From the NCBI RefSeq assembly GCF_024054555.1, contig NZ_JAMXLY010000005.1, positions 1 through 64,000 of the forward strand: a DNA stretch of 64,000 nucleotides. Reading direction: 5' to 3'. Below, piece after piece: positions 1 through 64,000 of this stretch (position 1 is its first letter; each line of letters begins with the position of its first letter). A model generated the notes under the pieces. It saw only the letters and a list, made by a program, of their open reading frames with translations. It did no database searches and was not told the origin of the DNA. The DNA comes from Segatella cerevisiae (GTDB lineage Bacteria; Bacteroidota; Bacteroidia; Bacteroidales; Bacteroidaceae). The position numbers and the translations under genes are program-made.

Positions 1-104
1 TTATTGAAATGATGGAAATCATCAGAATAATCCCGGAAAATACCGGGATCTTTAGAAATCAAAGCCTGGTGGCTGAGAAAACTCCCGTTCTCGCCATCGG
101 CTGA
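1..104 (+). CDS. C-terminal end of an unrecognised protein
   Basis: The frame beginning at base 3 is open from the window edge and ends at the TGA at 102-104, giving about 33 residues that finish with KTPVLAIG. The gene starts outside the window. The stop overlaps the ATG at 104 of the next gene (TGATG), which suggests translational coupling. I do not recognise the fragment and assign no function. Confidence 0.4.
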   Translation, partial: IEMMEIIRIIPENTGIFRNQSLVAEKTPVLAIG

Positions 105-310
105 TGAAAATAAATCAGCGGACCCTAAATATGACAAGTGAGGAATGGTATCATAAAGGAAACCAATATCGAAAGCAGCAAGACTGGCAACATGCTATGA
201 ATTGTTATCTTGAAGCTATAGAATTAGATCCGGAAAGTCCTGCCAAAGACGCAATCAGGATGCTGGATGATATTCTGAACTTTTATTGTAAAGACTACTA
301 CAATCCCTGA
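104..310 (+). CDS. Small tetratricopeptide-repeat protein
   Basis: A 68-residue protein with one recognisable TPR unit: EEWYHKGNQYRKQQDW followed by a second helix AMNCYLEAIELDP. It ends in FYCKDYYNP. The ATG at 104 overlaps the upstream stop. An internal ATG at 131 (MTSEEWYHKG) is an equally good start and leaves a 59-residue protein beginning right before the TPR. It lies about 150 bp before a 2-oxoacid:ferredoxin oxidoreductase operon in the same direction. A link to that enzyme is inferred from position only. TPR units mediate protein-protein contacts; no partner can be named from sequence. Confidence 0.75.
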   Translation: MKINQRTLNMTSEEWYHKGNQYRKQQDWQHAMNCYLEAIELDPESPAKDAIRMLDDILNFYCKDYYNP

Positions 311-459
311 ACAAAATCATTAAACTACAGATCAGTCTATATGATCAGGTCTCCAATATTGCCTTTGTCATCAACGGAAAAGGTAAAAGGTAATCTGCTT
401 TCATTTGTTACGATCTGCTTCAATCGAAAATCAAGCAAACATCTAATAAAGAATAAAAG

Positions 460-693
460 ATGAAAATTAAAGGAGCTATTGTGGTGAATACCGATCGCTG
501 TAAAGGCTGCGCATTATGTGTGCAAACCTGCCCCAACGGTGTTATCGCCATTGCAAAAAAAAGAGTTAACGTACATGGCTATCCTTATGTGGAGCCGCAA
601 CTGGACAAAGATTGCATCGGTTGCTGCAGTTGTGCCATTGTATGTCCGGATGCATGTATCACTGTATACAGGAAAAAAGTGGAGACTTATTAA
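460..693 (+). CDS. korD: 2-oxoacid:ferredoxin oxidoreductase, 4Fe-4S ferredoxin (delta) subunit
   Basis: A 77-residue protein with two classic 4Fe-4S motifs: CKGCALCVQTCP near residues 14-25 and CIGCCSCAIVCP near residues 52-63. This is a 2[4Fe-4S] dicluster ferredoxin fold. It is the first of four genes (ferredoxin, alpha, beta, gamma) that together form a cytoplasmic 2-oxoacid:ferredoxin oxidoreductase. The subunit passes electrons from the thiamine pyrophosphate site to external ferredoxin. The next gene starts 2 bp after its stop, so they are co-transcribed. The substrate (2-oxoglutarate or a branched-chain 2-oxoacid) cannot be decided from this subunit. Confidence 0.9.
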   Translation: MKIKGAIVVNTDRCKGCALCVQTCPNGVIAIAKKRVNVHGYPYVEPQLDKDCIGCCSCAIVCPDACITVYRKKVETY

Positions 694-695
694 TA

Positions 696-1793
696 ATGGA
701 AGAAAAACAAGAAGTAACCCTCATGAAGGGAAACGAGGCATTGGCCCGCGCTGCTATTCGTTGTGGGACAGATGGATTTTTCGGATATCCTATCACACCT
801 CAAAGTGAAATCATCGAAACACTCGCCCTGTTGAAACCTTGGGAAACAACCGGTATGGTTGTCCTTCAAGCCGAAAGTGAAGTGGCAGCCATCAATATGG
901 TCTATGGTGGAGCAGGCTCTGGAAAAAGGGTAATGACGACCTCTTCAAGTCCTGGCATCGCCCTCATGCAGGAAGGTATAGCCTATATGGCAGGAGCCGA
1001 GATACCTGGAGTATTCGTGAATGTACAGCGTGGCGGTCCTGGCTTAGGAACCATCCAACCTTCACAGAGTGACTATTTCCAGGCAACAAGAGGTGGTGGA
1101 AACGGTGACTACAATACCATCGTATTAGCTCCGGCCTCAGTGCAGGAAATGGCAGACTTTGTAGATCTGGCATTTGTACTCGCTTTCCGTTACCGCAATC
1201 CGGCAATGATCCTGAGCGACGGTGTCATCGGGCAAATGATGGAGAAAGTTATTCTGCCTCCTTTCAAAGCCCGTAAAACCGAAGAACAAATTCGAAAGGA
1301 ATGTCCTTGGGCTACGATAGGAAGGACACTTGACAGAAAACCCAATATCCTCACTTCTCTGGAATTGAAACCTGAGATCATGGAGCAGCGCAATCTGTCG
1401 ATGCAAAAGAAATACCAGACCATCAGAGAAAAGGAAGTCAGGTTTGACACCCAGCAGACGGACGATGCGGACTATATCATCGTCGCTTTCGGAAGTGCGG
1501 CTAGAATTGGAGAAAAAGCCATAGAACTCGCCCGTGAGCAAGGCATCAAAGCCGGATTATTCCGCCCTATTACACTTTGGCCTTTCCCTTCAAAACAACT
1601 CTGTAAGGTTGCCGAAGGAAAGAAGGGCATTCTGGTAGCAGAAATCAATGCCGGACAAATGGTGCAAGACGTCAGACTGGCCATCAATGGTGTCCTGCCT
1701 GTAGAACATTTCGGAAGACTGGGAGGAATAGTCCCTGAGCCTGAAGAAATTGTGAATGCCTTGAAAACAAAATTGATTGAAAAGGAAAAATAA
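696..1793 (+). CDS. korA: 2-oxoacid:ferredoxin oxidoreductase alpha subunit (KorA/VorB-like)
   Basis: About 365 residues from the ATG at 696 (MEEKQEVTLMKGNEAL). The frame stays open upstream inside the ferredoxin gene, but that extension is out of frame with the ferredoxin and is not family-like, so I reject it. The N-terminal part has the pyrimidine-binding signature of the POR/KOR family (GYPITPQSEI, then VQAESEVAAINMVYGGAGSGKR). The C-terminal part has the domain II fold (YIIVAFGSAARIGEKAI, AEINAGQMVQDVRLAI). With KorB it builds the thiamine-diphosphate active site that converts a 2-oxoacid plus CoA to acyl-CoA, CO2 and reduced ferredoxin. Related proteins are often labelled VorB (branched-chain) or KorA (2-oxoglutarate); the choice is uncertain. 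Confidence 0.9.
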   Translation: MEEKQEVTLMKGNEALARAAIRCGTDGFFGYPITPQSEIIETLALLKPWETTGMVVLQAESEVAAINMVYGGAGSGKRVMTTSSSPGIALMQEGIAYMAGAEIPGVFVNVQRGGPGLGTIQPSQSDYFQATRGGGNGDYNTIVLAPASVQEMADFVDLAFVLAFRYRNPAMILSDGVIGQMMEKVILPPFKARKTEEQIRKECPWATIGRTLDRKPNILTSLELKPEIMEQRNLSMQKKYQTIREKEVRFDTQQTDDADYIIVAFGSAARIGEKAIELAREQGIKAGLFRPITLWPFPSKQLCKVAEGKKGILVAEINAGQMVQDVRLAINGVLPVEHFGRLGGIVPEPEEIVNALKTKLIEKEK

Positions 1794-1794
1794 T

Positions 1795-2562
1795 ATGGAT
1801 ACATCGATTATATCGCCAGAAAACTTGGTTTACACAAAACCAAAGTTGATGAACGACAACACCATGCACTATTGCCCAGGATGTTCCCACGGAGTCGTGC
1901 ACAAACTCGTTGCCGAAGTCATCGCAGATATGGGCATGGAAGAGAAAACTGTAGGAATATGCCCTGTAGGATGTGCGGTATTTGCTTACCGCTATCTCGA
2001 TATTGACTGGCAGGAAGCTGCTCACGGCAGAGCACCAGCCCTGGCTACTGCAGTGAAAAGACTTTGGCCGGACAGACTGGTCTTCACTTATCAAGGTGAT
2101 GGGGATCTGGCTTGCATCGGTACAGCCGAGACCTTACACGCATTGAACCGTGGAGAAAATATCACCATCGTCTTCATCAATAACGCAATCTACGGAATGA
2201 CAGGAGGACAGATGGCCCCAACCACACTTATAGGACAAAAAACTTCCACGTGCCCTTATGGCAGGGATCCTATTCTGCATGGTTATCCTCTGAAGATCAC
2301 TGAACTGGCTGCCCAATTAGAAGGCACCTGCTATGTCACACGTCAGAGTGTGGAAACTGCCGGAGCCATCATCAAAGCCAAGAGAGCTATCAGGAAAGCA
2401 TTCGAAGCTTCAATGGCCAAAAAAGGTTCTTCCCTTGTAGAGATCGTAAGTACTTGCAGTAGTGGATGGAAACTGAAGCCCGCTGAAGCAAACAAGTGGA
2501 TGGAAGACCACATGTTTCCTTTTTATCCCAAAGGTGATTTGAAAGATACAATAGACAAATAG
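1795..2562 (+). CDS. korB: 2-oxoacid:ferredoxin oxidoreductase beta subunit (TPP-binding)
   Basis: About 255 residues from the ATG at 1795, one base after the KorA stop codon. An in-frame TTG at 1777 would add six residues overlapping KorA and is less likely. The sequence shows the family hallmarks: CPGCSHGVVHKLVAEV near the N-terminus, CPVGCAVF, and the thiamine-diphosphate/Mg motif GDGDLACIGTAE with downstream NNAIYGMTGGQMAPTT. It forms the catalytic core with KorA. The gene is tightly coupled to korA and is followed by an 87-bp spacer carrying a long hairpin before korC. Confidence 0.92.
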   Translation: MDTSIISPENLVYTKPKLMNDNTMHYCPGCSHGVVHKLVAEVIADMGMEEKTVGICPVGCAVFAYRYLDIDWQEAAHGRAPALATAVKRLWPDRLVFTYQGDGDLACIGTAETLHALNRGENITIVFINNAIYGMTGGQMAPTTLIGQKTSTCPYGRDPILHGYPLKITELAAQLEGTCYVTRQSVETAGAIIKAKRAIRKAFEASMAKKGSSLVEIVSTCSSGWKLKPAEANKWMEDHMFPFYPKGDLKDTIDK

Positions 2563-2579
2563 ATATGAATCCCTTAGAT

Positions 2580-2626
2580 ATGGCAAAAGGACTCATTCCA
2601 AGAAAAGGGTGAGTGACTTTTGCCAT
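2580..2626 (+). other. Long hairpin in the korB-korC spacer
   Basis: Outer arms ATGGCAAAAG (2580-2589) and CTTTTGCCAT (2617-2626) pair perfectly. Inner arms ACTCA (2591-2595) and TGAGT (2610-2614) extend the stem with a small bulge, giving about 15-18 base pairs. No U-tract follows, so it is not a simple terminator. It may be an RNA-processing or stability element that sets KorC level relative to KorAB; that role is inference. Confidence 0.55.
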
Positions 2627-2649
2627 CACAAGGATAATTGATAAAGAAA

Positions 2650-3195
2650 ATGAAAAAGGAAATTATTATCAGCGGTTTTGGAGGCCAGGGCGTTCTCTCT
2701 ATGGGTAAGATACTGGCTTATTCAGGATTAATGGAAGGCAAGGAAGTGACTTGGATGCCGGCCTATGGCCCTGAACAAAGAGGAGGAACAGCCAATGTGA
2801 CCGTCATTGTCAGTGACAGTCGGATATCCTCCCCTATTCTCAGTCGTTATGACATCGCCATTGTCCTCAATCAACCGTCTCTGAATAAATTTCAGCCCAA
2901 AGTAAAACCTGGAGGTGTCCTCATCTATGACGGATATGGTATCATCGATCTCCCTTCACGGAAGGATATCAGCGTCTACCGTATTAATGCCATGGATAAA
3001 GCGGCAGAGATGAAGAACGCTCATGTTTTCAACATGGTCGTTCTCGGCGGACTCCTCAAAGTTTGTCCGATGATCACTCCTGACGGACTGCAAAAGGCCT
3101 TGTACAAGACTCTTCCTGAGAGGCATTACAATCTGATCCCGCTCAACATGAAAGCTGTTGAGGCAGGCAAGGAGATCATCACAAAAATGCAATGA
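2650..3195 (+). CDS. korC: 2-oxoacid:ferredoxin oxidoreductase gamma subunit
   Basis: About 181 residues from the ATG at 2650 (MKKEIIISGFGGQGVLSMGK). A TTG at 2638 is a weaker alternative start. The GFGGQGV motif and the following YGPEQRGGTANVTVIVSD segment are the signature of the gamma domain of pyruvate/2-oxoacid:ferredoxin oxidoreductases, which helps bind CoA. It completes the four-subunit set and ends the operon: a perfect 12-bp-stem terminator lies 52 bp after its stop. It acts in the cytoplasm in ferredoxin-linked 2-oxoacid metabolism of anaerobes. Confidence 0.92.
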   Translation: MKKEIIISGFGGQGVLSMGKILAYSGLMEGKEVTWMPAYGPEQRGGTANVTVIVSDSRISSPILSRYDIAIVLNQPSLNKFQPKVKPGGVLIYDGYGIIDLPSRKDISVYRINAMDKAAEMKNAHVFNMVVLGGLLKVCPMITPDGLQKALYKTLPERHYNLIPLNMKAVEAGKEIITKMQ

Positions 3196-3247
3196 CCAGA
3201 AAATGATTTGAAGATCCGGCTAATTGCCGGTTTCATCTGAAATAATC

Positions 3248-3285
3248 AAAGGGTTCACTTTTCGGGAGTGAACCCTTTATTGTTT
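3248..3285 (+). terminator. Intrinsic terminator of the kor operon
   Basis: Arms AAAGGGTTCACT (3248-3259) and AGTGAACCCTTT (3267-3278) pair perfectly over 12 bp around a 7-nt loop. A T-rich tail (ATTGTTTTCTT) follows directly. It sits 52 bp after korC. Confidence 0.9.
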
Positions 3286-3414
3286 TCTTGTCCCAAACCC
3301 TACCGGCTATCACTTCCTTGTCACAGGATAACAATGAGACAAGAACTGAAAAAGGAATGAGACGTCATCCCCTATCGTTTTCCTATAACCTTAATGGATT
3401 ATTGTTTTTTTTCG

Positions 3415-3423
3415 TATCTTTGC
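3415..3423 (+). promoter_or_regulatory. Bacteroidales -7 promoter element
   Basis: TATCTTTGC (3415-3423) matches the TAnnTTTG -7 element of the Bacteroidota primary sigma factor. Transcription would start near 3430 and run into the small membrane protein at 3626 and the CobW-GNAT gene. This leaves a leader of about 195 nt. The 333-bp stretch 3293-3625 holds no convincing gene; a 108-codon open frame there lacks family features. Confidence 0.6.
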
Positions 3424-3625
3424 ATAATGGAAAAAGGATAACGCTTCCAACAGATCGATTTCTGTTCGATCCCGTTCGAACTCCGGGAACTGACCGGACC
3501 AAAGGAATCAAAAAAGAAGGACTAAAATGCAGCAGCAGTATCGGGATTTCCATTGACAAACGAGTAAGTAGTCATTATAATGGCTCAAATTACCCTTATC
3601 ATTTAAACAAATAAATCACCACAAA

Positions 3626-3799
3626 ATGTCAAAAACAACACTCTATCTTACGATTGCCATATTCTTCATCCTCTTCATTGGTTTGGTCTGGTTCGGACTG
3701 AGATCCTATCTGGATATGAAGAAGCACAAGCGTCTTAGTGAACAGGCCCGCAAGGAAAGACTGGAAAAGATGAAGCAAGACCTAAAGAACAGAATATAA
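3626..3799 (+). CDS. Small single-pass membrane protein
   Basis: A 57-residue protein starting MSKTTLYLTIAIFFILF. One hydrophobic helix spans about residues 5-26. A strongly charged amphipathic tail rich in K, R and E (about residues 31-57) follows and probably lies in the cytoplasm as a helix or short coiled coil. The next gene starts 12 bp after its stop, so the pair looks co-transcribed. I do not recognise the family. Its regular reading frame, membrane helix and tight spacing argue that it is real. A role with the CobW-GNAT protein is only positional inference. Confidence 0.7.
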   Translation: MSKTTLYLTIAIFFILFIGLVWFGLRSYLDMKKHKRLSEQARKERLEKMKQDLKNRI

Positions 3800-3811
3800 A
3801 TTTTCTAAAAA

Positions 3812-5512
3812 ATGGAACCTAAGGATAAACAACCTTTAAATCATGAAATCAAGGATATCCCTGTCCTGCTCTTGACAGGATATCTGGGGAGTGGAAAGAC
3901 CACCTTACTCAACCGTATTCTGAAGAATGAACAAGGCATCAAATTTGCCGTCATTGTCAACGATATTGGAGAGGTAAACATCGACGCAGAACTCATTCAG
4001 CATGGAGGAATTGTAGGACAGGACGAGAAGAGCCTCGTTGCCCTGCAGAACGGCTGCATCTGTTGTACACTCAGGATGGACCTCATCCAGCAACTCTGCG
4101 ACATCGCCAATACCGGTCAGTTTGACTATATCGTCATTGAAGCCAGTGGAATATGTGAACCTGCCCCGATTGCTCAGACCATCTGCTCCATTCCTGACTT
4201 TGCCCCTGATCTGATCAAGAAAGGGAAGCCAGTCCTTGACTGCATCGTATCTGTCGTCGATGCTGTCCGGTTGAAGAAAGAATTCGACAATGGGCATGCC
4301 CTGGAGAACAGTCACATCGCCGAAGATGACCTCGAGAACCTGGTCATCCAGCAAATTGAGTTTTGTAATCTCATCCTTCTCAATAAAGCTTCGGAAATCA
4401 GCACTGAAGACCAGAACCTCATCAAGGCGGTCATCCACTCCATCCAGCCTGAAGCAGAGATCATCCCCTGCGATTATTGCGATGTACCAATCTCCCAACT
4501 CATCCATACGCACAAGTTCAATTTTGATAAGGCTGCCAATTCCGCTACATGGATCAAGGCACTGGAGGGCAGCAATGATGAGAATCCTTCATGCGAAACC
4601 CAGCAGACTCAAAACAAATCTGAGGGAGAAAAGGAAGAATATGGCATCACGACCTTTGTGTATCAGCGCCGCCCGGCTTTCAATCTCGGCAAATTTGACG
4701 AATTCATTTCCAGCCGTCTGATGAAAAAAGTGATTCGCTGTAAGGGAATTTGCTGGTTTTATGATGAACCCGACAACTGCTACCTATTCGAACAAGCCGG
4801 ATCACAGATCACCCTCAAAAATGTCGGTCAATGGTATGCGACCATGCCCAAGGAGGAACTCCTGCAACAACTTCAACAGGATGATAACCTGCGCCGGGAC
4901 TGGGATGAGAAATATGGTGACAGAATGATCAAACTCGTCTTTATCGGACAGGACCTTGACCGGAAAGCATTTGAAGGCGCCTTGGATAAATGCATTGAAA
5001 AACCTGAGGACCTCCAGTATACTGTCAGAAAAGCAACGACTGAAGATTGCCAACTTATCCATAATATGGCAGAGCAGGTCTTTCCCAAGACCTATAAAAA
5101 AATCCTTTCACCAGAACAAAACGATTACATGATGGATTGGATGTATTCACTTCCGAACATCTATCGGCAGATGACAGAACAGCAGCATACTTATCTTCTT
5201 CTGTATGTCAAAGGTGAACCTGCAGGATACGTGTCCTTCCAACCGGATGGTAAGAACACCTATCATCTTCAAAAACTCTATGTTCTCCCCAAATACCAAG
5301 GACTTCACTTAGGGGGACAACTCTTCAACGAAGCCTTGAAGTACATCAAGAAAGTAAATCAAGTTCCTTGCCGGGTAGAACTCAATGTCAACCGGTCCAA
5401 TCCAGCCGTCGGATTCTACCTCCACATGGGAATGAAGAAAATCAAAGAGGGAGATTTCCCCATAGGCCACGGCTTCTACATGAATGATTATATCATGGGT
5501 ATCGACATATGA
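3812..5512 (+). CDS. CobW/G3E-family GTPase fused to a GNAT acetyltransferase
   Basis: A 566-residue two-part protein. Residues about 16-260 are a G3E (CobW/YjiA/COG0523) GTPase: Walker A TGYLGSGKTTLL (22-33), the metal-binding CxCC motif CICC (82-85), and an NKAS base-recognition motif near 194. A CobW C-terminal domain follows (about 275-395, starting GITTFVYQRRPAFN). Residues about 402-566 are a GNAT N-acetyltransferase domain (YTVRKATTED; the acetyl-CoA loop region YVLPKYQGLHLGGQLF; VNRSNPAVGFYLHMGM). COG0523 proteins load metal, often zinc, onto client proteins using GTP. The GNAT half transfers an acetyl group from acetyl-CoA. There is one continuous frame and no sign of frameshift. The client and acetyl acceptor are unknown. 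Confidence 0.88.
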   Translation: MEPKDKQPLNHEIKDIPVLLLTGYLGSGKTTLLNRILKNEQGIKFAVIVNDIGEVNIDAELIQHGGIVGQDEKSLVALQNGCICCTLRMDLIQQLCDIANTGQFDYIVIEASGICEPAPIAQTICSIPDFAPDLIKKGKPVLDCIVSVVDAVRLKKEFDNGHALENSHIAEDDLENLVIQQIEFCNLILLNKASEISTEDQNLIKAVIHSIQPEAEIIPCDYCDVPISQLIHTHKFNFDKAANSATWIKALEGSNDENPSCETQQTQNKSEGEKEEYGITTFVYQRRPAFNLGKFDEFISSRLMKKVIRCKGICWFYDEPDNCYLFEQAGSQITLKNVGQWYATMPKEELLQQLQQDDNLRRDWDEKYGDRMIKLVFIGQDLDRKAFEGALDKCIEKPEDLQYTVRKATTEDCQLIHNMAEQVFPKTYKKILSPEQNDYMMDWMYSLPNIYRQMTEQQHTYLLLYVKGEPAGYVSFQPDGKNTYHLQKLYVLPKYQGLHLGGQLFNEALKYIKKVNQVPCRVELNVNRSNPAVGFYLHMGMKKIKEGDFPIGHGFYMNDYIMGIDI

Positions 5513-5519
5513 AAACCGT

Positions 5520-5545
5520 ATAGGCAGTATTCCGTATCTGCCTAT
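5520..5545 (+). terminator. Possible weak terminator hairpin after the CobW-GNAT gene
   Basis: Arms ATAGGCAG (5520-5527) and CTGCCTAT (5538-5545) pair perfectly over 8 bp around a 10-nt loop, 8 bp after the stop codon. The following bases are only moderately T-rich, so termination is uncertain. Confidence 0.4.
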
Positions 5546-5625
5546 TCTCATCAGTAGTCATGCCTTGGACAGAAAGAGATCAATTCGAAAAAAGAGAAAT
5601 ACGGGACTTTTTAATTTAAGGTAAA

Positions 5626-6726
5626 ATGAACAGGAAAACAGTATTGAGCATCCTATTTCTAATAGGATTTATGACGAACAGCGCGTTCGCTCAGTCTTTG
5701 GAAGTTGTAGCACGTATCATGCCCCCGGATCCTGACATGTCAGGCATTGCGGTCACAGGCGGACGTGTTTTTCTCGGATTTCCAAGACATGCGGACAACC
5801 ACAAAGGTTGCGCATTGGCAGAATTGAAAAACGGCAAACTCATTCCTTTTCCAAATAAGGAAATGACTTATCCTTCAAATCGTCCTTACAAAGATTGGTT
5901 GGTTTCTCCTCACGGCATGACAACAGACAGCAAAGGGAATATCTGGGTAGTAGACGATGGAAAACGAGCAGGTATAGACGGCATCCCTGAAGGTGCAGCT
6001 AAAGTTGTTTGCTTTGCGACCAGCGGTAAGGTCTTGGCTTCCATTCCAATCTCGACACCGGTCCTGAGGCAGGACATGCATCTGAACGACCTGCGGGTAG
6101 ACCTGAAACACGGAAAGAAGGGAACAGTCTATATTGCCAATTCTTCTTTCGGGACGACACCGTCGTTGCTGGTCGTAGATATAGCCTCCGGAAAATCCAG
6201 AGAGGTTTTGGAAAATCATTATTCCACAGGTATACAGAAAGGTTATGTCGCATTTCTGGAAGGCGAAGCCAGAGCTTACCACCCAAATAACATTACCTTG
6301 CCCTCAGGAGGTGCCGACGGCATAGCCCTCATAGGCAACAGACTCTTCTGGACTTCCATTACAGGCCGGGGCTTGTACAGCATCTCTACTGATTCCTTAT
6401 CAGATTTCTCAATCTCTGAAGGTGACTTGGAACGTGTCGTTCGCTATGAAGGAGACCGTCCTTCCTGCGACGGACTCGCAGAAGACTCAGATGGAAATAT
6501 TTATTTCTCAGCTTATGAGCAAATGGCACTCGTCAAACGTACACCCGATGGCCAGTTTAAAACGATTGTCCGCGACAAGAGGTTAGGTTGGCCCGACGGA
6601 TTGGCCTGCACTTCTGACGGTTATCTATATGCGACTGTCGGACAGTGGAACAGACTGCCGGGATTCAATGGAGGAAAAGACCTCAGACGCCCACCGTATC
6701 TGGTAGTTCGCGTCAAACTCAAATAG
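5626..6726 (+). CDS. Secreted yellow/major-royal-jelly-like beta-propeller protein
   Basis: A 366-residue protein with a signal peptide (about 1-22, ending NSAFAQ), so it is exported to the periplasm or surface. The mature part matches the MRJP/yellow and SMP-30-like six-bladed propeller pattern: MSGIAVTGGRVFLGFPRH, SPHGMTTDSKGNIWVVDDG, HLNDLRVDLKHGKKGTVYIANS, GADGIALIGNRLFWTSITGRGLYSI and CDGLAEDSDGNIYFSAYEQ. Relatives include insect yellow proteins and bacterial proteins often labelled gluconolactonase-like, without settled substrates. A strong terminator follows, so it is probably a single-gene transcript. I found no clear promoter. Function beyond the fold is not assignable. Confidence 0.8.
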   Translation: MNRKTVLSILFLIGFMTNSAFAQSLEVVARIMPPDPDMSGIAVTGGRVFLGFPRHADNHKGCALAELKNGKLIPFPNKEMTYPSNRPYKDWLVSPHGMTTDSKGNIWVVDDGKRAGIDGIPEGAAKVVCFATSGKVLASIPISTPVLRQDMHLNDLRVDLKHGKKGTVYIANSSFGTTPSLLVVDIASGKSREVLENHYSTGIQKGYVAFLEGEARAYHPNNITLPSGGADGIALIGNRLFWTSITGRGLYSISTDSLSDFSISEGDLERVVRYEGDRPSCDGLAEDSDGNIYFSAYEQMALVKRTPDGQFKTIVRDKRLGWPDGLACTSDGYLYATVGQWNRLPGFNGGKDLRRPPYLVVRVKLK

Positions 6727-6758
6727 AATAGCAAATATTGCAGGATAATTTACTGACG

Positions 6759-6799
6759 GCTGCATGCAAAGGAACAGTTCCTTTCCATGCAGCTTTTTT
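6759..6799 (+). terminator. Intrinsic terminator
   Basis: GCTGCATG (6759-6766) pairs with CATGCAGC (6786-6793). The stem continues through AAAGGAAC / GTTCCTTT with one C-C mismatch. Six T residues follow at 6794-6799. It ends the yellow-like gene transcript. Confidence 0.88.
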
Positions 6800-7092
6800 G
6801 TGTAAAATCCTTTGTGCTCAGTTAAGACCATGATGGTTCTATTGGAAGAGTTATCCTTTTCTTATCAGGTTTGTCATTCATTTAAATGCAATATTCTTTT
6901 TGTGTTTCACCCACATAATGGGATTGAGGTCCATGCAGAGAATCACGAAACCGAATCATTATCAATAGAATATCAAATCCATCAGATATTTAACAGAAAA
7001 AAAGGTTCTCCCGAATAAACTTTCCCGCTTCCATTACGTCAAAGCAAATGAACAAAAAATATATGAACTCTGAATTAAAAAACTCTATCATT
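6800..7092 (+). other. Intergenic stretch without a supported gene
   Basis: This 293-bp AT-rich stretch has a 68-codon open frame (6812-7018) that lacks any family feature, signal peptide or upstream promoter, so I do not call it. It presumably contains the promoter of the DUF4890 gene, but no full TAnnTTTG element is visible. Confidence 0.4.
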
Positions 7093-7548
7093 ATGAAAAA
7101 GTTTCTTTTGACTTTTGCAGCCCTCTTATCCATGACTATGGTTATGGCACAAGGTGAAAACGGCTACGGGCGTAAAGCGCCTCAACAGATGACATCTGAG
7201 GAAATGCTCTCCCAGATGACAAATAAATTGAATCTGAACAAAGAGCAGAAAAACAAAGTTGAAGCTTTGAACAAGGAATACCAAGACTTGTTCCAGAGAC
7301 CTGATTTTGGAAAACTCCAAGGGAGGAACGGCAATGGTTCTTCCGACACAAATGGACGGCCTCAGATGACTGATGAGATGAAAGCTCAAATGAAGGAGCG
7401 CATGTCCAGAAGACAGGACTATGAAAAGAAGTTGAAAGGCATTCTTTCTGACAGCCAATATCAGACTTATCAGCAGATGATGCCTAAGCGTGGCCATGGC
7501 GGCATGGGAGGACACAACCATCAGAGACAATCTCCAGATAATCAATAG
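7093..7548 (+). CDS. Secreted DUF4890-like, Spy/CpxP-like small protein
   Basis: About 151 residues from the ATG at 7093 (MKKFLLTFAALLSMTMVMAQ), which gives a clean signal peptide. The in-frame ATG at 7048 would put 15 polar residues before it. The mature protein is rich in Q, M, K and G and contains the helical segment SQMTNKLNLNKEQKNKVEAL and a later MKERMSRRQDYEKKLKGILS. This resembles Bacteroidota DUF4890 proteins and the LTxxQ pattern of Spy/CpxP periplasmic chaperones. The C-terminus is Gly/His-rich (GHGGMGGHNHQRQ), possibly metal binding. A periplasmic envelope-stress or chaperone role is inference. Confidence 0.7.
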   Translation: MKKFLLTFAALLSMTMVMAQGENGYGRKAPQQMTSEEMLSQMTNKLNLNKEQKNKVEALNKEYQDLFQRPDFGKLQGRNGNGSSDTNGRPQMTDEMKAQMKERMSRRQDYEKKLKGILSDSQYQTYQQMMPKRGHGGMGGHNHQRQSPDNQ

Positions 7549-7670
7549 GTAAAGTTGGCTACCGCTCCTCTTCTATCCCGGCAGTAACCGCAGCGACAGT
7601 GCAAGAGAAATCTTTCAAACGACTCTTACCTGCTTAAAACAGAGGGATACTTCTTAACTTTCTAAATGAA

Positions 7671-7711
7671 ATCAGGAGTGGACTCATCTACAGTCTACTC
7701 CTGATCTTTTT
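7671..7711 (+). terminator. Intrinsic terminator
   Basis: ATCAGGAGT (7671-7679) pairs with ACTCCTGAT (7697-7705), and GACT/AGTC extends it past one mismatch. A run of five T (7707-7711) follows. It ends the DUF4890 transcript about 120 bp downstream of the stop. Confidence 0.85.
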
Positions 7712-7819
7712 ATTTCACCCCAAGCCTCCCTCGAATAACCTGATTTGACTTCACTTGAAATGAAGTCGTGCCCAAAAGTTAAATATTACTTATTCAACCG
7801 TGAATAGGATATATTTTGT

Positions 7820-7827
7820 TACTTTTG
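7820..7827 (+). promoter_or_regulatory. -7 promoter element before the DUF4468 gene
   Basis: TACTTTTG (7820-7827) fits TAnnTTTG. It lies 29 bp before the ATG at 7857, so the leader would be about 23 nt. No clear TTTG -33 element is seen. It probably drives the three-gene group ending with the porin. Confidence 0.6.
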
Positions 7828-7856
7828 TATATTAAAACAATAGATAGTTAAGAATT

Positions 7857-8651
7857 ATGAAGCAAGCATTCGCTATCATTATGCTATGCCTTCCTCTGTC
7901 CATGGAGGCTAAGGCTGTCGAGGTGTGTAAACCGTTATTGGAAAACACGGAATGGCGTTCTTCAAATGATACTGTAAGAACCCAAGACGGAACAAACAAT
8001 TCTGATTGGACCATTCCTGACCAACAGAACAACCAGACCAGTTCTTCTTCTCAGAAGTCCAGCAAAAAAGCGCCCGAGAAAAAACCGGTCAAGCAACAGC
8101 TACCCGTCAAACTGAAAGAGGATCCCAAATATCTTTCGGGAGCTGTACCGACAGACAAGAAGGGAAAAGTGGTATTCACTTTGGATGAAAATATACCCGG
8201 ACGCAGCAAGAAAGAAATTTATGATTCCGTATACCAATATTTGAATCAACTGACTAAAGGGAAAGACGAGTTGGAAGGCAGTCGTGTAGCTTTGGTGAGC
8301 AACAGCAAAGGGATCATAGCCGCTACCGTCAGAGAATGGATGGTTTTCAGAAACACCTTTATCTCTTTGGATCGGACAAAGTTTCTGTATACGATCATTG
8401 CCAAATGCAGTGACAATCACTTGCACATGACGCTCAGCCGGATCAGTTATAGTTATGAAGAAGGCCGCCCCGGAGGTTTCAATGCCCCTGCAGAAGAGAT
8501 CATTTCAGATAAATATGCCCTGACCAAGAAAAAGAATGATTTAGCCAGAATGTACGGCAAATTCAGGAAAGGAACGATTGACCGGAAAGACGAGATTTTC
8601 AAGCAAGTCACCGCTATGTTCCAGGAAAAGGAAGAACAGAAAAGTGAATAA
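7857..8651 (+). CDS. Secreted DUF4468-domain protein
   Basis: A 264-residue protein with an N-terminal signal sequence (about 1-20, MKQAFAIIMLCLPLSMEAKA). A low-complexity linker follows, rich in S, Q, N and K (about residues 40-85). The C-terminal two thirds match the Bacteroidota DUF4468 pattern: IPGRSKKEIYDSVYQYLNQL, then VREWMVFRNTFISLDRTKFLYTIIAKCSDNHLHMTL, and a basic helical tail. These proteins have an unknown function in the envelope. The two genes behind it (a two-helix membrane protein and a putative porin) follow at 26 bp and then with a 4-bp overlap, so they form one transcription unit and may act together at the cell envelope. Confidence 0.75.
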   Translation: MKQAFAIIMLCLPLSMEAKAVEVCKPLLENTEWRSSNDTVRTQDGTNNSDWTIPDQQNNQTSSSSQKSSKKAPEKKPVKQQLPVKLKEDPKYLSGAVPTDKKGKVVFTLDENIPGRSKKEIYDSVYQYLNQLTKGKDELEGSRVALVSNSKGIIAATVREWMVFRNTFISLDRTKFLYTIIAKCSDNHLHMTLSRISYSYEEGRPGGFNAPAEEIISDKYALTKKKNDLARMYGKFRKGTIDRKDEIFKQVTAMFQEKEEQKSE

Positions 8652-8677
8652 CCCATTAAGAACTAAGGATTCATAAT

Positions 8678-8920
8678 ATGGAAAATCCCAATCAAGAGCA
8701 GAACCAGTTCAAACACCTGCGGAGACTCAAACCCATCCGGGAAGACAGGACACCTTTGTTCAAATTCAGGAATATCCTGAATATCATCTTCATGATCCTT
8801 GCAGTTGTGGGAGTTTGCTTCTATCTCTTCAGCCATATGAAGACCTTTGCCATTATCCTGATGCTTGCGGCTGTGGCCGTGAAATTTATTGAAGTCTTAC
8901 TTCGACTCTTTCATAAATGA
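8678..8920 (+). CDS. Small two-helix membrane protein
   Basis: An 80-residue protein. A basic N-terminal part of about 30 residues precedes two hydrophobic helices: about 33-49 (IIFMILAVVGVCFYLF) and about 53-75 (TFAIILMLAAVAVKFIEVLL). Its stop overlaps the start of the porin gene by 4 bp (ATGA at 8917-8920), a typical sign of translational coupling. I do not recognise a named family. It likely sits in the inner membrane next to the porin pathway, but its role is unknown. Confidence 0.75.
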   Translation: MENPNQEQNQFKHLRRLKPIREDRTPLFKFRNILNIIFMILAVVGVCFYLFSHMKTFAIILMLAAVAVKFIEVLLRLFHK

Positions 8921-11322
8921 GAAAACTTATCTTGGCTCTATTTCTGATTTGTACTGCGATACCTATTTCGGCACAGGTCAATTCCGACGATAATTATAAT
9001 AATCAGAACAATTATAATAATCAGAACAATAATTCAATACAGGGAATCGATGCAAACGGGGATGTCACTAACATGAATAACCGTAATCGCAACCGGAAAG
9101 ATTCTCTGGGAAGCGAGAAAGAGATTCCCAAAGGCATACATGTATGGACGGTAGATGAGCGATTCGGTGACCGTACTGCGGCAGAAGTGGATACGATGTC
9201 CTATATGTATATGAACTCGACATTCACGAGTGGGTTACGCGGTGAATACAATACTTTGGGGAACCTCGGCTCTCCGCGTATCGCCCGGATATTTATTGAC
9301 CGCCCCGAACCTGACCAGTTTATCTTTACCCAACCTTATGATTTCCTTGTCAGACCTGTAGGACTGCAGCATTTCACCAACACCTACTCGCCCATCACCA
9401 ACGTGACCCTCAATGAATGTGGTAACCGGACAAACGGAGAAGACGATTTCAAGGCGCTCTTTGCCGTCAATGCAGGCAAGAAAATCGGAGTGGGATTCCG
9501 CTTCGATTACAAATACGGGAGGGGCTATTACCAGAATCAGAGTACTTCCCATTTCGGTTATACGACCTGGGCTTCCTATATCGGTGACCAGTATCAGGCA
9601 CATCTCCTCATCTCCCTCAACCACCAGAAAGTTGCGGAAAACGGGGGAATCACGAACGATGACTACATTACGCATCCTGAGACTTTCAACGAAGATTACG
9701 AGACGGACGAAATACCGACAGTACTGCAACAGAACTGGAACAGGAACGACAATCAGCATATCTTCTTCACCCATAGATACAGCATCGGATTCAGTCGTAC
9801 TGTGCCGATGACCCCTGAAGAGATCAAAGCCAAGAAATTTGCCATCGCTTCGAAAAAAGAAAATGAAGCGCTCAAGAATGAAAAAGAAGAGCAGGACAAG
9901 GCCAAACAGGAAGGCCGTCACTTCGACAAAAAGGCTTATGACAAAGCTCAGAACGAGATGACGAAAGGTCGACCTGAGAATGCCAAGATAGCCGGAAACG
10001 AACCGGCAGCCGTAAACTCAAAAGATTCCACAAGTCGGATAGCTGTCAATGGGAAGGCAGCCTCTGACAGTCTTTTGGCGAAGGCGAAGAAAACGGAAGA
10101 AGATACTTCTTGGACCAAAAAAGAATACGTGCCGGTAACGAGTTTTATACATACTGTAAAATTTGATAACTACCGCCGCATCTACCAGGCCTACCAGACA
10201 CCGGATCAATATTATCTCAACACTTATTCGGCAAAAGAGAAATTCAATGTCGGTGATTCCATCTATGACGTGACACGTCATTTTGAACTCAAGAACACTT
10301 TTGCCATTGCCTTGCTCGAAGGCTTCAACAAGTATGCCAAAGCCGGACTGAAGGCTTTCGTCAGTTATGATTTCAGACATTTCCAACTCCCCGACTCTGT
10401 CGGAACCGGCAGGAGCACATATAATGAACACACATTAAGCGTAGGCGGACAACTGAGCAAGACGCAAGGCAGTCTGCTGCACTACAATCTAACTGCTGAG
10501 ATCGGCGTTGCAGGCGAAGATGCCCAGAACCTATTACTGGACGGCAAGGCAGATCTGAACTTTAAATTGTTCGGAGATACAGTCCAGTTAGCTGCCAACG
10601 GCTTCTTTCATCGCACGAACCCCACCTTCTATTTCAGGCATTACCATTCCCGCCACTTATGGTGGGATAATGACGACCTTGACAAGATCATCCACAGCAG
10701 GCTGATGGGTGATTTCACGATCAAGAAGACGAAGACCAAGTTTCGGATCGGCTATGATAACCTGCAGAATTACACCTACTTCGTGCAATCTTACAATATC
10801 GTCAAATCGGGCGATGACTATACCCGAACCGGAAACGATGTAAGCGTAAAGCAGAAAGGTGGAAATATGAGTCTTATCACGGCACAACTCTTCCAAGATT
10901 TCCAATACCGGATCCTGCATTGGGACAACGTCCTGACATTCCAAAAGTCCTCGGATGACAACACCCTCCCCGTACCTACTCTGAATATCTATACCAATCT
11001 GTACATTCATTTCAAAATCGCACGGGTGCTCGACACAGATTTGGGTGTTGACGTGAATTACTTCACCTCTTATTATGCACCTGATTACAGTCCGGCCATA
11101 GGACAGTTCACAGTGCAAGACCAAAACAATCAAAGGGTGAAGGTAGGCAACTATCCCATGCTTGATGCGTATATCAACTTCCACCTGAAGCATACGCGTT
11201 TCTTTGCGATGTACAGCCACCTGAATGGGAAAAGCGGGAACAAGGAATATTTCTATACCCCTCATTATCCGCTGAATCCGATGATCTTCCGTTTCGGTGT
11301 GAGTTGGAATTTCTTCAATTAA
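8917..11322 (+). CDS. Putative porin, outer-membrane beta-barrel
   Basis: An 801-residue protein with a signal peptide (about 1-19, ending PISAQ). An Asn-rich repeat (NYNNQN units, about residues 26-40) follows. Then comes the Bacteroidota putative_porin pattern: YMYMNSTFTSGLRGEYNTLGNLGSPR, RPEPDQFIFTQPYDFLVRP and FTNTYSPITNVTLN. A charged, Lys/Glu-rich stretch (about residues 290-390) interrupts the barrel. The C-terminus shows alternating aromatic beta strands and ends in FGVSWNFFN, with a terminal aromatic-Asn typical of outer-membrane proteins. The cargo is not known. It is translationally coupled to the small membrane protein before it. The long charged insertion is unusual and may be an exposed or periplasmic loop. 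Confidence 0.8.
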   Translation: MRKLILALFLICTAIPISAQVNSDDNYNNQNNYNNQNNNSIQGIDANGDVTNMNNRNRNRKDSLGSEKEIPKGIHVWTVDERFGDRTAAEVDTMSYMYMNSTFTSGLRGEYNTLGNLGSPRIARIFIDRPEPDQFIFTQPYDFLVRPVGLQHFTNTYSPITNVTLNECGNRTNGEDDFKALFAVNAGKKIGVGFRFDYKYGRGYYQNQSTSHFGYTTWASYIGDQYQAHLLISLNHQKVAENGGITNDDYITHPETFNEDYETDEIPTVLQQNWNRNDNQHIFFTHRYSIGFSRTVPMTPEEIKAKKFAIASKKENEALKNEKEEQDKAKQEGRHFDKKAYDKAQNEMTKGRPENAKIAGNEPAAVNSKDSTSRIAVNGKAASDSLLAKAKKTEEDTSWTKKEYVPVTSFIHTVKFDNYRRIYQAYQTPDQYYLNTYSAKEKFNVGDSIYDVTRHFELKNTFAIALLEGFNKYAKAGLKAFVSYDFRHFQLPDSVGTGRSTYNEHTLSVGGQLSKTQGSLLHYNLTAEIGVAGEDAQNLLLDGKADLNFKLFGDTVQLAANGFFHRTNPTFYFRHYHSRHLWWDNDDLDKIIHSRLMGDFTIKKTKTKFRIGYDNLQNYTYFVQSYNIVKSGDDYTRTGNDVSVKQKGGNMSLITAQLFQDFQYRILHWDNVLTFQKSSDDNTLPVPTLNIYTNLYIHFKIARVLDTDLGVDVNYFTSYYAPDYSPAIGQFTVQDQNNQRVKVGNYPMLDAYINFHLKHTRFFAMYSHLNGKSGNKEYFYTPHYPLNPMIFRFGVSWNFFN
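8992..9027 (+). repeat. Two tandem 18-bp copies inside the porin gene
   Basis: The 18-bp unit AATTATAATAATCAGAAC occurs twice back to back at 8992-9009 and 9010-9027, coding for repeated NYNNQN. Being a multiple of three, copy-number change by slippage would lengthen or shorten the Asn-rich segment without breaking the frame. Confidence 0.85.
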
Positions 11323-11496
11323 TGCCCTGAAAAGAGCATCCGGGTATCTTTCCCCGGACCTACAGGACCACAACCGACTGACGTCAGGATCAACATAACC
11401 TGCCGGGCAGGTTGAGAACAACTATAGATCAGTTGTCCCGAAGCTTTGACAACCTGGACCGGATAACCTGAAAACAAGATCAGAAAAGATTGTATT

Positions 11497-12441
11497 ATGA
11501 ATGAATCAGATATAAAGACCAATTCTTTTAAAGCTTGGATTCTGGCTGCACGCCCCAAGACCCTTTCGGGGGCTGCCGTACCAGTGATGATCGGTACTGC
11601 GTTTGCTTGGAGGGATGCCGGAGTTGACTATTTCCAAATCTTACCTGCCATATTGTGCTTTCTATTTGCCTTCATCATGCAAATCGATGCCAATTTCATC
11701 AATGATTACTTCGACGGCTTGAAAGGCAACGACGACCGCGCTACGCGACTGGGCCCCAAGAGAGCCTGCTCAGAAGGTTGGATCACTCTGCCGAGGATGC
11801 GGACAGGAATTGTGATCACTACCCTTTTGGCCTGTGCGACCGGTCTTCCCCTTATCTTTTTCGGCGGGATGTGGATGATTGCCATAGGCGTACTCTGCGT
11901 CCTCTTCTGTTTCCTCTATACCACAAAGTTATCCTATTTGGGACTCGGTGATTTGTTGGTTCTCCTCTTCTTCGGAATAGTACCGGTATGTTTCACCTAT
12001 TTTCTGGACCTGCCTATCCAATTTCAACAGATCACTTGGGAAATCTTATTCGCTTCCATAGCCTGCGGACTGGTTGTCGACAGCCTGCTCATCGTCAACA
12101 ATTACCGTGACCGTGACAATGACAAGAGAGATGGAAAAATGACACTTGTCGTCAAGATCGGAGCAAAGAATGCTGAACGACTGTATCTGGTCGACGGTTT
12201 GGTTGCCTTACTGATCATGGTTGCTATTTTGGCCAACTACACATCCGGTCATTATTTTCAGGAATGGAAAGTGGTCCTCTCCATTGCGCTTCTTATCCTT
12301 TACGGTACGCTGCATTACAATACCTATCTGAGGATGAAAAAACTCAATCATGGCAAAGAACTTAACAGAATTCTGGGCATGAATGCCCGGAATATGTTCT
12401 TGTTCGGGCTGATCGTTGCCTTCAGTGTGATCCTTATCTGA
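11497..12441 (+). CDS. menA: 1,4-dihydroxy-2-naphthoate polyprenyltransferase
   Basis: A 314-residue integral membrane protein of the UbiA prenyltransferase superfamily. The two Asp-rich motifs that bind prenyl diphosphate through Mg are visible: NDYFDGLKGNDD near residue 68 and NNYRDRDNDKRDGKMTL near residue 204. About eight hydrophobic helices surround them. The start LAARPKTLSGAAVPVMIGTA is typical of MenA, which attaches the isoprenoid tail to dihydroxynaphthoate in menaquinone synthesis. The start is the ATG at 11497. The 174-bp upstream spacer carries short inverted repeats (AACCTGC/GCAGGTT at 11396-11412; ACAACT/AGTTGT near 11420-11437) but no clear promoter. The HD-domain gene follows about 100 bp on. 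Confidence 0.9.
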   Translation: MNESDIKTNSFKAWILAARPKTLSGAAVPVMIGTAFAWRDAGVDYFQILPAILCFLFAFIMQIDANFINDYFDGLKGNDDRATRLGPKRACSEGWITLPRMRTGIVITTLLACATGLPLIFFGGMWMIAIGVLCVLFCFLYTTKLSYLGLGDLLVLLFFGIVPVCFTYFLDLPIQFQQITWEILFASIACGLVVDSLLIVNNYRDRDNDKRDGKMTLVVKIGAKNAERLYLVDGLVALLIMVAILANYTSGHYFQEWKVVLSIALLILYGTLHYNTYLRMKKLNHGKELNRILGMNARNMFLFGLIVAFSVILI

Positions 12442-12545
12442 GAAAGCACCAAAACGCAGGTACCATACAACTCTTGACGGATCTCAGAAAAGCAGATCCC
12501 GCTATTTTCGCCTATAACGACGATCCATCAAATACCGATAACATT

Positions 12546-13184
12546 ATGCAACAACAAGTCAGTTTAGATCTAATGGAATTTATCGAGACACAGATACTGC
12601 CCCGCTACAACCAGTTCGGAAAGAGCCATGGTCTGGAGCATGTGACACGTGTCATCCAAAATAGTCTGGCCTTATCCAGAACGACCGGAACCAATATCGA
12701 TATGGTCTATACGATAGCCGCCTATCATGACTTGGGAATGATAGGACCTCGGGCTATTCACCACATCACAGGAGGAAAGATCCTCGCAAGCGATGCACGG
12801 TTGAAGAAGTGGTTCACACCTGAACAAATCAAAGTGATGAAAGAAGCCGTAGAAGACCATAGGGCATCGATGAGTCGGGCTCCGAGAAGTCTCTATGGAA
12901 AAATCATTGCCGAAGCAGACCGGGATCTGGAACCTGAGGTCGTATTCCGCCGGGCTATCGAATACGAACTGGAGAACGATCCCCAGAAAAGCGAAGAAGA
13001 ACAATGGCAGGACTTTCTAGGGCATATGAACGAAAAGTACTCCCGCAATGGGTACATACATCTATGGATTCCCGGCAGTTCCAACGAGAAGAACCTGAAG
13101 ATCATCCACAACATCATCGATGACCCTGCCCAACTCCGAAAAATATTCAATAGAATATTTGGAAAATTAAAACAGAATGAGTAA
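12546..13184 (+). CDS. HD-domain phosphohydrolase
   Basis: About 212 residues from the ATG at 12546 (MQQQVSLDLMEFIET). A TTG at 12474 would add 24 unconvincing residues. The HD metal-dependent phosphohydrolase motifs are present: H at SHGLEHVTRV, the HD pair in AAYHDLGMIG, a later His in AIHHITGGKIL, and AEADRDLEPE. The family hydrolyses phosphate esters of nucleotides or related small molecules; the substrate is unknown. The gene follows menA in the same direction without a terminator and may share its transcript. A strong promoter for the next RNA starts inside its last codons. Confidence 0.82.
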   Translation: MQQQVSLDLMEFIETQILPRYNQFGKSHGLEHVTRVIQNSLALSRTTGTNIDMVYTIAAYHDLGMIGPRAIHHITGGKILASDARLKKWFTPEQIKVMKEAVEDHRASMSRAPRSLYGKIIAEADRDLEPEVVFRRAIEYELENDPQKSEEEQWQDFLGHMNEKYSRNGYIHLWIPGSSNEKNLKIIHNIIDDPAQLRKIFNRIFGKLKQNE

Positions 13185-13189
13185 CTTTG
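13158..13189 (+). promoter_or_regulatory. Complete Bacteroidales promoter (TTTG-N20-TAACTTTG)
   Basis: TTTG at 13158-13161 and TAACTTTG at 13182-13189 are separated by 20 bp, an exact match to the Bacteroidota consensus. It overlaps the last codons of the HD gene. Transcription should start near 13196, upstream of a candidate structured RNA and of ribE. Confidence 0.8.
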
Positions 13190-13195
13190 TAGATT

Positions 13196-13402
13196 GAAAG
13201 TAAAGATATTGGGGATCGTTTCGATTCGATTGGGATACTCATCAAATTAATACGAAAACCGGGTCGTTCTTTAGTCTATGGCGGGCCATATCATTCGTTT
13301 AGGCGAGGAAATTCTTCGGAATCCGGTGGATTACAAAAACTAAAGGTACACTCAAATGTTAAAACTCGGAGTTTTCATCACATCGTCGAGCGGTCCCTTT
13401 TT
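13196..13402 (+). ncRNA. Candidate structured RNA of about 200 nt, 6S-like architecture
   Basis: A full consensus promoter fires into a stretch with no good coding frame. Its two ends pair over a long distance: GGGATCGTTTCGATTCGAT (13212-13230) with the strand 13382-13397 ending GCGGTCCC, about 16 pairs with small bulges, then T5 at 13398-13402. Inside, CTTTAGT (13269-13275) pairs with ACTAAAG (13339-13345). Hairpins TATGG/CCATA (13277-13290) and AAAACT/AGTTTT (13361-13375) sit in between. A closing stem, open centre with a small 3'-side hairpin, apical stem and this length resemble 6S RNA. Alternatively it is a leader regulating ribE, but the FMN-riboswitch consensus is not visible. The identification is inference. 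Confidence 0.5.
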
Positions 13403-13408
13403 CATAGA

Positions 13409-13438
13409 AACAGGAGTCATTATTGATTCCTGTTTTTT
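13409..13438 (+). terminator. Intrinsic terminator just before ribE
   Basis: AACAGGAGTCA (13409-13419) pairs with TGATTCCTGTT (13424-13434) with one mismatch, followed by T6 (13433-13438). It ends the upstream RNA, or acts as an attenuator for ribE, which begins only 28 bp later with no separate promoter visible. Confidence 0.82.
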
Positions 13439-13465
13439 ATTTATCTCATCGCATTATTAAATATT

Positions 13466-14077
13466 ATGTTTAGTGGTATTATAGAAGGAATGGCTACTGT
13501 TACAGCCATCAAGAAGACTCAAGGAAATATCGATTTCACGTTGACCTGCCCTTTTGCTCAAGAATTGAAAATAGACCAAAGCATCAGTCACAACGGTGTC
13601 TGCCTTACGGTGGTCAGCAAAGGAGATAACAGTTATACGGTAACGGCAATGCAGGAGACGCTCAACCGTTCCAATTTAGGTTTGCTGAAAGTTGATGACA
13701 AAGTCAATGTCGAACGGTCGATGCCCATAAACGGTCGCCTGGACGGGCACATCGTACAAGGTCATGTGGATGAAACGGCAAAATGCATCGGGGTGGAAGA
13801 CGCTGACGGTTCTACCTATTACACCTTCCAATATCCTTTAAATAAGGAGATGGCAAAAAAGGGGTATCTGACGGTTGACAAGGGTTCCGTGTGTGTCAAC
13901 GGCGTATCCCTCACGGTCTGCAAACCCACAGATGATACCTTCACAGTAGCTATCATACCATACACGCACGATCATACCAATTTCTGCGACATGCACATTG
14001 GCAGCATCGTCAATATTGAATTCGATATCCTAGGAAAATATATTGCGAGACTGTACCATTTCAATAATGAGAAATAG
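13466..14077 (+). CDS. ribE: Riboflavin synthase alpha chain
   Basis: A 203-residue protein made of two tandem lumazine-binding domains. The first starts MFSGIIEGMATVTAI and contains SHNGVCLTVVSK. The second starts at about residue 97 (GHIVQGHVDETAKCIG) and contains VCVNGVSLTVCK. This is the normal length and layout. The enzyme dismutates two 6,7-dimethyl-8-ribityllumazine molecules to riboflavin plus the pyrimidinedione precursor in the cytoplasm. No other riboflavin genes are nearby. The terminator 28 bp upstream suggests control by read-through or an undetected promoter. A perfect 10-bp inverted repeat (AGAAGAACAA/TTGTTCTTCT, 14076-14108) follows the stop codon and may mark the transcript end, although it lacks a T-run. 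Confidence 0.93.
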   Translation: MFSGIIEGMATVTAIKKTQGNIDFTLTCPFAQELKIDQSISHNGVCLTVVSKGDNSYTVTAMQETLNRSNLGLLKVDDKVNVERSMPINGRLDGHIVQGHVDETAKCIGVEDADGSTYYTFQYPLNKEMAKKGYLTVDKGSVCVNGVSLTVCKPTDDTFTVAIIPYTHDHTNFCDMHIGSIVNIEFDILGKYIARLYHFNNEK

Positions 14078-14108
14078 AAGAACAAACAAATGTTAATATT
14101 GTTCTTCT

Positions 14109-14553
14109 GAAATAAACTTTTGTCACTGCAATCCGTCTAATTAGCATCTGAACAGAAAGATTGAAATGGAGAAGAGTGATAAAATAAAGCCTAATGAACA
14201 GCGGGGGAATTATTGTTGAAGATAGTTCCAGCCGTATTGCAGGGGCAACAAACTGTCTCTGCCTGAAAAGTGGATTGTATCTCAGGCAGGTAGATTCAGC
14301 ATGTACTGCTTCCTTGCTCTTAGTCATCATTCAGGAGTTACGCTCTTATATAACCCTACCGGTAAAAAGATGGAAACCGGATATTTCCAAGAACTTCATT
14401 TTCAAAGCAAGACTATTTTTCGGATACCTTCCTGAAAGAATAAGGGATGTACCGACTCGAGGGATATGCTTATACAGTAGAAATAATTTAAAGAGGCAAC
14501 AAATTGCCTTCTGAGTGAAACGATTAATATTTTCAATTAAAATATACAGATTC
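14109..14553 (+). other. Non-coding stretch with inverted repeats before the LytTR gene
   Basis: No supported gene lies here. A 106-codon open frame (14194-14514) and a minus-strand frame across it show no family features. The stretch has an 8-bp perfect inverted repeat CTGCCTGA/TCAGGCAG (14259-14266 and 14282-14289) and a tight hairpin AGGCAA/TTGCCT (14494-14509) 44 bp before the LytTR start. These could be regulatory or belong to an unrecognised RNA. I saw no full promoter consensus. Confidence 0.4.
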
Positions 14554-14919
14554 ATGAAGAAAGAGACACAAACAAAGCAAGAAGTGATCAGTAAAGACCG
14601 TTTCTTTTTTGTCAACAGTGAATACAAAACTGTACAAATCAAATTTGACGAAATCCTATACGTTATGGGACAGAAAGACTATGTAAAATTCTTCCTGAAG
14701 AATAACCGTCAACCAGTAGTTTGCCTAATGAATATGAAGAGACTGGATGAATTCCTTCCTAATCCTGAGTTCATGCGTGTACATCGTTCCTATATTGTGC
14801 ACATGCCTTCTATCCCAATGATAGACCGATTCAGAATTAAGTTCGGTGAAACTTATATTCCTATCTCAGATACCTATAAGACAGCTATTCAAAATTATAT
14901 CAAATTACACTCTCTTTAA
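14554..14919 (+). CDS. Stand-alone LytTR-type DNA-binding regulator
   Basis: A 121-residue protein from the ATG at 14554 (MKKETQTKQEVISKDRFFF). A start at 14515 is less likely. Almost the whole chain is a LytTR DNA-binding domain: FFVNSEYKTVQIKFDEILYVMGQKDYVKFFL, then MKRLDEFLPNPEFMRVHRSYIVHM, and IPISDTYKTAIQNYI. There is no receiver domain in front, unlike LytR/AlgR response regulators, and no adjacent histidine kinase. Single-domain LytTR proteins are common in Bacteroidota, but their targets are mostly unknown. A very strong terminator follows. Confidence 0.85.
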   Translation: MKKETQTKQEVISKDRFFFVNSEYKTVQIKFDEILYVMGQKDYVKFFLKNNRQPVVCLMNMKRLDEFLPNPEFMRVHRSYIVHMPSIPMIDRFRIKFGETYIPISDTYKTAIQNYIKLHSL

Positions 14920-14941
14920 AGATAAGAGAGGGTTATGAAAT

Positions 14942-15000
14942 CCTCTGCTATCAGCATTTTCTCTTTAGAAAAATGCTGTAGCAGAGGTAGATTTCTTTTT
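14942..15000. terminator. Very strong, probably bidirectional terminator
   Basis: CCTCTGCTA (14942-14950) pairs with TAGCAGAGG (14979-14987), and CAGCATTTTC (14952-14961) with the strand 14968-14978, a stem of about 19 bp with one bulge. A T-rich tail (14993-15000) follows on the plus strand. It separates the plus-strand LytTR gene from the convergent CBM20-HAD gene, whose stop is at 15003. Confidence 0.85.
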
Positions 15001-15002
15001 CC

Positions 15003-16469
15003 TTAGAAAATTTCTTCAGGAGACTCCACTAAATGGGAGGCACCGTGCGTGAGGAGGAATTCACGATTGCGAAATCCCCAAAGCACACTAATACAAGGCA
15101 TCTTGCAGTTTTTCGCCGTCATGATGTCCACATCACTGTCACCGATATAAACGGCACCGGAACGCGTACACTTCAATTGCCTCAAAGCTTCGAGAACCGT
15201 ATCAGGAGCCGGTTTTTTGTGAATGTTTTCCCGCTCGCCTATTGCGACCTTCACCTGTGGGAAAAAGTGGCGGCAAAGTTCCTGGGTAGCCGTATAGAAT
15301 TTGTTGCTCACGACTGCAACGTTTTTCCCGTTCTTAGATAATCTGTTCAGCATCTCGGGAATGCCGGGATAAGGTTGGGTCGTATCCAGGCTATGGACAA
15401 GATAATGCTTGCGGAAAGTCTGATAGGTAGAATCAAACTTCGGGTTCTGCAATCCCCCGGGTATTGCCCGTTCCATAAGTTTCTTCACCCCGTTGCCAAC
15501 AAATCTGCGCACCTCGTCCACTGTCCTTTCCGGCATTCCGGCAGTGCGGAGGGCATAATTACAACTTGCGGCCAGATCCCGGAGGGTATTCAGCAGAGTG
15601 CCGTCAAGATCAAAAATATAAGTATCATAGGTTTGCAGCCAACTGAAGTTCCGGACTTTGACAGGCATTTGGCTGAAAGCCTCCATCACTCTTTCAGGTT
15701 GATCTGTTTCCACTGTGATACGCGCTTTCAAGGATTTATTCTTGACGCGCAGCAAACTGTCATCCAGGACCAATACCGTGTTATCCTTTAGCCGATCTAA
15801 TCCGACAGTCCTGTTCTCGTCTGTCTCCCACTGCTTGAGTTGATGAGTTTCATCATCTATGACCACATACTTGTATTCCAAAGAAGTACTTACAGCAAAC
15901 ACGTCCACGCTCAGGCTCCACACCCGTTGGTCAATGCGTTTCATGAGCAGATACCTCTGTTTGTTCCAATTGCCCAAGACCGGATGATTCCCGCAGATTG
16001 CAACAGATTCACCCTTTTCCAGATTCGGTGCAATGACGCGGAAGATGACCGTACGGGCATATACGGCCATATTGAGATGAGGGAGCAGCTGGCTCAAATC
16101 CAGTGATCCCAAGTTTCCTGTATCTGAAGTTCCGGCATCACCAAGACAAGGATAAGGCTCATCCTGCCAGGAATCCAGAAAAGCATAATCTTTCATAGGA
16201 TGATAAACATAGAGTCTTGGGCATTGGGTCCACTCTTTCCGCAATACATTTCCCTTCTCATCCTCTATCTGATACCAATAATACATGTATGCAGCAGCAG
16301 GTTGAAGAAAATCTACAACGTGAGTCTCCAAAGTCCATAAATACCCATCATTTGTCTGCAGAGGCAAATTCTCCTTACTTTGGCGTCCTTTGTCACTGAT
16401 GTAGTTCAGCACCAAATGTACAGACTGTCCCCATGCCGTATGATAAATAATATTAAACTCTAATTTCAT
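15003..16469 (-). CDS. Two CBM20-like domains fused to a HAD-family phosphatase
   Basis: A 488-residue protein. Residues about 1-100 (MKLEFNIIYHTAWGQSVHL) and about 138-240 (VIFRVIAPN, CGNHPVLGNWN, LEYKYVVID) resemble the two N-terminal CBM20 starch-binding domains of Bacteroidota 4-alpha-glucanotransferase MalQ. Instead of the GH77 catalytic domain, a linker (about 243-280) leads into a complete HAD phosphatase (282-488) of phosphoglycolate-phosphatase type: motif I FDLDGTLL (nucleophile D287, D289), motif II Ser in VVSNK (388), motif III Lys in HKKPAPD (about 418), motif IV GDSDVD (443-448). There is no signal peptide, so it is cytoplasmic. The reaction is phosphoester hydrolysis; a sugar phosphate tied to glycogen or maltodextrin metabolism is plausible inference. 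Confidence 0.82.
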   Translation of the reverse strand: MKLEFNIIYHTAWGQSVHLVLNYISDKGRQSKENLPLQTNDGYLWTLETHVVDFLQPAAAYMYYWYQIEDEKGNVLRKEWTQCPRLYVYHPMKDYAFLDSWQDEPYPCLGDAGTSDTGNLGSLDLSQLLPHLNMAVYARTVIFRVIAPNLEKGESVAICGNHPVLGNWNKQRYLLMKRIDQRVWSLSVDVFAVSTSLEYKYVVIDDETHQLKQWETDENRTVGLDRLKDNTVLVLDDSLLRVKNKSLKARITVETDQPERVMEAFSQMPVKVRNFSWLQTYDTYIFDLDGTLLNTLRDLAASCNYALRTAGMPERTVDEVRRFVGNGVKKLMERAIPGGLQNPKFDSTYQTFRKHYLVHSLDTTQPYPGIPEMLNRLSKNGKNVAVVSNKFYTATQELCRHFFPQVKVAIGERENIHKKPAPDTVLEALRQLKCTRSGAVYIGDSDVDIMTAKNCKMPCISVLWGFRNREFLLTHGASHLVESPEEIF

Positions 16470-16486
16470 ACTCTTAATTTTTTATG

Positions 16487-16494
16487 CAAAGGTA
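16487..16494 (-). promoter_or_regulatory. -7 element for the CBM20-HAD gene
   Basis: On the minus strand this reads TACCTTTG, matching TAnnTTTG. It lies 17 bp upstream of the ATG, so the leader is very short. It is arranged back to back with the mltG promoter 44 bp away. Confidence 0.65.
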
Positions 16495-16537
16495 TATAAT
16501 AAATAATAATTCTTCTCCCTATTTCTCAATTTATTAC

Positions 16538-16545
16538 TACCTTTG
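16538..16545 (+). promoter_or_regulatory. -7 element for mltG
   Basis: TACCTTTG followed by C, 15 bp before the mltG ATG at 16561. The start site near 16552 leaves a leader of about 9 nt, or about 18 nt if translation starts at the second ATG (16570). Confidence 0.65.
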
Positions 16546-16560
16546 CAGCGATTTTAAAAG

Positions 16561-17619
16561 ATGAGAAAAATGAAACATCAGACTTGTAAAAAGTATGTTA
16601 TTGCCATTGCGACATGTTTAGTAGTGATAATGGGAATAGTGTATTACTATTTCTTTTCTTCTTTTTCTGTAAAATCAGAAACATCGTATATTTACATTGA
16701 CCAAGACGATAGTATCGACTCTGTATACAATAAACTCAAACCTATTGCCAACGGTCATAGTTTTTTTGCCTTCCGTACACTCGTACGGCACTTTGATTAT
16801 GCCAAGCATATCCGGACCGGTCGCTATGCCATCACCAAAGGGGAAGGTGCCCTCACCCTCTTCAGACATTTGAGAAATGGCCAACAGACTCCTGTCGACT
16901 TGACCATCCCGTCTGCTGTGAGAACTTTAGGCGACTTGTCTTATGACATCAGCAAGAAATTGATGCTGGATGAAGAGCAACTCTATGATTCACTTACCAA
17001 TGAACAGTTGTGTCGGCAGTACGGTTATGATACGACTACCATTGCCTGTATGTTCATCCCCAACACCTATGATATCTATTGGGACATCAGTATTCCGAAA
17101 TTCCTGGACAGAATGCAGAAAGAAAGCAAGAAATTCTGGAATTTCGAACGTCGGAAAAAGGCTGAAGCAATGGGCTTCACTCCCATCCAGGTAATTACCC
17201 TCGCCAGTATAGTAGACTCCGAGACCAACAACGACGCGGAAAAACCGATGATTGCCGGTCTATACTATAACCGTCTGAAAGTCCGGAATGCGAAATATCC
17301 TGATGGAATGCCGTTACAGTCAGACCCTACCATCAAGTTTGCTTGGAAAAGATTCGACTTGAAGCGTATCTATAACAATCTTCTCTATATCCACAGTCCG
17401 TACAACACCTATAAGAATCCGGGACTGCCACCAGGACCGATCTGCATACCTTCCGTTGCGGGAATCGATGCCGTCCTCAACTATGTCCATCACGATTATC
17501 TCTATATGTGCGCGAAGGAAGACTTCAGCGGTACCCATAATTTTGCCCGCACCTATGCCGAGCATATGAAGAACGCTGCAAAATATACCAAAGCTTTGAA
17601 TGAAAGGGGTATCAAATAA
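16561..17619 (+). CDS. mltG: Endolytic murein transglycosylase MltG
   Basis: A 352-residue inner-membrane protein with one N-terminal transmembrane helix (about 12-32, YVIAIATCLVVIMGIVYYYF) and a periplasmic YceG/MltG domain. Typical motifs are IDQDDSIDSVYNKL (LysM-like part), LASIVDSETNNDAEKPMIAGLYYNRL containing the catalytic Glu, LQSDPTIKFAWKRFD, and SPYNTYKNPGLPPGPI near the C-terminus. The family cleaves nascent glycan strands and is thought to set peptidoglycan chain ends. The second ATG at 16570 is an alternative start given the nearby promoter. A clear terminator follows. Confidence 0.93.
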   Translation: MRKMKHQTCKKYVIAIATCLVVIMGIVYYYFFSSFSVKSETSYIYIDQDDSIDSVYNKLKPIANGHSFFAFRTLVRHFDYAKHIRTGRYAITKGEGALTLFRHLRNGQQTPVDLTIPSAVRTLGDLSYDISKKLMLDEEQLYDSLTNEQLCRQYGYDTTTIACMFIPNTYDIYWDISIPKFLDRMQKESKKFWNFERRKKAEAMGFTPIQVITLASIVDSETNNDAEKPMIAGLYYNRLKVRNAKYPDGMPLQSDPTIKFAWKRFDLKRIYNNLLYIHSPYNTYKNPGLPPGPICIPSVAGIDAVLNYVHHDYLYMCAKEDFSGTHNFARTYAEHMKNAAKYTKALNERGIK

Positions 17620-17676
17620 AGCGGACAGTTTTTGTATTTGCCGAAAGAAAACATTCTGTTTACAAAGATAATTTCA

Positions 17677-17708
17677 ATAAAAAAGACGTGCCGAACACGT
17701 CTTTTTTA
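17677..17708 (+). terminator. Intrinsic terminator of mltG
   Basis: AAAAAAGACGTG (17679-17690) pairs with CACGTCTTTTTT (17696-17707) around a CCGAA loop, with the T-run built into the arm. The match is perfect over 12 bp. Confidence 0.92.
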
Positions 17709-17845
17709 TTGTTATAGGATGTGGGCGATACGAAATCCTAAAAAAATCATCTCAAGTAAAGTTAGGAACATACAAAAATAACATCCTCAACTTTCATTGA
17801 TTTTTTAATTATTTTAATAAATTAAGGGCGAGTTCCAAATGCTGA

Positions 17846-17935
17846 AAAAACAGAAGCGTTCCCCTTTTCACAAAGGAGAACGCTTATCTCAATAGGTATT
17901 AGCTTTTTTAAGGTAAAAAGATTGTATTCAGGATA
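17846..17935 (-). ncRNA. Candidate small RNA of about 90 nt with its own promoter and terminator
   Basis: On the minus strand a consensus promoter (17942-17973) fires into 90 bp with no coding frame. The transcript would end in a hairpin AAGCGTTC (plus 17878-17885) / GAACGCTT (plus 17854-17861). Inside it, CCTTT/AAAGG pairs extend the stem around a GTG-centred loop. The tail CTGTTTTTT follows. This is the classic layout of a short regulatory RNA: about 45 nt of unpaired 5' sequence, then a terminator hairpin. It lies between mltG and glnS, antisense to neither. I do not recognise a family. Confidence 0.55.
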
Positions 17936-17941
17936 ATGTTA

Positions 17942-17973
17942 CAAAGGTAAAATATTTCTTTTTCTTCTGCAAA
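17942..17973 (-). promoter_or_regulatory. Complete promoter (TTTG-N20-TACCTTTG) for the minus-strand small RNA
   Basis: On the minus strand TTTG (plus 17970-17973) and TACCTTTG (plus 17942-17949) are spaced exactly 20 bp. No gene follows on this strand before the terminator at 17854-17885. Confidence 0.7.
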
Positions 17974-18062
17974 TTCTTTTATATGTTTAAAAACATATTC
18001 TTAGGGTTTTCTTCGAAATATAAACCTTCATTCACATAAAGAAAAAAAACTATTACTGAACC

Positions 18063-18093
18063 TTTGGGTATATACAATCTTTTAGTACCTTTG
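18063..18093 (+). promoter_or_regulatory. Complete promoter (TTTG-N19-TACCTTTG) for glnS
   Basis: TTTG at 18063-18066 and TACCTTTG at 18086-18093 are 19 bp apart. The transcription start near 18100 gives a leader of about 27 nt before the ATG at 18127. Confidence 0.8.
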
Positions 18094-18126
18094 CAATGAA
18101 TTGTAATTATCTATAGTTTTATCGTC

Positions 18127-19848
18127 ATGGCTATAAAAAAAGAAGAAAATAGCGAAGAAAAGAAAAGCATCAGCTTTGTAGAAAAACTCGTTCAGGAAGA
18201 CCTTGCAAAAGGTAAAAACGGGGGACGTATACAGACTCGTTTCCCGCCTGAGCCTAATGGGTATCTGCACATCGGCCATGCTAAAGCCATCTGTATGGAT
18301 TTCGGGATTGCCGAAAAATATCATGGTGTCTGTAATCTTCGTTTCGATGATACGAATCCCAGCAAGGAGAATAATGAATACGTAGAAAATATCCTCAATG
18401 ACATCAAATGGCTCGGTTTTAAATGGGGACATATTTATTATGCTTCTGACTATTTCGAGAAATTATGGAATTTCGCCATTTGGATGATCCGGCAGGGCAA
18501 AGCCTATGTCGATGAACAGACCAGTGAACAGATTGCCGAGCAGAAGGGCACTCCGACGACTCCTGGGACAGCAAGTCCTTACAGAGACCGCCCGATAGAA
18601 GAAAACCTGCGCCTCTTTCAACACATGAACACGGCTGAAGCTGTAGAAGGTTCTATGGTGCTCCGCGCCAAACTGGATATGGCGAATGCGGACATGCTGC
18701 TGCGTGACCCTATCATTTATAGAATCATCCAAACTCCTCACCACCGTACCGGTACCAAATGGCACTGTTATCCGATGTATGACTTCGCCCATGGCCAAAG
18801 CGATTATTTCGAGGGTGTCACCCACTCCATCTGCACACTTGAATTCGTCCCTCACCGTCCCTTGTATAATCTCTTCGTCGACTTTCTCAAGGAAATGGAC
18901 GGCACTGATGATAAAATGGATGATAACCGCCCACGACAGATCGAGTTCAACAGATTGAACCTGACTTACTCGGTCATGTCAAAGCGCAAACTCCACACCT
19001 TAGTGGATGAAAAACTTGTCAATGGGTGGGATGATCCCCGGATGCCGACATTGTGCGGGATGCGGAGAAGAGGTTTTTCACCTGAAAGTATCCGTAAATT
19101 CATAGATTCTATTGGGTATACAAAATTCGATGCCCTCAATGATATTGCGCTCTTGGAGGCTAGCGTACGCGAAGACCTCAATGAGCGTGCCATCCGTGTC
19201 AGTGCCGTACTGGATCCGGTAAGTCTGGTGATCACCAACTATCCTGAAGATAAGACAGAAGACATGGTCGCCATCAATAATCCCGAAGACGAAGCAGCCG
19301 GCAGCCATACCATCCAGTTTACTAAGAAACTGTGGATAGAACGTGCCGACTTCATGGAGGATGCTCCTAGAAAATTCTTCCGCATGACTCCGGGAAAAGA
19401 AGTGCGTCTGAAGAATGCCTACATCATCAAATGTACAGGTTGCAAGAAAGATGCTGAAGGACGGGTCATCGAGATAGAAGCAACCTATGATCCTGAGAGC
19501 CGAAGCGGAATGCCGGGTGCCAACAGGAAGGTCAAAGGAACACTCCATTGGGTCAGCCAAGACCACTGTCATAAGGCTGAGATTCGGGAATACGACAGAC
19601 TCTTTACGATAGAAGATCCGTCGTCCGATGAACGCGATTTCAGAGAACTACTGAATCCCGACAGCCTGCATGTCCTGAATGATTGCTTCGTGGAGGATTA
19701 CGCTGCAGAAAAGAAACCCGGAGAATACCTCCAGTTCCAGAGAATCGGCTATTTCATGGCTGATCTGGACTCCACACCCGAGCATCTGGTTTACAATAAA
19801 ACAGTCAACCTGAAAGATACTTGGGCAAAAATGAAGAAAAAAGACTGA
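18127..19848 (+). CDS. glnS: Glutaminyl-tRNA synthetase
   Basis: A 573-residue class I aminoacyl-tRNA synthetase. The HIGH motif (PPEPNGYLHIGHAKAI, about residues 40-55) and KMSKS-equivalent VMSKRKL (about residue 282) are present, with the GlnRS features RFDDTNPSKEN and ALNDIALLEASVREDL. The C-terminal half carries the two beta-barrel anticodon-binding domains (ending TVNLKDTWAKMKKKD). It charges tRNA-Gln directly. Length is normal. The following TPR gene begins at the base right after the stop codon, so they are co-transcribed. Confidence 0.96.
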   Translation: MAIKKEENSEEKKSISFVEKLVQEDLAKGKNGGRIQTRFPPEPNGYLHIGHAKAICMDFGIAEKYHGVCNLRFDDTNPSKENNEYVENILNDIKWLGFKWGHIYYASDYFEKLWNFAIWMIRQGKAYVDEQTSEQIAEQKGTPTTPGTASPYRDRPIEENLRLFQHMNTAEAVEGSMVLRAKLDMANADMLLRDPIIYRIIQTPHHRTGTKWHCYPMYDFAHGQSDYFEGVTHSICTLEFVPHRPLYNLFVDFLKEMDGTDDKMDDNRPRQIEFNRLNLTYSVMSKRKLHTLVDEKLVNGWDDPRMPTLCGMRRRGFSPESIRKFIDSIGYTKFDALNDIALLEASVREDLNERAIRVSAVLDPVSLVITNYPEDKTEDMVAINNPEDEAAGSHTIQFTKKLWIERADFMEDAPRKFFRMTPGKEVRLKNAYIIKCTGCKKDAEGRVIEIEATYDPESRSGMPGANRKVKGTLHWVSQDHCHKAEIREYDRLFTIEDPSSDERDFRELLNPDSLHVLNDCFVEDYAAEKKPGEYLQFQRIGYFMADLDSTPEHLVYNKTVNLKDTWAKMKKKD

Positions 19849-21276
19849 ATGAGAAACAGTTATTACGATACCCCTGACTTCCGCCGGTTACTTAGGGAAT
19901 ACGAACAGGCGAGAGGCAAAGGTGAGCAGATTTTCATGGATTCAGATGATCTGATCCGAATCTGTGAATATTATCAGGCGAGCGGATATGAGGCGAAAGC
20001 CTTAGAAGGTGCCCGCTATGCTCTACAACTCTTTCCAGGTGCCATTGAACCTTTGGCTTTTCTGTCCAGGTATTTTCTATTGGTCAAGAATGACGCTGAG
20101 AAAGCCAAGAAATATGCCGATAAGATTCAAGACAAGTCTGACGCTGACTATTTCTATCTCAATGCGGAGATCATGATCGTCCAGCAAGAGCCGGAAAAAG
20201 CCGACCGCTATCTTCTGGACCAAATTTCTATTGTCGAGGCTGAAGAAGACGAAGAGGATATTTCCATTCAAGATTACTATTTCGATGTGGCGACGTTATT
20301 CTCAGACTACAGTTTCTTCACTTTGGCCAAGAAATGGCTGGACAAATGTAAAGAGACTTCCCAGTCCGACTATGAAGAATTGTATGCAAGCATAGCCGTA
20401 GGATTAGGGGATTATGACAAAGCCAATCAGATCTACGAGGAAATGCTGGGGAAGAATCCTTTTTCTGAAGATCTGTGGAACAAGTTGGCTTCTTCTCAAT
20501 TTCTGCAGGGGGACTACAAGGATGCTATCCAAAGTAGCGAATTTGCCATTGCCATCAATACAGAGAATGAAGAGGCTATCCTGAATAAGGCAAACGGTCT
20601 GTATTCTCTCGGCAACTATGCCGAGGCTGAAAAATTTTTCAAGAAATATACCCAGTTGGTCCCTGACAGTGAAACGGGCGAACTTTTTTTGGGAATTACC
20701 TTGTCTCATCTCAACAGACCCGGTGCTGCTCTTATCCATATTAAAAAAGCGGAACTGCTTTCTGATAAGGATAATCCTGACATCAAAGAAATTTACGAGC
20801 AGTTGGCTTTCACGGAGAGTAAACTCGGGCATCTGGAAGAGGCTATTCGCTATATTGATGAAGCGATGACCATGCCTAACTGTGACAAAGATGAATTGAA
20901 AGTTCTCAAAGGTCATATCTATCTCGAGAACAAAATGTATAAGGAAGGTCAGCGATGCTATGAGGAAGCAATAGACCATACGACATCTCCCCAAGTTTTC
21001 TTCCGTTCTGCAGTGTCCTTTTACGAAAACGGACTTTTCCTGACAGCCTACGAAATGTTCCAGACCATTCTTCTTGCGCCCCATGAAAACTGGAACAAGG
21101 GGTTCTCTTATCTTGCTGCCTGCGCCAGAGAACTGCAGAAAGACGAGGAATATCGTAAGTATCTGAAAATCGCGGTTGAGAAAAATCCGAAAGAAGCCAA
21201 GAAAATATTAGGCAAATTTTTCCCTGATGGCATGGAACCGTCACAATACATGACCTACTTGGAAACATTGCACTAA
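19849..21276 (+). CDS. Tetratricopeptide-repeat protein
   Basis: A 475-residue protein composed mainly of TPR helices: YYQASGYEAKALEGARYALQLFP, LYASIAVGLGDYDKANQIYEEML, LASSQFLQGDYKDAIQSSEFAI and ANGLYSLGNYAEAEKFFKKYTQL, with further units to the C-terminus. No signal peptide or membrane helix is seen, so it is cytoplasmic. The ATG follows the glnS TGA with no gap. TPR arrays scaffold protein complexes; the partner is unknown, and a link to translation is only positional. Confidence 0.85.
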   Translation: MRNSYYDTPDFRRLLREYEQARGKGEQIFMDSDDLIRICEYYQASGYEAKALEGARYALQLFPGAIEPLAFLSRYFLLVKNDAEKAKKYADKIQDKSDADYFYLNAEIMIVQQEPEKADRYLLDQISIVEAEEDEEDISIQDYYFDVATLFSDYSFFTLAKKWLDKCKETSQSDYEELYASIAVGLGDYDKANQIYEEMLGKNPFSEDLWNKLASSQFLQGDYKDAIQSSEFAIAINTENEEAILNKANGLYSLGNYAEAEKFFKKYTQLVPDSETGELFLGITLSHLNRPGAALIHIKKAELLSDKDNPDIKEIYEQLAFTESKLGHLEEAIRYIDEAMTMPNCDKDELKVLKGHIYLENKMYKEGQRCYEEAIDHTTSPQVFFRSAVSFYENGLFLTAYEMFQTILLAPHENWNKGFSYLAACARELQKDEEYRKYLKIAVEKNPKEAKKILGKFFPDGMEPSQYMTYLETLH

Positions 21277-21339
21277 CAGGTAAGCCGCGATACGAATCCA
21301 TTTATTTTTCTAAGATCTTATTCTAATTATATTGTTTGT

Positions 21340-21981
21340 ATGGGTATTTTGTCTTCATTGCTGAATGATTTGAATTACGGGACTGTTTTCTTGTTGATGT
21401 TATTGGAAAGTACGGTTCTTCCGGTCCCCTCTGAATTCGTCATTCCCCCCGCAGCCTATCATGCCGCTGCCGGAAATCTCGACATCTTTCTGGTTATTGT
21501 CTTTGGTGTCCTCGGGGCCGCCTGCGGTGCCACGATCAATTATATTGCCGGTTATTATCTTGGCAGACCTGTCATTTACAAATTTGCCAATAGCAGAATC
21601 GGACATCTCTGCCTTCTGAACCAAGGGAAAATAGAGAGAAGTGAGAGGTACTTCAACAAACACGGTATGGTTGCCACTATCACCGGCAGACTAATTCCCG
21701 GCATCCGGCATCTGATCTCCATACCTGCCGGTATGAGCAAGATGAAATATTGGAAGTTTATCCTCTATACCATGATTGGGGCTGGTATATGGAATTGCAT
21801 CCTGGCAGCTTTGGGATGGTATCTCCATTCCATCGTTCCTGAAGAGCAATTGGATGACAAAATAGCACTCTATATGGAGAGTATCAAATCTGTCATCTTC
21901 GTTCTGGTCGGAGCTGGCTGCCTTTTTCTGATTATCAGGTGGTTGATCAAAAGACGCAAACGTATCACCGGAGAAAAATAA
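21340..21981 (+). CDS. DedA-family membrane protein
   Basis: A 213-residue integral membrane protein. The DedA/SNARE-associated pattern is visible: LLESTVLPVPSEFVIPPAAYHAA, GAACGATINYIAGYYLGRP, RYFNKHGMVATITGRLIPGIRHLISIPAGMSKM with the conserved Gly-Arg-Phe/Leu-Ile-Pro-x-x-Arg motif, and IGAGIWNCILAALGWYL. About four to five hydrophobic segments are present and a basic tail ends the chain. DedA proteins act as lipid-carrier flippases or in proton-motive-force-dependent membrane homeostasis. The precise substrate (for example undecaprenyl phosphate) is not decidable here. Confidence 0.9.
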   Translation: MGILSSLLNDLNYGTVFLLMLLESTVLPVPSEFVIPPAAYHAAAGNLDIFLVIVFGVLGAACGATINYIAGYYLGRPVIYKFANSRIGHLCLLNQGKIERSERYFNKHGMVATITGRLIPGIRHLISIPAGMSKMKYWKFILYTMIGAGIWNCILAALGWYLHSIVPEEQLDDKIALYMESIKSVIFVLVGAGCLFLIIRWLIKRRKRITGEK

Positions 21982-22156
21982 GGAGGTGTACTTCAACTCT
22001 ACTTTATGAAGTGGTACAACTTTAACGTATAGGAGATTTTACCCATTCATCAAAATGACACACTTTGTGTCGGATTTGTGTAACTTCTATTCCCCCTCTG
22101 TCTCATCTTACTTCATTCATTTTTGCCTCAGGGAATCTGAAAGAGAGTGAAAAAGA

Positions 22157-22191
22157 AAAGCGATCATCCTACAGGGACAATCGCTTTTTTA
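22157..22191. terminator. Intrinsic, probably bidirectional terminator
   Basis: AAAAGCGAT (22157-22165) pairs with ATCGCTTTT (22181-22189) and a T-run follows on the plus strand; the A-rich left flank gives T's on the minus strand too. It lies between the DedA gene and the convergent fcl gene. Confidence 0.85.
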
Positions 22192-22244
22192 TGTTGTAAA
22201 TGTCTATCCAAAGATTTAAAGTCCGGTGTTCGACTTCCTCAGAA

Positions 22245-23462
22245 TCATTTACCGGTCAAACTCTCTTGATACCAGTCATAGAGTCGTTTCACTCCGTCTT
22301 CGATCTCTACCCGATGATGCCAACCCAGACGATGGAGTTTGCTCACGTCAATGAGTTTGCGCATGACACCATCAGGTTTGGAAGAATCAAAAATGATCTG
22401 TCCCTGAAAACCGACCGTCTTCGCCACCAACTCACTCAGTTCGCGAATCGTCAGTTCCTTGCCTGTCCCCACATTGATGTGGCAGTTGCGGATCTCTCCC
22501 AATGAAGGGATGGCTCCACCGCGCCCTTCGCTGTTGTTCCGGTTGACGGGACCGTCGGTCTTGACACCATAGAAAACACTCGAGTATTTCTTGATGCCGA
22601 TGATGTCGCTGAAATCGACGTTCAGCAACAGATAGACACTAGCATCCGCCATGTCCTCACTCCACAGAAACTCCCGCAGGGGTTTTCCCGTCCCCCAGAG
22701 GGTGACCTTGTTGTCTTCAATGCCATAGAATGACAGCGCCTTCAGGATACGGTCCTTCGGACTCTTCCCGTCCACGTTGCCCTCACCGATCACAGCACTC
22801 AACTTCACGTTCGGGTTCACCGGACGCTTGTCCATGTCCACACGGATCGCATCCCAGTTGCCTTCATGGATCAACCTTGACAGGTAGATCTTGCGCATCA
22901 TCGCAGGCATCACGTGGGAGTTCTCCAGATGGAAGTTGTCGTTCGGTCCGTAGAGGTTCGTCGGCATCACCGCAATATAGTTCGTGCCGTACTGCAGGTT
23001 ATAACTCTCGCACATTTTCAGTCCGGCAATCTTGGAAATGGCATATTCCTCATTGGTGTACTCCAAAGGAGAAGTCAGGAGTTCGTCCTCCTTCATCGGT
23101 TGGGGAGCATCCTTGGGATAAATGCACGTAGAACCGAGGAACAGAAGTTTCCTCACCCCATGGCTGTAGGCATTGGAGATCACGTTACACTGCATCTTCA
23201 TGTTCTGCATGATGAAGTCCGCCCGATAGAGCGAATTTGCCATGATGCCGCCCACGAAGGCAGCCGCCAGGACAACGGCGTCAGGACGCTCACGGTCGAA
23301 GAAGTCCTTCACGGCATCCTGGTCCGTCAGGTCCAGTTCACGGTGAGTACGGCCCACGAGGTTGTGGTAGCCACGTGACTCCAGGTTTTTCCAGATGGCC
23401 GATCCCACCAGGCCATGATGGCCTGCAACATATATCTTACTGTTCTTATCCAATACTGACAT
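22245..23462 (-). CDS. fcl: GDP-L-fucose synthase
   Basis: A 405-residue short-chain dehydrogenase. The NADP-binding motif AGHHGLVGSAIW (residues 13-24), active-site Ser in GSTCIYPKDAPQPMKEDELL, and YxxxK in EYAISKIAG are present. The protein is longer than the roughly 320-residue E. coli enzyme because of an extra segment (about residues 290-330, YSSVFYGVKTDGPVNRNNSEGRGG), a form I associate with Bacteroidota. It epimerises and reduces GDP-4-keto-6-deoxymannose to GDP-L-fucose in the cytoplasm. It is the last gene of a manC-gmd-fcl operon, 28 bp after gmd. Confidence 0.94.
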   Translation of the reverse strand: MSVLDKNSKIYVAGHHGLVGSAIWKNLESRGYHNLVGRTHRELDLTDQDAVKDFFDRERPDAVVLAAAFVGGIMANSLYRADFIMQNMKMQCNVISNAYSHGVRKLLFLGSTCIYPKDAPQPMKEDELLTSPLEYTNEEYAISKIAGLKMCESYNLQYGTNYIAVMPTNLYGPNDNFHLENSHVMPAMMRKIYLSRLIHEGNWDAIRVDMDKRPVNPNVKLSAVIGEGNVDGKSPKDRILKALSFYGIEDNKVTLWGTGKPLREFLWSEDMADASVYLLLNVDFSDIIGIKKYSSVFYGVKTDGPVNRNNSEGRGGAIPSLGEIRNCHINVGTGKELTIRELSELVAKTVGFQGQIIFDSSKPDGVMRKLIDVSKLHRLGWHHRVEIEDGVKRLYDWYQESLTGK

Positions 23463-23490
23463 GATTGATAAAGTTTATTTTCCGGTTATG

Positions 23491-24576
23491 TCATTCCGGC
23501 ATTTGAGCGCGCAGATAGAGTTTCTTCACATAACTGCGGTCATGGTCGACCATGAGTTTGACAAGTTGCTCAAATGTTGTCTGCCGGGGATCCCATCCCA
23601 GGACACGCTTGGCCTTGGAAGGATCACCCTGCAATTGTTCCACCTCTGCAGGGCGGAAATATTTCGGGTCCACTTCTACCAGCACCCGGCCAGTAGAGCG
23701 CTCGACACCCTGTTCGGCAATGCCCTCGCCCTTCCAGTCGAGTTCTATGCCCGCATCGTGGAAAGCCAGCGTACAGAACTCACGGACGGTATGCATCTCA
23801 CCCGTAGCGATGACGAAATCGTCAGGTTCAGGTTGTTGCAGCATCAGCCACATGCACTGGACGTAGTCCTTGGCATAGCCCCAGTCACGGCGCGCACTCA
23901 AGTCACCCAGATAGAGTTTGTCCTGATAGCCTTCAGCTATACGGCAGGCAGCCAGTGTGATCTTGCGGGTGACGAAGTTCTCGCCCCTCCGCTCACTCTC
24001 GTGATTGAACAGGATACCGTTGCAACAGTACATCCCATAACTCTCACGGTAGTTCTGCATGATCCAATAGCCATAGAGTTTAGCTACCGAATAAGGGGAA
24101 CGGGGATGGAAAGGCGTCGTCTCCTTCTGGGGGACCTCCACGACCTTCCCGAAGAGTTCGGAAGTGCTCGCCTGATAGATCCGGCAGGAATGTGTCAGAC
24201 CGCAGATGCGGACAGCCTCCAGCAAGCGGAGCACACCCACGCCAACGACGTCAGCCGTATACTCCGGCACGTCAAAACTCACCTTGACATGACTCTGGGC
24301 AGCAAGGTTGTAGATCTCCGTCGGATGTACCTCGGAGATAATCCTGATCAGGGAGGATGAATCGGTCATGTCCCCCCAATGGAGGTTGACCAGGCGCTTT
24401 TTCTTCATATCCCTCACCCACTCATCCAGATATAGGTGCTCGATACGGCCGGTATTGAACGATGAAGAGCGACGGAGAATACCGTGCACTTCATAGCCTT
24501 TCATGATCAGGAACTCAGCCAGATAAGACCCGTCCTGACCTGTAATACCAGTGATAAGGGCTACTCTTCTTTCCAT
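23491..24576 (-). CDS. gmd: GDP-mannose 4,6-dehydratase
   Basis: A 361-residue enzyme from the ATG at 24576 ([22 protein letters not shown]). A TTG two codons upstream is not preferred. Signatures are [14 protein letters not shown] (NADP binding), [15 protein letters not shown], the active-site region STSELFGKV, and YxxxK in [12 protein letters not shown]. It converts GDP-mannose to GDP-4-keto-6-deoxymannose, the first step to GDP-fucose used in capsular or O-antigen glycans and surface-protein glycosylation. gmd and fcl look more GC-rich in third positions than neighbouring genes. Confidence 0.95.
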
Positions 24577-24631
24577 GTCCAAAGTGTTATATTAATCTTG
24601 CACCTGACAGCAATCGGCCAGGCTCTTTCCT

Positions 24632-25699
24632 TTATGATTGCCCATTGTATTGCTTGATGCTCTGCTCATCCGAGAGTTTGCAAATCAACAACTGTTTGTC
24701 TTTCTCTGCAACGATATAGCCATCCAATCCCTGGACAATCACTTTTCTTTCCTGAGTGGTATGGATAATGCAGTTTTTTGTGTCAAACACCTGTATATTC
24801 TTACCGATCAGACTGTTGCCATAAAGATCATGGTGAGTATGGGCCAGCAGATTGCCCCAGGTGCCCAGATCACTCCACCCTATATCAGCTGGAAACACAA
24901 AAATTTCCTCTGCCTTTTCCATAATGGCATAGTCTACGCTGATGCTCTCACATTCCGGATAGCGGAGATCTATCTGTTCCTGTTCATGTTCAGTACCGTA
25001 AACATCCATCAGACTCTCGAAGACAGCCGACAAAGTAGGTTGGTAAACCCGGAAGGCATTGACAATAGTCTCTACCCGCCAGATAAAGATTCCTGCATTC
25101 CAGAAATAATCACCTTCCTGAAGATATTTTCTGGCTGTCTGCAAATCAGGCTTCTCCCGGAAATTATCCACACGGAATATTTCACTATTCCGCGCGCTAC
25201 TGGATTCCAGATCAGCCTTGATATAGCCATAACCCGTTTCCGGCCGGGAAGGTTTTATGCCCAAAGTGACAATCGCATCTGTCTCACTTGTAAATTTCAT
25301 ACAAGAAAGTATACTCCGCCGAAATTCAGAGCCGTTTGTGACAATATGATCAGAAGGAGTCACCACGATATTAGCTTTAGGGTCCATGGATTTGATACGC
25401 CAGCTCACATAAGCTATGCAAGGTGCCGTATTGCGACGGCATGGTTCCAACAAAATATTCCCGGTTGGAATTTCAGGAAGCTGTTGCTCTACCAGGGTTG
25501 CATATTTCTTATTCGTGACAACCCATATATTCCGGGGATCACAGATGCCCTCAAAACGATCATAGGTCAGTTGGAGTAAGGAGCGTCCCACCCCCAGGAC
25601 ATCTATAAATTGTTTAGGTCGTTCTACAGTACTCATCGGCCAGAATCTGCTCCCCACACCTCCGGCCATAATTACCAGGTGATTATGATTTTGAGTCAT
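24632..25699 (-). CDS. manC: Mannose-1-phosphate guanylyltransferase
   Basis: A 355-residue nucleotidyltransferase. The N-terminal signature MAGGVGSRFWPMSTVERPKQF binds GTP, and VVTPSDHIV, GYGYIK and FRVDNFREKPD follow in family order, then DIGWSDLGTWGNL. It lacks the phosphomannose-isomerase domain of longer ManC proteins. The enzyme makes GDP-mannose from mannose-1-phosphate and GTP. It heads the minus-strand operon manC-gmd-fcl, 55 bp before gmd, giving a complete GDP-mannose to GDP-L-fucose route. A full consensus promoter lies 23 bp upstream of the ATG. Confidence 0.93.
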   Translation of the reverse strand: MTQNHNHLVIMAGGVGSRFWPMSTVERPKQFIDVLGVGRSLLQLTYDRFEGICDPRNIWVVTNKKYATLVEQQLPEIPTGNILLEPCRRNTAPCIAYVSWRIKSMDPKANIVVTPSDHIVTNGSEFRRSILSCMKFTSETDAIVTLGIKPSRPETGYGYIKADLESSSARNSEIFRVDNFREKPDLQTARKYLQEGDYFWNAGIFIWRVETIVNAFRVYQPTLSAVFESLMDVYGTEHEQEQIDLRYPECESISVDYAIMEKAEEIFVFPADIGWSDLGTWGNLLAHTHHDLYGNSLIGKNIQVFDTKNCIIHTTQERKVIVQGLDGYIVAEKDKQLLICKLSDEQSIKQYNGQS

Positions 25700-25721
25700 A
25701 AATGTATATTTTTATGATATG

Positions 25722-25752
25722 CAAAGATAATTGATTTTTTCTAACTTACAAA
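25722..25752 (-). promoter_or_regulatory. Complete promoter (TTTG-N19-TATCTTTG) for manC-gmd-fcl
   Basis: On the minus strand TTTG (plus 25749-25752) and TATCTTTG (plus 25722-25729) are spaced 19 bp. The start site near 25715 gives a leader of about 15 nt. Confidence 0.8.
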
Positions 25753-25871
25753 ATAATCTTATCATTTTTAGGCAGACACAAACAGAAAACAAAATGTCAT
25801 TACTTCCGTTTAGTTACAAATACGATTACCTTGCCTCCCAAACAAAATCATTTTATGGATAGAACGAAACA

Positions 25872-25897
25872 GGAGTAAGGCCAAATGGTCCTACTCC
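25872..25897 (-). terminator. Possible terminator hairpin after xylA
   Basis: GGAGTA (25872-25877) pairs with TACTCC (25892-25897), with AGG/CCT pairs inside. On the minus strand it is followed by TGTTTCG, a weak T-tract. It lies about 40 bp past the xylA stop. Confidence 0.45.
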
Positions 25898-25938
25898 CTT
25901 TATTTACAATCGTTTACCAGATCAATTTGTAAATAAAA

Positions 25939-27258
25939 TTATTTACAGTACAAATTCACGATCATCTCGTACAGTTCCTGTTTACCTGAAATCAATTTTG
26001 GTTTACCATGACCTTTGGCATAGTCGACGATCTGTTCAAGAGACAACTCACCATCTTCAAACTTTTTACCTTCCCCATGGTCAAAACTAGCATATCGCTC
26101 CTTTAGCATTTGAGGCAGAGGACTCTCCGTCAAAATGGCAGCAGCATTCTCCAATCCACGAGCGAAGGCATCCATACCACTGATATGAGCAATAAAGATG
26201 TCATCAGGATCCGTAGAATTCCTACGCAATTTAGCATCAAAATTTGATCCGCCATTATGCAGACCGCCATTGCGCAGGATTTGCATCCAGGCCTGAGTCA
26301 ACTCCCAATTGTCTATAGGAAACTGATCCGTATCCCAGCCGTTCTGATAGTCACCACGGTTAGCATCAACGGATCCAAGCATGCCTGCATCTATAGCACA
26401 GGCCAGCTCATGAGAGAAAGTATGTCCGGCAAGCGTTGCATGGTTCACTTCTATGTTAATCTTGAAATCCTTGTCCAGATGATGAGCCCTGAGGAACCCG
26501 ACAACCGTTTCTACATCTGTATCATACTGATGCTTTGTAGGCTCCATCGGCTTCGGTTCTATCAGGAAGGTCCCCTTAAAACCATGAGAACGGCCATAGT
26601 CCCTGGCAGCAGCCAGCATCGTAGCATAATGATCCTTCTCACGCTTCATATCCGTATTCAGCAAACTCTGATAGCCCTCGCGGCCACCCCAGAACACATA
26701 ATCAGACCCTCCAAGTTTAATCGTCGCATCAATGGCATTTTTGATCTGTACGCAAGCACGGGCCACGACATCAAAATCAGGATTTGTTGAAGCACCATTC
26801 ATATAGCACTTGTCTCCAAAAACATTTGCCGTCCCCCAAAGGAGATGAATATCCGGAAATACTTTCATTTTCTGGAGGGCATAATCCGTAATCGCCTTCA
26901 TATTGTCTTCGTACTCCTGGATGTCATCAGAAGGATCACAAAGATCAACGTCATGGAAACAGAAGTAATGAATACCCAGTTTCTCCATAATCTCAAAACC
27001 GGCATCCATTTTGTCTTTGGCCCTTTGGATGGCAGTGTCTGCTTTGTCCCACGGATAAGTGCGTGTCTGCCCGCCAAACTGATCCGATGAAGCCTGGCCT
27101 AAGGTGTGCCACCAAGCCATAGCAAACCTCAGCCAATCTTTCATTTTCTTGCCCATGATCACTTTCTCAGGGTCATAGTAATGAAAAGCCATAGGATTCT
27201 TTGTTTTCGTCCCTTCAAATGGGATTTTTCCAATTTGCGGAAAATACTCTTTTGTCAT
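25939..27258 (-). CDS. xylA: Xylose isomerase
   Basis: A 439-residue enzyme of the long class II xylose isomerases. Catalytic and metal-binding features are visible: CFHDVDL (catalytic His and Asp), [47 protein letters not shown] and the Asp-rich [20 protein letters not shown]. It interconverts D-xylose and D-xylulose in the cytoplasm. It follows xylB by 27 bp in one transcript (xylB-xylA), and together they feed xylose into the pentose phosphate pathway. The nearby xylan locus supplies the substrate. Confidence 0.97.
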
Positions 27259-27285
27259 AGTTGTTTTGATTTAATAGTTCTAGGT

Positions 27286-28782
27286 TTAACTCTGTATGAT
27301 TTCATTCAATTGTTCTTTCCAGTTCGCATAGGCATTGAGATAGGCATCCCGATGATGTTCGTCAGGTTCGACAACGGCCAACCGTTTCAAGGAGGCAAAA
27401 GCTTCATCGTGATCTTTATAGATTCCTGCACCGATACCTGCCCCCTTGGCCGCTCCTACGCTGCCGTCAGTCTGATACAGTTCGATGCAGTCCCCACTGA
27501 CACTTGCCAGTGTATCACAGAAAACAGGACTCAGGAACATATTGGCATGTCCGGCATGAATCTTACTGATATTCATTCCCATCTTTGCCATGATCTCCAT
27601 CCCATAGCAAAAACTGAAGACGATTCCTTCCTGTTCTGCCCTGATAATATGTGCCCTGTTATGCGCGTTGAAATTCAGCCCATGGATGCTGCAACCGATC
27701 TCCCTGTTCTGCAAGACACGCTCTGCTCCGTTTCCAAAGGGTATGATGATGACACCGTCTGATCCTACCGGTACTTCAGCCGCCAATCTGTTCATTTCCG
27801 CATAACTCAAGTCCAATGTGATATTCCGATGTACCCAAGCATTCAGGATACCTGTACCGTTAATGCACAACAAGACACCAAGACGGTTCTTGTCAGGGGT
27901 ATAGTTGGCATGTGCAAAAGTGTTTACCCGACTTTCGGGATCATAGTTGACCTCTCCCAAGACACCGTATACAACTCCTGAAGTGCCTGCCGTGGAAGCG
28001 ATTTCTCCGGGATCGAACACATTCAGGCTGACGGCGTTGTTTGGTTGATCACCTGCGCGATAAGAAATAGGTGTACCGGCTTTTAACCCTGTCTCTTCTG
28101 CAGCATGACGGCTGACTGTGCATTGACGGGAAAATACAGGTACGATTTCCGGCAGTATGGATTCAGGAAAACCAAAATAGTCCATTAGGAATTTCGCCGG
28201 TGCCTTCTCTTTGAAATCCCATAAAACAGCTTCCGAGAGCCCTTCTATTGTCGTCTGGATGCGACCGGAGAGTTTCATGGCAAGATAATCCCCTGGAAGC
28301 ATGATTTTATCTATTTGATCGAATATATCGGGTTCATTTTCTTTCACCCATGCCAGTTTTGAGGCTGTAAAATTCCCCGGGGAATTCAACAGGTGTCCGA
28401 GGCATCTCTCCTTCCCCAATTCTTCGAAGGCCTTATCTCCAAAGGGAACTGCACGGGAATCACACCAGATGATGGCAGGCCGCAGGACCTTCTGAAATTT
28501 ATCTACACAGACCAAACCATGCATCTGATAGGAAATCCCTATCGCCTCTATGTCTTCTCCTGCTATTCCGGCTTTCTTCATAGCGGCAAACAGTGCCGTC
28601 TTGGCATAGCTCCACCAGGACTCCGGTTCTTGCTCAGCCCATCCCGGTTTTTCTGCAATCATCGGTGCTTCTTTTTCCGGCGCAAAAGCTGAAGAAAGGG
28701 TCTCACCGGTTTCTGTATCTGTCAATGAAACTTTTACAGATGATGAACCGACATCAAAGCCTAATAAACATTTTCTATTCAT
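27286..28782 (-). CDS. xylB: Xylulokinase
   Basis: A 498-residue FGGY-family sugar kinase. It begins LLGFDVGSSSVKVSLTDTETG (ATP/phosphate motif), carries YQMHGLVCVD and CDSRA, and has the second nucleotide-binding part TAGTSGVVYGV and later DGSVGAAKGAGIGAGIY. It phosphorylates D-xylulose to xylulose 5-phosphate. The start codon is the ATG at 28782. It is the first gene of xylBA. The likely promoter sits about 185 bp upstream, leaving a long leader. Confidence 0.94.
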   Translation of the reverse strand: MNRKCLLGFDVGSSSVKVSLTDTETGETLSSAFAPEKEAPMIAEKPGWAEQEPESWWSYAKTALFAAMKKAGIAGEDIEAIGISYQMHGLVCVDKFQKVLRPAIIWCDSRAVPFGDKAFEELGKERCLGHLLNSPGNFTASKLAWVKENEPDIFDQIDKIMLPGDYLAMKLSGRIQTTIEGLSEAVLWDFKEKAPAKFLMDYFGFPESILPEIVPVFSRQCTVSRHAAEETGLKAGTPISYRAGDQPNNAVSLNVFDPGEIASTAGTSGVVYGVLGEVNYDPESRVNTFAHANYTPDKNRLGVLLCINGTGILNAWVHRNITLDLSYAEMNRLAAEVPVGSDGVIIIPFGNGAERVLQNREIGCSIHGLNFNAHNRAHIIRAEQEGIVFSFCYGMEIMAKMGMNISKIHAGHANMFLSPVFCDTLASVSGDCIELYQTDGSVGAAKGAGIGAGIYKDHDEAFASLKRLAVVEPDEHHRDAYLNAYANWKEQLNEIIQS

Positions 28783-28967
28783 AAATATGTGTTCGTTTCT
28801 TTATAAGGTTAAACTCCCGTGTCTGGATTTTCAACTCCTAAATGATTATTTTGATTTTCATGTTATATTGACTGATTCCTTGACAGTCATCTAGATCAGG
28901 TAGGTCATTCGAGATCAGACCATCGTACCAATTCTTTTAACGAGGAGCCGTCTGCTATCAGATAAAG

Positions 28968-28975
28968 CAAAGGTA
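28968..28975 (-). promoter_or_regulatory. -7 element upstream of xylB
   Basis: TACCTTTG on the minus strand. No matching TTTG is found 19-21 bp further up, as might be expected for an activated or repressed sugar promoter. The predicted leader of about 180 nt contains small inverted repeats (for example GACTG/CAGTC near 28870-28888). Confidence 0.5.
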
Positions 28976-29340
28976 TCAAAATCTTTTGAATTAAACGCGA
29001 TATCACGTCTCATAAACTTTCATTTATGTTGCAAATCAACGTCAAGGGTCCTCTAAATAGGATGAAAGAAACAAATGGGACATAAAATGAGACAAAAACA
29101 GATCCCTTCGCTGATTCTCACCGGATCAAAGTGAGACATAGGACTATACAACTTTCATCTGTATCAGTCCCGGAGGCATCGGTAACTTCGGAAACAAGAG
29201 AATATTTGGTCTATTCTTCCTCTCTTCGCTACCGTAGAAGCGAATACTTCAAGGGTATATACCCCATTGCTTTTCATCTAAAACACCGCTCATTCGACAC
29301 TTCATCTGAGACAGGTGAGACCTCATTCAAAAAAGGGTAT
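28976..29340. other. Intergenic stretch upstream of xylBA without a supported gene
   Basis: About 365 bp without a convincing gene; a 77-codon plus-strand frame (29131-29364) has no family features. The stretch repeats the short string GAGAC or its complement GTCTC several times, and holds an inverted repeat TTCGCT/AGCGAA (29225-29230, 29239-29244). These could be regulator sites for xylBA, but that is speculative. Confidence 0.35.
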
Positions 29341-29376
29341 AAAAAAAGCCGCAGATGTCCATGACATTTGTGGCCT
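29341..29376 (-). terminator. Intrinsic terminator of the winged-helix gene
   Basis: On the minus strand, GGCCACAAATGTC pairs with GACATCTGCGGC around an ATG loop (plus 29349-29375), with two mismatches, then a run of seven T (plus 29341-29347). Confidence 0.88.
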
Positions 29377-29390
29377 TTTAGAGTGTGGTA

Positions 29391-29660
29391 TTAAGCAAGG
29401 ATCAATTTGTTGTCCTCGTCTTTGATCTTGCCCTCTTTAAAGAGCCAACCAATACCCAGAAGGGCCTCTTCTTCACTGATCTTTGCTTGCTTAGCAATCT
29501 CAGCTACCGTCAGGGCCTTTCCTGCGGCTGCAAGTGCCTGATAAACATCACCTGCCTTGAATCCTGCATTCTCGGGGTTCAATGCCAGAACTGTCTTCGT
29601 TTCTGCTGCCTTGGATACTGTTTTCTTAGCAGCACTTGTTCTTGTTTTCTTTTCTCTCAT
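29391..29660 (-). CDS. Small winged-helix DNA-binding protein (DUF2582-like)
   Basis: An 89-residue protein. The N-terminus is basic and Ala-rich (MREKKTRTSAAKKTVSKAA), like a DNA-binding or nucleoid-type tail. The C-terminal about 65 residues form a winged helix: AGDVYQALAAAGKALTVAEIAKQAKISEEEALLGIGWLFKEGKI. This matches a small Bacteroidota winged helix-turn-helix family (PF10771 type). The target genes are unknown. It has its own promoter and terminator. Confidence 0.82.
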   Translation of the reverse strand: MREKKTRTSAAKKTVSKAAETKTVLALNPENAGFKAGDVYQALAAAGKALTVAEIAKQAKISEEEALLGIGWLFKEGKIKDEDNKLILA

Positions 29661-29736
29661 ATTTGTTAATCTTTAAAATTAGTCAGGGCCTTTACCAAAG
29701 TAAAACTGTCCACCTATTCTATTTATGAGTTCGTCA

Positions 29737-29744
29737 CAAAGATA
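29737..29744 (-). promoter_or_regulatory. -7 element for the winged-helix gene
   Basis: TATCTTTG on the minus strand, about 77 bp upstream of the ATG at 29660. No clear -33 element is seen. Confidence 0.6.
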
Positions 29745-29836
29745 GTTCTTTTTTTTAAGATTTACATTATTATTAACCTAAATGTTTCGTATTAAAGCCA
29801 TTAGGAGAAAAAAAGAACAAAATTCTTGACTTATAT

Positions 29837-29893
29837 CAAAAAAAATTCCTTTTTCCTCCCTTACTTATTAAGAAATCGGGAGAAAAAAGGAAT
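29837..29893 (-). terminator. Intrinsic terminator of aspS
   Basis: ATTCCTTTTTCCTCCC (plus 29845-29860) pairs with GGGAGAAAAAAGGAAT (29878-29893) with a single mismatch over 16 bp. On the minus strand a run of about eight T follows. It starts 6 bp after the aspS stop. Confidence 0.92.
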
Positions 29894-29898
29894 CCTTA

Positions 29899-31659
29899 TT
29901 ACTTTTCAGTCTTAGCGACCTTAATTGACAGTTCCTCCAATTGTTTGGAATCCAATTCTGATGGGGCATCCAGCATCACATCGCGTCCCTTATTGTTCTT
30001 GGGGAAGGCAATGGTATCTCTGATGCTATCCAAACCTGCGAGGATACTGGTGAAGCGGTCCAAACCGAAAGCCAGTCCTGCATGAGGAGGTGCTCCGTAT
30101 TTGAAAGCGTTCATCAGGAAGCCAAACTGAGCCTCAGCGCGTTCTTTGGTGAAACCAAGTACCTTGAACATCTTTTCCTGAAGTTTGGTATCATGGATAC
30201 GAATACTTCCGCCTCCAACTTCCGTGCCGTTGCAGACAAAGTCGTAAGCCTTTGCACGTACTCTTTCAGGGTGCTCATCCAATAATGGAATATCATCGGG
30301 ATTCGGCATCGTAAAAGGATGATGAGTGGAAACCAATCGCTGTTCTTCCTCACTCCACTCAAAAAGCGGGAAATCAATGATCCACAAGCATTTGAATATG
30401 TTCTTGTCTCGCAAACCCAAACGACTTCCCATCAACAAGCGCAAACTGCAGAGTTGAATACGTGTCTTATTTGCATTCGAACCACTCAGTATCAGCACCA
30501 GATCACCGTCCTTGGCACCCATCTTGGCCTTGATATCCAATAGGACATCTTCAGTATAAAACTTATCTATAGAACTCTTGATGGTCCCGTCTGCATTATA
30601 CTTGATGTAGACAAGTCCTTTGGCTCCTACCTGCGGAGACTTGACATAATCTGTCAGTTCATTCAGTTGTTTACGACTGTATCCGGCACAACCTGAAGCA
30701 CAGATACCACCGATATATTTTGCCTCATCAAAGACACTGAAAGAGCCTTTTCCTTTAAAGAAATCCTGAAGCTCAACAAACTCCATACCAAAGCGCAGAT
30801 CAGGCTTGTCACTGCCAAAACGCCTCATCGCCTCCTGCCATGTCATCTGCTGCAGTTTAGGCAGTTCGACGCCACGGATCTCCTTAAAAAGCATCCTGCA
30901 CATCTCTTCAAACAGATTGATCACATCATCCTGATCCACAAAACTCATCTCACAATCTACTTGTGTAAACTCTGGTTGACGGTCAGCCCGCAAGTCCTCA
31001 TCACGGAAGCACTTGGCAATCTGGAAATATCTGTCAAAACCAGCCACCATCAGTAGTTGTTTCAAAAGTTGAGGGCTCTGTGGCAGCGCATAGAACTGTC
31101 CCGGATTCATACGGGAAGGAACGACAAAATCACGAGCTCCTTCGGGAGTACTTCCGATCAGATCAGGCGTTTCTACCTCAATAAACTTCTTAGCATCCAG
31201 AAAATTACGAATTAAAATAGTCATCCTGTGGCGCAACTCCAGATTTTTTCTTACGCAAGGCCGCCGGAGGTCAAGATAACGGTATTTCATCCGAAGATCA
31301 TCTCCCCCATCCGTATGATCCTCAATCGTAAACGGTGGTGTCAAACTTGGAGAAAGGACGTTGAGGTCCTCAGCAATGATTTCAATATCGCCCGTATCCA
31401 TTTTAGGATTTTTGCTGGCACGTTCACGGACTATTCCCTTGATCTGAACACAATATTCACGACCTAACTGATTAGCCTGATCACACAACACGCTGTCTTT
31501 AGCTTCGTTAAAAACTAATTGGGTAATACCATAACGATCACGGAGATCAACAAAAGTCATCCCCCCTAATTTTCTTAAACGCTGAACCCAGCCGGCCAGT
31601 GTTACCTCTTTTCCAGAGTCCGAAAGGCGCAACTCCCCACACGTATTCGTTCTATACAT
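29899..31659 (-). CDS. aspS: Aspartyl-tRNA synthetase
   Basis: About 586 residues from the ATG at 31659 ([19 protein letters not shown]). The frame is open further up, but those 22 residues do not fit the family and the promoter lies within them. The N-terminal OB-fold anticodon domain ([23 protein letters not shown]), class II motif 2 ([20 protein letters not shown]), the bacterial GAD insertion, and motif 3 ([13 protein letters not shown]) are present. It attaches aspartate to tRNA-Asp. The gene is divergent from the DUF1573 gene. Confidence 0.96.
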
Positions 31660-31684
31660 ATTAAGTATTTTCAATTCTGATTTG

Positions 31685-31716
31685 CAAAAATACAATAAAT
31701 CAAGATAAATGCCAAA
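31685..31716 (-). promoter_or_regulatory. Complete promoter (TTTG-N20-TATTTTTG) for aspS
   Basis: On the minus strand TTTG (plus 31713-31716) and TATTTTTG (plus 31685-31692) are spaced 20 bp. The start site near 31678 confirms the ATG at 31659 as the aspS start. Confidence 0.78.
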
Positions 31717-31766
31717 TAAAAGCATTAATTTTTGTAAAAAACAGAACTTATGCTAAACTTTCTATT

Positions 31767-31774
31767 TACCTTTG
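31767..31774 (+). promoter_or_regulatory. -7 element for the DUF1573 gene
   Basis: TACCTTTG followed by C, 33 bp before the ATG at 31808. It is divergent to the aspS promoter, which lies 50 bp away. Confidence 0.65.
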
Positions 31775-31807
31775 CATCGAACGAATTATAAATCAAGTGA
31801 TAACAAT

Positions 31808-32191
31808 ATGAAAAAGTTAGTTTTAAGTATGCTATTAATGCTTGTTTGCACTTTAAGTGTCAGTGCACAAGCAGAGATCAAATTTGACAGGCTATCTCAT
31901 GATTTCGGCACTTTTTCTGAGTCCCAACCCATTCAGAAAACAACATTCACCTTTATAAATAAGGGAGATAAACCATTAGTTATCAACCAGGCAGTTGCAA
32001 GTTGTGGCTGTACCATTCCCAGTTACACGAAGAAACCCATTATGCCAGGTCAAAAGGGAGAATTATCAGTAACCTATAATGGTAAAGGTAAGTTTCCCGG
32101 TCATTTTAAAAAGACCATTACGGTCCGCACCAATGGTGTTGTTGAAATGACCCGTCTCTATATTGAGGGAAACATGAAAGAAGCTAAATAA
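31808..32191 (+). CDS. Secreted DUF1573-domain protein
   Basis: About 127 residues from the ATG at 31808 (MKKLVLSMLLMLVCTLSVSAQ), a clean signal peptide. The promoter at 31767-31774 rules out the longer frame. The mature part is one DUF1573 Ig-like domain: FDRLSHDFGTFSESQPIQKTTFTF, then VINQAVASCGCTIPSYTKKPIMPGQKGELSVTYN with the conserved CGCT motif. These small envelope proteins of Bacteroidota have no established biochemical role. It ends in a strong terminator 23 bp after the stop. Confidence 0.88.
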   Translation: MKKLVLSMLLMLVCTLSVSAQAEIKFDRLSHDFGTFSESQPIQKTTFTFINKGDKPLVINQAVASCGCTIPSYTKKPIMPGQKGELSVTYNGKGKFPGHFKKTITVRTNGVVEMTRLYIEGNMKEAK

Positions 32192-32214
32192 TTTAAGAAA
32201 ATTATATCATTTAT

Positions 32215-32247
32215 AATGGATAGCATGGAGGCGTGCTATCCATTTTT
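32215..32247 (+). terminator. Intrinsic terminator of the DUF1573 gene
   Basis: AATGGATAGCA (32215-32225) pairs perfectly with TGCTATCCATT (32234-32244), followed by T5 overlapping the arm end. It lies only 19 bp before the EFR1 start codon, so that gene is expressed by read-through or from a promoter I cannot see. Confidence 0.88.
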
Positions 32248-32266
32248 CATATTAACGGAGAGACCT

Positions 32267-33061
32267 ATGATATTCTATTTTTCAGCAGAAGGTGATTCTC
32301 AGTGGGTGGCCCGGAAATTAGCTGCAGCAACCCAGGATGTGCTGATTTCCATACCGGAAGTCATGGGAAGCAGAAAGCCCTTCATCCTCAAGAAGGGAGA
32401 ACGCATGGGCTTTGTCTTCCCGGTACATGGCTGGCGTGTTCCAACGATCGTAAGAACATTTCTATCCCGCCTCACGGTCGAAAGCGCAGAGAAACCCTTT
32501 ACCTACGCAGTGGTCACGGCAGGTGATAATATCGGATTAACCGTCGACAGATATTTGAACAAGGCTCTGTCTGCTAACCGGTCACTGAAAAGTATCCATG
32601 TTCATCAAGTTGACTCTGCTTATTCCATCCTCATGCCAGAGACGTATGTAGGATTACCGTTCATGGATATTGACACGAAAGAAAAAGAGATCAAGAAGAA
32701 AACCGAAGCCAATGAAATGCTGAAAGTCATCTGCGAGGAGGTCTTTGATAAGAAAGAGGGTGTTTTCCGTTTACATAAAGGCCGCTGGTCCTGGATCAAC
32801 TCACAGCTCCTCGGAGCATTCTTTGAGAAAGTTCTTATTACAGACAAACCCTTCCATGTGGTGAGTGACCGCTGCGTGAGGTGTGGCATCTGTGCTCAGG
32901 TCTGTCCCACCGGAGACTTGATGGGAGGAAAGGGTGAAGAACCACATTGGAAGCACGACGGCTCCTGCCTGAGTTGCTTCAACTGCTATCATCATTGTCC
33001 CCACCACGCTATAGAATATGGCCGGCGTACAAAGCATAAAGGACAATATTATTTCAAATAA
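32267..33061 (+). CDS. EFR1-family ferredoxin (flavodoxin-like plus 2[4Fe-4S])
   Basis: About 264 residues from the ATG at 32267 (MIFYFSAEGDSQWVARKLA), the typical flavodoxin-like opening of EFR1 proteins. An upstream ATG at 32216 lies within the terminator stem and is rejected. Two ferredoxin motifs follow at the C-terminus: CVRCGICAQVCPTGDL and CLSCFNCYHHCPHHAI. EFR1 proteins carry FMN and iron-sulfur clusters and are presumed cytoplasmic electron carriers. The partner enzyme is unknown. The gene converges with the GH43 gene. Confidence 0.87.
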   Translation: MIFYFSAEGDSQWVARKLAAATQDVLISIPEVMGSRKPFILKKGERMGFVFPVHGWRVPTIVRTFLSRLTVESAEKPFTYAVVTAGDNIGLTVDRYLNKALSANRSLKSIHVHQVDSAYSILMPETYVGLPFMDIDTKEKEIKKKTEANEMLKVICEEVFDKKEGVFRLHKGRWSWINSQLLGAFFEKVLITDKPFHVVSDRCVRCGICAQVCPTGDLMGGKGEEPHWKHDGSCLSCFNCYHHCPHHAIEYGRRTKHKGQYYFK

Positions 33062-33149
33062 TCTCCATTGCCCTCTCAGTCTGACAAACACAAGAATACC
33101 ATACACTACTCAAGGTAGGCTATTCCGAGATTCAAAATATCAACCATCG

Positions 33150-34820
33150 CTATTTCTTCGAAGCATATAAACCAATCATTGTGCCGACGAAACCACCACT
33201 TTCATGAGTAGACAAATTAGAAGCATCCACCCCACGAGCCAAGACTTTCCATTTTCCATTGCCCAATGAATAATAGAAATCATAGTATTGGCCTTCACCA
33301 TGAATTTTCAATTTGACCGGCATATCAGCATCCTTCGTATCTATAAAGACTGTCGCAATCGTTACCGGCTTCATTTCTGTTCGAGTCAACAAAATAGCCA
33401 AACGATTATTTATTTCAGTTTTACCAAAAGTAAAATTATACTGTTCATTCTGGAAAAGGCAGAAACCTGCAAATTGTTTGTCATTTTCCGGAGAAAAAAC
33501 GACCTCTGTCTCAGCATTGAACGTTGTATGTTGCTGACGATAAAACAAGGCAGAAGGTGAATCATCCTGCCAAATTGCTACTGGTAAAGCGGAAATCTTC
33601 AGTCCATCCTGTCCTAATGTATAAAAAGAAGATGGATTACGGAGGAAAGTCCAACAAGGGTTAAGTTTCTGTCCATGGAAATCATCACGGAAAGTAAAAT
33701 TGCCAGTAACCGGAATCGTCTTCGCAGCTGTTATTTTCCATTGCCAGGGATGCATTTCGTTTACTGTAGGTATAGCCTTCCCCCTCTTCAGGATTACCGG
33801 CCATCCGTTCTTCCATGTCACAGGCAACAAGAATGTCTCCCTCCCAGTATTATACAAATCACCTCTATAAGGCCGACAACCCAGGAAAACTGACCACCAG
33901 TCTCCAGATTTACTTTCCAAGAGATCAGCATGTCCCGTACTGGTCACCCTGTCTGCTCGATCAGGATCCACACTCTCACGCTGTGTCAATATAGGATTTT
34001 CAGGATCCTCCTCCCATGGCCCCATCGGGTGTCTGGCACGGAAAATCACCTCACTATGATTTGTTCCAGTACCACCTTCAGCGCACATCAAATAGTAGTA
34101 TTTGCCAATACGATAAAGATGGGGTCCCTCAATCCAGACAGGATGCTTATCTACATGCGTTCCTCCACGGATAATTTCCTTCGGCTTTCCAATAATACTG
34201 TCCCCCTCTACATCGAAACGGAAAATACGTATGGCTCTCTGCCCTTCATAGGCAGCCGTTCCACAGACAGGAGCATTATGCACGATATAGCCCTGCCCGT
34301 CTCTGTCAAAAAAGAAAGAAGGATCTATACCATCTATCTGAGGAAGGTATATCGGATCACTCCAGCCCTTTTCCGGATTTTTTGTCTTTACGAAGAAATT
34401 GCCTTTCCCTACATTAGTAGTAATCATATAGAAAGTCTTATTACTACTATTATACGAAATAGCCGGAGCAAAAATACCACCCGAAACATTCTGATGATCC
34501 AGAGGATCCTGCGAAATACGATCCAGCACATGCCCGATTTGCCACCAATGTATAAGATCCTTACTCTCATAAATCGGAACTCCAGGAAAGTAAGAAAAGG
34601 ATGAATTTACAAGATAATAGGTATCACCTGCCTTGCAAAAAGAAGGATCAGGATGAAACCCTGCAATAATCGGATTAAAGTATTCCCTATTCTTATTAAT
34701 TGGTTGCTGGAATCGCACATCCTCACCCTGATAACAAAAATAGTGGAAAGTTGCCATCTGAGCTTTCATGCTTCCAGGCAAGAGAAGCAATAAAACTGAT
34801 AAAATATTTATTCTATTCAT
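33150..34820 (-). CDS. GH43 glycoside hydrolase (beta-xylosidase / arabinofuranosidase type)
   Basis: A 556-residue secreted enzyme with a signal peptide (about 1-20, ending GSMKAQ). The five-bladed GH43 propeller begins NPIIAGFHPDPSFCKAGDTYYLVNSS with the catalytic base Asp in HPDPS; the pKa-modulating Asp is in IDGIDPSFFF; the general acid Glu is in WIEGPHLY. A C-terminal beta-sandwich (about 370-556) contains FRDDFHGQKLNPCWTFLRN, as in GH43 enzymes with an xylosidase-type accessory domain. It should release xylose or arabinose from xylo-oligosaccharides in the periplasm or at the surface. The subfamily is not decided here. A terminator upstream separates it from the esterase gene. Confidence 0.9.
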   Translation of the reverse strand: MNRINILSVLLLLLPGSMKAQMATFHYFCYQGEDVRFQQPINKNREYFNPIIAGFHPDPSFCKAGDTYYLVNSSFSYFPGVPIYESKDLIHWWQIGHVLDRISQDPLDHQNVSGGIFAPAISYNSSNKTFYMITTNVGKGNFFVKTKNPEKGWSDPIYLPQIDGIDPSFFFDRDGQGYIVHNAPVCGTAAYEGQRAIRIFRFDVEGDSIIGKPKEIIRGGTHVDKHPVWIEGPHLYRIGKYYYLMCAEGGTGTNHSEVIFRARHPMGPWEEDPENPILTQRESVDPDRADRVTSTGHADLLESKSGDWWSVFLGCRPYRGDLYNTGRETFLLPVTWKNGWPVILKRGKAIPTVNEMHPWQWKITAAKTIPVTGNFTFRDDFHGQKLNPCWTFLRNPSSFYTLGQDGLKISALPVAIWQDDSPSALFYRQQHTTFNAETEVVFSPENDKQFAGFCLFQNEQYNFTFGKTEINNRLAILLTRTEMKPVTIATVFIDTKDADMPVKLKIHGEGQYYDFYYSLGNGKWKVLARGVDASNLSTHESGGFVGTMIGLYASKK

Positions 34821-34860
34821 TTTGATCTAAGGACTAAAAAACGGTCATATCGTTCCATGT

Positions 34861-34893
34861 AAAACGCCGTGCCATGACAGCACAGCGTTTTCT
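34861..34893 (-). terminator. Terminator between the CE6-CE1 esterase and GH43 genes
   Basis: AAAACGC (34861-34867) pairs with GCGTTTT (34885-34891), and GTGC/GCAC extends the stem inside one mismatch. The A-rich left arm supplies the T-run on the minus strand. It follows the esterase stop codon by about 70 bp. Confidence 0.75.
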
Positions 34894-34961
34894 TATTAAA
34901 TCAACAAAATTATAATTCTATACCAAGAGAACATCCATTTTAACCTTATGTAAAATCGGCT

Positions 34962-36926
<1,965 letters not shown>

Positions 36927-36967
36927 CTACACATCTCAAAATAAGACATTTTATATCTTTTCATACA

Positions 36968-36975
36968 CAAAGTTA
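36968..36975 (-). promoter_or_regulatory. -7 element for the CE6-CE1 gene
   Basis: TAACTTTG on the minus strand, about 75 bp upstream of the ATG at 36893 and about 44 bp past the xyn10 stop. The -33 site is degenerate (TTGG). Confidence 0.6.
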
Positions 36976-37018
36976 TGATTTATTCTTCAATATGCCAAGA
37001 CATACTAACAATGAAAAA

Positions 37019-38710
37019 TTATTTTTCCATTAATCCATCTGCAAATCCTCCATAAGTAGGTTTACGGCTATATGCTGCATCCCATAGTCCCGTTGGTTCA
37101 CCCGCACGCCAACCAGAGGATGAAGGAGAATCAACGACACTCCATTGACAGATTCCATACTGTTGGGCAGGAGGAATGATTTCCAGATATTTCTCTACGA
37201 TAAATTTATAATAAGCGGCCATACCTTTCTTCTCTGCATCAGTGATATTCTCTGTCAGGATCTTATTGCCATCTGTATCCAGACATCCCATATCCAATTC
37301 AGAAATACGGACAAGTTTCCCTGAAGCAGCCAGAAGTTTCAACATATTGATATATGCATCTTCATTTTTTTTCTGCGTTGCAGAATTCATAGAATAGGAA
37401 ACATGCATTTGCGAGCCGATGCCATCTATTTTAGTTACACCGTCACTCTCCCAATATTTAATCATATTAATTAGTCCCTTGCATTTTGCATTGTCATTGT
37501 AAGCCGCTTCAAGGTTATAATCATTGATAAACAATTTTAAAGAACTTGGACCATATTTACGAGCAAGTTTCACAGCAATACGAGCATAGTCCTTTCCCAA
37601 ATAATCCTGCCAATAGAAATTCTTCTTTGTATCACCTTCAACAGCTCCACTCTTTAAACTATCAGGGTGAATATCAGACATCGGTTCATTGACAACATCC
37701 CATGCTTTGACCTTACCAGCACATGCTCCCATCATGCCTTTAATCCAATTATTCATAGCCCAAGTTAAAGTATCCCTGACCTTTTCATCTGAATAAGAAG
37801 AACTGCCACCTGATTCCTCTTTTTCCCGTTTGACAGTTTCATCAAGCCAACTTGGATGTGTCCAATAAGTCAAGTCATCATCCGAAAAATCACCATTAGA
37901 CAAAAGATTTTCCGTACTCCCCTCTTCTGTAAGACTCACATCATCAAGATAGAGATCTCCTTGAAAAGTCCCAAACTGGAATCCCAACTGATCAATAGCG
38001 ATATTAGCCTTAAAACTAGAGCTGATGGTTGTCCATTCCGTCGTCGAGTTTATCGTCGGCGTGGGATAATACTGTGCATCACCACCATCTATTGAAGGCC
38101 AGCAAGTAACTGTATAATCTTTTGAGGTCTTGACACGCATCTTTAAGGTATAGTTCTTCCCCACTTTCAAAGGTTTGGTCGTATGGGCAAATAGTTGCCA
38201 ATTCCAGACATCCTTCTTAGCTTCCGGAGTTGTGACATGTAAAATATAATTAGCTGCATTGGGATCTGTAATCAACCCTTTGAGATAAGAAACCTGCTGT
38301 TGTGCATGCCATACAAGGGTATGTCCATATACAGATACATTATTTTTACTCGCTTGCTCAATAAACTTCTGAACATTGGAAAAATCCATAGTACCATCTG
38401 CCGCTACACAAGATGCATATTTGAAAGCATTTCCTGCCGTTACTTCATCAAAATTAGCATAGGTAAGACGAGCCATAATATTAGAAGCAGACAAATCAGA
38501 AGCAGAAGCACCGGCACCCAATTTAAAATTAGGATATTTTGCATGATCAATATAAGTTTTCAGAGCCGAATAATCATTAAGATAATCATATTCCGACATA
38601 CTTGCCGGCTCATCAACAGAAATATTGTCCATATTTGTATTAGCACATGAAACTGCAAACAGTCCCCCTGTGACAACACAGAAAAAAGATCTTACAACTT
38701 TAATATTCAT
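37019..38710 (-). CDS. xyn10: GH10 endo-beta-1,4-xylanase lipoprotein with inserted carbohydrate-binding module
   Basis: About 563 residues from the ATG at 38710 (MNIKVVRSFFCVVTGGLFAVSC), giving a lipoprotein signal with the modified Cys at 22. Further upstream codons do not fit. The GH10 barrel starts FKLGAGASASDL and is interrupted after VYGHTLVWHAQQQVSYL by an inserted module of about 145 residues (VWNWQLFAHTTKPLKVGKNYTL..., LYLDDVSLTEEG), a CBM4/9-like beta-sandwich. The barrel then resumes with the acid/base Glu in WDVVNEPMSD (about E342) and the nucleophile in RISELDMG (about E471). It cuts the xylan backbone at the cell surface. It ends the xusA-E operon, 19 bp after xusE, as xyn10C does in Prevotella bryantii. 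Confidence 0.93.
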   Translation of the reverse strand: MNIKVVRSFFCVVTGGLFAVSCANTNMDNISVDEPASMSEYDYLNDYSALKTYIDHAKYPNFKLGAGASASDLSASNIMARLTYANFDEVTAGNAFKYASCVAADGTMDFSNVQKFIEQASKNNVSVYGHTLVWHAQQQVSYLKGLITDPNAANYILHVTTPEAKKDVWNWQLFAHTTKPLKVGKNYTLKMRVKTSKDYTVTCWPSIDGGDAQYYPTPTINSTTEWTTISSSFKANIAIDQLGFQFGTFQGDLYLDDVSLTEEGSTENLLSNGDFSDDDLTYWTHPSWLDETVKREKEESGGSSSYSDEKVRDTLTWAMNNWIKGMMGACAGKVKAWDVVNEPMSDIHPDSLKSGAVEGDTKKNFYWQDYLGKDYARIAVKLARKYGPSSLKLFINDYNLEAAYNDNAKCKGLINMIKYWESDGVTKIDGIGSQMHVSYSMNSATQKKNEDAYINMLKLLAASGKLVRISELDMGCLDTDGNKILTENITDAEKKGMAAYYKFIVEKYLEIIPPAQQYGICQWSVVDSPSSSGWRAGEPTGLWDAAYSRKPTYGGFADGLMEK

Positions 38711-38729
38711 GACATTTAAAATATTAAGA

Positions 38730-39812
38730 TTATTCTTTATACTTATAATCAAAGGTCTCAAACTTACTTTCCCTGTCTCGCATGACAAGAGAATCGACAC
38801 ACTCATAAGTCTTATAGTGCATCACAGAAGGACTATAATCATAATTATATTTTACTTCATAATTAAGGACCAACAGGTCTCGGTCCTTATCCCCCCAAGC
38901 TTTCTTAGCACCCTGATGGGTCCACGTTCCTGAACCTGAGGCCGTACAGTTATCAGTATTCGTAGTTACGGTACATTTATCATTATCATCGAAAGTAAGG
39001 ATAAGATTACAAGATAATGTCTTTGTCGTTTCTTTATTATCGTTCCCCATAACAGTAACAAGAGTAGAAATCGGATAACTACAAGTTTTATATCCTGTAG
39101 TAGAAATATAACGTACCTCATCATGCTCTATATTACCAGCATCCCTAACTACCTTTTTAATGGTCCCGTTATCATTAATATTATCAATGCCATGAGACAG
39201 CCATGCACCATGCCATTTATTTTTAAATTTTACGGCATAAAGAGTATAATTTTTCGGAACAATGGACCAATCATCTGATTTAGTGAGCACAGGATTAGAT
39301 ACACCTTGATTGACTTTTCCGCTAAGAATAGAATCAGAAGCTAATACCATCCTTAATGGTACTACATAATTAACTCCAATAGATTTTGGGTCATTAAAGA
39401 AAGCATCATTAAGTTGTATATTCACAGCACCCATGATCTTCCCAGAAGGAATCGTTATCGTATTTCCATCCAGCGAATAATACGCTGCAGGCATAGCTTG
39501 AACAGCAGAACCATCACTAAAATAAAGATTCTTTACCAAGTCATTGTCAACAACAACTTTTATGGTACGATTCTTGGAATTTGATTCCACACCACCTAGT
39601 GTTGCATAAATTTGGAATTTATGTTCATTGTCCAATTCGGTACTATAGACATCATCGCCGAGAGTAATGGTGCGCACCGGATTCTGGTTAGCAAAATATA
39701 CGGTCTGGTAGTCATAGTTGCCAAAGCTGATATCATCATTCTTGCAAGAAGAAAAAATTGAGAGCACTGCAAGAACAGAAACAAGCGATGCTATTGTGAT
39801 TATCTTTTTCAT
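38730..39812 (-). CDS. xusE: Surface lipoprotein of the xylan locus (XusE-like; DUF1735/DUF5627 type)
   Basis: A 360-residue lipoprotein (MKKIITIASLVSVLAVLSIFSSC, lipobox SSC at 21-23). The N-terminal half has the BT_3987-like pattern (TVYFANQNPVRTITLGDDVYST, VPLRMVLASDSI). The C-terminal half is rich in beta strands, Asn and Tyr (WHGAWLSHGIDNINDNG, GTWTHQGAKKAWGD, VLNYEVKYNYDYSPSVMHYKTYECVDSLVMRDRE). It sits between xusD and xyn10, where SusE/F-like glycan-binding lipoproteins occur. The likely role is binding xylan at the outer membrane; this is inference from position and lipoprotein signal. Confidence 0.8.
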   Translation of the reverse strand: MKKIITIASLVSVLAVLSIFSSCKNDDISFGNYDYQTVYFANQNPVRTITLGDDVYSTELDNEHKFQIYATLGGVESNSKNRTIKVVVDNDLVKNLYFSDGSAVQAMPAAYYSLDGNTITIPSGKIMGAVNIQLNDAFFNDPKSIGVNYVVPLRMVLASDSILSGKVNQGVSNPVLTKSDDWSIVPKNYTLYAVKFKNKWHGAWLSHGIDNINDNGTIKKVVRDAGNIEHDEVRYISTTGYKTCSYPISTLVTVMGNDNKETTKTLSCNLILTFDDNDKCTVTTNTDNCTASGSGTWTHQGAKKAWGDKDRDLLVLNYEVKYNYDYSPSVMHYKTYECVDSLVMRDRESKFETFDYKYKE

Positions 39813-39892
39813 TATTATTATTGTTTAATTATAGTCTACAAAGAAATACTATTTATCCATTAAAACATGACTTTTATGGAATAAAACATATT

Positions 39893-41659
39893 TTACCAAC
39901 CCTTATTCTGAATTAATTGATTAAATTTCAATACTTCCGAATACGGAATCGGGCCATAATACTGATAATCTTTATAGTTTCGAGTATCAACATCAATCTT
40001 CTTATATGTATTATTAGCAGAGTTGATATCCATTCCCGTAGTCGTTTCATTAAGGTTAGATTTCCAGCGACGAAGATCCCAGAAACGGAATCCTTCAAAT
40101 GAAAGTTCTATACGGCGCTCGTTACGAATCAATTGACGCATTTTATCCTTATCATTCTTAATAGATTCCAGATAAGCATCTCCATTATCCTTACCCACTC
40201 CGGCACGTGAACGAATAGCCTTAATCACATCGTATGCAGAATAAGCGTGTCCACCTGTTCCTGTAGGTCCCCAGGCTTCATTTGCTGCCTCAGCGTAATC
40301 AAGGAAAATTTCCGTATAACGGATACGAGGCGTATAATGATATTGCTTGGTCACTGACGTTGGATTCAAGTTAACATCCTGCCGAAGAAGTTTCCGAAGA
40401 TAATATCCTGTTCGGGTAGAACTCCCATTCACCTTATTCAGAGCATCCTTAGTCGAACCATCAGATGCTGTCGTAATGACCGTGTTGTCCACACCCTCAG
40501 TAGATCCGTTAAGAACAACGTATGCTGCCAAACGGGGATCACGGTTACTATAGGGATCACTTGCATTGTATCCACTCTCAGAATCAGTGATAGGATATCC
40601 ATTAGCCATAGGAAAAGCATCGACAAAATTCTGCGTCGGATTGATTCTCCCACGCCCATAAAGAGAAGGAGGAAAGTTTCTTGCTTCCCAAGTCGTATCT
40701 TGGGACTTCTCCCCACGCCACATCACTTCAGCAGGACAAGAACCATTTTTCAAACCATCAATTTCAGTTGTATTTGCATACCAAGTCCATCCTTTAGGAT
40801 CCATACCGCCAACACCACCGATCCGGTCAAGAACTATAGCTGCACTATTCGCTGCTTCAGCCCATGTAACACCTGAATTGGCATTAAATGCAGGACTAGC
40901 GCCCAGCAAATCAGCTTTAGAACGAAAAGCTTCTACGATAGCACCATCCATACGTCCATTGAATTTAGCGCCAAAGACACGATCATATTCATTTTGTGTA
41001 GCACCAATTTTCTGATATTTCGCAGGAATTTCCCCACCATCAATGTATTTTGTAGGGAGAAGGGACAAAGCCTTACTACAATCATTATTAATGGCCTGAA
41101 TACACTCTTTGAAAGTATTGCGTGGAATATTGAAGTTGCCATTTGTAGTTTCAGGATCAGTCACAATCGGTATTCCCAACAAAGTACCATCAGCCGCATA
41201 GCCCGCATGAGCCTGAAGGAGATAGAACATATACATGGCCCGGAGTCCATAAGCCTCTCCCATTTCACGATCTTTATACATGTGTGAAGCTATGGTATCT
41301 GTAGCCCACTGTACATTTTCAGCACGTGAAAGGAATAAATTAATATACTTGATTGCAGCCCGGCAGTTTTGCCATTTTTCTTCCGGATTATTATCAGAAG
41401 TCCAAGTTCCGGCTGCCATTTTTCTATAGTTATCCGTAGGGTCATTGCTTATTGCATCATCCGTTGCCACATCATCGAAAGAGAAGGAACCACATGGAAT
41501 CCTTGTATAAGCATTACCCAATACACCTTCTGCATAAGAAGCATTTTTATCCATATAATCAACACCTAGATTATTCTCCTTCTCAGGCACAAAGAGATCA
41601 CCGCAAGATGTGCATACCAAAGAAAGGAACATTACTCCAATAATATTTATCTTTTTCAT
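39893..41659 (-). CDS. xusD: SusD-family glycan-binding lipoprotein (XusD-like)
   Basis: About 588 residues from the ATG at 41659 (MKKINIIGVMFLSLVCTSC, lipobox Cys at 19). The ATG at 41680 would place seven polar residues before the signal. It has the SusD TPR-like layout: YINLFLSRAENVQWATD, EAYGLRAMYMFYLLQAHAG, and C-terminal NERRIELSFEGFRFWDLRRWK. It pairs with the SusC-like XusC, whose stop is 23 bp upstream. It should form the lid of the outer-membrane import complex for xylan fragments. Confidence 0.93.
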   Translation of the reverse strand: MKKINIIGVMFLSLVCTSCGDLFVPEKENNLGVDYMDKNASYAEGVLGNAYTRIPCGSFSFDDVATDDAISNDPTDNYRKMAAGTWTSDNNPEEKWQNCRAAIKYINLFLSRAENVQWATDTIASHMYKDREMGEAYGLRAMYMFYLLQAHAGYAADGTLLGIPIVTDPETTNGNFNIPRNTFKECIQAINNDCSKALSLLPTKYIDGGEIPAKYQKIGATQNEYDRVFGAKFNGRMDGAIVEAFRSKADLLGASPAFNANSGVTWAEAANSAAIVLDRIGGVGGMDPKGWTWYANTTEIDGLKNGSCPAEVMWRGEKSQDTTWEARNFPPSLYGRGRINPTQNFVDAFPMANGYPITDSESGYNASDPYSNRDPRLAAYVVLNGSTEGVDNTVITTASDGSTKDALNKVNGSSTRTGYYLRKLLRQDVNLNPTSVTKQYHYTPRIRYTEIFLDYAEAANEAWGPTGTGGHAYSAYDVIKAIRSRAGVGKDNGDAYLESIKNDKDKMRQLIRNERRIELSFEGFRFWDLRRWKSNLNETTTGMDINSANNTYKKIDVDTRNYKDYQYYGPIPYSEVLKFNQLIQNKGW

Positions 41660-41682
41660 GATTTTATTCTTTAATTGCATTA

Positions 41683-44490
41683 TTATAAGTTTACCTTTAC
41701 ACCTAGATTATAGGACCGTGTCTGCGGAGCAGAACCAACATTCATTTCCATATATTTCCTTTCATGAGCAATGGTAAGCAGATCGGCACCACTCACATAA
41801 ACAGAAAGTCCTTTGATGAAAGAATTACCAAATATATGTTTGGGAAGATCGTATGTAAGTTGTACTTTATTAATATGAAATGCGGTAGTACTGTAAATCC
41901 AGAAGCTGGAAGTAACGAAATTAAGTTCACCGCCTTCTGTAGTCAAACGAGGATAAACGGCTGTTGCTGCTGTTTCCTTTGTCCAACGTCCTAAGACAAC
42001 ATCGGAATACTTGCCATCACCATATACCCATTCATAAGAATTGTTTTTAATTGCCTTACCTCCACACTGTCCAGTTCCATTCAGATAAAGAGTAAAATTC
42101 CGCCACTTGGCAGTAAGGTTCACCCCATAATAGAAATCAGAACTCCAATGTCCCAGTACAACGGCATCCTTGGAATCGATAATTCCATCACCATTCTGAT
42201 CCTTATATTTCAAATCTCCGGGTTTGGTGTTATTATTGATGACAGCATTATTAGCCACATCCTTTTCATCCTGGAAAAAGCCCAGACATTCATAACCACG
42301 TATAGCATCAGTATAAGCTCCTTTATTCTTCAGCCAGTCATACTGTACGTTTTCAGAATATTTTGTCCAACGAGATGTAAAGGTCATACCCGTCATTCCA
42401 AGATTCAAATCAACCTCTCCCAGTTTCTTATGCAGATCTACAGTAAAATCAATACCTGTTTTTCGGTTATTGTTATAATTGACATTTGGCAGAAAAGACG
42501 ATTTAGGCCAGTAAGTGAAGAAATAACTTGGATATATACTGTTCGGAGTTGTAAGCAAGCCATCCCTGCAGATATTAAAGAAATTCGTATTCAATGTCAG
42601 TAGTCCATCAAACAATTGAGCATCCAGACCTATACGAAATTCTTTTCGCTTTATAAAAGTTAAATCTTTATTTCCACCTCTTTGAGAGTCTGAAGTTTGC
42701 ATAGAGTTGGCACTCTCACTCCATCCCCACCAGGTACCTGTAGCTGTAAAAACGTCATCATACATATAGTAATCCGATATATCAATATCTTCATTGATCA
42801 AGCCATAGGATAGATTTAAAGCCAAGTTGTTGATCCATGGAATACGTTTCATAAAATTTTCTTTGTTTATTTTCCATGCCAACGTTCCTACCGGAGAGAA
42901 AGCTTCGCGATGTCCTTCTGCCAATTTTGCTGAATGAATAGCTGCCCCGGAAAAATCAGCATAATACTTACCTAAATAATTATAATTAATATCCAGTCCT
43001 AAATTTGCATTAGACACACGATGATAAGTACCGGAAATGGTCTGCTGATAACCGTTACAAAGCAACATAGCAGAAAGTCCATGAGGGCCCCATTGCCGAT
43101 TATAATCAAATTGCGCATTAAAGAGAATCATCTGCTTAGAAGAAGAACCACTGGTAGTCTGTGTTCCTGTTTTCTTATCATTACCATATTTTGTAAGTGA
43201 TGAGATCAAATCCTTTCCAGAATAATCATTCCAGGACGGCTCATAAACAGCATAAGAGTTCTCAATAGTCGTTGTATACCCCGTAGCATAATCTATAGCG
43301 AACATGGTTTTAAAACTAAGTCCCTTCAGCACTTTCTCCAGATTTATATTAATACCACCGTCAAACTGAAACTGACGGGAATTATAGGTGTTGTGCCCTC
43401 CTGCATACATTGAAGCAAAAGGGTTTGTCTGAATAGACTGTGTACCTCCAAGAAGATATTTCCCGTCAATTATATTATTACTATTATTGATCAGTATCTG
43501 AGATGATTCGTCATTGGGTTCAACCATAGATATCGGAATCAATGGCGTAAGGGGATACTGGCTCGTCGGACGCAAGGTTGCAGAACTTTTCCAATAATCG
43601 GCATTGTCATTACGTACAGAATAGAATGTGGCATCAGCATCAATCCAGCCGGAAATCCAATTATTCAACTTCAAGTCAATATTTCCCCTGACGTTCAGCC
43701 GTGTCGTCCCATTGTCCTTACCCTCACCGAAGTCCATCAAGTCATTGAGATGATACAGATCGATATTAGTATAAAAATGAGCAAAAGTGCCGCCACCCGA
43801 AATTTCCACATTACCATCATAACGTTGATAAGTCTTCTTCAAATAATCATTTGAAAAAAAGTTGATATTCGGATAACGGTATGGATCTTTACCAGAAGCA
43901 TAATTGTAAATATCCTTATCTGAATATACCGCTGATTTTCCATCATTTTCAAGTGCCTCATCGTAAAGAGTCATATATTCAGCTGATCCCAGATATTTCG
44001 GATAACGCTTGGGGACAAAAAGCGTAGCATTCGCACGCGCACTGACCTTTAATCCATCGTTTCTTCCCCGTTTAGTAGTAATCAAGACAACACCATTAGC
44101 ACCCTTACTCCCATAAAGAGCTATTGCAGAAGCAGACTTTAGAAACGTAATCTGTTCTATTTCAGTAGGAAGTACATTATTGGCATCCCTCGGCACACCA
44201 TCAACAAGAACCAGGACATCACCCTGATTCCAGAGTTGACCATTATAGCCTCCAACATTGGCTTGTAAATTATCAAGCGAATAAGTGCTATAATCTTTAT
44301 CTGTCAAGTCGATCATATTGAGGGATGAAACACCGCCCATTAAGTCATTTTTATTCACCTTATGGAAAGCGACATTCACTATATTAGCAATTGAATCTGG
44401 ATAGTCGGCCTTATCCTGAGCACCGGCACACAACGTTATTGGAAATGCAAGAACGCCAATTGCAATCGTTTTATAGATTTGATTCATCAT
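41683..44490 (-). CDS. xusC: SusC-family TonB-dependent transporter lacking the N-terminal carboxypeptidase-like domain (XusC-like)
   Basis: About 935 residues from the ATG at 44490 (MMNQIYKTIAIGVLAFPITLCAGAQ). The signal peptide is followed directly by a plug domain (VLVLVDGVPRDANNVLPTEIEQITFLKSASAIALYGSKGANGVVLITTKRGR) and a 22-strand-type barrel. The CarboxypepD_reg-like domain and the usual TonB-box/VVVGYG segment seen in XusA are missing; the corresponding stretch is VNVAFHKVNKNDLMGG. The reading frame is intact, so this looks like a real architectural variant. It imports oligosaccharides across the outer membrane together with XusD. Confidence 0.93.
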   Translation of the reverse strand: MMNQIYKTIAIGVLAFPITLCAGAQDKADYPDSIANIVNVAFHKVNKNDLMGGVSSLNMIDLTDKDYSTYSLDNLQANVGGYNGQLWNQGDVLVLVDGVPRDANNVLPTEIEQITFLKSASAIALYGSKGANGVVLITTKRGRNDGLKVSARANATLFVPKRYPKYLGSAEYMTLYDEALENDGKSAVYSDKDIYNYASGKDPYRYPNINFFSNDYLKKTYQRYDGNVEISGGGTFAHFYTNIDLYHLNDLMDFGEGKDNGTTRLNVRGNIDLKLNNWISGWIDADATFYSVRNDNADYWKSSATLRPTSQYPLTPLIPISMVEPNDESSQILINNSNNIIDGKYLLGGTQSIQTNPFASMYAGGHNTYNSRQFQFDGGININLEKVLKGLSFKTMFAIDYATGYTTTIENSYAVYEPSWNDYSGKDLISSLTKYGNDKKTGTQTTSGSSSKQMILFNAQFDYNRQWGPHGLSAMLLCNGYQQTISGTYHRVSNANLGLDINYNYLGKYYADFSGAAIHSAKLAEGHREAFSPVGTLAWKINKENFMKRIPWINNLALNLSYGLINEDIDISDYYMYDDVFTATGTWWGWSESANSMQTSDSQRGGNKDLTFIKRKEFRIGLDAQLFDGLLTLNTNFFNICRDGLLTTPNSIYPSYFFTYWPKSSFLPNVNYNNNRKTGIDFTVDLHKKLGEVDLNLGMTGMTFTSRWTKYSENVQYDWLKNKGAYTDAIRGYECLGFFQDEKDVANNAVINNNTKPGDLKYKDQNGDGIIDSKDAVVLGHWSSDFYYGVNLTAKWRNFTLYLNGTGQCGGKAIKNNSYEWVYGDGKYSDVVLGRWTKETAATAVYPRLTTEGGELNFVTSSFWIYSTTAFHINKVQLTYDLPKHIFGNSFIKGLSVYVSGADLLTIAHERKYMEMNVGSAPQTRSYNLGVKVNL

Positions 44491-44516
44491 TTGTTCTTTT
44501 TTAGATTGATTATAGG

Positions 44517-46394
44517 TTACCAACCAGGATTCTGTGAAAAGCCTTTATATTGCTGGACATCACTTTCTTTCATCGGGAACCAGTAATGCTTTTCTGTAAA
44601 GTTGCGTTTCAAGATCAAAGATTCACTCCATCCACTTACCTGATCTTGCGAGGGATCGCTCTTATTGATGTCCCCAACCCGAAGGAATTCCTGAGACGTT
44701 TTGATATTATAAGGATATTTATCCAAAAGGAGCCAACGACGGAGATCGTTGAACCGATGTCCTTCATAGGCCAGTTCAACAGCACGTTCGCGACGCAATT
44801 CACCCATAAATCCATCTAATGTAGTCGTGTATTTAGTTGCCACGTCAGCAACTCCTGCACGCTTTCTGATCTTATTTACTGCATCAACGGCCGTAAGACT
44901 GCTTGTTACTTTCCCTGTAGCTGAACCCGTTGCCTCAGCTGCTGCTTCAGCATACATCAGATAAACATCTGCCAGACGCATCCATGGAATATGGAGATGA
45001 AAACCATGGCTCCAGCCATAACCATCATCAAACTGGTTACACGTCCTATCAATAAACTTATACATCAGATAACCCGTTCGACTGTCATATTTTACATCCC
45101 GAAGATTACCCCCAGTCTGCAAATCAGCATAACGATATTTCTCATTACTTGCAGACAGAGTGCCTTTAATAACTTTACATCCATCATAGATAAAATCATT
45201 ATAGAAACGCGGATCACGATTCTTAAAAGGATGTGTTTTATCAAAACCTGATTCCGAATCAGAAAGTGGCAAACCATTTGCCATACCGAAATAATTCACA
45301 TAATTGGCTGTCGGCAAAAAGGTAACACCATCTTGTGTCAGAATTTTTCCGCCATAGCACTTGCTTTGTCGCCAGTTAGAATCATTCCATCCATAAGAAG
45401 GACCCCGGAATATTGCTTCTGTGATGGTATTATCAACAGACTCTCCCGGCATCTTATGATTCTGGTCAATCGTATAAAAATTATCAGAATACTGACTCCA
45501 TGGAAGCAAACCATACTGCGTATTTCCCCCATCAACAATATTAAGCAATTTTCCGAAAGCATCTGCAGCTCGTCTACAATATTCCTTATCATAATCGGCT
45601 ATCCCTTTGCTCACTTTATTCATCAGTGGAGAGCCAGCCCAGAGTAAATCCTTCCCTAAATAAGCCAATGCTGTAACCTTAGTGATACGCAACTGATTCT
45701 TACCTAATGTTTGTTTTCCTATTGTCGTATTATCCCAGTTTACAGGCAATAGATCTGCCGCTTTCTGAAAATCTTTGGCAGCACTATCGGCACAAGCCTG
45801 ATAACTCAAACGAGGCAGAGTAAGTTTTTCACTTGAGGATAACACCTTATTTATATAGGGTAGTCCACCGACATACTGCATAAGTTCAAAGTGAAACCAT
45901 CCGCGAAAGAAATACAACTGACCAGCAATGAGATTTTTTTCCTCATCTGTCCCACTCATCTTATCCAGATTTTCAATGCCAAGATTGCATTTGCGAATAC
46001 CATACCAGGCTAAAGGCCAAAGGGAATGACTGAATCGATCACCGGAAGTAGAATTATTGGAACGGTCCATCCAACCACACTGCCAGCCATCATATTTAGA
46101 CTGCCAGCCCCAAAAATCCCCTTGATCAATCTTATAACACATGTGATAGTCAATGCCTACGTTCATTATCTCATCTTCTCCCCAATTGAAAGAGTTAGTC
46201 CAATAACCTTTTGCGAAATCCGGTACACAATTGTATAGTTCCTCCGCAAAGCCTTGAAAGTTTGTAAAGTTCTTATAGGCATCCGTTTCCGATATATCCG
46301 ATTCAGGAGACTTATCCAAATAATCTGTACAAGAGGAAAGTCCAATAGAAAGGAACAGCACACCTAATATAATATATGATTTCAAATGTTTCAT
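44517..46394 (-). CDS. xusB: SusD-family glycan-binding lipoprotein (XusB-like)
   Basis: About 625 residues from the ATG at 46394 (MKHLKSYIILGVLFLSIGLSSC, lipobox Cys at 22). SusD motifs are clear: NLIAGQLYFFRGWFHFELMQYVGGLPYI, RLADVYLMYAEAAAEATG and RRERAVELAYEGHRFNDLRRW. Only 12 bp separate it from the XusA stop. It forms the first SusC/D pair of the locus, the lid over XusA, and binds xylan-derived oligosaccharides. Long loops rich in Trp and Tyr may contribute stacking contacts. Confidence 0.94.
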   Translation of the reverse strand: MKHLKSYIILGVLFLSIGLSSCTDYLDKSPESDISETDAYKNFTNFQGFAEELYNCVPDFAKGYWTNSFNWGEDEIMNVGIDYHMCYKIDQGDFWGWQSKYDGWQCGWMDRSNNSTSGDRFSHSLWPLAWYGIRKCNLGIENLDKMSGTDEEKNLIAGQLYFFRGWFHFELMQYVGGLPYINKVLSSSEKLTLPRLSYQACADSAAKDFQKAADLLPVNWDNTTIGKQTLGKNQLRITKVTALAYLGKDLLWAGSPLMNKVSKGIADYDKEYCRRAADAFGKLLNIVDGGNTQYGLLPWSQYSDNFYTIDQNHKMPGESVDNTITEAIFRGPSYGWNDSNWRQSKCYGGKILTQDGVTFLPTANYVNYFGMANGLPLSDSESGFDKTHPFKNRDPRFYNDFIYDGCKVIKGTLSASNEKYRYADLQTGGNLRDVKYDSRTGYLMYKFIDRTCNQFDDGYGWSHGFHLHIPWMRLADVYLMYAEAAAEATGSATGKVTSSLTAVDAVNKIRKRAGVADVATKYTTTLDGFMGELRRERAVELAYEGHRFNDLRRWLLLDKYPYNIKTSQEFLRVGDINKSDPSQDQVSGWSESLILKRNFTEKHYWFPMKESDVQQYKGFSQNPGW

Positions 46395-46406
46395 TGTTGT
46401 CAAAAA

Positions 46407-49400
46407 TTAGAGATTGATTTTCAGACCAAGATTAAAACGTCTGACGGTAGGATATGCTCCCTGTGAAGCCAACCCTGTACCGGAGAAATTGCTTTCACGG
46501 TCATCAGGCATACGACTCCAGACCCAGAGATTATTACCATTCAGATAGACCTTCAGGCTAGACAGTCCGATCTTCTTGACCCAAGGCGAGGTAAAAGTAT
46601 AAGAAATTTCAGCATTTTTCAGACGGATATATGACCCGTCATAATAGAATCTTGTCCCATCATAATAACTCGGCTTAGAATTCCAGCGAGGCATTGGAGC
46701 ATCAGCATTGGTATTATCTTCCGTCCAGAAAGAGCCTTCGTCATAAACGCAATCGAGATTATTATTCAGGGAATTGAAACCTACATAACGAGTAACATTG
46801 CTCACTCCGTAGAACTGCAGATAAACACTCCAGCCTTTCCAGTCAAATCCTAAAGAAGCAGAATAAGTATTTTGAGGAGTACCTGTATAACCATAAGGAG
46901 CAGCATCTTTGGAATCTATGACACCATCTCCATTATAGTCTATGACTGTATACGTTCCCGGCAGTTTCTGATTATCATTGGTATTTTCCGTTGTCATACC
47001 ATAAATTTCATCCCAGGTATTGGCAAAACCTGTCGTCAAATAAGTACGACTTTGTCCAATAGCATATCCCGCTGTCTTCTGATAAGCTGGTTCAAGTTCA
47101 GGATCATCATAAACTAAAATTTTGTTTTCGGCATGGGTCATATTAAAATTACCCCATAAATGCATCTGATTGATCAAGGTCTTATTGATCCTCAATTCTA
47201 ATTCATACCCCTTCGTACGTACTTTACCAAGGTTGGCCGTAGCAGGAGTAGCTCCGAAATAGGAAGGTACAGAGCGATTGCTTCCCGCAACAAGGATATC
47301 AGAACGTGTATCACGGAAAAATTCCATGCTACCGGCCAATAAACCTCCAAGGAAACTATAGTCAATGCCCAGATTATGCTTAACAGATTTCTCCCAATGA
47401 ACGTCAGGATTCCCCACAGAAGACTCCCTATACCAGGTATAAGGACTGGAATCCTCATACAACCCCTGGTTTATGGTATGGCCATAACTCCATTGCGTAG
47501 CATAAAGCCAACGCTGGTTCGTAACATTGTCATCACCAACTTCACCATAAGAATAGCGTACCTTCAGCATATCCACCCATTTTCTTAAAGGTTGGAAAAA
47601 TTTCTCTTCACTGATTAGCCATCCCGCTGCACCCGAATTGAAAAAAGCGAAACGGTTTTTCTTAGCAAACTGTTCTGAACCATTATAACAACCATTGTAT
47701 TCAAAGAAATAACGGTCAGCATAATTATAAGTAGAACGAAAAGCCCAATCTTCACGATAATGAGTAAATTCATTACCCATTGTTCTTTCCTGACGGCTAA
47801 AGACTCCCATGGCTGTCACATTATGTTTTCCAAATTGACGAGCCCAATTTAGTTGAAACTGATAGTAAAGATTGCGCTGTGTAGCATAATCTAAAACCGT
47901 ACCCTTATCAATTGTCCATTTGATTCCCTCCTGAAAATCAAAATTGGTATTGCCATCAACAGATTTTGCCCATGAAGTTTCTCCAGTCTTCGGATCAATC
48001 CATTTATACTGAGCATCATGATAGAGGTCATTGATACCTCTCCTATCTTCTACGAAGGCATTATCCCATGAAACCAATCCACTTGCATTCAAGCCTTTTG
48101 TTATAAAACTCAGATCCTGATCCAAAGTAAAATCGGTATTAATTCGGGTTGTCGTATATTTATCTACACCCGAAAGAGCCAAATTGGTTATTGAATTCGG
48201 AGCACTCTGCGTATCTGCTGGATAATAACCCCACGTACCATCAGAATATCGAGGAATAAAAGCATCAGGCGGCGCGGAATAAGCAGCCTGCCAAAGTTGA
48301 CTTTCTGCAAAGGAATTACTTGCTATACCATAAGGCCCCTGTTTGATTCCATTGCTTCCAAAAAGATTTACCTTTAATTTGGTCGTTTTCGTTACCTGAA
48401 AATCAAGGTTAGAACGTACATTAATACGATTAAATCCATAACCAGACTGATAACCACGATTATTGTTCCATTTTTTATAAAGGTCACCTTCGTGAAGGAA
48501 ATCAATACTGGAAAAATACTTCACAAATTTTGTACCTCCAGATATATTGATGTTTGGATTATAAGATAACGCATCATTCTTAAAAAGTTCTTTCTGCCAG
48601 TCAACATTAGGATAACGCTCTGATTCTGCTAAATTAGCAGGATGAGCATATTTTTCTATAGTTGTAGCAGGAGTGATATCATTCCAGGAATCTGGAGAAA
48701 GTCCCAATTCATGTTCAATAGCTTCATTACGTACATATAATGCACTTGCAGAATCATATTTTTTAGGAAGTTTGGATACAACCTTAGTCGTCATGTCCAT
48801 AGATACTTCTATCCTTGCTTTTCCTTCCTGTCCGCGTTTAGTAGTGATCAGGATCACACCATTGGCACCTTTCACACCATATACAGCAGTAGCAGATGCA
48901 TCCTTAAGAACAGTGATACTTTTGACAGAACTAATATCGATCGATCCCATAGGTCTTTCTATACCGTCAACAAGTATTAAAGGTTGTGAATTGTTCCAAC
49001 TACTCACCCCACGGATAACAATCTGTGGATCCTCATCACCCGGCATACCAGAAGAAGACATTGTTATGACACCCGGAAGATTACCTGTCAAGGCGGCACC
49101 TAGAGAGGATACTCCTCCCGTACGCTCAAGGACCTTGCCATCTGTCTGTGTTATAGCTCCAACAACACTCACCTTTTTTTGATGACCATAACCCACAACT
49201 ACCGTTTCGTTTAAGGTGTGAGTATCATCCTTCATCATGATTTTTAAAGGAGAACCTCCAGAGGCCTGAATTTCTTTGGTCAACATGCCTACATAAGAAA
49301 TGACCAAAACTACATTTTTACGAGGAACATGCAGAACAAAGTTTCCGTCAAAATCGGTAACTGTCAACACTTTTGTGTCCCCTTTCATCGTAACAGTGGC

Positions 49401-49538
49401 TCCTATCAGCGGTTCACCATTGGAATCAATGACGTTTCCTTTAATAGTAGTTCCTTGACCCATTGCCGACATTGTCGACATTAGAAATATAATAAGAGCA
49501 AGAAAAGTGATTTGAAAAAGACTATTTGTTTTTCTCAT
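46407..49538 (-). CDS. xusA: SusC-family TonB-dependent transporter (XusA-like)
   Basis: A 1043-residue protein with a signal peptide (about 1-27, ending SAMGQ). In order follow a CarboxypepD_reg-like domain (TTIKGNVIDSNGEPLIGATVTMKG...), a TonB-box region (NETVVVGYGHQKK), the plug (ILVDGIERPMGSIDISSVKSITVLKDASATAVYGVKGANGVILITTKRGQ), and the long beta-barrel ending RRFNLGLKINL. It is the first gene of xusA-xusB-xusC-xusD-xusE-xyn10. It actively transports xylo-oligosaccharides using TonB-ExbBD energy. The leader is about 70 nt from the promoter near 49617. Confidence 0.95.
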   Translation of the reverse strand: MRKTNSLFQITFLALIIFLMSTMSAMGQGTTIKGNVIDSNGEPLIGATVTMKGDTKVLTVTDFDGNFVLHVPRKNVVLVISYVGMLTKEIQASGGSPLKIMMKDDTHTLNETVVVGYGHQKKVSVVGAITQTDGKVLERTGGVSSLGAALTGNLPGVITMSSSGMPGDEDPQIVIRGVSSWNNSQPLILVDGIERPMGSIDISSVKSITVLKDASATAVYGVKGANGVILITTKRGQEGKARIEVSMDMTTKVVSKLPKKYDSASALYVRNEAIEHELGLSPDSWNDITPATTIEKYAHPANLAESERYPNVDWQKELFKNDALSYNPNINISGGTKFVKYFSSIDFLHEGDLYKKWNNNRGYQSGYGFNRINVRSNLDFQVTKTTKLKVNLFGSNGIKQGPYGIASNSFAESQLWQAAYSAPPDAFIPRYSDGTWGYYPADTQSAPNSITNLALSGVDKYTTTRINTDFTLDQDLSFITKGLNASGLVSWDNAFVEDRRGINDLYHDAQYKWIDPKTGETSWAKSVDGNTNFDFQEGIKWTIDKGTVLDYATQRNLYYQFQLNWARQFGKHNVTAMGVFSRQERTMGNEFTHYREDWAFRSTYNYADRYFFEYNGCYNGSEQFAKKNRFAFFNSGAAGWLISEEKFFQPLRKWVDMLKVRYSYGEVGDDNVTNQRWLYATQWSYGHTINQGLYEDSSPYTWYRESSVGNPDVHWEKSVKHNLGIDYSFLGGLLAGSMEFFRDTRSDILVAGSNRSVPSYFGATPATANLGKVRTKGYELELRINKTLINQMHLWGNFNMTHAENKILVYDDPELEPAYQKTAGYAIGQSRTYLTTGFANTWDEIYGMTTENTNDNQKLPGTYTVIDYNGDGVIDSKDAAPYGYTGTPQNTYSASLGFDWKGWSVYLQFYGVSNVTRYVGFNSLNNNLDCVYDEGSFWTEDNTNADAPMPRWNSKPSYYDGTRFYYDGSYIRLKNAEISYTFTSPWVKKIGLSSLKVYLNGNNLWVWSRMPDDRESNFSGTGLASQGAYPTVRRFNLGLKINL

Positions 49539-49616
49539 TACTAATATGAATTAGATTAATATGTAACATTATTAAGATTTTATTGTCTCAAAGTATGATT
49601 GACTATTTTCGGAATA

Positions 49617-49650
49617 CAAAACTATTTAATATCCTCTAATTCTTCTCAAA
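49617..49650 (-). promoter_or_regulatory. Candidate xusA promoter
   Basis: On the minus strand TAGTTTTG (plus 49617-49624) fits TAnnTTTG, with TTTG (plus 49647-49650) upstream at a slightly long spacing of 22 bp. A sub-optimal promoter is typical for an operon activated by a hybrid two-component system. The rest of the 217-bp spacer 49539-49755 is AT-rich and non-coding. Confidence 0.5.
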
Positions 49651-49755
49651 ATTTTGTAACATAGACTTTCTTTGGTATTACAAACCTGATTAATGAAACA
49701 AAAAATAATTTTTGTACAATATTTGAGTATTCAACTACATCCATGATTTCCTTCA

Positions 49756-51411
49756 TTAAGGTCTTTGTTTGAAATAGTGAAACCAGTCTACATCGATGTA
49801 ACCCCCAAGACTCTTCGTCGCATAACAGAAAATGGCATAGCGTGTTCCCATGAACAGTCGCCTGTAATCATATTTCATCTGAAAGGGATCTCCGAGTGGT
49901 ATCCAATTCTGGTTATCCAAACTATAAAAAAGCCGGGCTTTGTCGATATGCAATCTGAAATCCGCATCAATCCGAAGATAGATAATCGGAGCATGCAGAC
50001 TGACAGAATCCATATCCCTGTAATTCACACCTTCTATTTTCTTATCTTGGTCTGAAAGCACCACACTTTCATTTGTACGCCTAAGGATCAACCGCCTTCC
50101 TTCTCTGCTTACAGTGAGTAAAGAAGCATCCCCGTTGAAAGCACAGAAACCAGCATGATCACCATCATTGAGATGACTGACATCCATTTTTACCACTGCC
50201 GAGCATCCTGGTCCTTCCATCCGCTGGGAAATAGTATTTGGTGCAGCAAAGAGATTACTTACGATACGGCACGTCTTCAACCGAAGGTATCCCGGTCGGT
50301 CCGTCAATGACCATGCAGAATTCACAAGATTATGATTCCACTGCCAATGAATATCCAACACAGGATGACACGTTTTTCCTTCGTCGAATTCATCGCTTAC
50401 GACAAAAGGATGATAGGGCTGTCCGGGCACTGCCTTTTTCATTATGAAAGGGATCTTCCCGTTAGTATCACCAAGCATTGGCCAGCCGCCAATCCAATGG
50501 CAGGGTTCCACGGTAAGTACCCTTCCCACTGCTCCTCGGTCCTGGAAGACTACGCCATACCAATTGCCCTTCTGGTCATCTACGATAGTTCCCTGTCCAG
50601 CGTAGAGGAAACCTGCGAAGTTATCCTGAAGGATAACCTTCTTTTCCCATGGACCACAAATATGATCTGCACGGAAACATACTTGCCGGCGAGGCTTATT
50701 CTTAGGCCACGACACCATCAGCCAATAATATTTTCCATTATGCTTGATGACACGACTACCTTCGAGAAGCCCATTTTCTTCAGCATCACGACAGATGACA
50801 CAGGTATCCAATCCTCCCTTTAGTACTCCCTTCAAATCAGAACGTAACTCTGTAATACATCCTGTGTCATGAAAAACGTAAACTCTGCCGTCATCATCGA
50901 AAAGGAATGAGGAATCATGAAAATGACGCATACGCGAAAGAAGTTTCCATCCTTTAGCAGGATCTTCGGTAGTATAAATATAAGTATTCCCACCCACATT
51001 GTCATTAGGAGCAAACATGGCATAGAACTTCCCATTGTGATAACGCAGCGAAGTAGCCCACTGCCCGCGACCGTATACGGTTCCACCTATCATATTATAT
51101 TTAGGGGAATCTGTAAGACTGTCAAAGAGATAACTTACGGTTTCCCAACTTGCCAAATCTTTTGAACGCATGATTGGTCCACCAGGCATCAAGTGCATCG
51201 TTGTACTCACCAGATAAAATTCATCCCCAACCCTGATAACATCCGGATCCGGAACATCAGCCCACAATACAGGATTACGCATCTCCGTCACCGCATCAAA
51301 ACTGGCATAAAGAGTATCTCTATCTGAATCTAATGGGTTCATAGCATTCATGGCGTTAATAGAGATCCCTAAACATAATAGGGAAAAAATACCAAATAAA
51401 GTTTTCCTCAT
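49756..51411 (-). CDS. GH43 glycoside hydrolase (secreted)
   Basis: About 551 residues from the ATG at 51411 (MRKTLFGIFSLLCLGISINA), which gives a signal peptide; the 50 upstream codons are not protein-like and contain the promoter. GH43 motifs: base Asp in WADVPDPDVIRVGDEFY, second Asp in FHDSSFLFDDDGR, and acid Glu in NGLLEGSRVIKHNGKYYWL. A C-terminal beta-sandwich of about 190 residues (SDEFDEGKTCHPVLDIHWQWNH...) follows, as in many two-domain GH43 enzymes. It probably removes arabinose or xylose units from arabinoxylan fragments. It differs clearly from the GH43 at 33150, so the two likely have distinct linkages. Confidence 0.88.
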   Translation of the reverse strand: MRKTLFGIFSLLCLGISINAMNAMNPLDSDRDTLYASFDAVTEMRNPVLWADVPDPDVIRVGDEFYLVSTTMHLMPGGPIMRSKDLASWETVSYLFDSLTDSPKYNMIGGTVYGRGQWATSLRYHNGKFYAMFAPNDNVGGNTYIYTTEDPAKGWKLLSRMRHFHDSSFLFDDDGRVYVFHDTGCITELRSDLKGVLKGGLDTCVICRDAEENGLLEGSRVIKHNGKYYWLMVSWPKNKPRRQVCFRADHICGPWEKKVILQDNFAGFLYAGQGTIVDDQKGNWYGVVFQDRGAVGRVLTVEPCHWIGGWPMLGDTNGKIPFIMKKAVPGQPYHPFVVSDEFDEGKTCHPVLDIHWQWNHNLVNSAWSLTDRPGYLRLKTCRIVSNLFAAPNTISQRMEGPGCSAVVKMDVSHLNDGDHAGFCAFNGDASLLTVSREGRRLILRRTNESVVLSDQDKKIEGVNYRDMDSVSLHAPIIYLRIDADFRLHIDKARLFYSLDNQNWIPLGDPFQMKYDYRRLFMGTRYAIFCYATKSLGGYIDVDWFHYFKQRP

Positions 51412-51437
51412 GATTTTAATATCTGTTTTTGTTGTTG

Positions 51438-51445
51438 CAAAGATA
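51438..51445 (-). promoter_or_regulatory. -7 element for the GH43 gene
   Basis: TATCTTTG on the minus strand, 27 bp upstream of the ATG at 51411. It supports the chosen start. The -33 site is not consensus. Confidence 0.6.
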
Positions 51446-51503
51446 GATATTCCTAATGAGGCAGACTTTCCTATATGGTAACAGGGACTTGCGTGTAAGT
51501 AAC

Positions 51504-51538
51504 AAAAAAAGGAATTACCGTGATTTGTAACTCCTTTT
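51504..51538 (-). terminator. Intrinsic terminator of the GH95 gene
   Basis: AAAAGGA and TTAC (plus 51507-51518) pair with GTAA and TCCTTTT (plus 51527-51538) around one mismatch. On the minus strand T7 follows. It lies 27 bp past the GH95 stop. Confidence 0.85.
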
Positions 51539-51564
51539 AGTAACCTGAGGGAAAGTCTCACAGT

Positions 51565-54030
51565 CTATTCCGGATAGAAAATATAGTTATTTCCTTTCCG
51601 GGTATTTACATCATACTCATAAACTTTCCTGACGACTGGTAACAAAGATCCATGAAAGTCTTTTGAAACCAATGGGGATTTCACTCTGGCAGGGGTAAGA
51701 AAAGGATTCGGACATGGCCCGGTTGCCTTACGCAGTCCTTCCCCCTTTAAAGGAACATAAGAGCGCAAGCGCAGCACGCCACCAATAGTAGACCTGATTT
51801 TCAAGGTGCGGAGCTTATTTTTCTGCCATACTATACTAACCAGGAAACCACCACGCGCTCTTAATCCTTTTACCTGTCCGCTATGCCAGGCGTCAGGCAA
51901 TGCCGGCAGGATATGTACAGCCCCATCCTGACTCTGAAGAAGCATTTCCGCTATTCCAGCAGCTACGCCAAAATTACCATCAATCTGAAAAGGTGGATGC
52001 GCGTCAAAAAGATTGGGGAAGGTCCTCCCCTTAGGATAATCTTTAGCCTTCTCTTCATCAGGAAGTAAATGCAGCATATCGCTGATAATTTTAAAGGCAT
52101 GATTACCATCGAGCATACGCGCCCAGAAATTGATCTTCCATGCCAGACTCCATCCTGTTGCCATATCTCCGCGTTCGAGAAGGGTTATTCGCGCTGCCTC
52201 GAAGAGTTCCGGATGCAAATATGGGGAAATCTGATTACTCGGATAAAGCCCGTAGAGTTGGGAGATATGCCGGTGATGGTCATCCGGATCATCCGCATCC
52301 TGAAGCCATTCCTGCAATTGCCCATACCGTCCGATCTGCATAGGAGGCAACATGGACAAAGCATGATCGAGAGAATCTACATATATTGTATCCTTTGGAT
52401 AAAGGAGTAGTGTGGCTCTTCGCACATTAGAAAACACGTCAAAGGCGATCTGGTTATCCATAGTTGACCCGGCCGTAACAGTTGTTCCTTTCCCCCTTGG
52501 TCCATGCTCCGGTGAAACAGTAGGCACCGTCTCTAACCAACCAGTACGAGGATCAATCTGCATATAATCCAGAAGAAAATCTGCCGCACCCTTCATCACA
52601 GGATACATCTTACGGAGAAATCTCTGGTCACCTGAAAAGAGATAACGCTGCCAGATATGAGTAGACAACCAGGCCCCGCCTGTAGGAAACATTCCCCATG
52701 TAGCGCCATCCACCGGCCCTGCAATACGCCAAAGATCCGTATTGTGATGAGCCATCCACCCCCTACAACCATACATTACCCGTGCCGTGACAGCTCCAGT
52801 ATGGCTGAGGTCCTGCAACATACAGAAAAGGGGCATCTCCGCCTCAGGCAGATTCCCAGGACCGGCTATCCAATAATTCATCTCCGTATTGATGTTAATC
52901 GTATATTTACTGTCCCACGGAGCATAAAGTTTATCATTCCATACACCTTGCAGATTGGCCGGTTGTCCTCCAGGTTGAGAAGAAGAGATCAATAGATAGC
53001 GGCCATACTGGAACATCAAGGCCACAAGAGCCATATCCCTCCCTCCTGCAAAATCAGCCAGTCGGCGATCAGTTTCTTCACTAGATTTCTCCGAACGATC
53101 AAGAATCAGACTCACACGATCATATTGCCGGCCATAGGTCATCTGATGTCGCTTCAAGAGCATCGGATAATTGTATCTTAAGGCTTGCTGAAGTATCTGA
53201 ACATTCTGCTTAGACGGATTTCCGCTGATATCATGATAATTAACAAAATTGGTTGAAGAAGTAATATAGATTGTTGCCTTTTGGGCTCCATCAATCACAA
53301 TACTGTCTCCATAATCATGAATATGGCCATCACTGACTACATGGAAGCGACACTCAGCTGTAAGTCCGGCAGGTACACCCTCTTGTGCGACTCCTTTAAT
53401 TGTAGCTATCAGTGTATGTCCCTCCACACGGTGGGATCCTCCTAACACGCAATGATGTCTCAGCGAGAAAGAGAGTGCTCCTTTCCGGTTGGCTTCCAAT
53501 CTCATAACAATAACTTTATCAGCCAAAGAGGCAAAAATTTCTCTCTTGTAATCCACATTTCCAATAGAATAGGAAATATGGGCGACAGCTTTCTTCAGGT
53601 CCAGATCACGATAGTAATGACGCACGAGAGCAGCATCTTGCCCTTTCATACTCAAGAACATGCTCCCTAAGGTAAGGTATCTCATCCCATGAGGACCAAC
53701 CACAAAATATCGGTTAATCAATCGATAGGCGGCCATTTCATCATTCGAGAAGATTGAATCTCGTACTGCTCTAAGGTGCACAAGTGCTTCCTTTCCATTG
53801 TTCTGGTATGGAGACCCCGACCAGAAAGTCTCATTATTCAACTGAAGTTCATCTTTTACGATTCCGCCGAAATACATTCCGCCCATTCTGGAATTTCCGA
53901 TCGGCAGGGCCTCAAGCCATTCAGCAGCAGGACGGGTATACCAAAGTATGTTCTCTTGTGACCAGACAACATTGGTGAAGAACAGCATCAAGACCGTTAG
54001 AAAACAAAAATATCGTTTTTTATGCATCAT
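51565..54030 (-). CDS. GH95 glycoside hydrolase (alpha-L-fucosidase / alpha-L-galactosidase family)
   Basis: About 821 residues from the ATG at 54030 ([20 protein letters not shown]), giving a signal peptide ending near VWSQ. A GTG further up is rejected. The GH95 layout is clear: N-terminal beta domain ([35 protein letters not shown]), then the (alpha/alpha)6 barrel with [45 protein letters not shown] (catalytic Glu) and [20 protein letters not shown], and a short C-terminal beta domain. The family hydrolyses alpha-L-fucosides or alpha-L-galactosides. GH95 enzymes in xylan loci can act on galactose decorations of complex xylans; that substrate is inference from the location. Confidence 0.9.
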
Positions 54031-54111
54031 TATGTTTAAACTTAAGTTTCTCACGATAGTTTTTCACATAGAGGAACCTTTAAGATAAGTGCCTGAACAC
54101 ATTGAGAATCC

Positions 54112-54272
54112 TTAGTTTTCATCGCTAAGAATAGCATTCACAGTATCCTTATGAATATTAAAGTATCGGGCCCACTTTTCAATATCCTGTCAGCCTATGG
54201 TTTTTCCTGACCTGATCATTCTAAAGTCAAGAAGATTGAAATAAAGGTTAACACTAACTTCCTTTTCATCAT
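54112..54272 (-). pseudogene. Possible decayed small reading frame in the GH95 leader
   Basis: On the minus strand, a start at 54269 opens a signal-peptide-like MKRKLVLTFISIFLTLE and then stops at a TGA. In another frame the following sequence reads RMIRSGKTIG, an in-frame TGA (54190-54192), then IEKWARYFNIHKDTVNAIL to a TAA at 54112-54114. The second part looks protein-like, resembling a helix-turn-helix end, but is broken by a stop and a frame change. It may be the remnant of a small gene. Alternatively it is an untranslated leader with a short upstream reading frame. Family unknown. Confidence 0.3.
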
Positions 54273-54300
54273 GGCACTTTACCTTCGTAGTTCTTTCCGA

Positions 54301-54308
54301 CAAAGATA
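54301..54308 (-). promoter_or_regulatory. -7 element for GH95
   Basis: TATCTTTG on the minus strand. The start near 54294 would leave a long leader of about 260 nt before the GH95 ATG at 54030. No -33 match is seen. Confidence 0.5.
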
Positions 54309-54452
54309 ATAAATAATCTCTAAAAACTGCACTAAAATCACACATATACTTTACCGTTATTACCAAGTATCATAAACTTTCCACCATGTTACATTCCGAG
54401 CTACTTTTTACACAAAAGAAAAATCTGAACGCATTTCTTCAAAAAAAACAAT

Positions 54453-54460
54453 TATATTTG
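54453..54460 (+). promoter_or_regulatory. -7 element for the hybrid two-component regulator
   Basis: TATATTTG followed by C, 20 bp before the ATG at 54480. The leader would be about 13 nt. It is divergent to the GH95 promoter about 150 bp away. Confidence 0.6.
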
Positions 54461-54479
54461 CCTCATCAAAAACGAAATC

Positions 54480-57400
54480 ATGAAGAACAAATATCTTTTC
54501 ATACTCATCAGTATTCTCTTTTTATGCCAGCAGCGTTTAATGGCTCAAATCGGAAAACTCTACAGCACAGACAATCAGCTTGTCAGCAATTTCGTTACAC
54601 AAGTATTCCAGGATCACGATGGTTTTATATGGATTACCACACGCAACGGACTAGACATCTATGATGGCTATCAATTCCGGACAATCTCAAAAGAAGCACC
54701 AGAAAACTACGGTCTGAAAAATAATTATGTAAATTGCATCACGCAAGACCGCAATGGAATGATCTTCTTAGGAACCAATAGTGGCATAGAAACTTACAAT
54801 GGCAGTCTGTTCCATAGCATAAAGATGGTTGGACCTGATGGGAAAAAAATAAAAACTTATATTACAAACATCATTCAACGCCATAATGGCGACCTTATTG
54901 CCAGTTCATCCGGTTATGGCCTGATACGGATACGGGGAGGCATAGCCAAGAGCCTGGGCTACCCTTTCAAGAAATTCAGATATATAGAAAAGTCCATGGA
55001 AGATCATAGTGGAAAATTATGGATCATAACAGAAAATAACGGGCTTATCACCTTCAAAGGTAAACGAATATTCTGTTTTTTCAATGATCGTCAGCGGAGA
55101 GAATCTGTTCGGGATATTTGTGAAGACCAACACGGAAATATCTATGCCGCCCTGCTCAATTACGGACTTTACCGTAAACCGGCTAATAGCAACACCTTTA
55201 CGAAAGTCCGACAGACAGGACACCTTCCCCTTATTTGCCTTACACTCTCCCATAAAGGAAATCTTTTATTGGGAACAGACGGACAAGGGATATATATTTA
55301 CAATCCACAGAAAAATACACTTCAGAAAAATCCTTATTACAGCAGGGAAATTGATCTGTCCAGAACCAAAATCTGTTCTATTCTGGAAGACAGATATGAT
55401 AATCTATGGTTAGGAATGCTCCAAAAAGGTGTCTTCATGCAACCTGCAGAGCGGATTCAATTTGGTTATATGGGCTACCGCCTGGGGCATGACAATGTCA
55501 TTGGCGGCAACTGTGTAATCAGTACTCTTATTGACCATAAAAAACATATCTGGATTGGAACGGACAAGGATGGACTCTATGAACTGAACAGCCATTTCCA
55601 ACTGATCCGTCATTACACGAACCTGCCTCTTTCTGTCCTTACGCTGGCTGAAGACTCTCGAGGACATATCTGGGCAGGATCCTGGCGTGAAGGTTGCGGC
55701 TATATTGATCCGTCATCAGGAGCATGGCATCCCCAAAACCTGAAACAAAATGGTGAACTTAGTGTCTTCGACATTGTCCCTGACCAACAGGGAAACCTGT
55801 GGTTCGCCACAATGGGAAAGGGACTGATCCGGCTGGACAGGAAAAGTCAGAGCATCCTGAATTACCGTATGATGAATGGAGCTGATCTGAACCGGCACAA
55901 AAACAGTATTCCTAACAATTATCTTTCTAAATTACAACTTTCCCGTGATGGACGCCGTCTGTTCATCGCTTCATCCGTAGGTATATGCTGCCTGGATCTC
56001 ATCCATAACAGTTGGACGAGCACCTTCGGTTGCAACTGCCCAGACTATGGTACTTTTTCCAGAATCATCCGTGAAGATATTCATGGCAGAATATGGGTAG
56101 GCACAAATGAGGGCCTCTGTTGCTATAACCTGAAACGACATTCTCTGCACGTATACACTATCAACGATGGTCTTCCCGATAATGGCATTGCCTCCATAGA
56201 GCCCGACCAATCGGGTAATCTGTGGATCGGGACTAACCACGGACTTTCTAAATTTGACCCTGACAAGGGAAGGACGATGAACTTCTATGTCGACAACGGC
56301 TTGCAGAGCAATGAATTCTCTGATGGAGCCTCTTGCAAAACAGCTGAGGGAAAATTAATGATCTTCGGTGGAACAGGTGGTATCACATGGTTCAATCCAG
56401 AAAAGATCCGACAGCCCCAATGGCATGCCTCTGTGAAGATCACGGGATTCATTGTAGGCAGCGAACATGTCATCGCAGGAATGAAATCCGGGTTCTATCA
56501 GATTACTGACCGACCTGTCATCAACACCGATAAATTTAATCTCGCCTGGGCTGATAACTCCTTCTCCATACAACTTTCCACCCTGACTTTTGATAACCCT
56601 GACCATATCACCTATTTATATAAGATAAATGGAGAGAAATGGAAACGTCTGCAGCCTGGAGTGAATGAGATTACTTTCAGCCACCTGTCAGCGGGTACTT
56701 ACCATTTTCTGGTTAAGGCTATAAACAATAATCTTGAATCCTCTCTCAAATCATTTTCCGTAGTTGTCCACTCCGCATGGTATGCCTCTCTTTGGGCACG
56801 TTTCATTTATCTTCTTCTTGCCACAGGACTTATCTATTGGCTGATAAGCAGCCGCAAGCATAAGGAACAAGCCAGACTGCGTATGCAGGAACATATCCAC
56901 GCGGAACAGTTGGGAGAAGCAAAAATCAAGGCCTTCATGAATATCAGCCATGAGATCCGTACCCCGATGACACTTATTCTAACTCCTCTGCAGTCGTTGA
57001 TGAAGGAAGATAAGAATACTTATAGAAGAAGCATGTATGAAATCATAAGACGGAATGCTACCCGTATCTTGCACCTTATCAATCAAATGATGGATTTACG
57101 GAAAATAGATAAGGGACTCATGAATATGCAGATGAAAAGAACCGATCTTGTCGCTTTCACAGATGATATCTATCGACTGTTTTCACAGGAGGCCGAAACC
57201 AGAAATATCAAATTCACATTTACTTCTGATGAAAAACCGATGAATGTATACATTGATCGTGATAACTTCGACAAGATCTTGATGAATTTATTATCCAATG
57301 CCTTTAAATTTACTTCTGCAGGAGGAAATGTGGAGATCATCCTGACTCACGACGAGAAAAATGCTCGTATCACTATCAAAGACGATGGGGAAAATATTCC

Positions 57401-58523
57401 GGAAAATAAGTTGGAAACCATCTTCCGTCGTTTTTACCAGAACCCATCGAATTCTAATGATACCCTGCCTGGAACAGGAATAGGACTGGACCTTACCCGG
57501 TCTCTCGTCGAACTTCACCATGGTACGATCATCGCACGGAACAACCAGAACGGTGAGAAAGGCTGCAAATTTATTGTCACTCTGCCTTTAGGCTGTGCTC
57601 ATCTTTCACCGGAAGAATTAACGGACGAAAATAATGATGACTGTCATCCATTGAAAGTCCAGTCTGACAACACGATTCCGGAAAGACCAGGACTTAATAA
57701 GGAAGAACTGTTCAACAAACTTTCCACCCGCAAACGCCAGACTATAGTCATTGTTGAGGATGACGAAGATATTCGCAACTATTTAAGATTACAACTGAGA
57801 AAGGACTTTAACATTCTGGTTTGTGGAAATGGAAAAGAAGCACTAAAGGTTATCTGCCAAGAAATCCCGGCTTTGGTGATCAGTGATATCATGATGCCTG
57901 TAATGGATGGAAACACCTTGTGTGCAAAAATCAAATCCAACATCAACACCAATCATATCCCGGTCATCCTCCTCACGGCAAAAAGCCGTGATGAAGACCG
58001 CCTGGAAGGTCTGGAAACAGGAGCTGACGCATATATAGTAAAGCCCTTCAATATGGACATCCTAAAAAGGACAATCACCAATCTGCTAAAAGAAAGAGAA
58101 ATTCTCCGTAACAAATTTGTCGGAAATGAAGACCGTGATAACGATTTGAATCCTGTAAATATCGAAACACCTGATGACAAACTCCTGGATAGGATCATGT
58201 CTGTCATAAACAAGAATCTCAACAACACAGAACTAAATGTCGAGATGATTGCCAATGAAGTGGGAATCAGCCGTGTGCACCTTTACAGAAAGATGAAAGA
58301 ACTCACCAACCAGACACCGCATGATTTCATTAGAAATGTCCGATTAAAGCAAACCGCCTGTCTGTTTACAAAAGGTCATCAAAACATATCGGAAGTCATG
58401 TATGCCTGCGGATTCAGTAATTTAACCTCTTTTTCTACCGCCTTTAAAAATTTCTATGGCATGTCTCCCAGGGAATATATGAAAAGGCATCAACAAGAAG
58501 GAAAAAGTGATACTAATGCATAA
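54480..58523 (+). CDS. Hybrid two-component system sensor/regulator of the xylan locus
   Basis: A 1347-residue protein that senses and responds in one chain. A signal peptide (about 1-23) leads into a periplasmic sensor of about 14 reg_prop propeller repeats (IWITTRNGLDIYDG, IWIGTDKDGLYELN, LWIGTNHGLSKFDPD) and a YYY Ig-like domain (about 680-765). One transmembrane helix (about 770-790) follows. In the cytoplasm come HisKA with phospho-acceptor His in NISHEIRTP (H824), HATPase (NLLSNAFKFTSAGG; GTGIGLDLT), a receiver domain with Asp in SDIMMPVMDG (about D1136), and an AraC-type HTH (about 1240-1340). It lies divergent from the PUL and most likely binds a xylo-oligosaccharide and activates xusA. 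Confidence 0.94.
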   Translation: MKNKYLFILISILFLCQQRLMAQIGKLYSTDNQLVSNFVTQVFQDHDGFIWITTRNGLDIYDGYQFRTISKEAPENYGLKNNYVNCITQDRNGMIFLGTNSGIETYNGSLFHSIKMVGPDGKKIKTYITNIIQRHNGDLIASSSGYGLIRIRGGIAKSLGYPFKKFRYIEKSMEDHSGKLWIITENNGLITFKGKRIFCFFNDRQRRESVRDICEDQHGNIYAALLNYGLYRKPANSNTFTKVRQTGHLPLICLTLSHKGNLLLGTDGQGIYIYNPQKNTLQKNPYYSREIDLSRTKICSILEDRYDNLWLGMLQKGVFMQPAERIQFGYMGYRLGHDNVIGGNCVISTLIDHKKHIWIGTDKDGLYELNSHFQLIRHYTNLPLSVLTLAEDSRGHIWAGSWREGCGYIDPSSGAWHPQNLKQNGELSVFDIVPDQQGNLWFATMGKGLIRLDRKSQSILNYRMMNGADLNRHKNSIPNNYLSKLQLSRDGRRLFIASSVGICCLDLIHNSWTSTFGCNCPDYGTFSRIIREDIHGRIWVGTNEGLCCYNLKRHSLHVYTINDGLPDNGIASIEPDQSGNLWIGTNHGLSKFDPDKGRTMNFYVDNGLQSNEFSDGASCKTAEGKLMIFGGTGGITWFNPEKIRQPQWHASVKITGFIVGSEHVIAGMKSGFYQITDRPVINTDKFNLAWADNSFSIQLSTLTFDNPDHITYLYKINGEKWKRLQPGVNEITFSHLSAGTYHFLVKAINNNLESSLKSFSVVVHSAWYASLWARFIYLLLATGLIYWLISSRKHKEQARLRMQEHIHAEQLGEAKIKAFMNISHEIRTPMTLILTPLQSLMKEDKNTYRRSMYEIIRRNATRILHLINQMMDLRKIDKGLMNMQMKRTDLVAFTDDIYRLFSQEAETRNIKFTFTSDEKPMNVYIDRDNFDKILMNLLSNAFKFTSAGGNVEIILTHDEKNARITIKDDGENIPENKLETIFRRFYQNPSNSNDTLPGTGIGLDLTRSLVELHHGTIIARNNQNGEKGCKFIVTLPLGCAHLSPEELTDENNDDCHPLKVQSDNTIPERPGLNKEELFNKLSTRKRQTIVIVEDDEDIRNYLRLQLRKDFNILVCGNGKEALKVICQEIPALVISDIMMPVMDGNTLCAKIKSNINTNHIPVILLTAKSRDEDRLEGLETGADAYIVKPFNMDILKRTITNLLKEREILRNKFVGNEDRDNDLNPVNIETPDDKLLDRIMSVINKNLNNTELNVEMIANEVGISRVHLYRKMKELTNQTPHDFIRNVRLKQTACLFTKGHQNISEVMYACGFSNLTSFSTAFKNFYGMSPREYMKRHQQEGKSDTNA

Positions 58524-58698
58524 AACGGATCATTTTATAAAGTTGGGCTTTTAACCATCTTATTATGTTTCAGGAATAAAGTGACTCTGATAATATGGTT
58601 GTTGTTTACAGTATACCTCTGATTTTAGGGCCTTAAAGTCCCTTGACACCTGATTCCGGGGGGTACATGGAGGAGCAATATGTGGCAGTCTGTACGGT

Positions 58699-58721
58699 GA
58701 CCAAAATGCACCATTTTGGTC
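58699..58721. promoter_or_regulatory. Perfect 10-bp inverted repeat, possible operator
   Basis: GACCAAAATG (58699-58708) and CATTTTGGTC (58712-58721) are separated by three bases. No T-run follows, so an operator or an RNA hairpin is more likely than a terminator. The regulator is unknown. Confidence 0.5.
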
Positions 58722-58918
58722 CTTGTGTTCTAAAGAATCTGGTCACAATTAACCATTATGTGAAAGAATCAGTGATTATGATTCTGACTTACCGTTAAAA
58801 AAACAACAATATTATTTGAACCCATAAAACCTCACTTCCACAGATGCAGATACAGAGACTCTTTCGGAGCTGATATAGACAGATTTACGCCACTGAAATT
58901 CCCTTCATATTCTTAAAA

Positions 58919-58935
58919 AGTGTTATATTTACACT
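58919..58935 (+). promoter_or_regulatory. Candidate AraR operator over a -7-like element
   Basis: AGTGTTATATTTACACT is an imperfect 17-bp palindrome. Its centre TATATTTA differs from the TAnnTTTG -7 element by one base. TTACACT recurs at 58991-58997 between this site and the galM start. A repressor bound here would block transcription of the arabinose operon; AraR, coded inside the operon, is the obvious candidate. This is inference. Confidence 0.4.
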
Positions 58936-59030
58936 ATTATTTAAAGAAAAAGAGAATGAAAGGGAAAAGAATAAAAGAAAATTGCTAATTTTACACTCAA
59001 TAAGTCAAATCTCTTAATAATCACTCAGGA

Positions 59031-60224
59031 ATGAGAAACTTAAAAAATCTATTTTTGGGAGCAGGAATAACAACAATGTTGCTTGCCTCATGTGGTGCTA
59101 ACCAAAATGCACAAACCACAGTATCTGGCCTTCACCCAGCAGATTTTGATTCAACAATCAATGGGAAAAAGACCGAGTTGATAACACTTAAGAACAATAA
59201 GGGAATGGAAGTATGCCTGACCAATTATGGAGGGCGTGTGGTATCCATCTCAGTGCCTGACAAGAACAACAAACCTACAGATGTAGTACTGGGCTATGAC
59301 AACATCCGCCAATATGCAGATACCTTAAACAGTCCATCTGACTTCGGGGCTTCTGTAGGCCGCTATGCAAACCGTATCAAGAATGCAAAATTGACAATAG
59401 GTGGGAAGACCTATAAGTTACGTGCCAACGACCATGGCAACTGTCTCCATGGTGGTGGAAACACAGGATGGGCTAACAAGATCTATGACGTAAAAGCCCA
59501 AACAGATTCATCCGTCGTCTTTGCCCTCACTTCACCGGACGGAGCCAACGGTTTCCCGGGAACCGTCAAAGCTACTGCTACCTATACTGTAAAGAACAAC
59601 AACACCTTGGATATTGTTTTCCAGGCTACGACAGATAAAGAAACGGTGGTCAACATGACCAATCATTCCTATTTTAACCTGAACGGTGATCCTTCAAAAG
59701 TTGGTACGAACCAGGTTTTATATATCAATGCTGACAAATTTACTCCATCGGATAAGTACTATATTCCAACGGGAGAAATCAAAAGCGTAGCTGGGACGCC
59801 TATGGATTTCCGGACACCTCATGCCATCCAGAAGACAATTGTAGACACGACATACGATCAAATCAGAAATGCGACCGGCTATGACCATAACTGGTGTCTG
59901 AACACCTTTAAGAATGGCAAGGGCAATGACACAAAAGTTGCAGCCAGTCTCTATTCACCCCAAACAGGAATTTTGCTCCAGGTCTTTACCAATGAACCGG
60001 GCCTTCAAGTTTACACAGGGAACTTCCAGGGCACCGGGATTGCTTGCAAACACGGCATCAAATACCCGAAACATGTGAGTGTCTGCCTGGAAAGTCAAAA
60101 ATATCCGGATTCTCCTACCAAAATTATGGAGAAGACCAAAGGATGGGAGTTCTCTAACCCCTATTTGAAACCTGGACAAAAATACTATTCTCACCTTGCC
60201 TTTAAATTCAGTGTAAAAAAGTAA
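59031..60224 (+). CDS. galM: Aldose 1-epimerase (mutarotase), lipoprotein
   Basis: A 397-residue protein with a lipoprotein signal (MRNLKNLFLGAGITTMLLASC, lipobox Cys at about 21). It has the GalM/AraM epimerase signature: VVLGYDNIRQYADTLNSPSDFGASVGRYANRIKNAK, catalytic His regions NDHGNCLHGG and MTNHSYFNLNG, and the late Glu in VCLESQKYPDSP. It interconverts alpha and beta anomers of sugars, here most likely L-arabinose, in the periplasm or at the membrane. It opens the arabinose operon; the symporter starts 36 bp later. Confidence 0.92.
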   Translation: MRNLKNLFLGAGITTMLLASCGANQNAQTTVSGLHPADFDSTINGKKTELITLKNNKGMEVCLTNYGGRVVSISVPDKNNKPTDVVLGYDNIRQYADTLNSPSDFGASVGRYANRIKNAKLTIGGKTYKLRANDHGNCLHGGGNTGWANKIYDVKAQTDSSVVFALTSPDGANGFPGTVKATATYTVKNNNTLDIVFQATTDKETVVNMTNHSYFNLNGDPSKVGTNQVLYINADKFTPSDKYYIPTGEIKSVAGTPMDFRTPHAIQKTIVDTTYDQIRNATGYDHNWCLNTFKNGKGNDTKVAASLYSPQTGILLQVFTNEPGLQVYTGNFQGTGIACKHGIKYPKHVSVCLESQKYPDSPTKIMEKTKGWEFSNPYLKPGQKYYSHLAFKFSVKK

Positions 60225-60260
60225 TCTAAACAACAACAATCTTAACACAAATCAAGAACA

Positions 60261-61979
60261 ATGAATTGGTCAATACATGAATTCATATGGTTGGACTGGG
60301 TCGTCCTGTTCCTGGGAGTTATCCTGATCGGATGGGCTGTCATGCGTGCCATAGCAAAAGAAAAGAGAAGAGAGGGGAACGAGACCTCTGGAGGTTATTT
60401 TCTGGGAAAAGGTGAACCCTGGTGGGTGATCGGTGCGGCCATATTCGCCGCCAACATCGGGTCTGAGCATCTTGTCGGCCTGGCCGGAGCAGGAGCCAAA
60501 ACCGGTTTCGGAATGGCCCACTGGGAAATGCAAGGTTGGTGCATCCTCTTGTTGGGATGGCTTTTTGTACCTATCTACCAACACGCTAAAGTGTTCACCA
60601 TGCCCGAGTTCCTGAGTCGCCGCTACACAAGGAACACGAGCAGTTGGCTCAGTATCATCACCCTGGTCTCCTATATTCTTACCAAAGTCAGTGTCACTGC
60701 CTTTACGGGTGGTATCTTCCTGGAGAGTTTGATGGGACTCAATTTCTGGGTCGGAGCCATCGGACTGATCATCATCACAGGTATCGTCACCGTGATAGGT
60801 GGGATGAAAGGGGTCATGACCATGAGCAAAATCCAAACCCCTATCCTGATCATAGGTGCGTTTCTGGTCCTGTTCCTGTCTCTGGCCGTCCTTGGCGGAG
60901 GCAATATCGCACACGGCTGGCAAAATATGATAGCTGCAGCAAGTACGTTGGACAATGGCTACGGGACAAATCACCTCGTACACATGGATTCCAATGATCC
61001 GCTTTTCAGTCAGTTTCCGGGCATAGGCGTCATTATCGGTTCAGCCATCATCGGTTTTTGGTATTTCTGTACTGACCAGCACATCGTCCAGAGGGTTTTG
61101 GGTCAGGGTGACCACGAGAGTGATGAGGCCGTCATGCGCCGCGCACGTCGGGGCACCATTGCCGCAGGTTATCTGAAATGTCTCCCTGTATTCATGTTCC
61201 TGATTCCGGGTATGGTCGCCATGGCACTCGCCAAGAACCATGTTGACGGATTCACGATGAGCAACCCTGACGAAGCGTTCGGCCTTCTCGTCAAATTCGT
61301 CCTGCCTGCAGGTATCAAGGGACTCGTGACGACAGGTTTTATTTGTGCCTTGGTCACTTCTCTGAGTGCTTTCTTCAATTCCTGTGCCACGCTCTACACC
61401 GTCGACTTCTACAAGCCACATCACAAAGAAGCCAGTGAGAAAAGACTGGTATGGGTGGGCCGTATTGCGACAGTCACTGTCGTCATCATCGGAATGTGCA
61501 TGATTCCGCTAATGGCCGGAAAGGGACTCTATGAATATCTGCAGGACGTCCAGTCCATTCTCGCCCCTGCGATCGTCGCCGTATTTGCAATGGGTGTCTT
61601 CACGAAGAAGATTACACCTAAAGCCGGTGAAGTCGGTATCATTACTGGATTCCTCATTGGTATGGTCCGCTTTATCACTCAGATTGCTCCGGTAAAAGAT
61701 GCACTGGATGCAACCTCCCTGCACAACGGTTTGGGTTGGTTCTGGGATTCCAACTGGCTGATCTTCGAGATTTGCCTATTGATCCTGACCATCATCGTCA
61801 TGATCGCTGTCAGTTTCTTTACCAAACAAGCGAGTGAAGAACAACTCAAGGGTATCACTTATCTGACCCAAAGCAAGGAAGAGCGCCAGGAGACACGACG
61901 CAGTTGGAACAAGTGGGATGTCATCGCCTCTTTGGGCGTTGTGGCACTGATCGTCGTTTTCTACGTCCTCTTCTGGTAA
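60261..61979 (+). CDS. Sodium/sugar symporter (SSS family), probable L-arabinose transporter
   Basis: A 572-residue inner-membrane protein with about 14 hydrophobic helices. SSS/SGLT signatures: GGYFLGKGEPWWVIGAAIFAANIGSEHLVGLAGAGA near the N-terminus, MPEFLSRRYTRNTS, ITGIVTVIGGMKGVMTMSKIQ, and FWYFCTDQHIVQRVLGQGD. Homologues are sodium/glucose cotransporters. Its position between an aldose 1-epimerase and araR-araD-araA points to L-arabinose as substrate, but this is inferred. Na-coupled uptake fits the periplasmic supply of pentoses from the xylan locus. Confidence 0.9.
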   Translation: MNWSIHEFIWLDWVVLFLGVILIGWAVMRAIAKEKRREGNETSGGYFLGKGEPWWVIGAAIFAANIGSEHLVGLAGAGAKTGFGMAHWEMQGWCILLLGWLFVPIYQHAKVFTMPEFLSRRYTRNTSSWLSIITLVSYILTKVSVTAFTGGIFLESLMGLNFWVGAIGLIIITGIVTVIGGMKGVMTMSKIQTPILIIGAFLVLFLSLAVLGGGNIAHGWQNMIAAASTLDNGYGTNHLVHMDSNDPLFSQFPGIGVIIGSAIIGFWYFCTDQHIVQRVLGQGDHESDEAVMRRARRGTIAAGYLKCLPVFMFLIPGMVAMALAKNHVDGFTMSNPDEAFGLLVKFVLPAGIKGLVTTGFICALVTSLSAFFNSCATLYTVDFYKPHHKEASEKRLVWVGRIATVTVVIIGMCMIPLMAGKGLYEYLQDVQSILAPAIVAVFAMGVFTKKITPKAGEVGIITGFLIGMVRFITQIAPVKDALDATSLHNGLGWFWDSNWLIFEICLLILTIIVMIAVSFFTKQASEEQLKGITYLTQSKEERQETRRSWNKWDVIASLGVVALIVVFYVLFW

Positions 61980-61994
61980 CAATACGGCAGTTTG

Positions 61995-62014
61995 TCCGGA
62001 CCACAAAGTCCGGA
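61995..62014 (+). other. Hairpin between symporter and araR
   Basis: TCCGGAC (61995-62001) pairs with GTCCGGA (62008-62014) around a six-base loop. No T-run follows. It may modulate expression within the operon, for instance by stabilising the upstream mRNA. Confidence 0.5.
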
Positions 62015-62047
62015 TGGATTGCCTTCATCAATTAGTACAACAGTGTT

Positions 62048-62725
62048 ATGGATAATTTTTATGGAGAACATTCCAAACTCTTAGTCTCTGTGGACTGTAT
62101 TGTCTTGGGATTCGAAAAGAAACAACTCAAACTCCTCATCGGAAAACGTCAGATGGATCCGGGACGAGGGGAATGGTCACTGTACGGGAGATTCGTCGGC
62201 AGCAATGAAAGTTTGGAAGAGGCAGCCCACAAGGATCTTCTCGAATTGACGGGGTTGGATCAACTCTATATGAAACAAGTGGGAGCATACGGTGCCATCA
62301 ATCGTGACCCCGGTGAGCGGGTCATCTCCATAGCCTATTGCGCTCTGATCAATGTCAAGGACTATGATGACCAACTGCGGAAGCAATATGGCTTGGAATG
62401 GGTCGACCTGGAAAACATGCCTCGACTGTACTCTGACCATAACAAAATGGTCAAAGACACCATCGCCATGCTAAGGCGGCATATCAATACAGAACCGCTG
62501 ATCTTCCACCTCCTCCCCGAACTCTTCACGCTCACCCAACTTCAGAACGTCTATGAAACGGTTCTTGACGAGAAGATCGACAAGAGGAATTTCCGTAATC
62601 GACTCAAACAATTGGATTTTATCGAAAAGACAGACCTCATAGATAAACTATCATCTAAAAGAGGGGCTGCACTTTATCGTTTCAATAAACGGATCTATTT
62701 GGAAGATCCTGTATTCAAACTATAA
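62048..62725 (+). CDS. araR: AraR-type regulator (degenerate Nudix domain plus winged helix)
   Basis: A 225-residue protein of the Nudix-related transcription regulator (NrtR-like) family. Residues about 10-145 have a Nudix fold, but the Nudix box is degraded: the REUxEE core reads KDLLEL ([24 protein letters not shown], about 38-61), so hydrolase activity is probably lost and the domain serves as a ligand sensor. Residues about 150-225 form a winged helix ([39 protein letters not shown]). In Bacteroides thetaiotaomicron a regulator of this type controls arabinose use. It sits within the arabinose operon, consistent with autoregulation by L-arabinose. Confidence 0.88.
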
Positions 62726-62744
62726 TAGATTTAAAATAAAAGAT

Positions 62745-63443
62745 ATGCTGGAAGAACTGAAAGAAAAGGTCTTTAAGGCCAACTTGGATTTAGTAAAGCA
62801 TCATCTCGTGCTGTTTACATGGGGTAATGTTTCCGGTATCGACCGCGAAAAAGGATTGGTTGTCATCAAACCGTCAGGAGTCAACTATGACACGATGAAA
62901 GCTTCTGATATGGTTGTCGTCGATCTCGCAACCGGAAAAGTTGTAGAAGGTGATCTGAACCCTTCCTCTGACACGCCCACCCATTTGGTGCTCTATCGTC
63001 ATTTCCCGGAAATTGGGGGAATCGTCCATACCCATTCCACCTATGCTACGGCATGGGCACAGGCAGGCAAGGACATTCCGAATATCGGGACCACACACGC
63101 TGACTATTTCCATGATGCCATCCCCTGCACGGCTGATATGACCAAAGATCAAATGGATGAATATGAATACAATACGGGGATCGTCATTCTCAACCGGTTC
63201 AAAAAGGATCATATCAACTATGTCCATACACCGGGCGTATTGGTCAAGAATCATGGACCCTTCACTTGGGGAAAAGACCCTGACGAGGCAGTCTATCATG
63301 CCGTCGTAGGGGAACAAGTAGCGAAGATGGCATTCATCTCGTTCTCCGTCAACCCGAATACGACGATGAATCCCCTTCTCATCGAGAAGCATTTCAGTCG
63401 CAAACACGGTCCTCATGCCTATTATGGACAAAAGAAGAAATAA
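62745..63443 (+). CDS. araD: L-ribulose-5-phosphate 4-epimerase
   Basis: A 232-residue class II aldolase-family enzyme. Visible features: [22 protein letters not shown], substrate loop [18 protein letters not shown], zinc ligands His in [14 protein letters not shown], and later [12 protein letters not shown] with the third His. It converts L-ribulose 5-phosphate to D-xylulose 5-phosphate, joining the arabinose and xylose routes. It follows araR by 19 bp. Normal length for the family. Confidence 0.95.
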
Positions 63444-63452
63444 ATCGTATAG

Positions 63453-63481
63453 AGTCTGTCACACTCGAAAGAGGTCAGACT
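63453..63481 (+). other. Hairpin in the araD-araA spacer
   Basis: AGTCTG (63453-63458) pairs with CAGACT (63476-63481), with CTC/GAG around a GAAA tetraloop inside. It lies 37 bp before the araA start and has no T-run. Confidence 0.45.
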
Positions 63482-63517
63482 GATACAATATTCAATAACT
63501 AAAAACAAAATATTACT

Positions 63518-64000
63518 ATGGTCAAGACATTTGAAAATTTTGAAGTATGGTTTGTTACCGGCGCTCAACTCCTCTATGGTGGAGACGCCGTCAAACAAGT
63601 GGATGGACATTCTAAAGAGATGGTAGACGGATTGAACAAATCCGGTCGTCTGCCTATTAAGGTGGTCTATAAAGGCACCGCCAATAATACCAATGAAGTT
63701 GCTGCTGTGATGTCTGAAGCAAATTGTGACAAGAAATGTGTCGGCGTCATCACATGGATGCATACCTTCTCTCCTGCAAAAATGTGGATCCACGGTTTGC
63801 AGATTCTGCAGAAGCCCCTCCTCCATCTCCATACCCAGTACAACCAGCATATTCCTTATGACACGATGGACATGGACTTCATGAACCTGAATCAAAGTGC
63901 CCATGGTGACCGCGAATATGCGCATATCATCGCCCGTCTCCGGAAACCTTGCAAGACGGTCATCGGCTATTGGAAAGACGGCAAGACACAAGACCACATT
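63518..64000 (+). CDS. araA: L-arabinose isomerase, N-terminal part (runs off the window)
   Basis: 161 codons from the ATG at 63518 (MVKTFENFEVWFVTGAQLLYG) to the window edge; the family is about 500 residues, so two thirds are missing here. The N-terminal signature is typical: FVTGAQLLYGGDAVKQVDGHSKEM, then GVITWMHTFSPAKMWIHGLQILQKPLLHLHTQYNQHIPYDTMDMDFMNLNQSAHGDREYA. The enzyme isomerises L-arabinose to L-ribulose in the cytoplasm. A kinase (araB) should lie elsewhere or downstream, since none is visible in the window. Confidence 0.95.
   Translation, partial: MVKTFENFEVWFVTGAQLLYGGDAVKQVDGHSKEMVDGLNKSGRLPIKVVYKGTANNTNEVAAVMSEANCDKKCVGVITWMHTFSPAKMWIHGLQILQKPLLHLHTQYNQHIPYDTMDMDFMNLNQSAHGDREYAHIIARLRKPCKTVIGYWKDGKTQDHI

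Follow-up and report, generated by a model that had tools for sequence, protein, structure and literature searches.

A bacterial fusion of tandem CBM20 modules with a HAD phosphatase, derived from a MalQ-type gene that lost its GH77 domain

The window analysed here, a 64,000-nucleotide stretch of Segatella cerevisiae contig NZ_JAMXLY010000005.1, encodes a 488-aa protein in which two starch-binding modules (CBM20) are joined to a HAD phosphatase domain. Intermediates in relatives showed that this fusion originated from a MalQ-type gene, and the CBM20 pair was shown to be under purifying selection after loss of the GH77 domain (omega 0.065-0.21). The protein is tentatively read, with a chance just short of even, as a HAD phosphatase tethered to alpha-glucan and formed when GH77 was excised; we infer its glucan binding, phosphatase activity, substrate class and a single purpose for both halves of the fusion. 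Its parts are of known kinds; as far as searched, their combination and the erosion series are undescribed.

Architecture of the fusion gene

15003..16469, minus strand: CBM20-CBM20-HAD fusion gene, 488 aa (ORF, Pfam and comparison with the MalQ of the same genome)
16155..16469, minus strand: CBM20-1, residues 1-105 (model, Foldseek best match 1cqy, homology to the MalQ front)
15804..16058, minus strand: CBM20-2, residues 138-222 (Pfam CBM_20, motif positions, model)
15624..15803, minus strand: linker, residues 223-282 (mostly low confidence in the model; like the linker of the Prevotella AGR2160 fusion)
15009..15623, minus strand: HAD phosphatase domain with C1 helical cap, residues 283-487 (Pfam, motifs, model)
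16487..16494, minus strand: putative Bacteroidota -7 promoter box TACCTTTG (consensus match only)
14930..15010, no strand assigned: strong hairpin between convergent gene ends (minus strand folded, -31.2 kcal/mol, z -6.75)

The frame at 15003-16469 (minus strand) was found to be intact, as the preliminary description had stated, running from an ATG to a stop codon over 488 aa with no internal stop. Pfam searches of the protein matched CBM_20 at residues 141-222 (E 2.2e-16; 59.8 bits versus a cut-off of 23.3) and HAD_2 at residues 284-462 (E 8.6e-35), and yielded no match to GH77 (PF02446) and no dual-specificity phosphatase (DSP) family. The protein, being devoid of GH77, is therefore not a MalQ, and it is not a laforin either, as its phosphatase belongs to a different superfamily. 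The proposed layout of a MalQ-like tandem CBM20 front, followed by a complete four-motif HAD phosphatase in place of GH77, was thus borne out by Pfam, by motif positions and by the fold search and own-MalQ comparison described below.

The full-length AlphaFold2 model consisted of two beta-domains (residues 1-105 and 138-222) and a confidently predicted HAD domain (283-487), connected by low-confidence joints at 106-132, 230-254 (all but one residue) and 273-276. The pTM of this model was 0.49, and the relative placement of the CBM20 and HAD halves is not fixed.

The -7 box (TAnnTTTG, presumably the Bacteroidota -7 motif) ends 17 bases 5' of the ATG, and a second match to TAnnTTTG is located inside the fusion gene at 16420-16413 (minus strand). 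The hairpin is likely a two-way terminator, judging from its predicted folding; it was not among the matches of a simple terminator consensus scan. Both elements are consistent with the earlier suggestion that the gene possesses its own promoter and terminator.

The CBM20 front

Searched alone, residues 1-105 matched no Pfam family at E<=1, and a PDB sequence search with the same residues gave no significant match (best E 0.33). Their AlphaFold2 model (pLDDT 88.4) exhibited the beta-sandwich fold of a starch-binding domain, with the starch-binding domain of B. cereus beta-amylase (1cqy) as best PDB match in Foldseek (probability 1.00, TM 0.60, E 1.2e-4). All eight matches at E<=0.001 were beta-amylase and glucoamylase entries, which we take to be CBM20 carriers, and the CBM20 of human GPCPD1 (2z0b) ranked ninth (E 1.6e-3). 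The possibility that CBM20-1 is a non-CBM20 domain was rejected: the sequence searches were insignificant, yet the fold search was clear. The structural comparison of the front with CBM20, which had been proposed beforehand, thus identified a starch-binding fold.

CBM20-2 carries LGNW (165-168), EYKY (198-201) and WETDENR (214-220), corresponding to what we assume to be the site-aromatic signature of CBM20 (LGxW / EYKY / WE..NR); the LGxW part is absent from the sequence of CBM20-1. Over residues 1-247, the protein was 30% identical to the front of the MalQ encoded by the same genome (E 3.5e-20). Alpha-glucan binding by the CBM20 pair is putative. For plant DPE2, the available text reports that CBM20-1 binds glucan and that CBM20-2 does not (PMC3789958); since the canonical site of the fusion resides in CBM20-2 and CBM20-1 lacks LGxW, either module may be the one that binds here.

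The HAD phosphatase half

The HAD half displays all four motifs of HAD subfamily I (DxDGT, S/T, K and GDxxxD), as FDLDGT (286-291), VVSNK (386-390), KKPAP (418-422) and GDSDVD (443-448). Strict motif patterns were matched by 65 of the 72 HAD domains included in the tree described below; the seven misses, among them the fused protein of locus L193, all concern motif III, and one also concerns motif IV. In the model, helices at 295-359 lie between motifs I and II, giving a Rossmann core with a helical cap, and the PDB matches of this half are presumably HADs of the C1 cap class. The closest solved structure was 2hi0 (35% identity; Foldseek E 7e-22; phmmer E 1.1e-38). Small molecules are the usual substrates of C1-capped HADs, and the modelled cap suggests a small substrate.

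The cut-offs of the NCBIfam equivalogs for phosphoglycolate phosphatase (124.2 versus 225 bits and 113 versus 180 bits) and beta-phosphoglucomutase (30.9 versus 189.4 bits) were missed. Identity as a phosphoglycolate phosphatase was rejected, as the scores are far under the equivalog cut-off; the HAD of locus L077 likewise scored 133.1 versus 225 bits.

Erosion of GH77 in relatives

Relatives encode a second MalQ-type protein with CBM20-CBM20-GH77 architecture, designated here as MalQ2, often directly upstream of a stand-alone HAD orthologue. MalQ2 is about 35-48% identical to the fusion over the front, and is closer kin to it than the MalQ of the same genome. The front was detected at E<=1e-30 in 133 of 299 congeneric genomes (window genome included), which were sorted by open-frame length, with the 19 short frames besides that of the window being checked on sequence. 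Frames of 791-1107 aa were present in 113 of the 133 genomes, among them a weak match in G123 that may be an ordinary MalQ. GH77 was internally deleted in seven (G002, G079, G118, G161, G190, G203 and G236), the two CBM20 modules alone overlapped the HAD start in two (G062 and G101), the gene was split into two frames in two (G216 and G281), and it ran into a contig end or into masked bases in four (G013, G127, G172 and G247).

Among 37 non-redundant pairs of unfused MalQ2 and HAD genes, 14 had a stop/start overlap of exactly 4 bases when start codons were assigned mechanically. The GH77 catalytic triad was complete in 20 of 21 distinct full-length MalQ2 proteins (17 by pattern, L038 by a wider pattern, and L040 and L122 by alignment, L122 having AENIG for AEDLG). 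In the full-length MalQ2 of L049 (7346-9970), all three catalytic residues are changed (D to E, E to D and D to A), indicative of a probably dead enzyme. Shortened MalQ2 forms of 520-627 aa, in which most of the GH77 barrel is deleted and the frame is open, adjoin HAD and are conserved pseudo-amylomaltases:

L036, 8336-9898: deleted-GH77 MalQ2
L037, 8407-9990: deleted-GH77 MalQ2
L043, 8337-9899: deleted-GH77 MalQ2
L089, 8408-9997: deleted-GH77 MalQ2
L084, L099, L106 and L196: further deleted-GH77 MalQ2 forms

In Hallella mizrahii and two close relatives, a frame of 264-271 aa encoding only the two CBM20 modules ends 26 bases inside the HAD gene, in another frame. This CBM20-only frame is an unfused intermediate with low omega:

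L088, 9983-11393: CBM20-CBM20 frame overlapping HAD
L090, 6667-8077: CBM20-CBM20 frame overlapping HAD
L091, 9962-11393: CBM20-CBM20 frame overlapping HAD

Relatives thus display full MalQ2 with HAD, a dead triad, deleted GH77, a CBM20-only frame overlapping HAD, and the fusion. Furthermore, the linker of the L193 fusion retains the first strand-helix of GH77 (LxxLVxWAxxxGLRV). When compared with 16 MalQ2 proteins, always with the same stretch matched, its score was reached by 0 of 200 shuffles for eight of them and by 1-11 of 200 for the other eight. The GH77 start within this linker provides direct evidence for the excision of GH77 from a MalQ2-HAD pair; in the linker of the window protein, no GH77 remnant was recognised by linker comparison.

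Distribution of the fusion and number of joining events

The CBM20-CBM20-HAD architecture was identified in five of 299 congeneric genomes, that of the window counted (G000, G011, G066, G069 and G233), G069 being a single-contig genome, and in a whole-protein search these five fusions also ranked high among the matches listed. It was also present in the named-strain records Prevotella AGR2160 and Segatella copri Indica. Restriction of the fusion to the window sequence was accordingly rejected. The preliminary description had coupled two circumstances that would speak against it, of which the existence of relatives with two separate genes was found, whereas limitation of the fusion to this sequence was not. 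An assembly artefact, which that description had regarded as not obvious, can be dismissed on the same grounds. The window genome is in 116 contigs and its nearest relative has a separate HAD, as might be expected from an assembly or sequencing error or from a pseudogene in decay, but the recurrence of the architecture in the five genomes (one single-contig) and in named strains, together with the low omega of both halves between fused relatives, leaves this explanation with a practically negligible probability.

The linkers of six fusions were of three kinds, differing in length and sequence: those of the window and L033/L034, which are alike, the short linkers of L035/L192, and that of L193. 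The score between the window and AGR2160 linkers was reached by a fraction of 0.001 of shuffles, so these two probably share one event. In a tree of 72 HAD domains (IQ-TREE, 209 columns, LG+G4), the six fused rows required four changes, of which well-supported branches force only one, and 212 of 500 shuffles of the labels gave a number as low, i.e. there was no excess clustering. AU tests gave p 0.0695 for all six fusions as one clade (not rejected, with a log-likelihood 72.9 lower), p 0.114 for the five fusions without L193, p 0.23 for window+L033+L034 and p 0.156 for window+L035+L192. A single origin of all fusions, with losses, was thus not formally rejected; separate joining events, at least two and probably three, are proposed on the ground of the three linker kinds and not of the tree. 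The nearest row to the window is L077, whose HAD is 81% identical and whose locus lacks CBM20 (the front was sought by tblastn and not found); CBM20 loss in the L077 line is likely.

Selection on the modules

Pairwise omega values (NG86) between the fused genes of L033 and L034 were 0.105 for CBM20-1, 0.089 for CBM20-2 and 0.072 for HAD; those between L035 and L192 were 0.145, 0.205 and 0.068, respectively, with saturated dS. The CBM20-only pairs of Hallella gave 0.065-0.085, while the GH77 remnants gave 0.15 in L036/L043 (dS 2.0) and 0.16 in L084/L099 (dS 1.3). The window gene was compared only with the distant fusion L033, at saturated dS. The CBM20-2 site pattern was intact in all six fused and all 21 full-length MalQ2 proteins, in six of seven CBM20-only or cut forms, and in 40 of 44 part-GH77 proteins, the latter including proteins cut by a locus end. 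Low omega and an intact site pattern indicate that the front is kept for a use and is not decaying.

HAD orthologues and alpha-glucan genes

A HAD orthologue was matched at E<=1e-35 in 212 of 251 genomes of the family, nearly all of the matches listed covering the HAD part, and was rare in a sample of the phylum (five of 395 genomes at E<=1e-40). In 57 of 121 non-redundant HAD loci, which are not a random sample and of which ten are not Prevotella, no MalQ-type gene stands beside HAD, and in 18 more none was present within short flanks; the phosphatase therefore does not need the modules. Moreover, HAD orthologues were found at the C-terminus of other upstream proteins:

L215, 2949-4547: ketopantoate reductase-HAD fusion (PanE)
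L216, 3083-4669: ketopantoate reductase-HAD fusion (PanE), in a second genome
L217, 2507-4018, minus strand: RNase III-HAD fusion (171.5 bits versus an equivalog cut-off of 166.25)
L219, 2531-6160: PEP-synthase-like-HAD fusion (PPDK_N domain)
L103, 9005-10699: DHH-HAD fusion, Agathobacter

These partners share no common theme with alpha-glucans. As HAD orthologues are fused to four unrelated kinds of protein, fusion by itself says little about a common function, and the functional case in Prevotella consequently rests on the retained CBM20 pair. Long open frames upstream of HAD in L213 (2690-4012, minus strand) and L214 (3064-4386, minus strand) represent a trap for automatic fusion calls; this candidate of 440 aa was dropped, as its added stretch is arginine/proline-rich and probably an out-of-frame reading, with no match for L213 in NCBIfam at E<=0.01 or in Pfam at E<=0.001.

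Exactly one other GH77 gene was retained in each of the seven fused or CBM20-only genomes examined, and an alpha-glucan phosphorylase in six of the seven, indicating that alpha-glucan is handled in these genomes. The single GH77 match of the window genome is on contig C34, away from the fusion, and both glycogen synthase and phosphorylase are present. A possible link between retention of the front and glycogen synthesis was considered through the GT3 glycogen synthase, which was matched in 257 of 299 congeneric genomes. In the single-contig, fusion-bearing genome G069 no GT3 match was obtained, and in the CBM20-only genome G101 (88% complete) neither GT3 nor phosphorylase was matched, making maltodextrin a safer guess for the ligand than glycogen.

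Proposed function and alternative explanations

In the favoured scheme, the starting point would be the MalQ2 gene directly upstream of a small HAD gene in Prevotella, often with a 4-base stop/start overlap. GH77 would have been lost repeatedly, the two starch-binding modules being kept and joined to the phosphatase, either in a single frame, as in the window gene, or by overlapping frames, as in Hallella mizrahii. The most likely anchor of the enzyme, through its CBM20 pair, would be alpha-glucan in the cytoplasm, i.e. imported maltodextrin or, where it is made, glycogen. At this site the C1-capped HAD would hydrolyse a small phospho-compound, for instance a sugar phosphate or the terminus of a maltodextrin bearing phosphate, through the phospho-aspartate chemistry typical of HADs. 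Against such a tethered phosphatase stand the fusion of orthologous HADs to four other kinds of protein, the 57 of 121 HAD loci without an adjoining MalQ-type gene, the CBM20-less L077, the missing GT3 match in G069 and missing GT3 and phosphorylase matches in G101, the unclustered distribution of fusions on the HAD tree (212 of 500 shuffles as low) and the pTM of 0.49. Some of these observations fit a rival explanation, in which a housekeeping HAD of the phosphoglycolate-phosphatase type is repeatedly joined to any upstream gene because its translation is thereby coupled. The two halves would then perform separate tasks, or the CBM20 pair would survive simply as a leader that folds. The PanE, RNase III, PEP-synthase-like and DHH fusions, the family-wide occurrence of the HAD orthologue (212 of 251 genomes at E<=1e-35), its tight coupling to MalQ2 even when separate and the dispensability of the CBM20 part, as in L077, would all be accounted for. 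A useless leader should, however, decay or be lost, whereas the CBM20 pair is under strong purifying selection with its starch-site residues intact after GH77 loss, and is also kept unfused in Hallella; we regard this explanation as somewhat unlikely.

More specific roles were also weighed against the tethered phosphatase. The HAD could be a bacterial counterpart of laforin, dephosphorylating phosphorylated glycogen or phosphodextrins from imported starch, with the CBM20 pair presenting the chain. C1-capped HADs are usually small-molecule enzymes, a rule that would apply here through the modelled fold, and many Prevotella HAD orthologues have no adjoining CBM20 partner. On the other side, the HAD is linked to the glucan-acting MalQ2 in many species, and the plan of CBM20 plus phosphatase is that of laforin, as given in the available text of PMC2714694. 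Phosphate monoesters can occur on both starch and glycogen, where they reduce the affinity of branching enzymes for their substrate, but the same source, in its available part, treats the phosphorylation of bacterial glycogen as open (PMC13011383). On balance, the laforin-like role is judged unlikely. The joint claim that Prevotella evolved, more than once, a glucan phosphatase with the job of laforin and an unrelated fold, through removal of the catalytic domain from a surplus amylomaltase, and that phosphorylated glycogen or phosphodextrins of dietary starch are its substrate, appears quite improbable. Alternatively, glucan binding by CBM20 might open or close the HAD site, such that a central phospho-metabolite is hydrolysed according to the level of the carbon store. 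In AMPK beta, a related starch-binding module acts as a glucan sensor, and the long flexible linker between CBM20-2 and HAD is compatible with such a role, but linker length and sequence vary among the fusions and the two halves are not confidently placed (pTM 0.49), rendering a sensor very unlikely.

Relation to known proteins

Laforin resembles the fusion in that an N-terminal CBM20 is joined to a phosphatase in a protein that, like the fusion, is likely cytoplasmic; it differs in being eukaryotic, with a Cys-based DSP and one CBM20, compared with the HAD (Asp nucleophile) and two CBM20 of the bacterial fusion. Human GPCPD1 similarly combines CBM20 with a phospho-ester hydrolase (glycerophosphodiester phosphodiesterase), although its catalytic domain and chemistry are unrelated to those of the HAD. 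The closest structural relative of the HAD half, 2hi0, a putative phosphoglycolate phosphatase of Lactobacillus delbrueckii, lacks CBM20, and its own substrate is only predicted. The tandem CBM20 front is homologous to that of the MalQ-type proteins of these genomes, whose CBM20-CBM20-GH77 plan is described for plant DPE2 in the available text of PMC3789958; in the fusion, by contrast, GH77 is wholly missing and a phosphatase is present instead.

According to the available text of a survey (PMC2714694), no bacterial or archaeal protein combined a phosphatase domain with a carbohydrate-binding one, and a glucan phosphatase was therefore judged unlikely in bacteria. The fusion is a bacterial protein of the kind that this part of the survey reports as absent, and the steps of its origin are preserved in living relatives. 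In a literature search covering titles and abstract beginnings of open-licence papers, no CBM20-HAD protein was described. Hallella mizrahii, a named strain, carries the unfused intermediate. Irrespective of what the phosphatase acts on, the locus bears on whether a starch-binding pair takes on a new role once its enzyme is lost, and on whether phosphate chemistry occurs on, or is drawn to, the alpha-glucans of Bacteroidota. Should the two halves turn out to be unrelated, the locus would be a clear example of fusions recurring with no common function, and a caution for 'Rosetta stone' inference.

Genomic setting

16561..17619, plus strand: mltG (YceG family), divergent neighbour and landmark of the slot (Pfam, synteny)
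14515..14919, plus strand: small LytTR-domain protein, convergent neighbour (Pfam, synteny; this position is shared by a number of relatives)

The fusion gene occupies a recurrent slot, in which mltG is followed by MalQ2/HAD in any state and then by LytTR and/or a lumazine-binding, riboflavin-synthase-type gene. Of 84 non-redundant loci at least 5 kb long, the window not counted, 54 had a divergent mltG no more than 3 kb away. Among the fusions, those of the window, L035 and L192 reside in this slot, L033 and L034 are at other places, and that of L193 has no mltG in the 2.6 kb examined upstream. With 54 of 84 loci and the positions of L033 and L034, mltG synteny was rejected as a universal rule. 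In L094, a 269-aa gene encoding only two CBM20 modules (7969-8778, minus strand) is located across mltG, apart from the stand-alone HAD. The LytTR-domain protein, which adjoins HAD in a number of relatives, has no receiver domain among its Pfam matches. Elsewhere in the window, positions 33150-58523 encompass a probable xylan utilisation locus, comprising two GH43, GH10, an esterase and GH95, together with two SusD and TonB-dependent partners and a hybrid two-component regulator.
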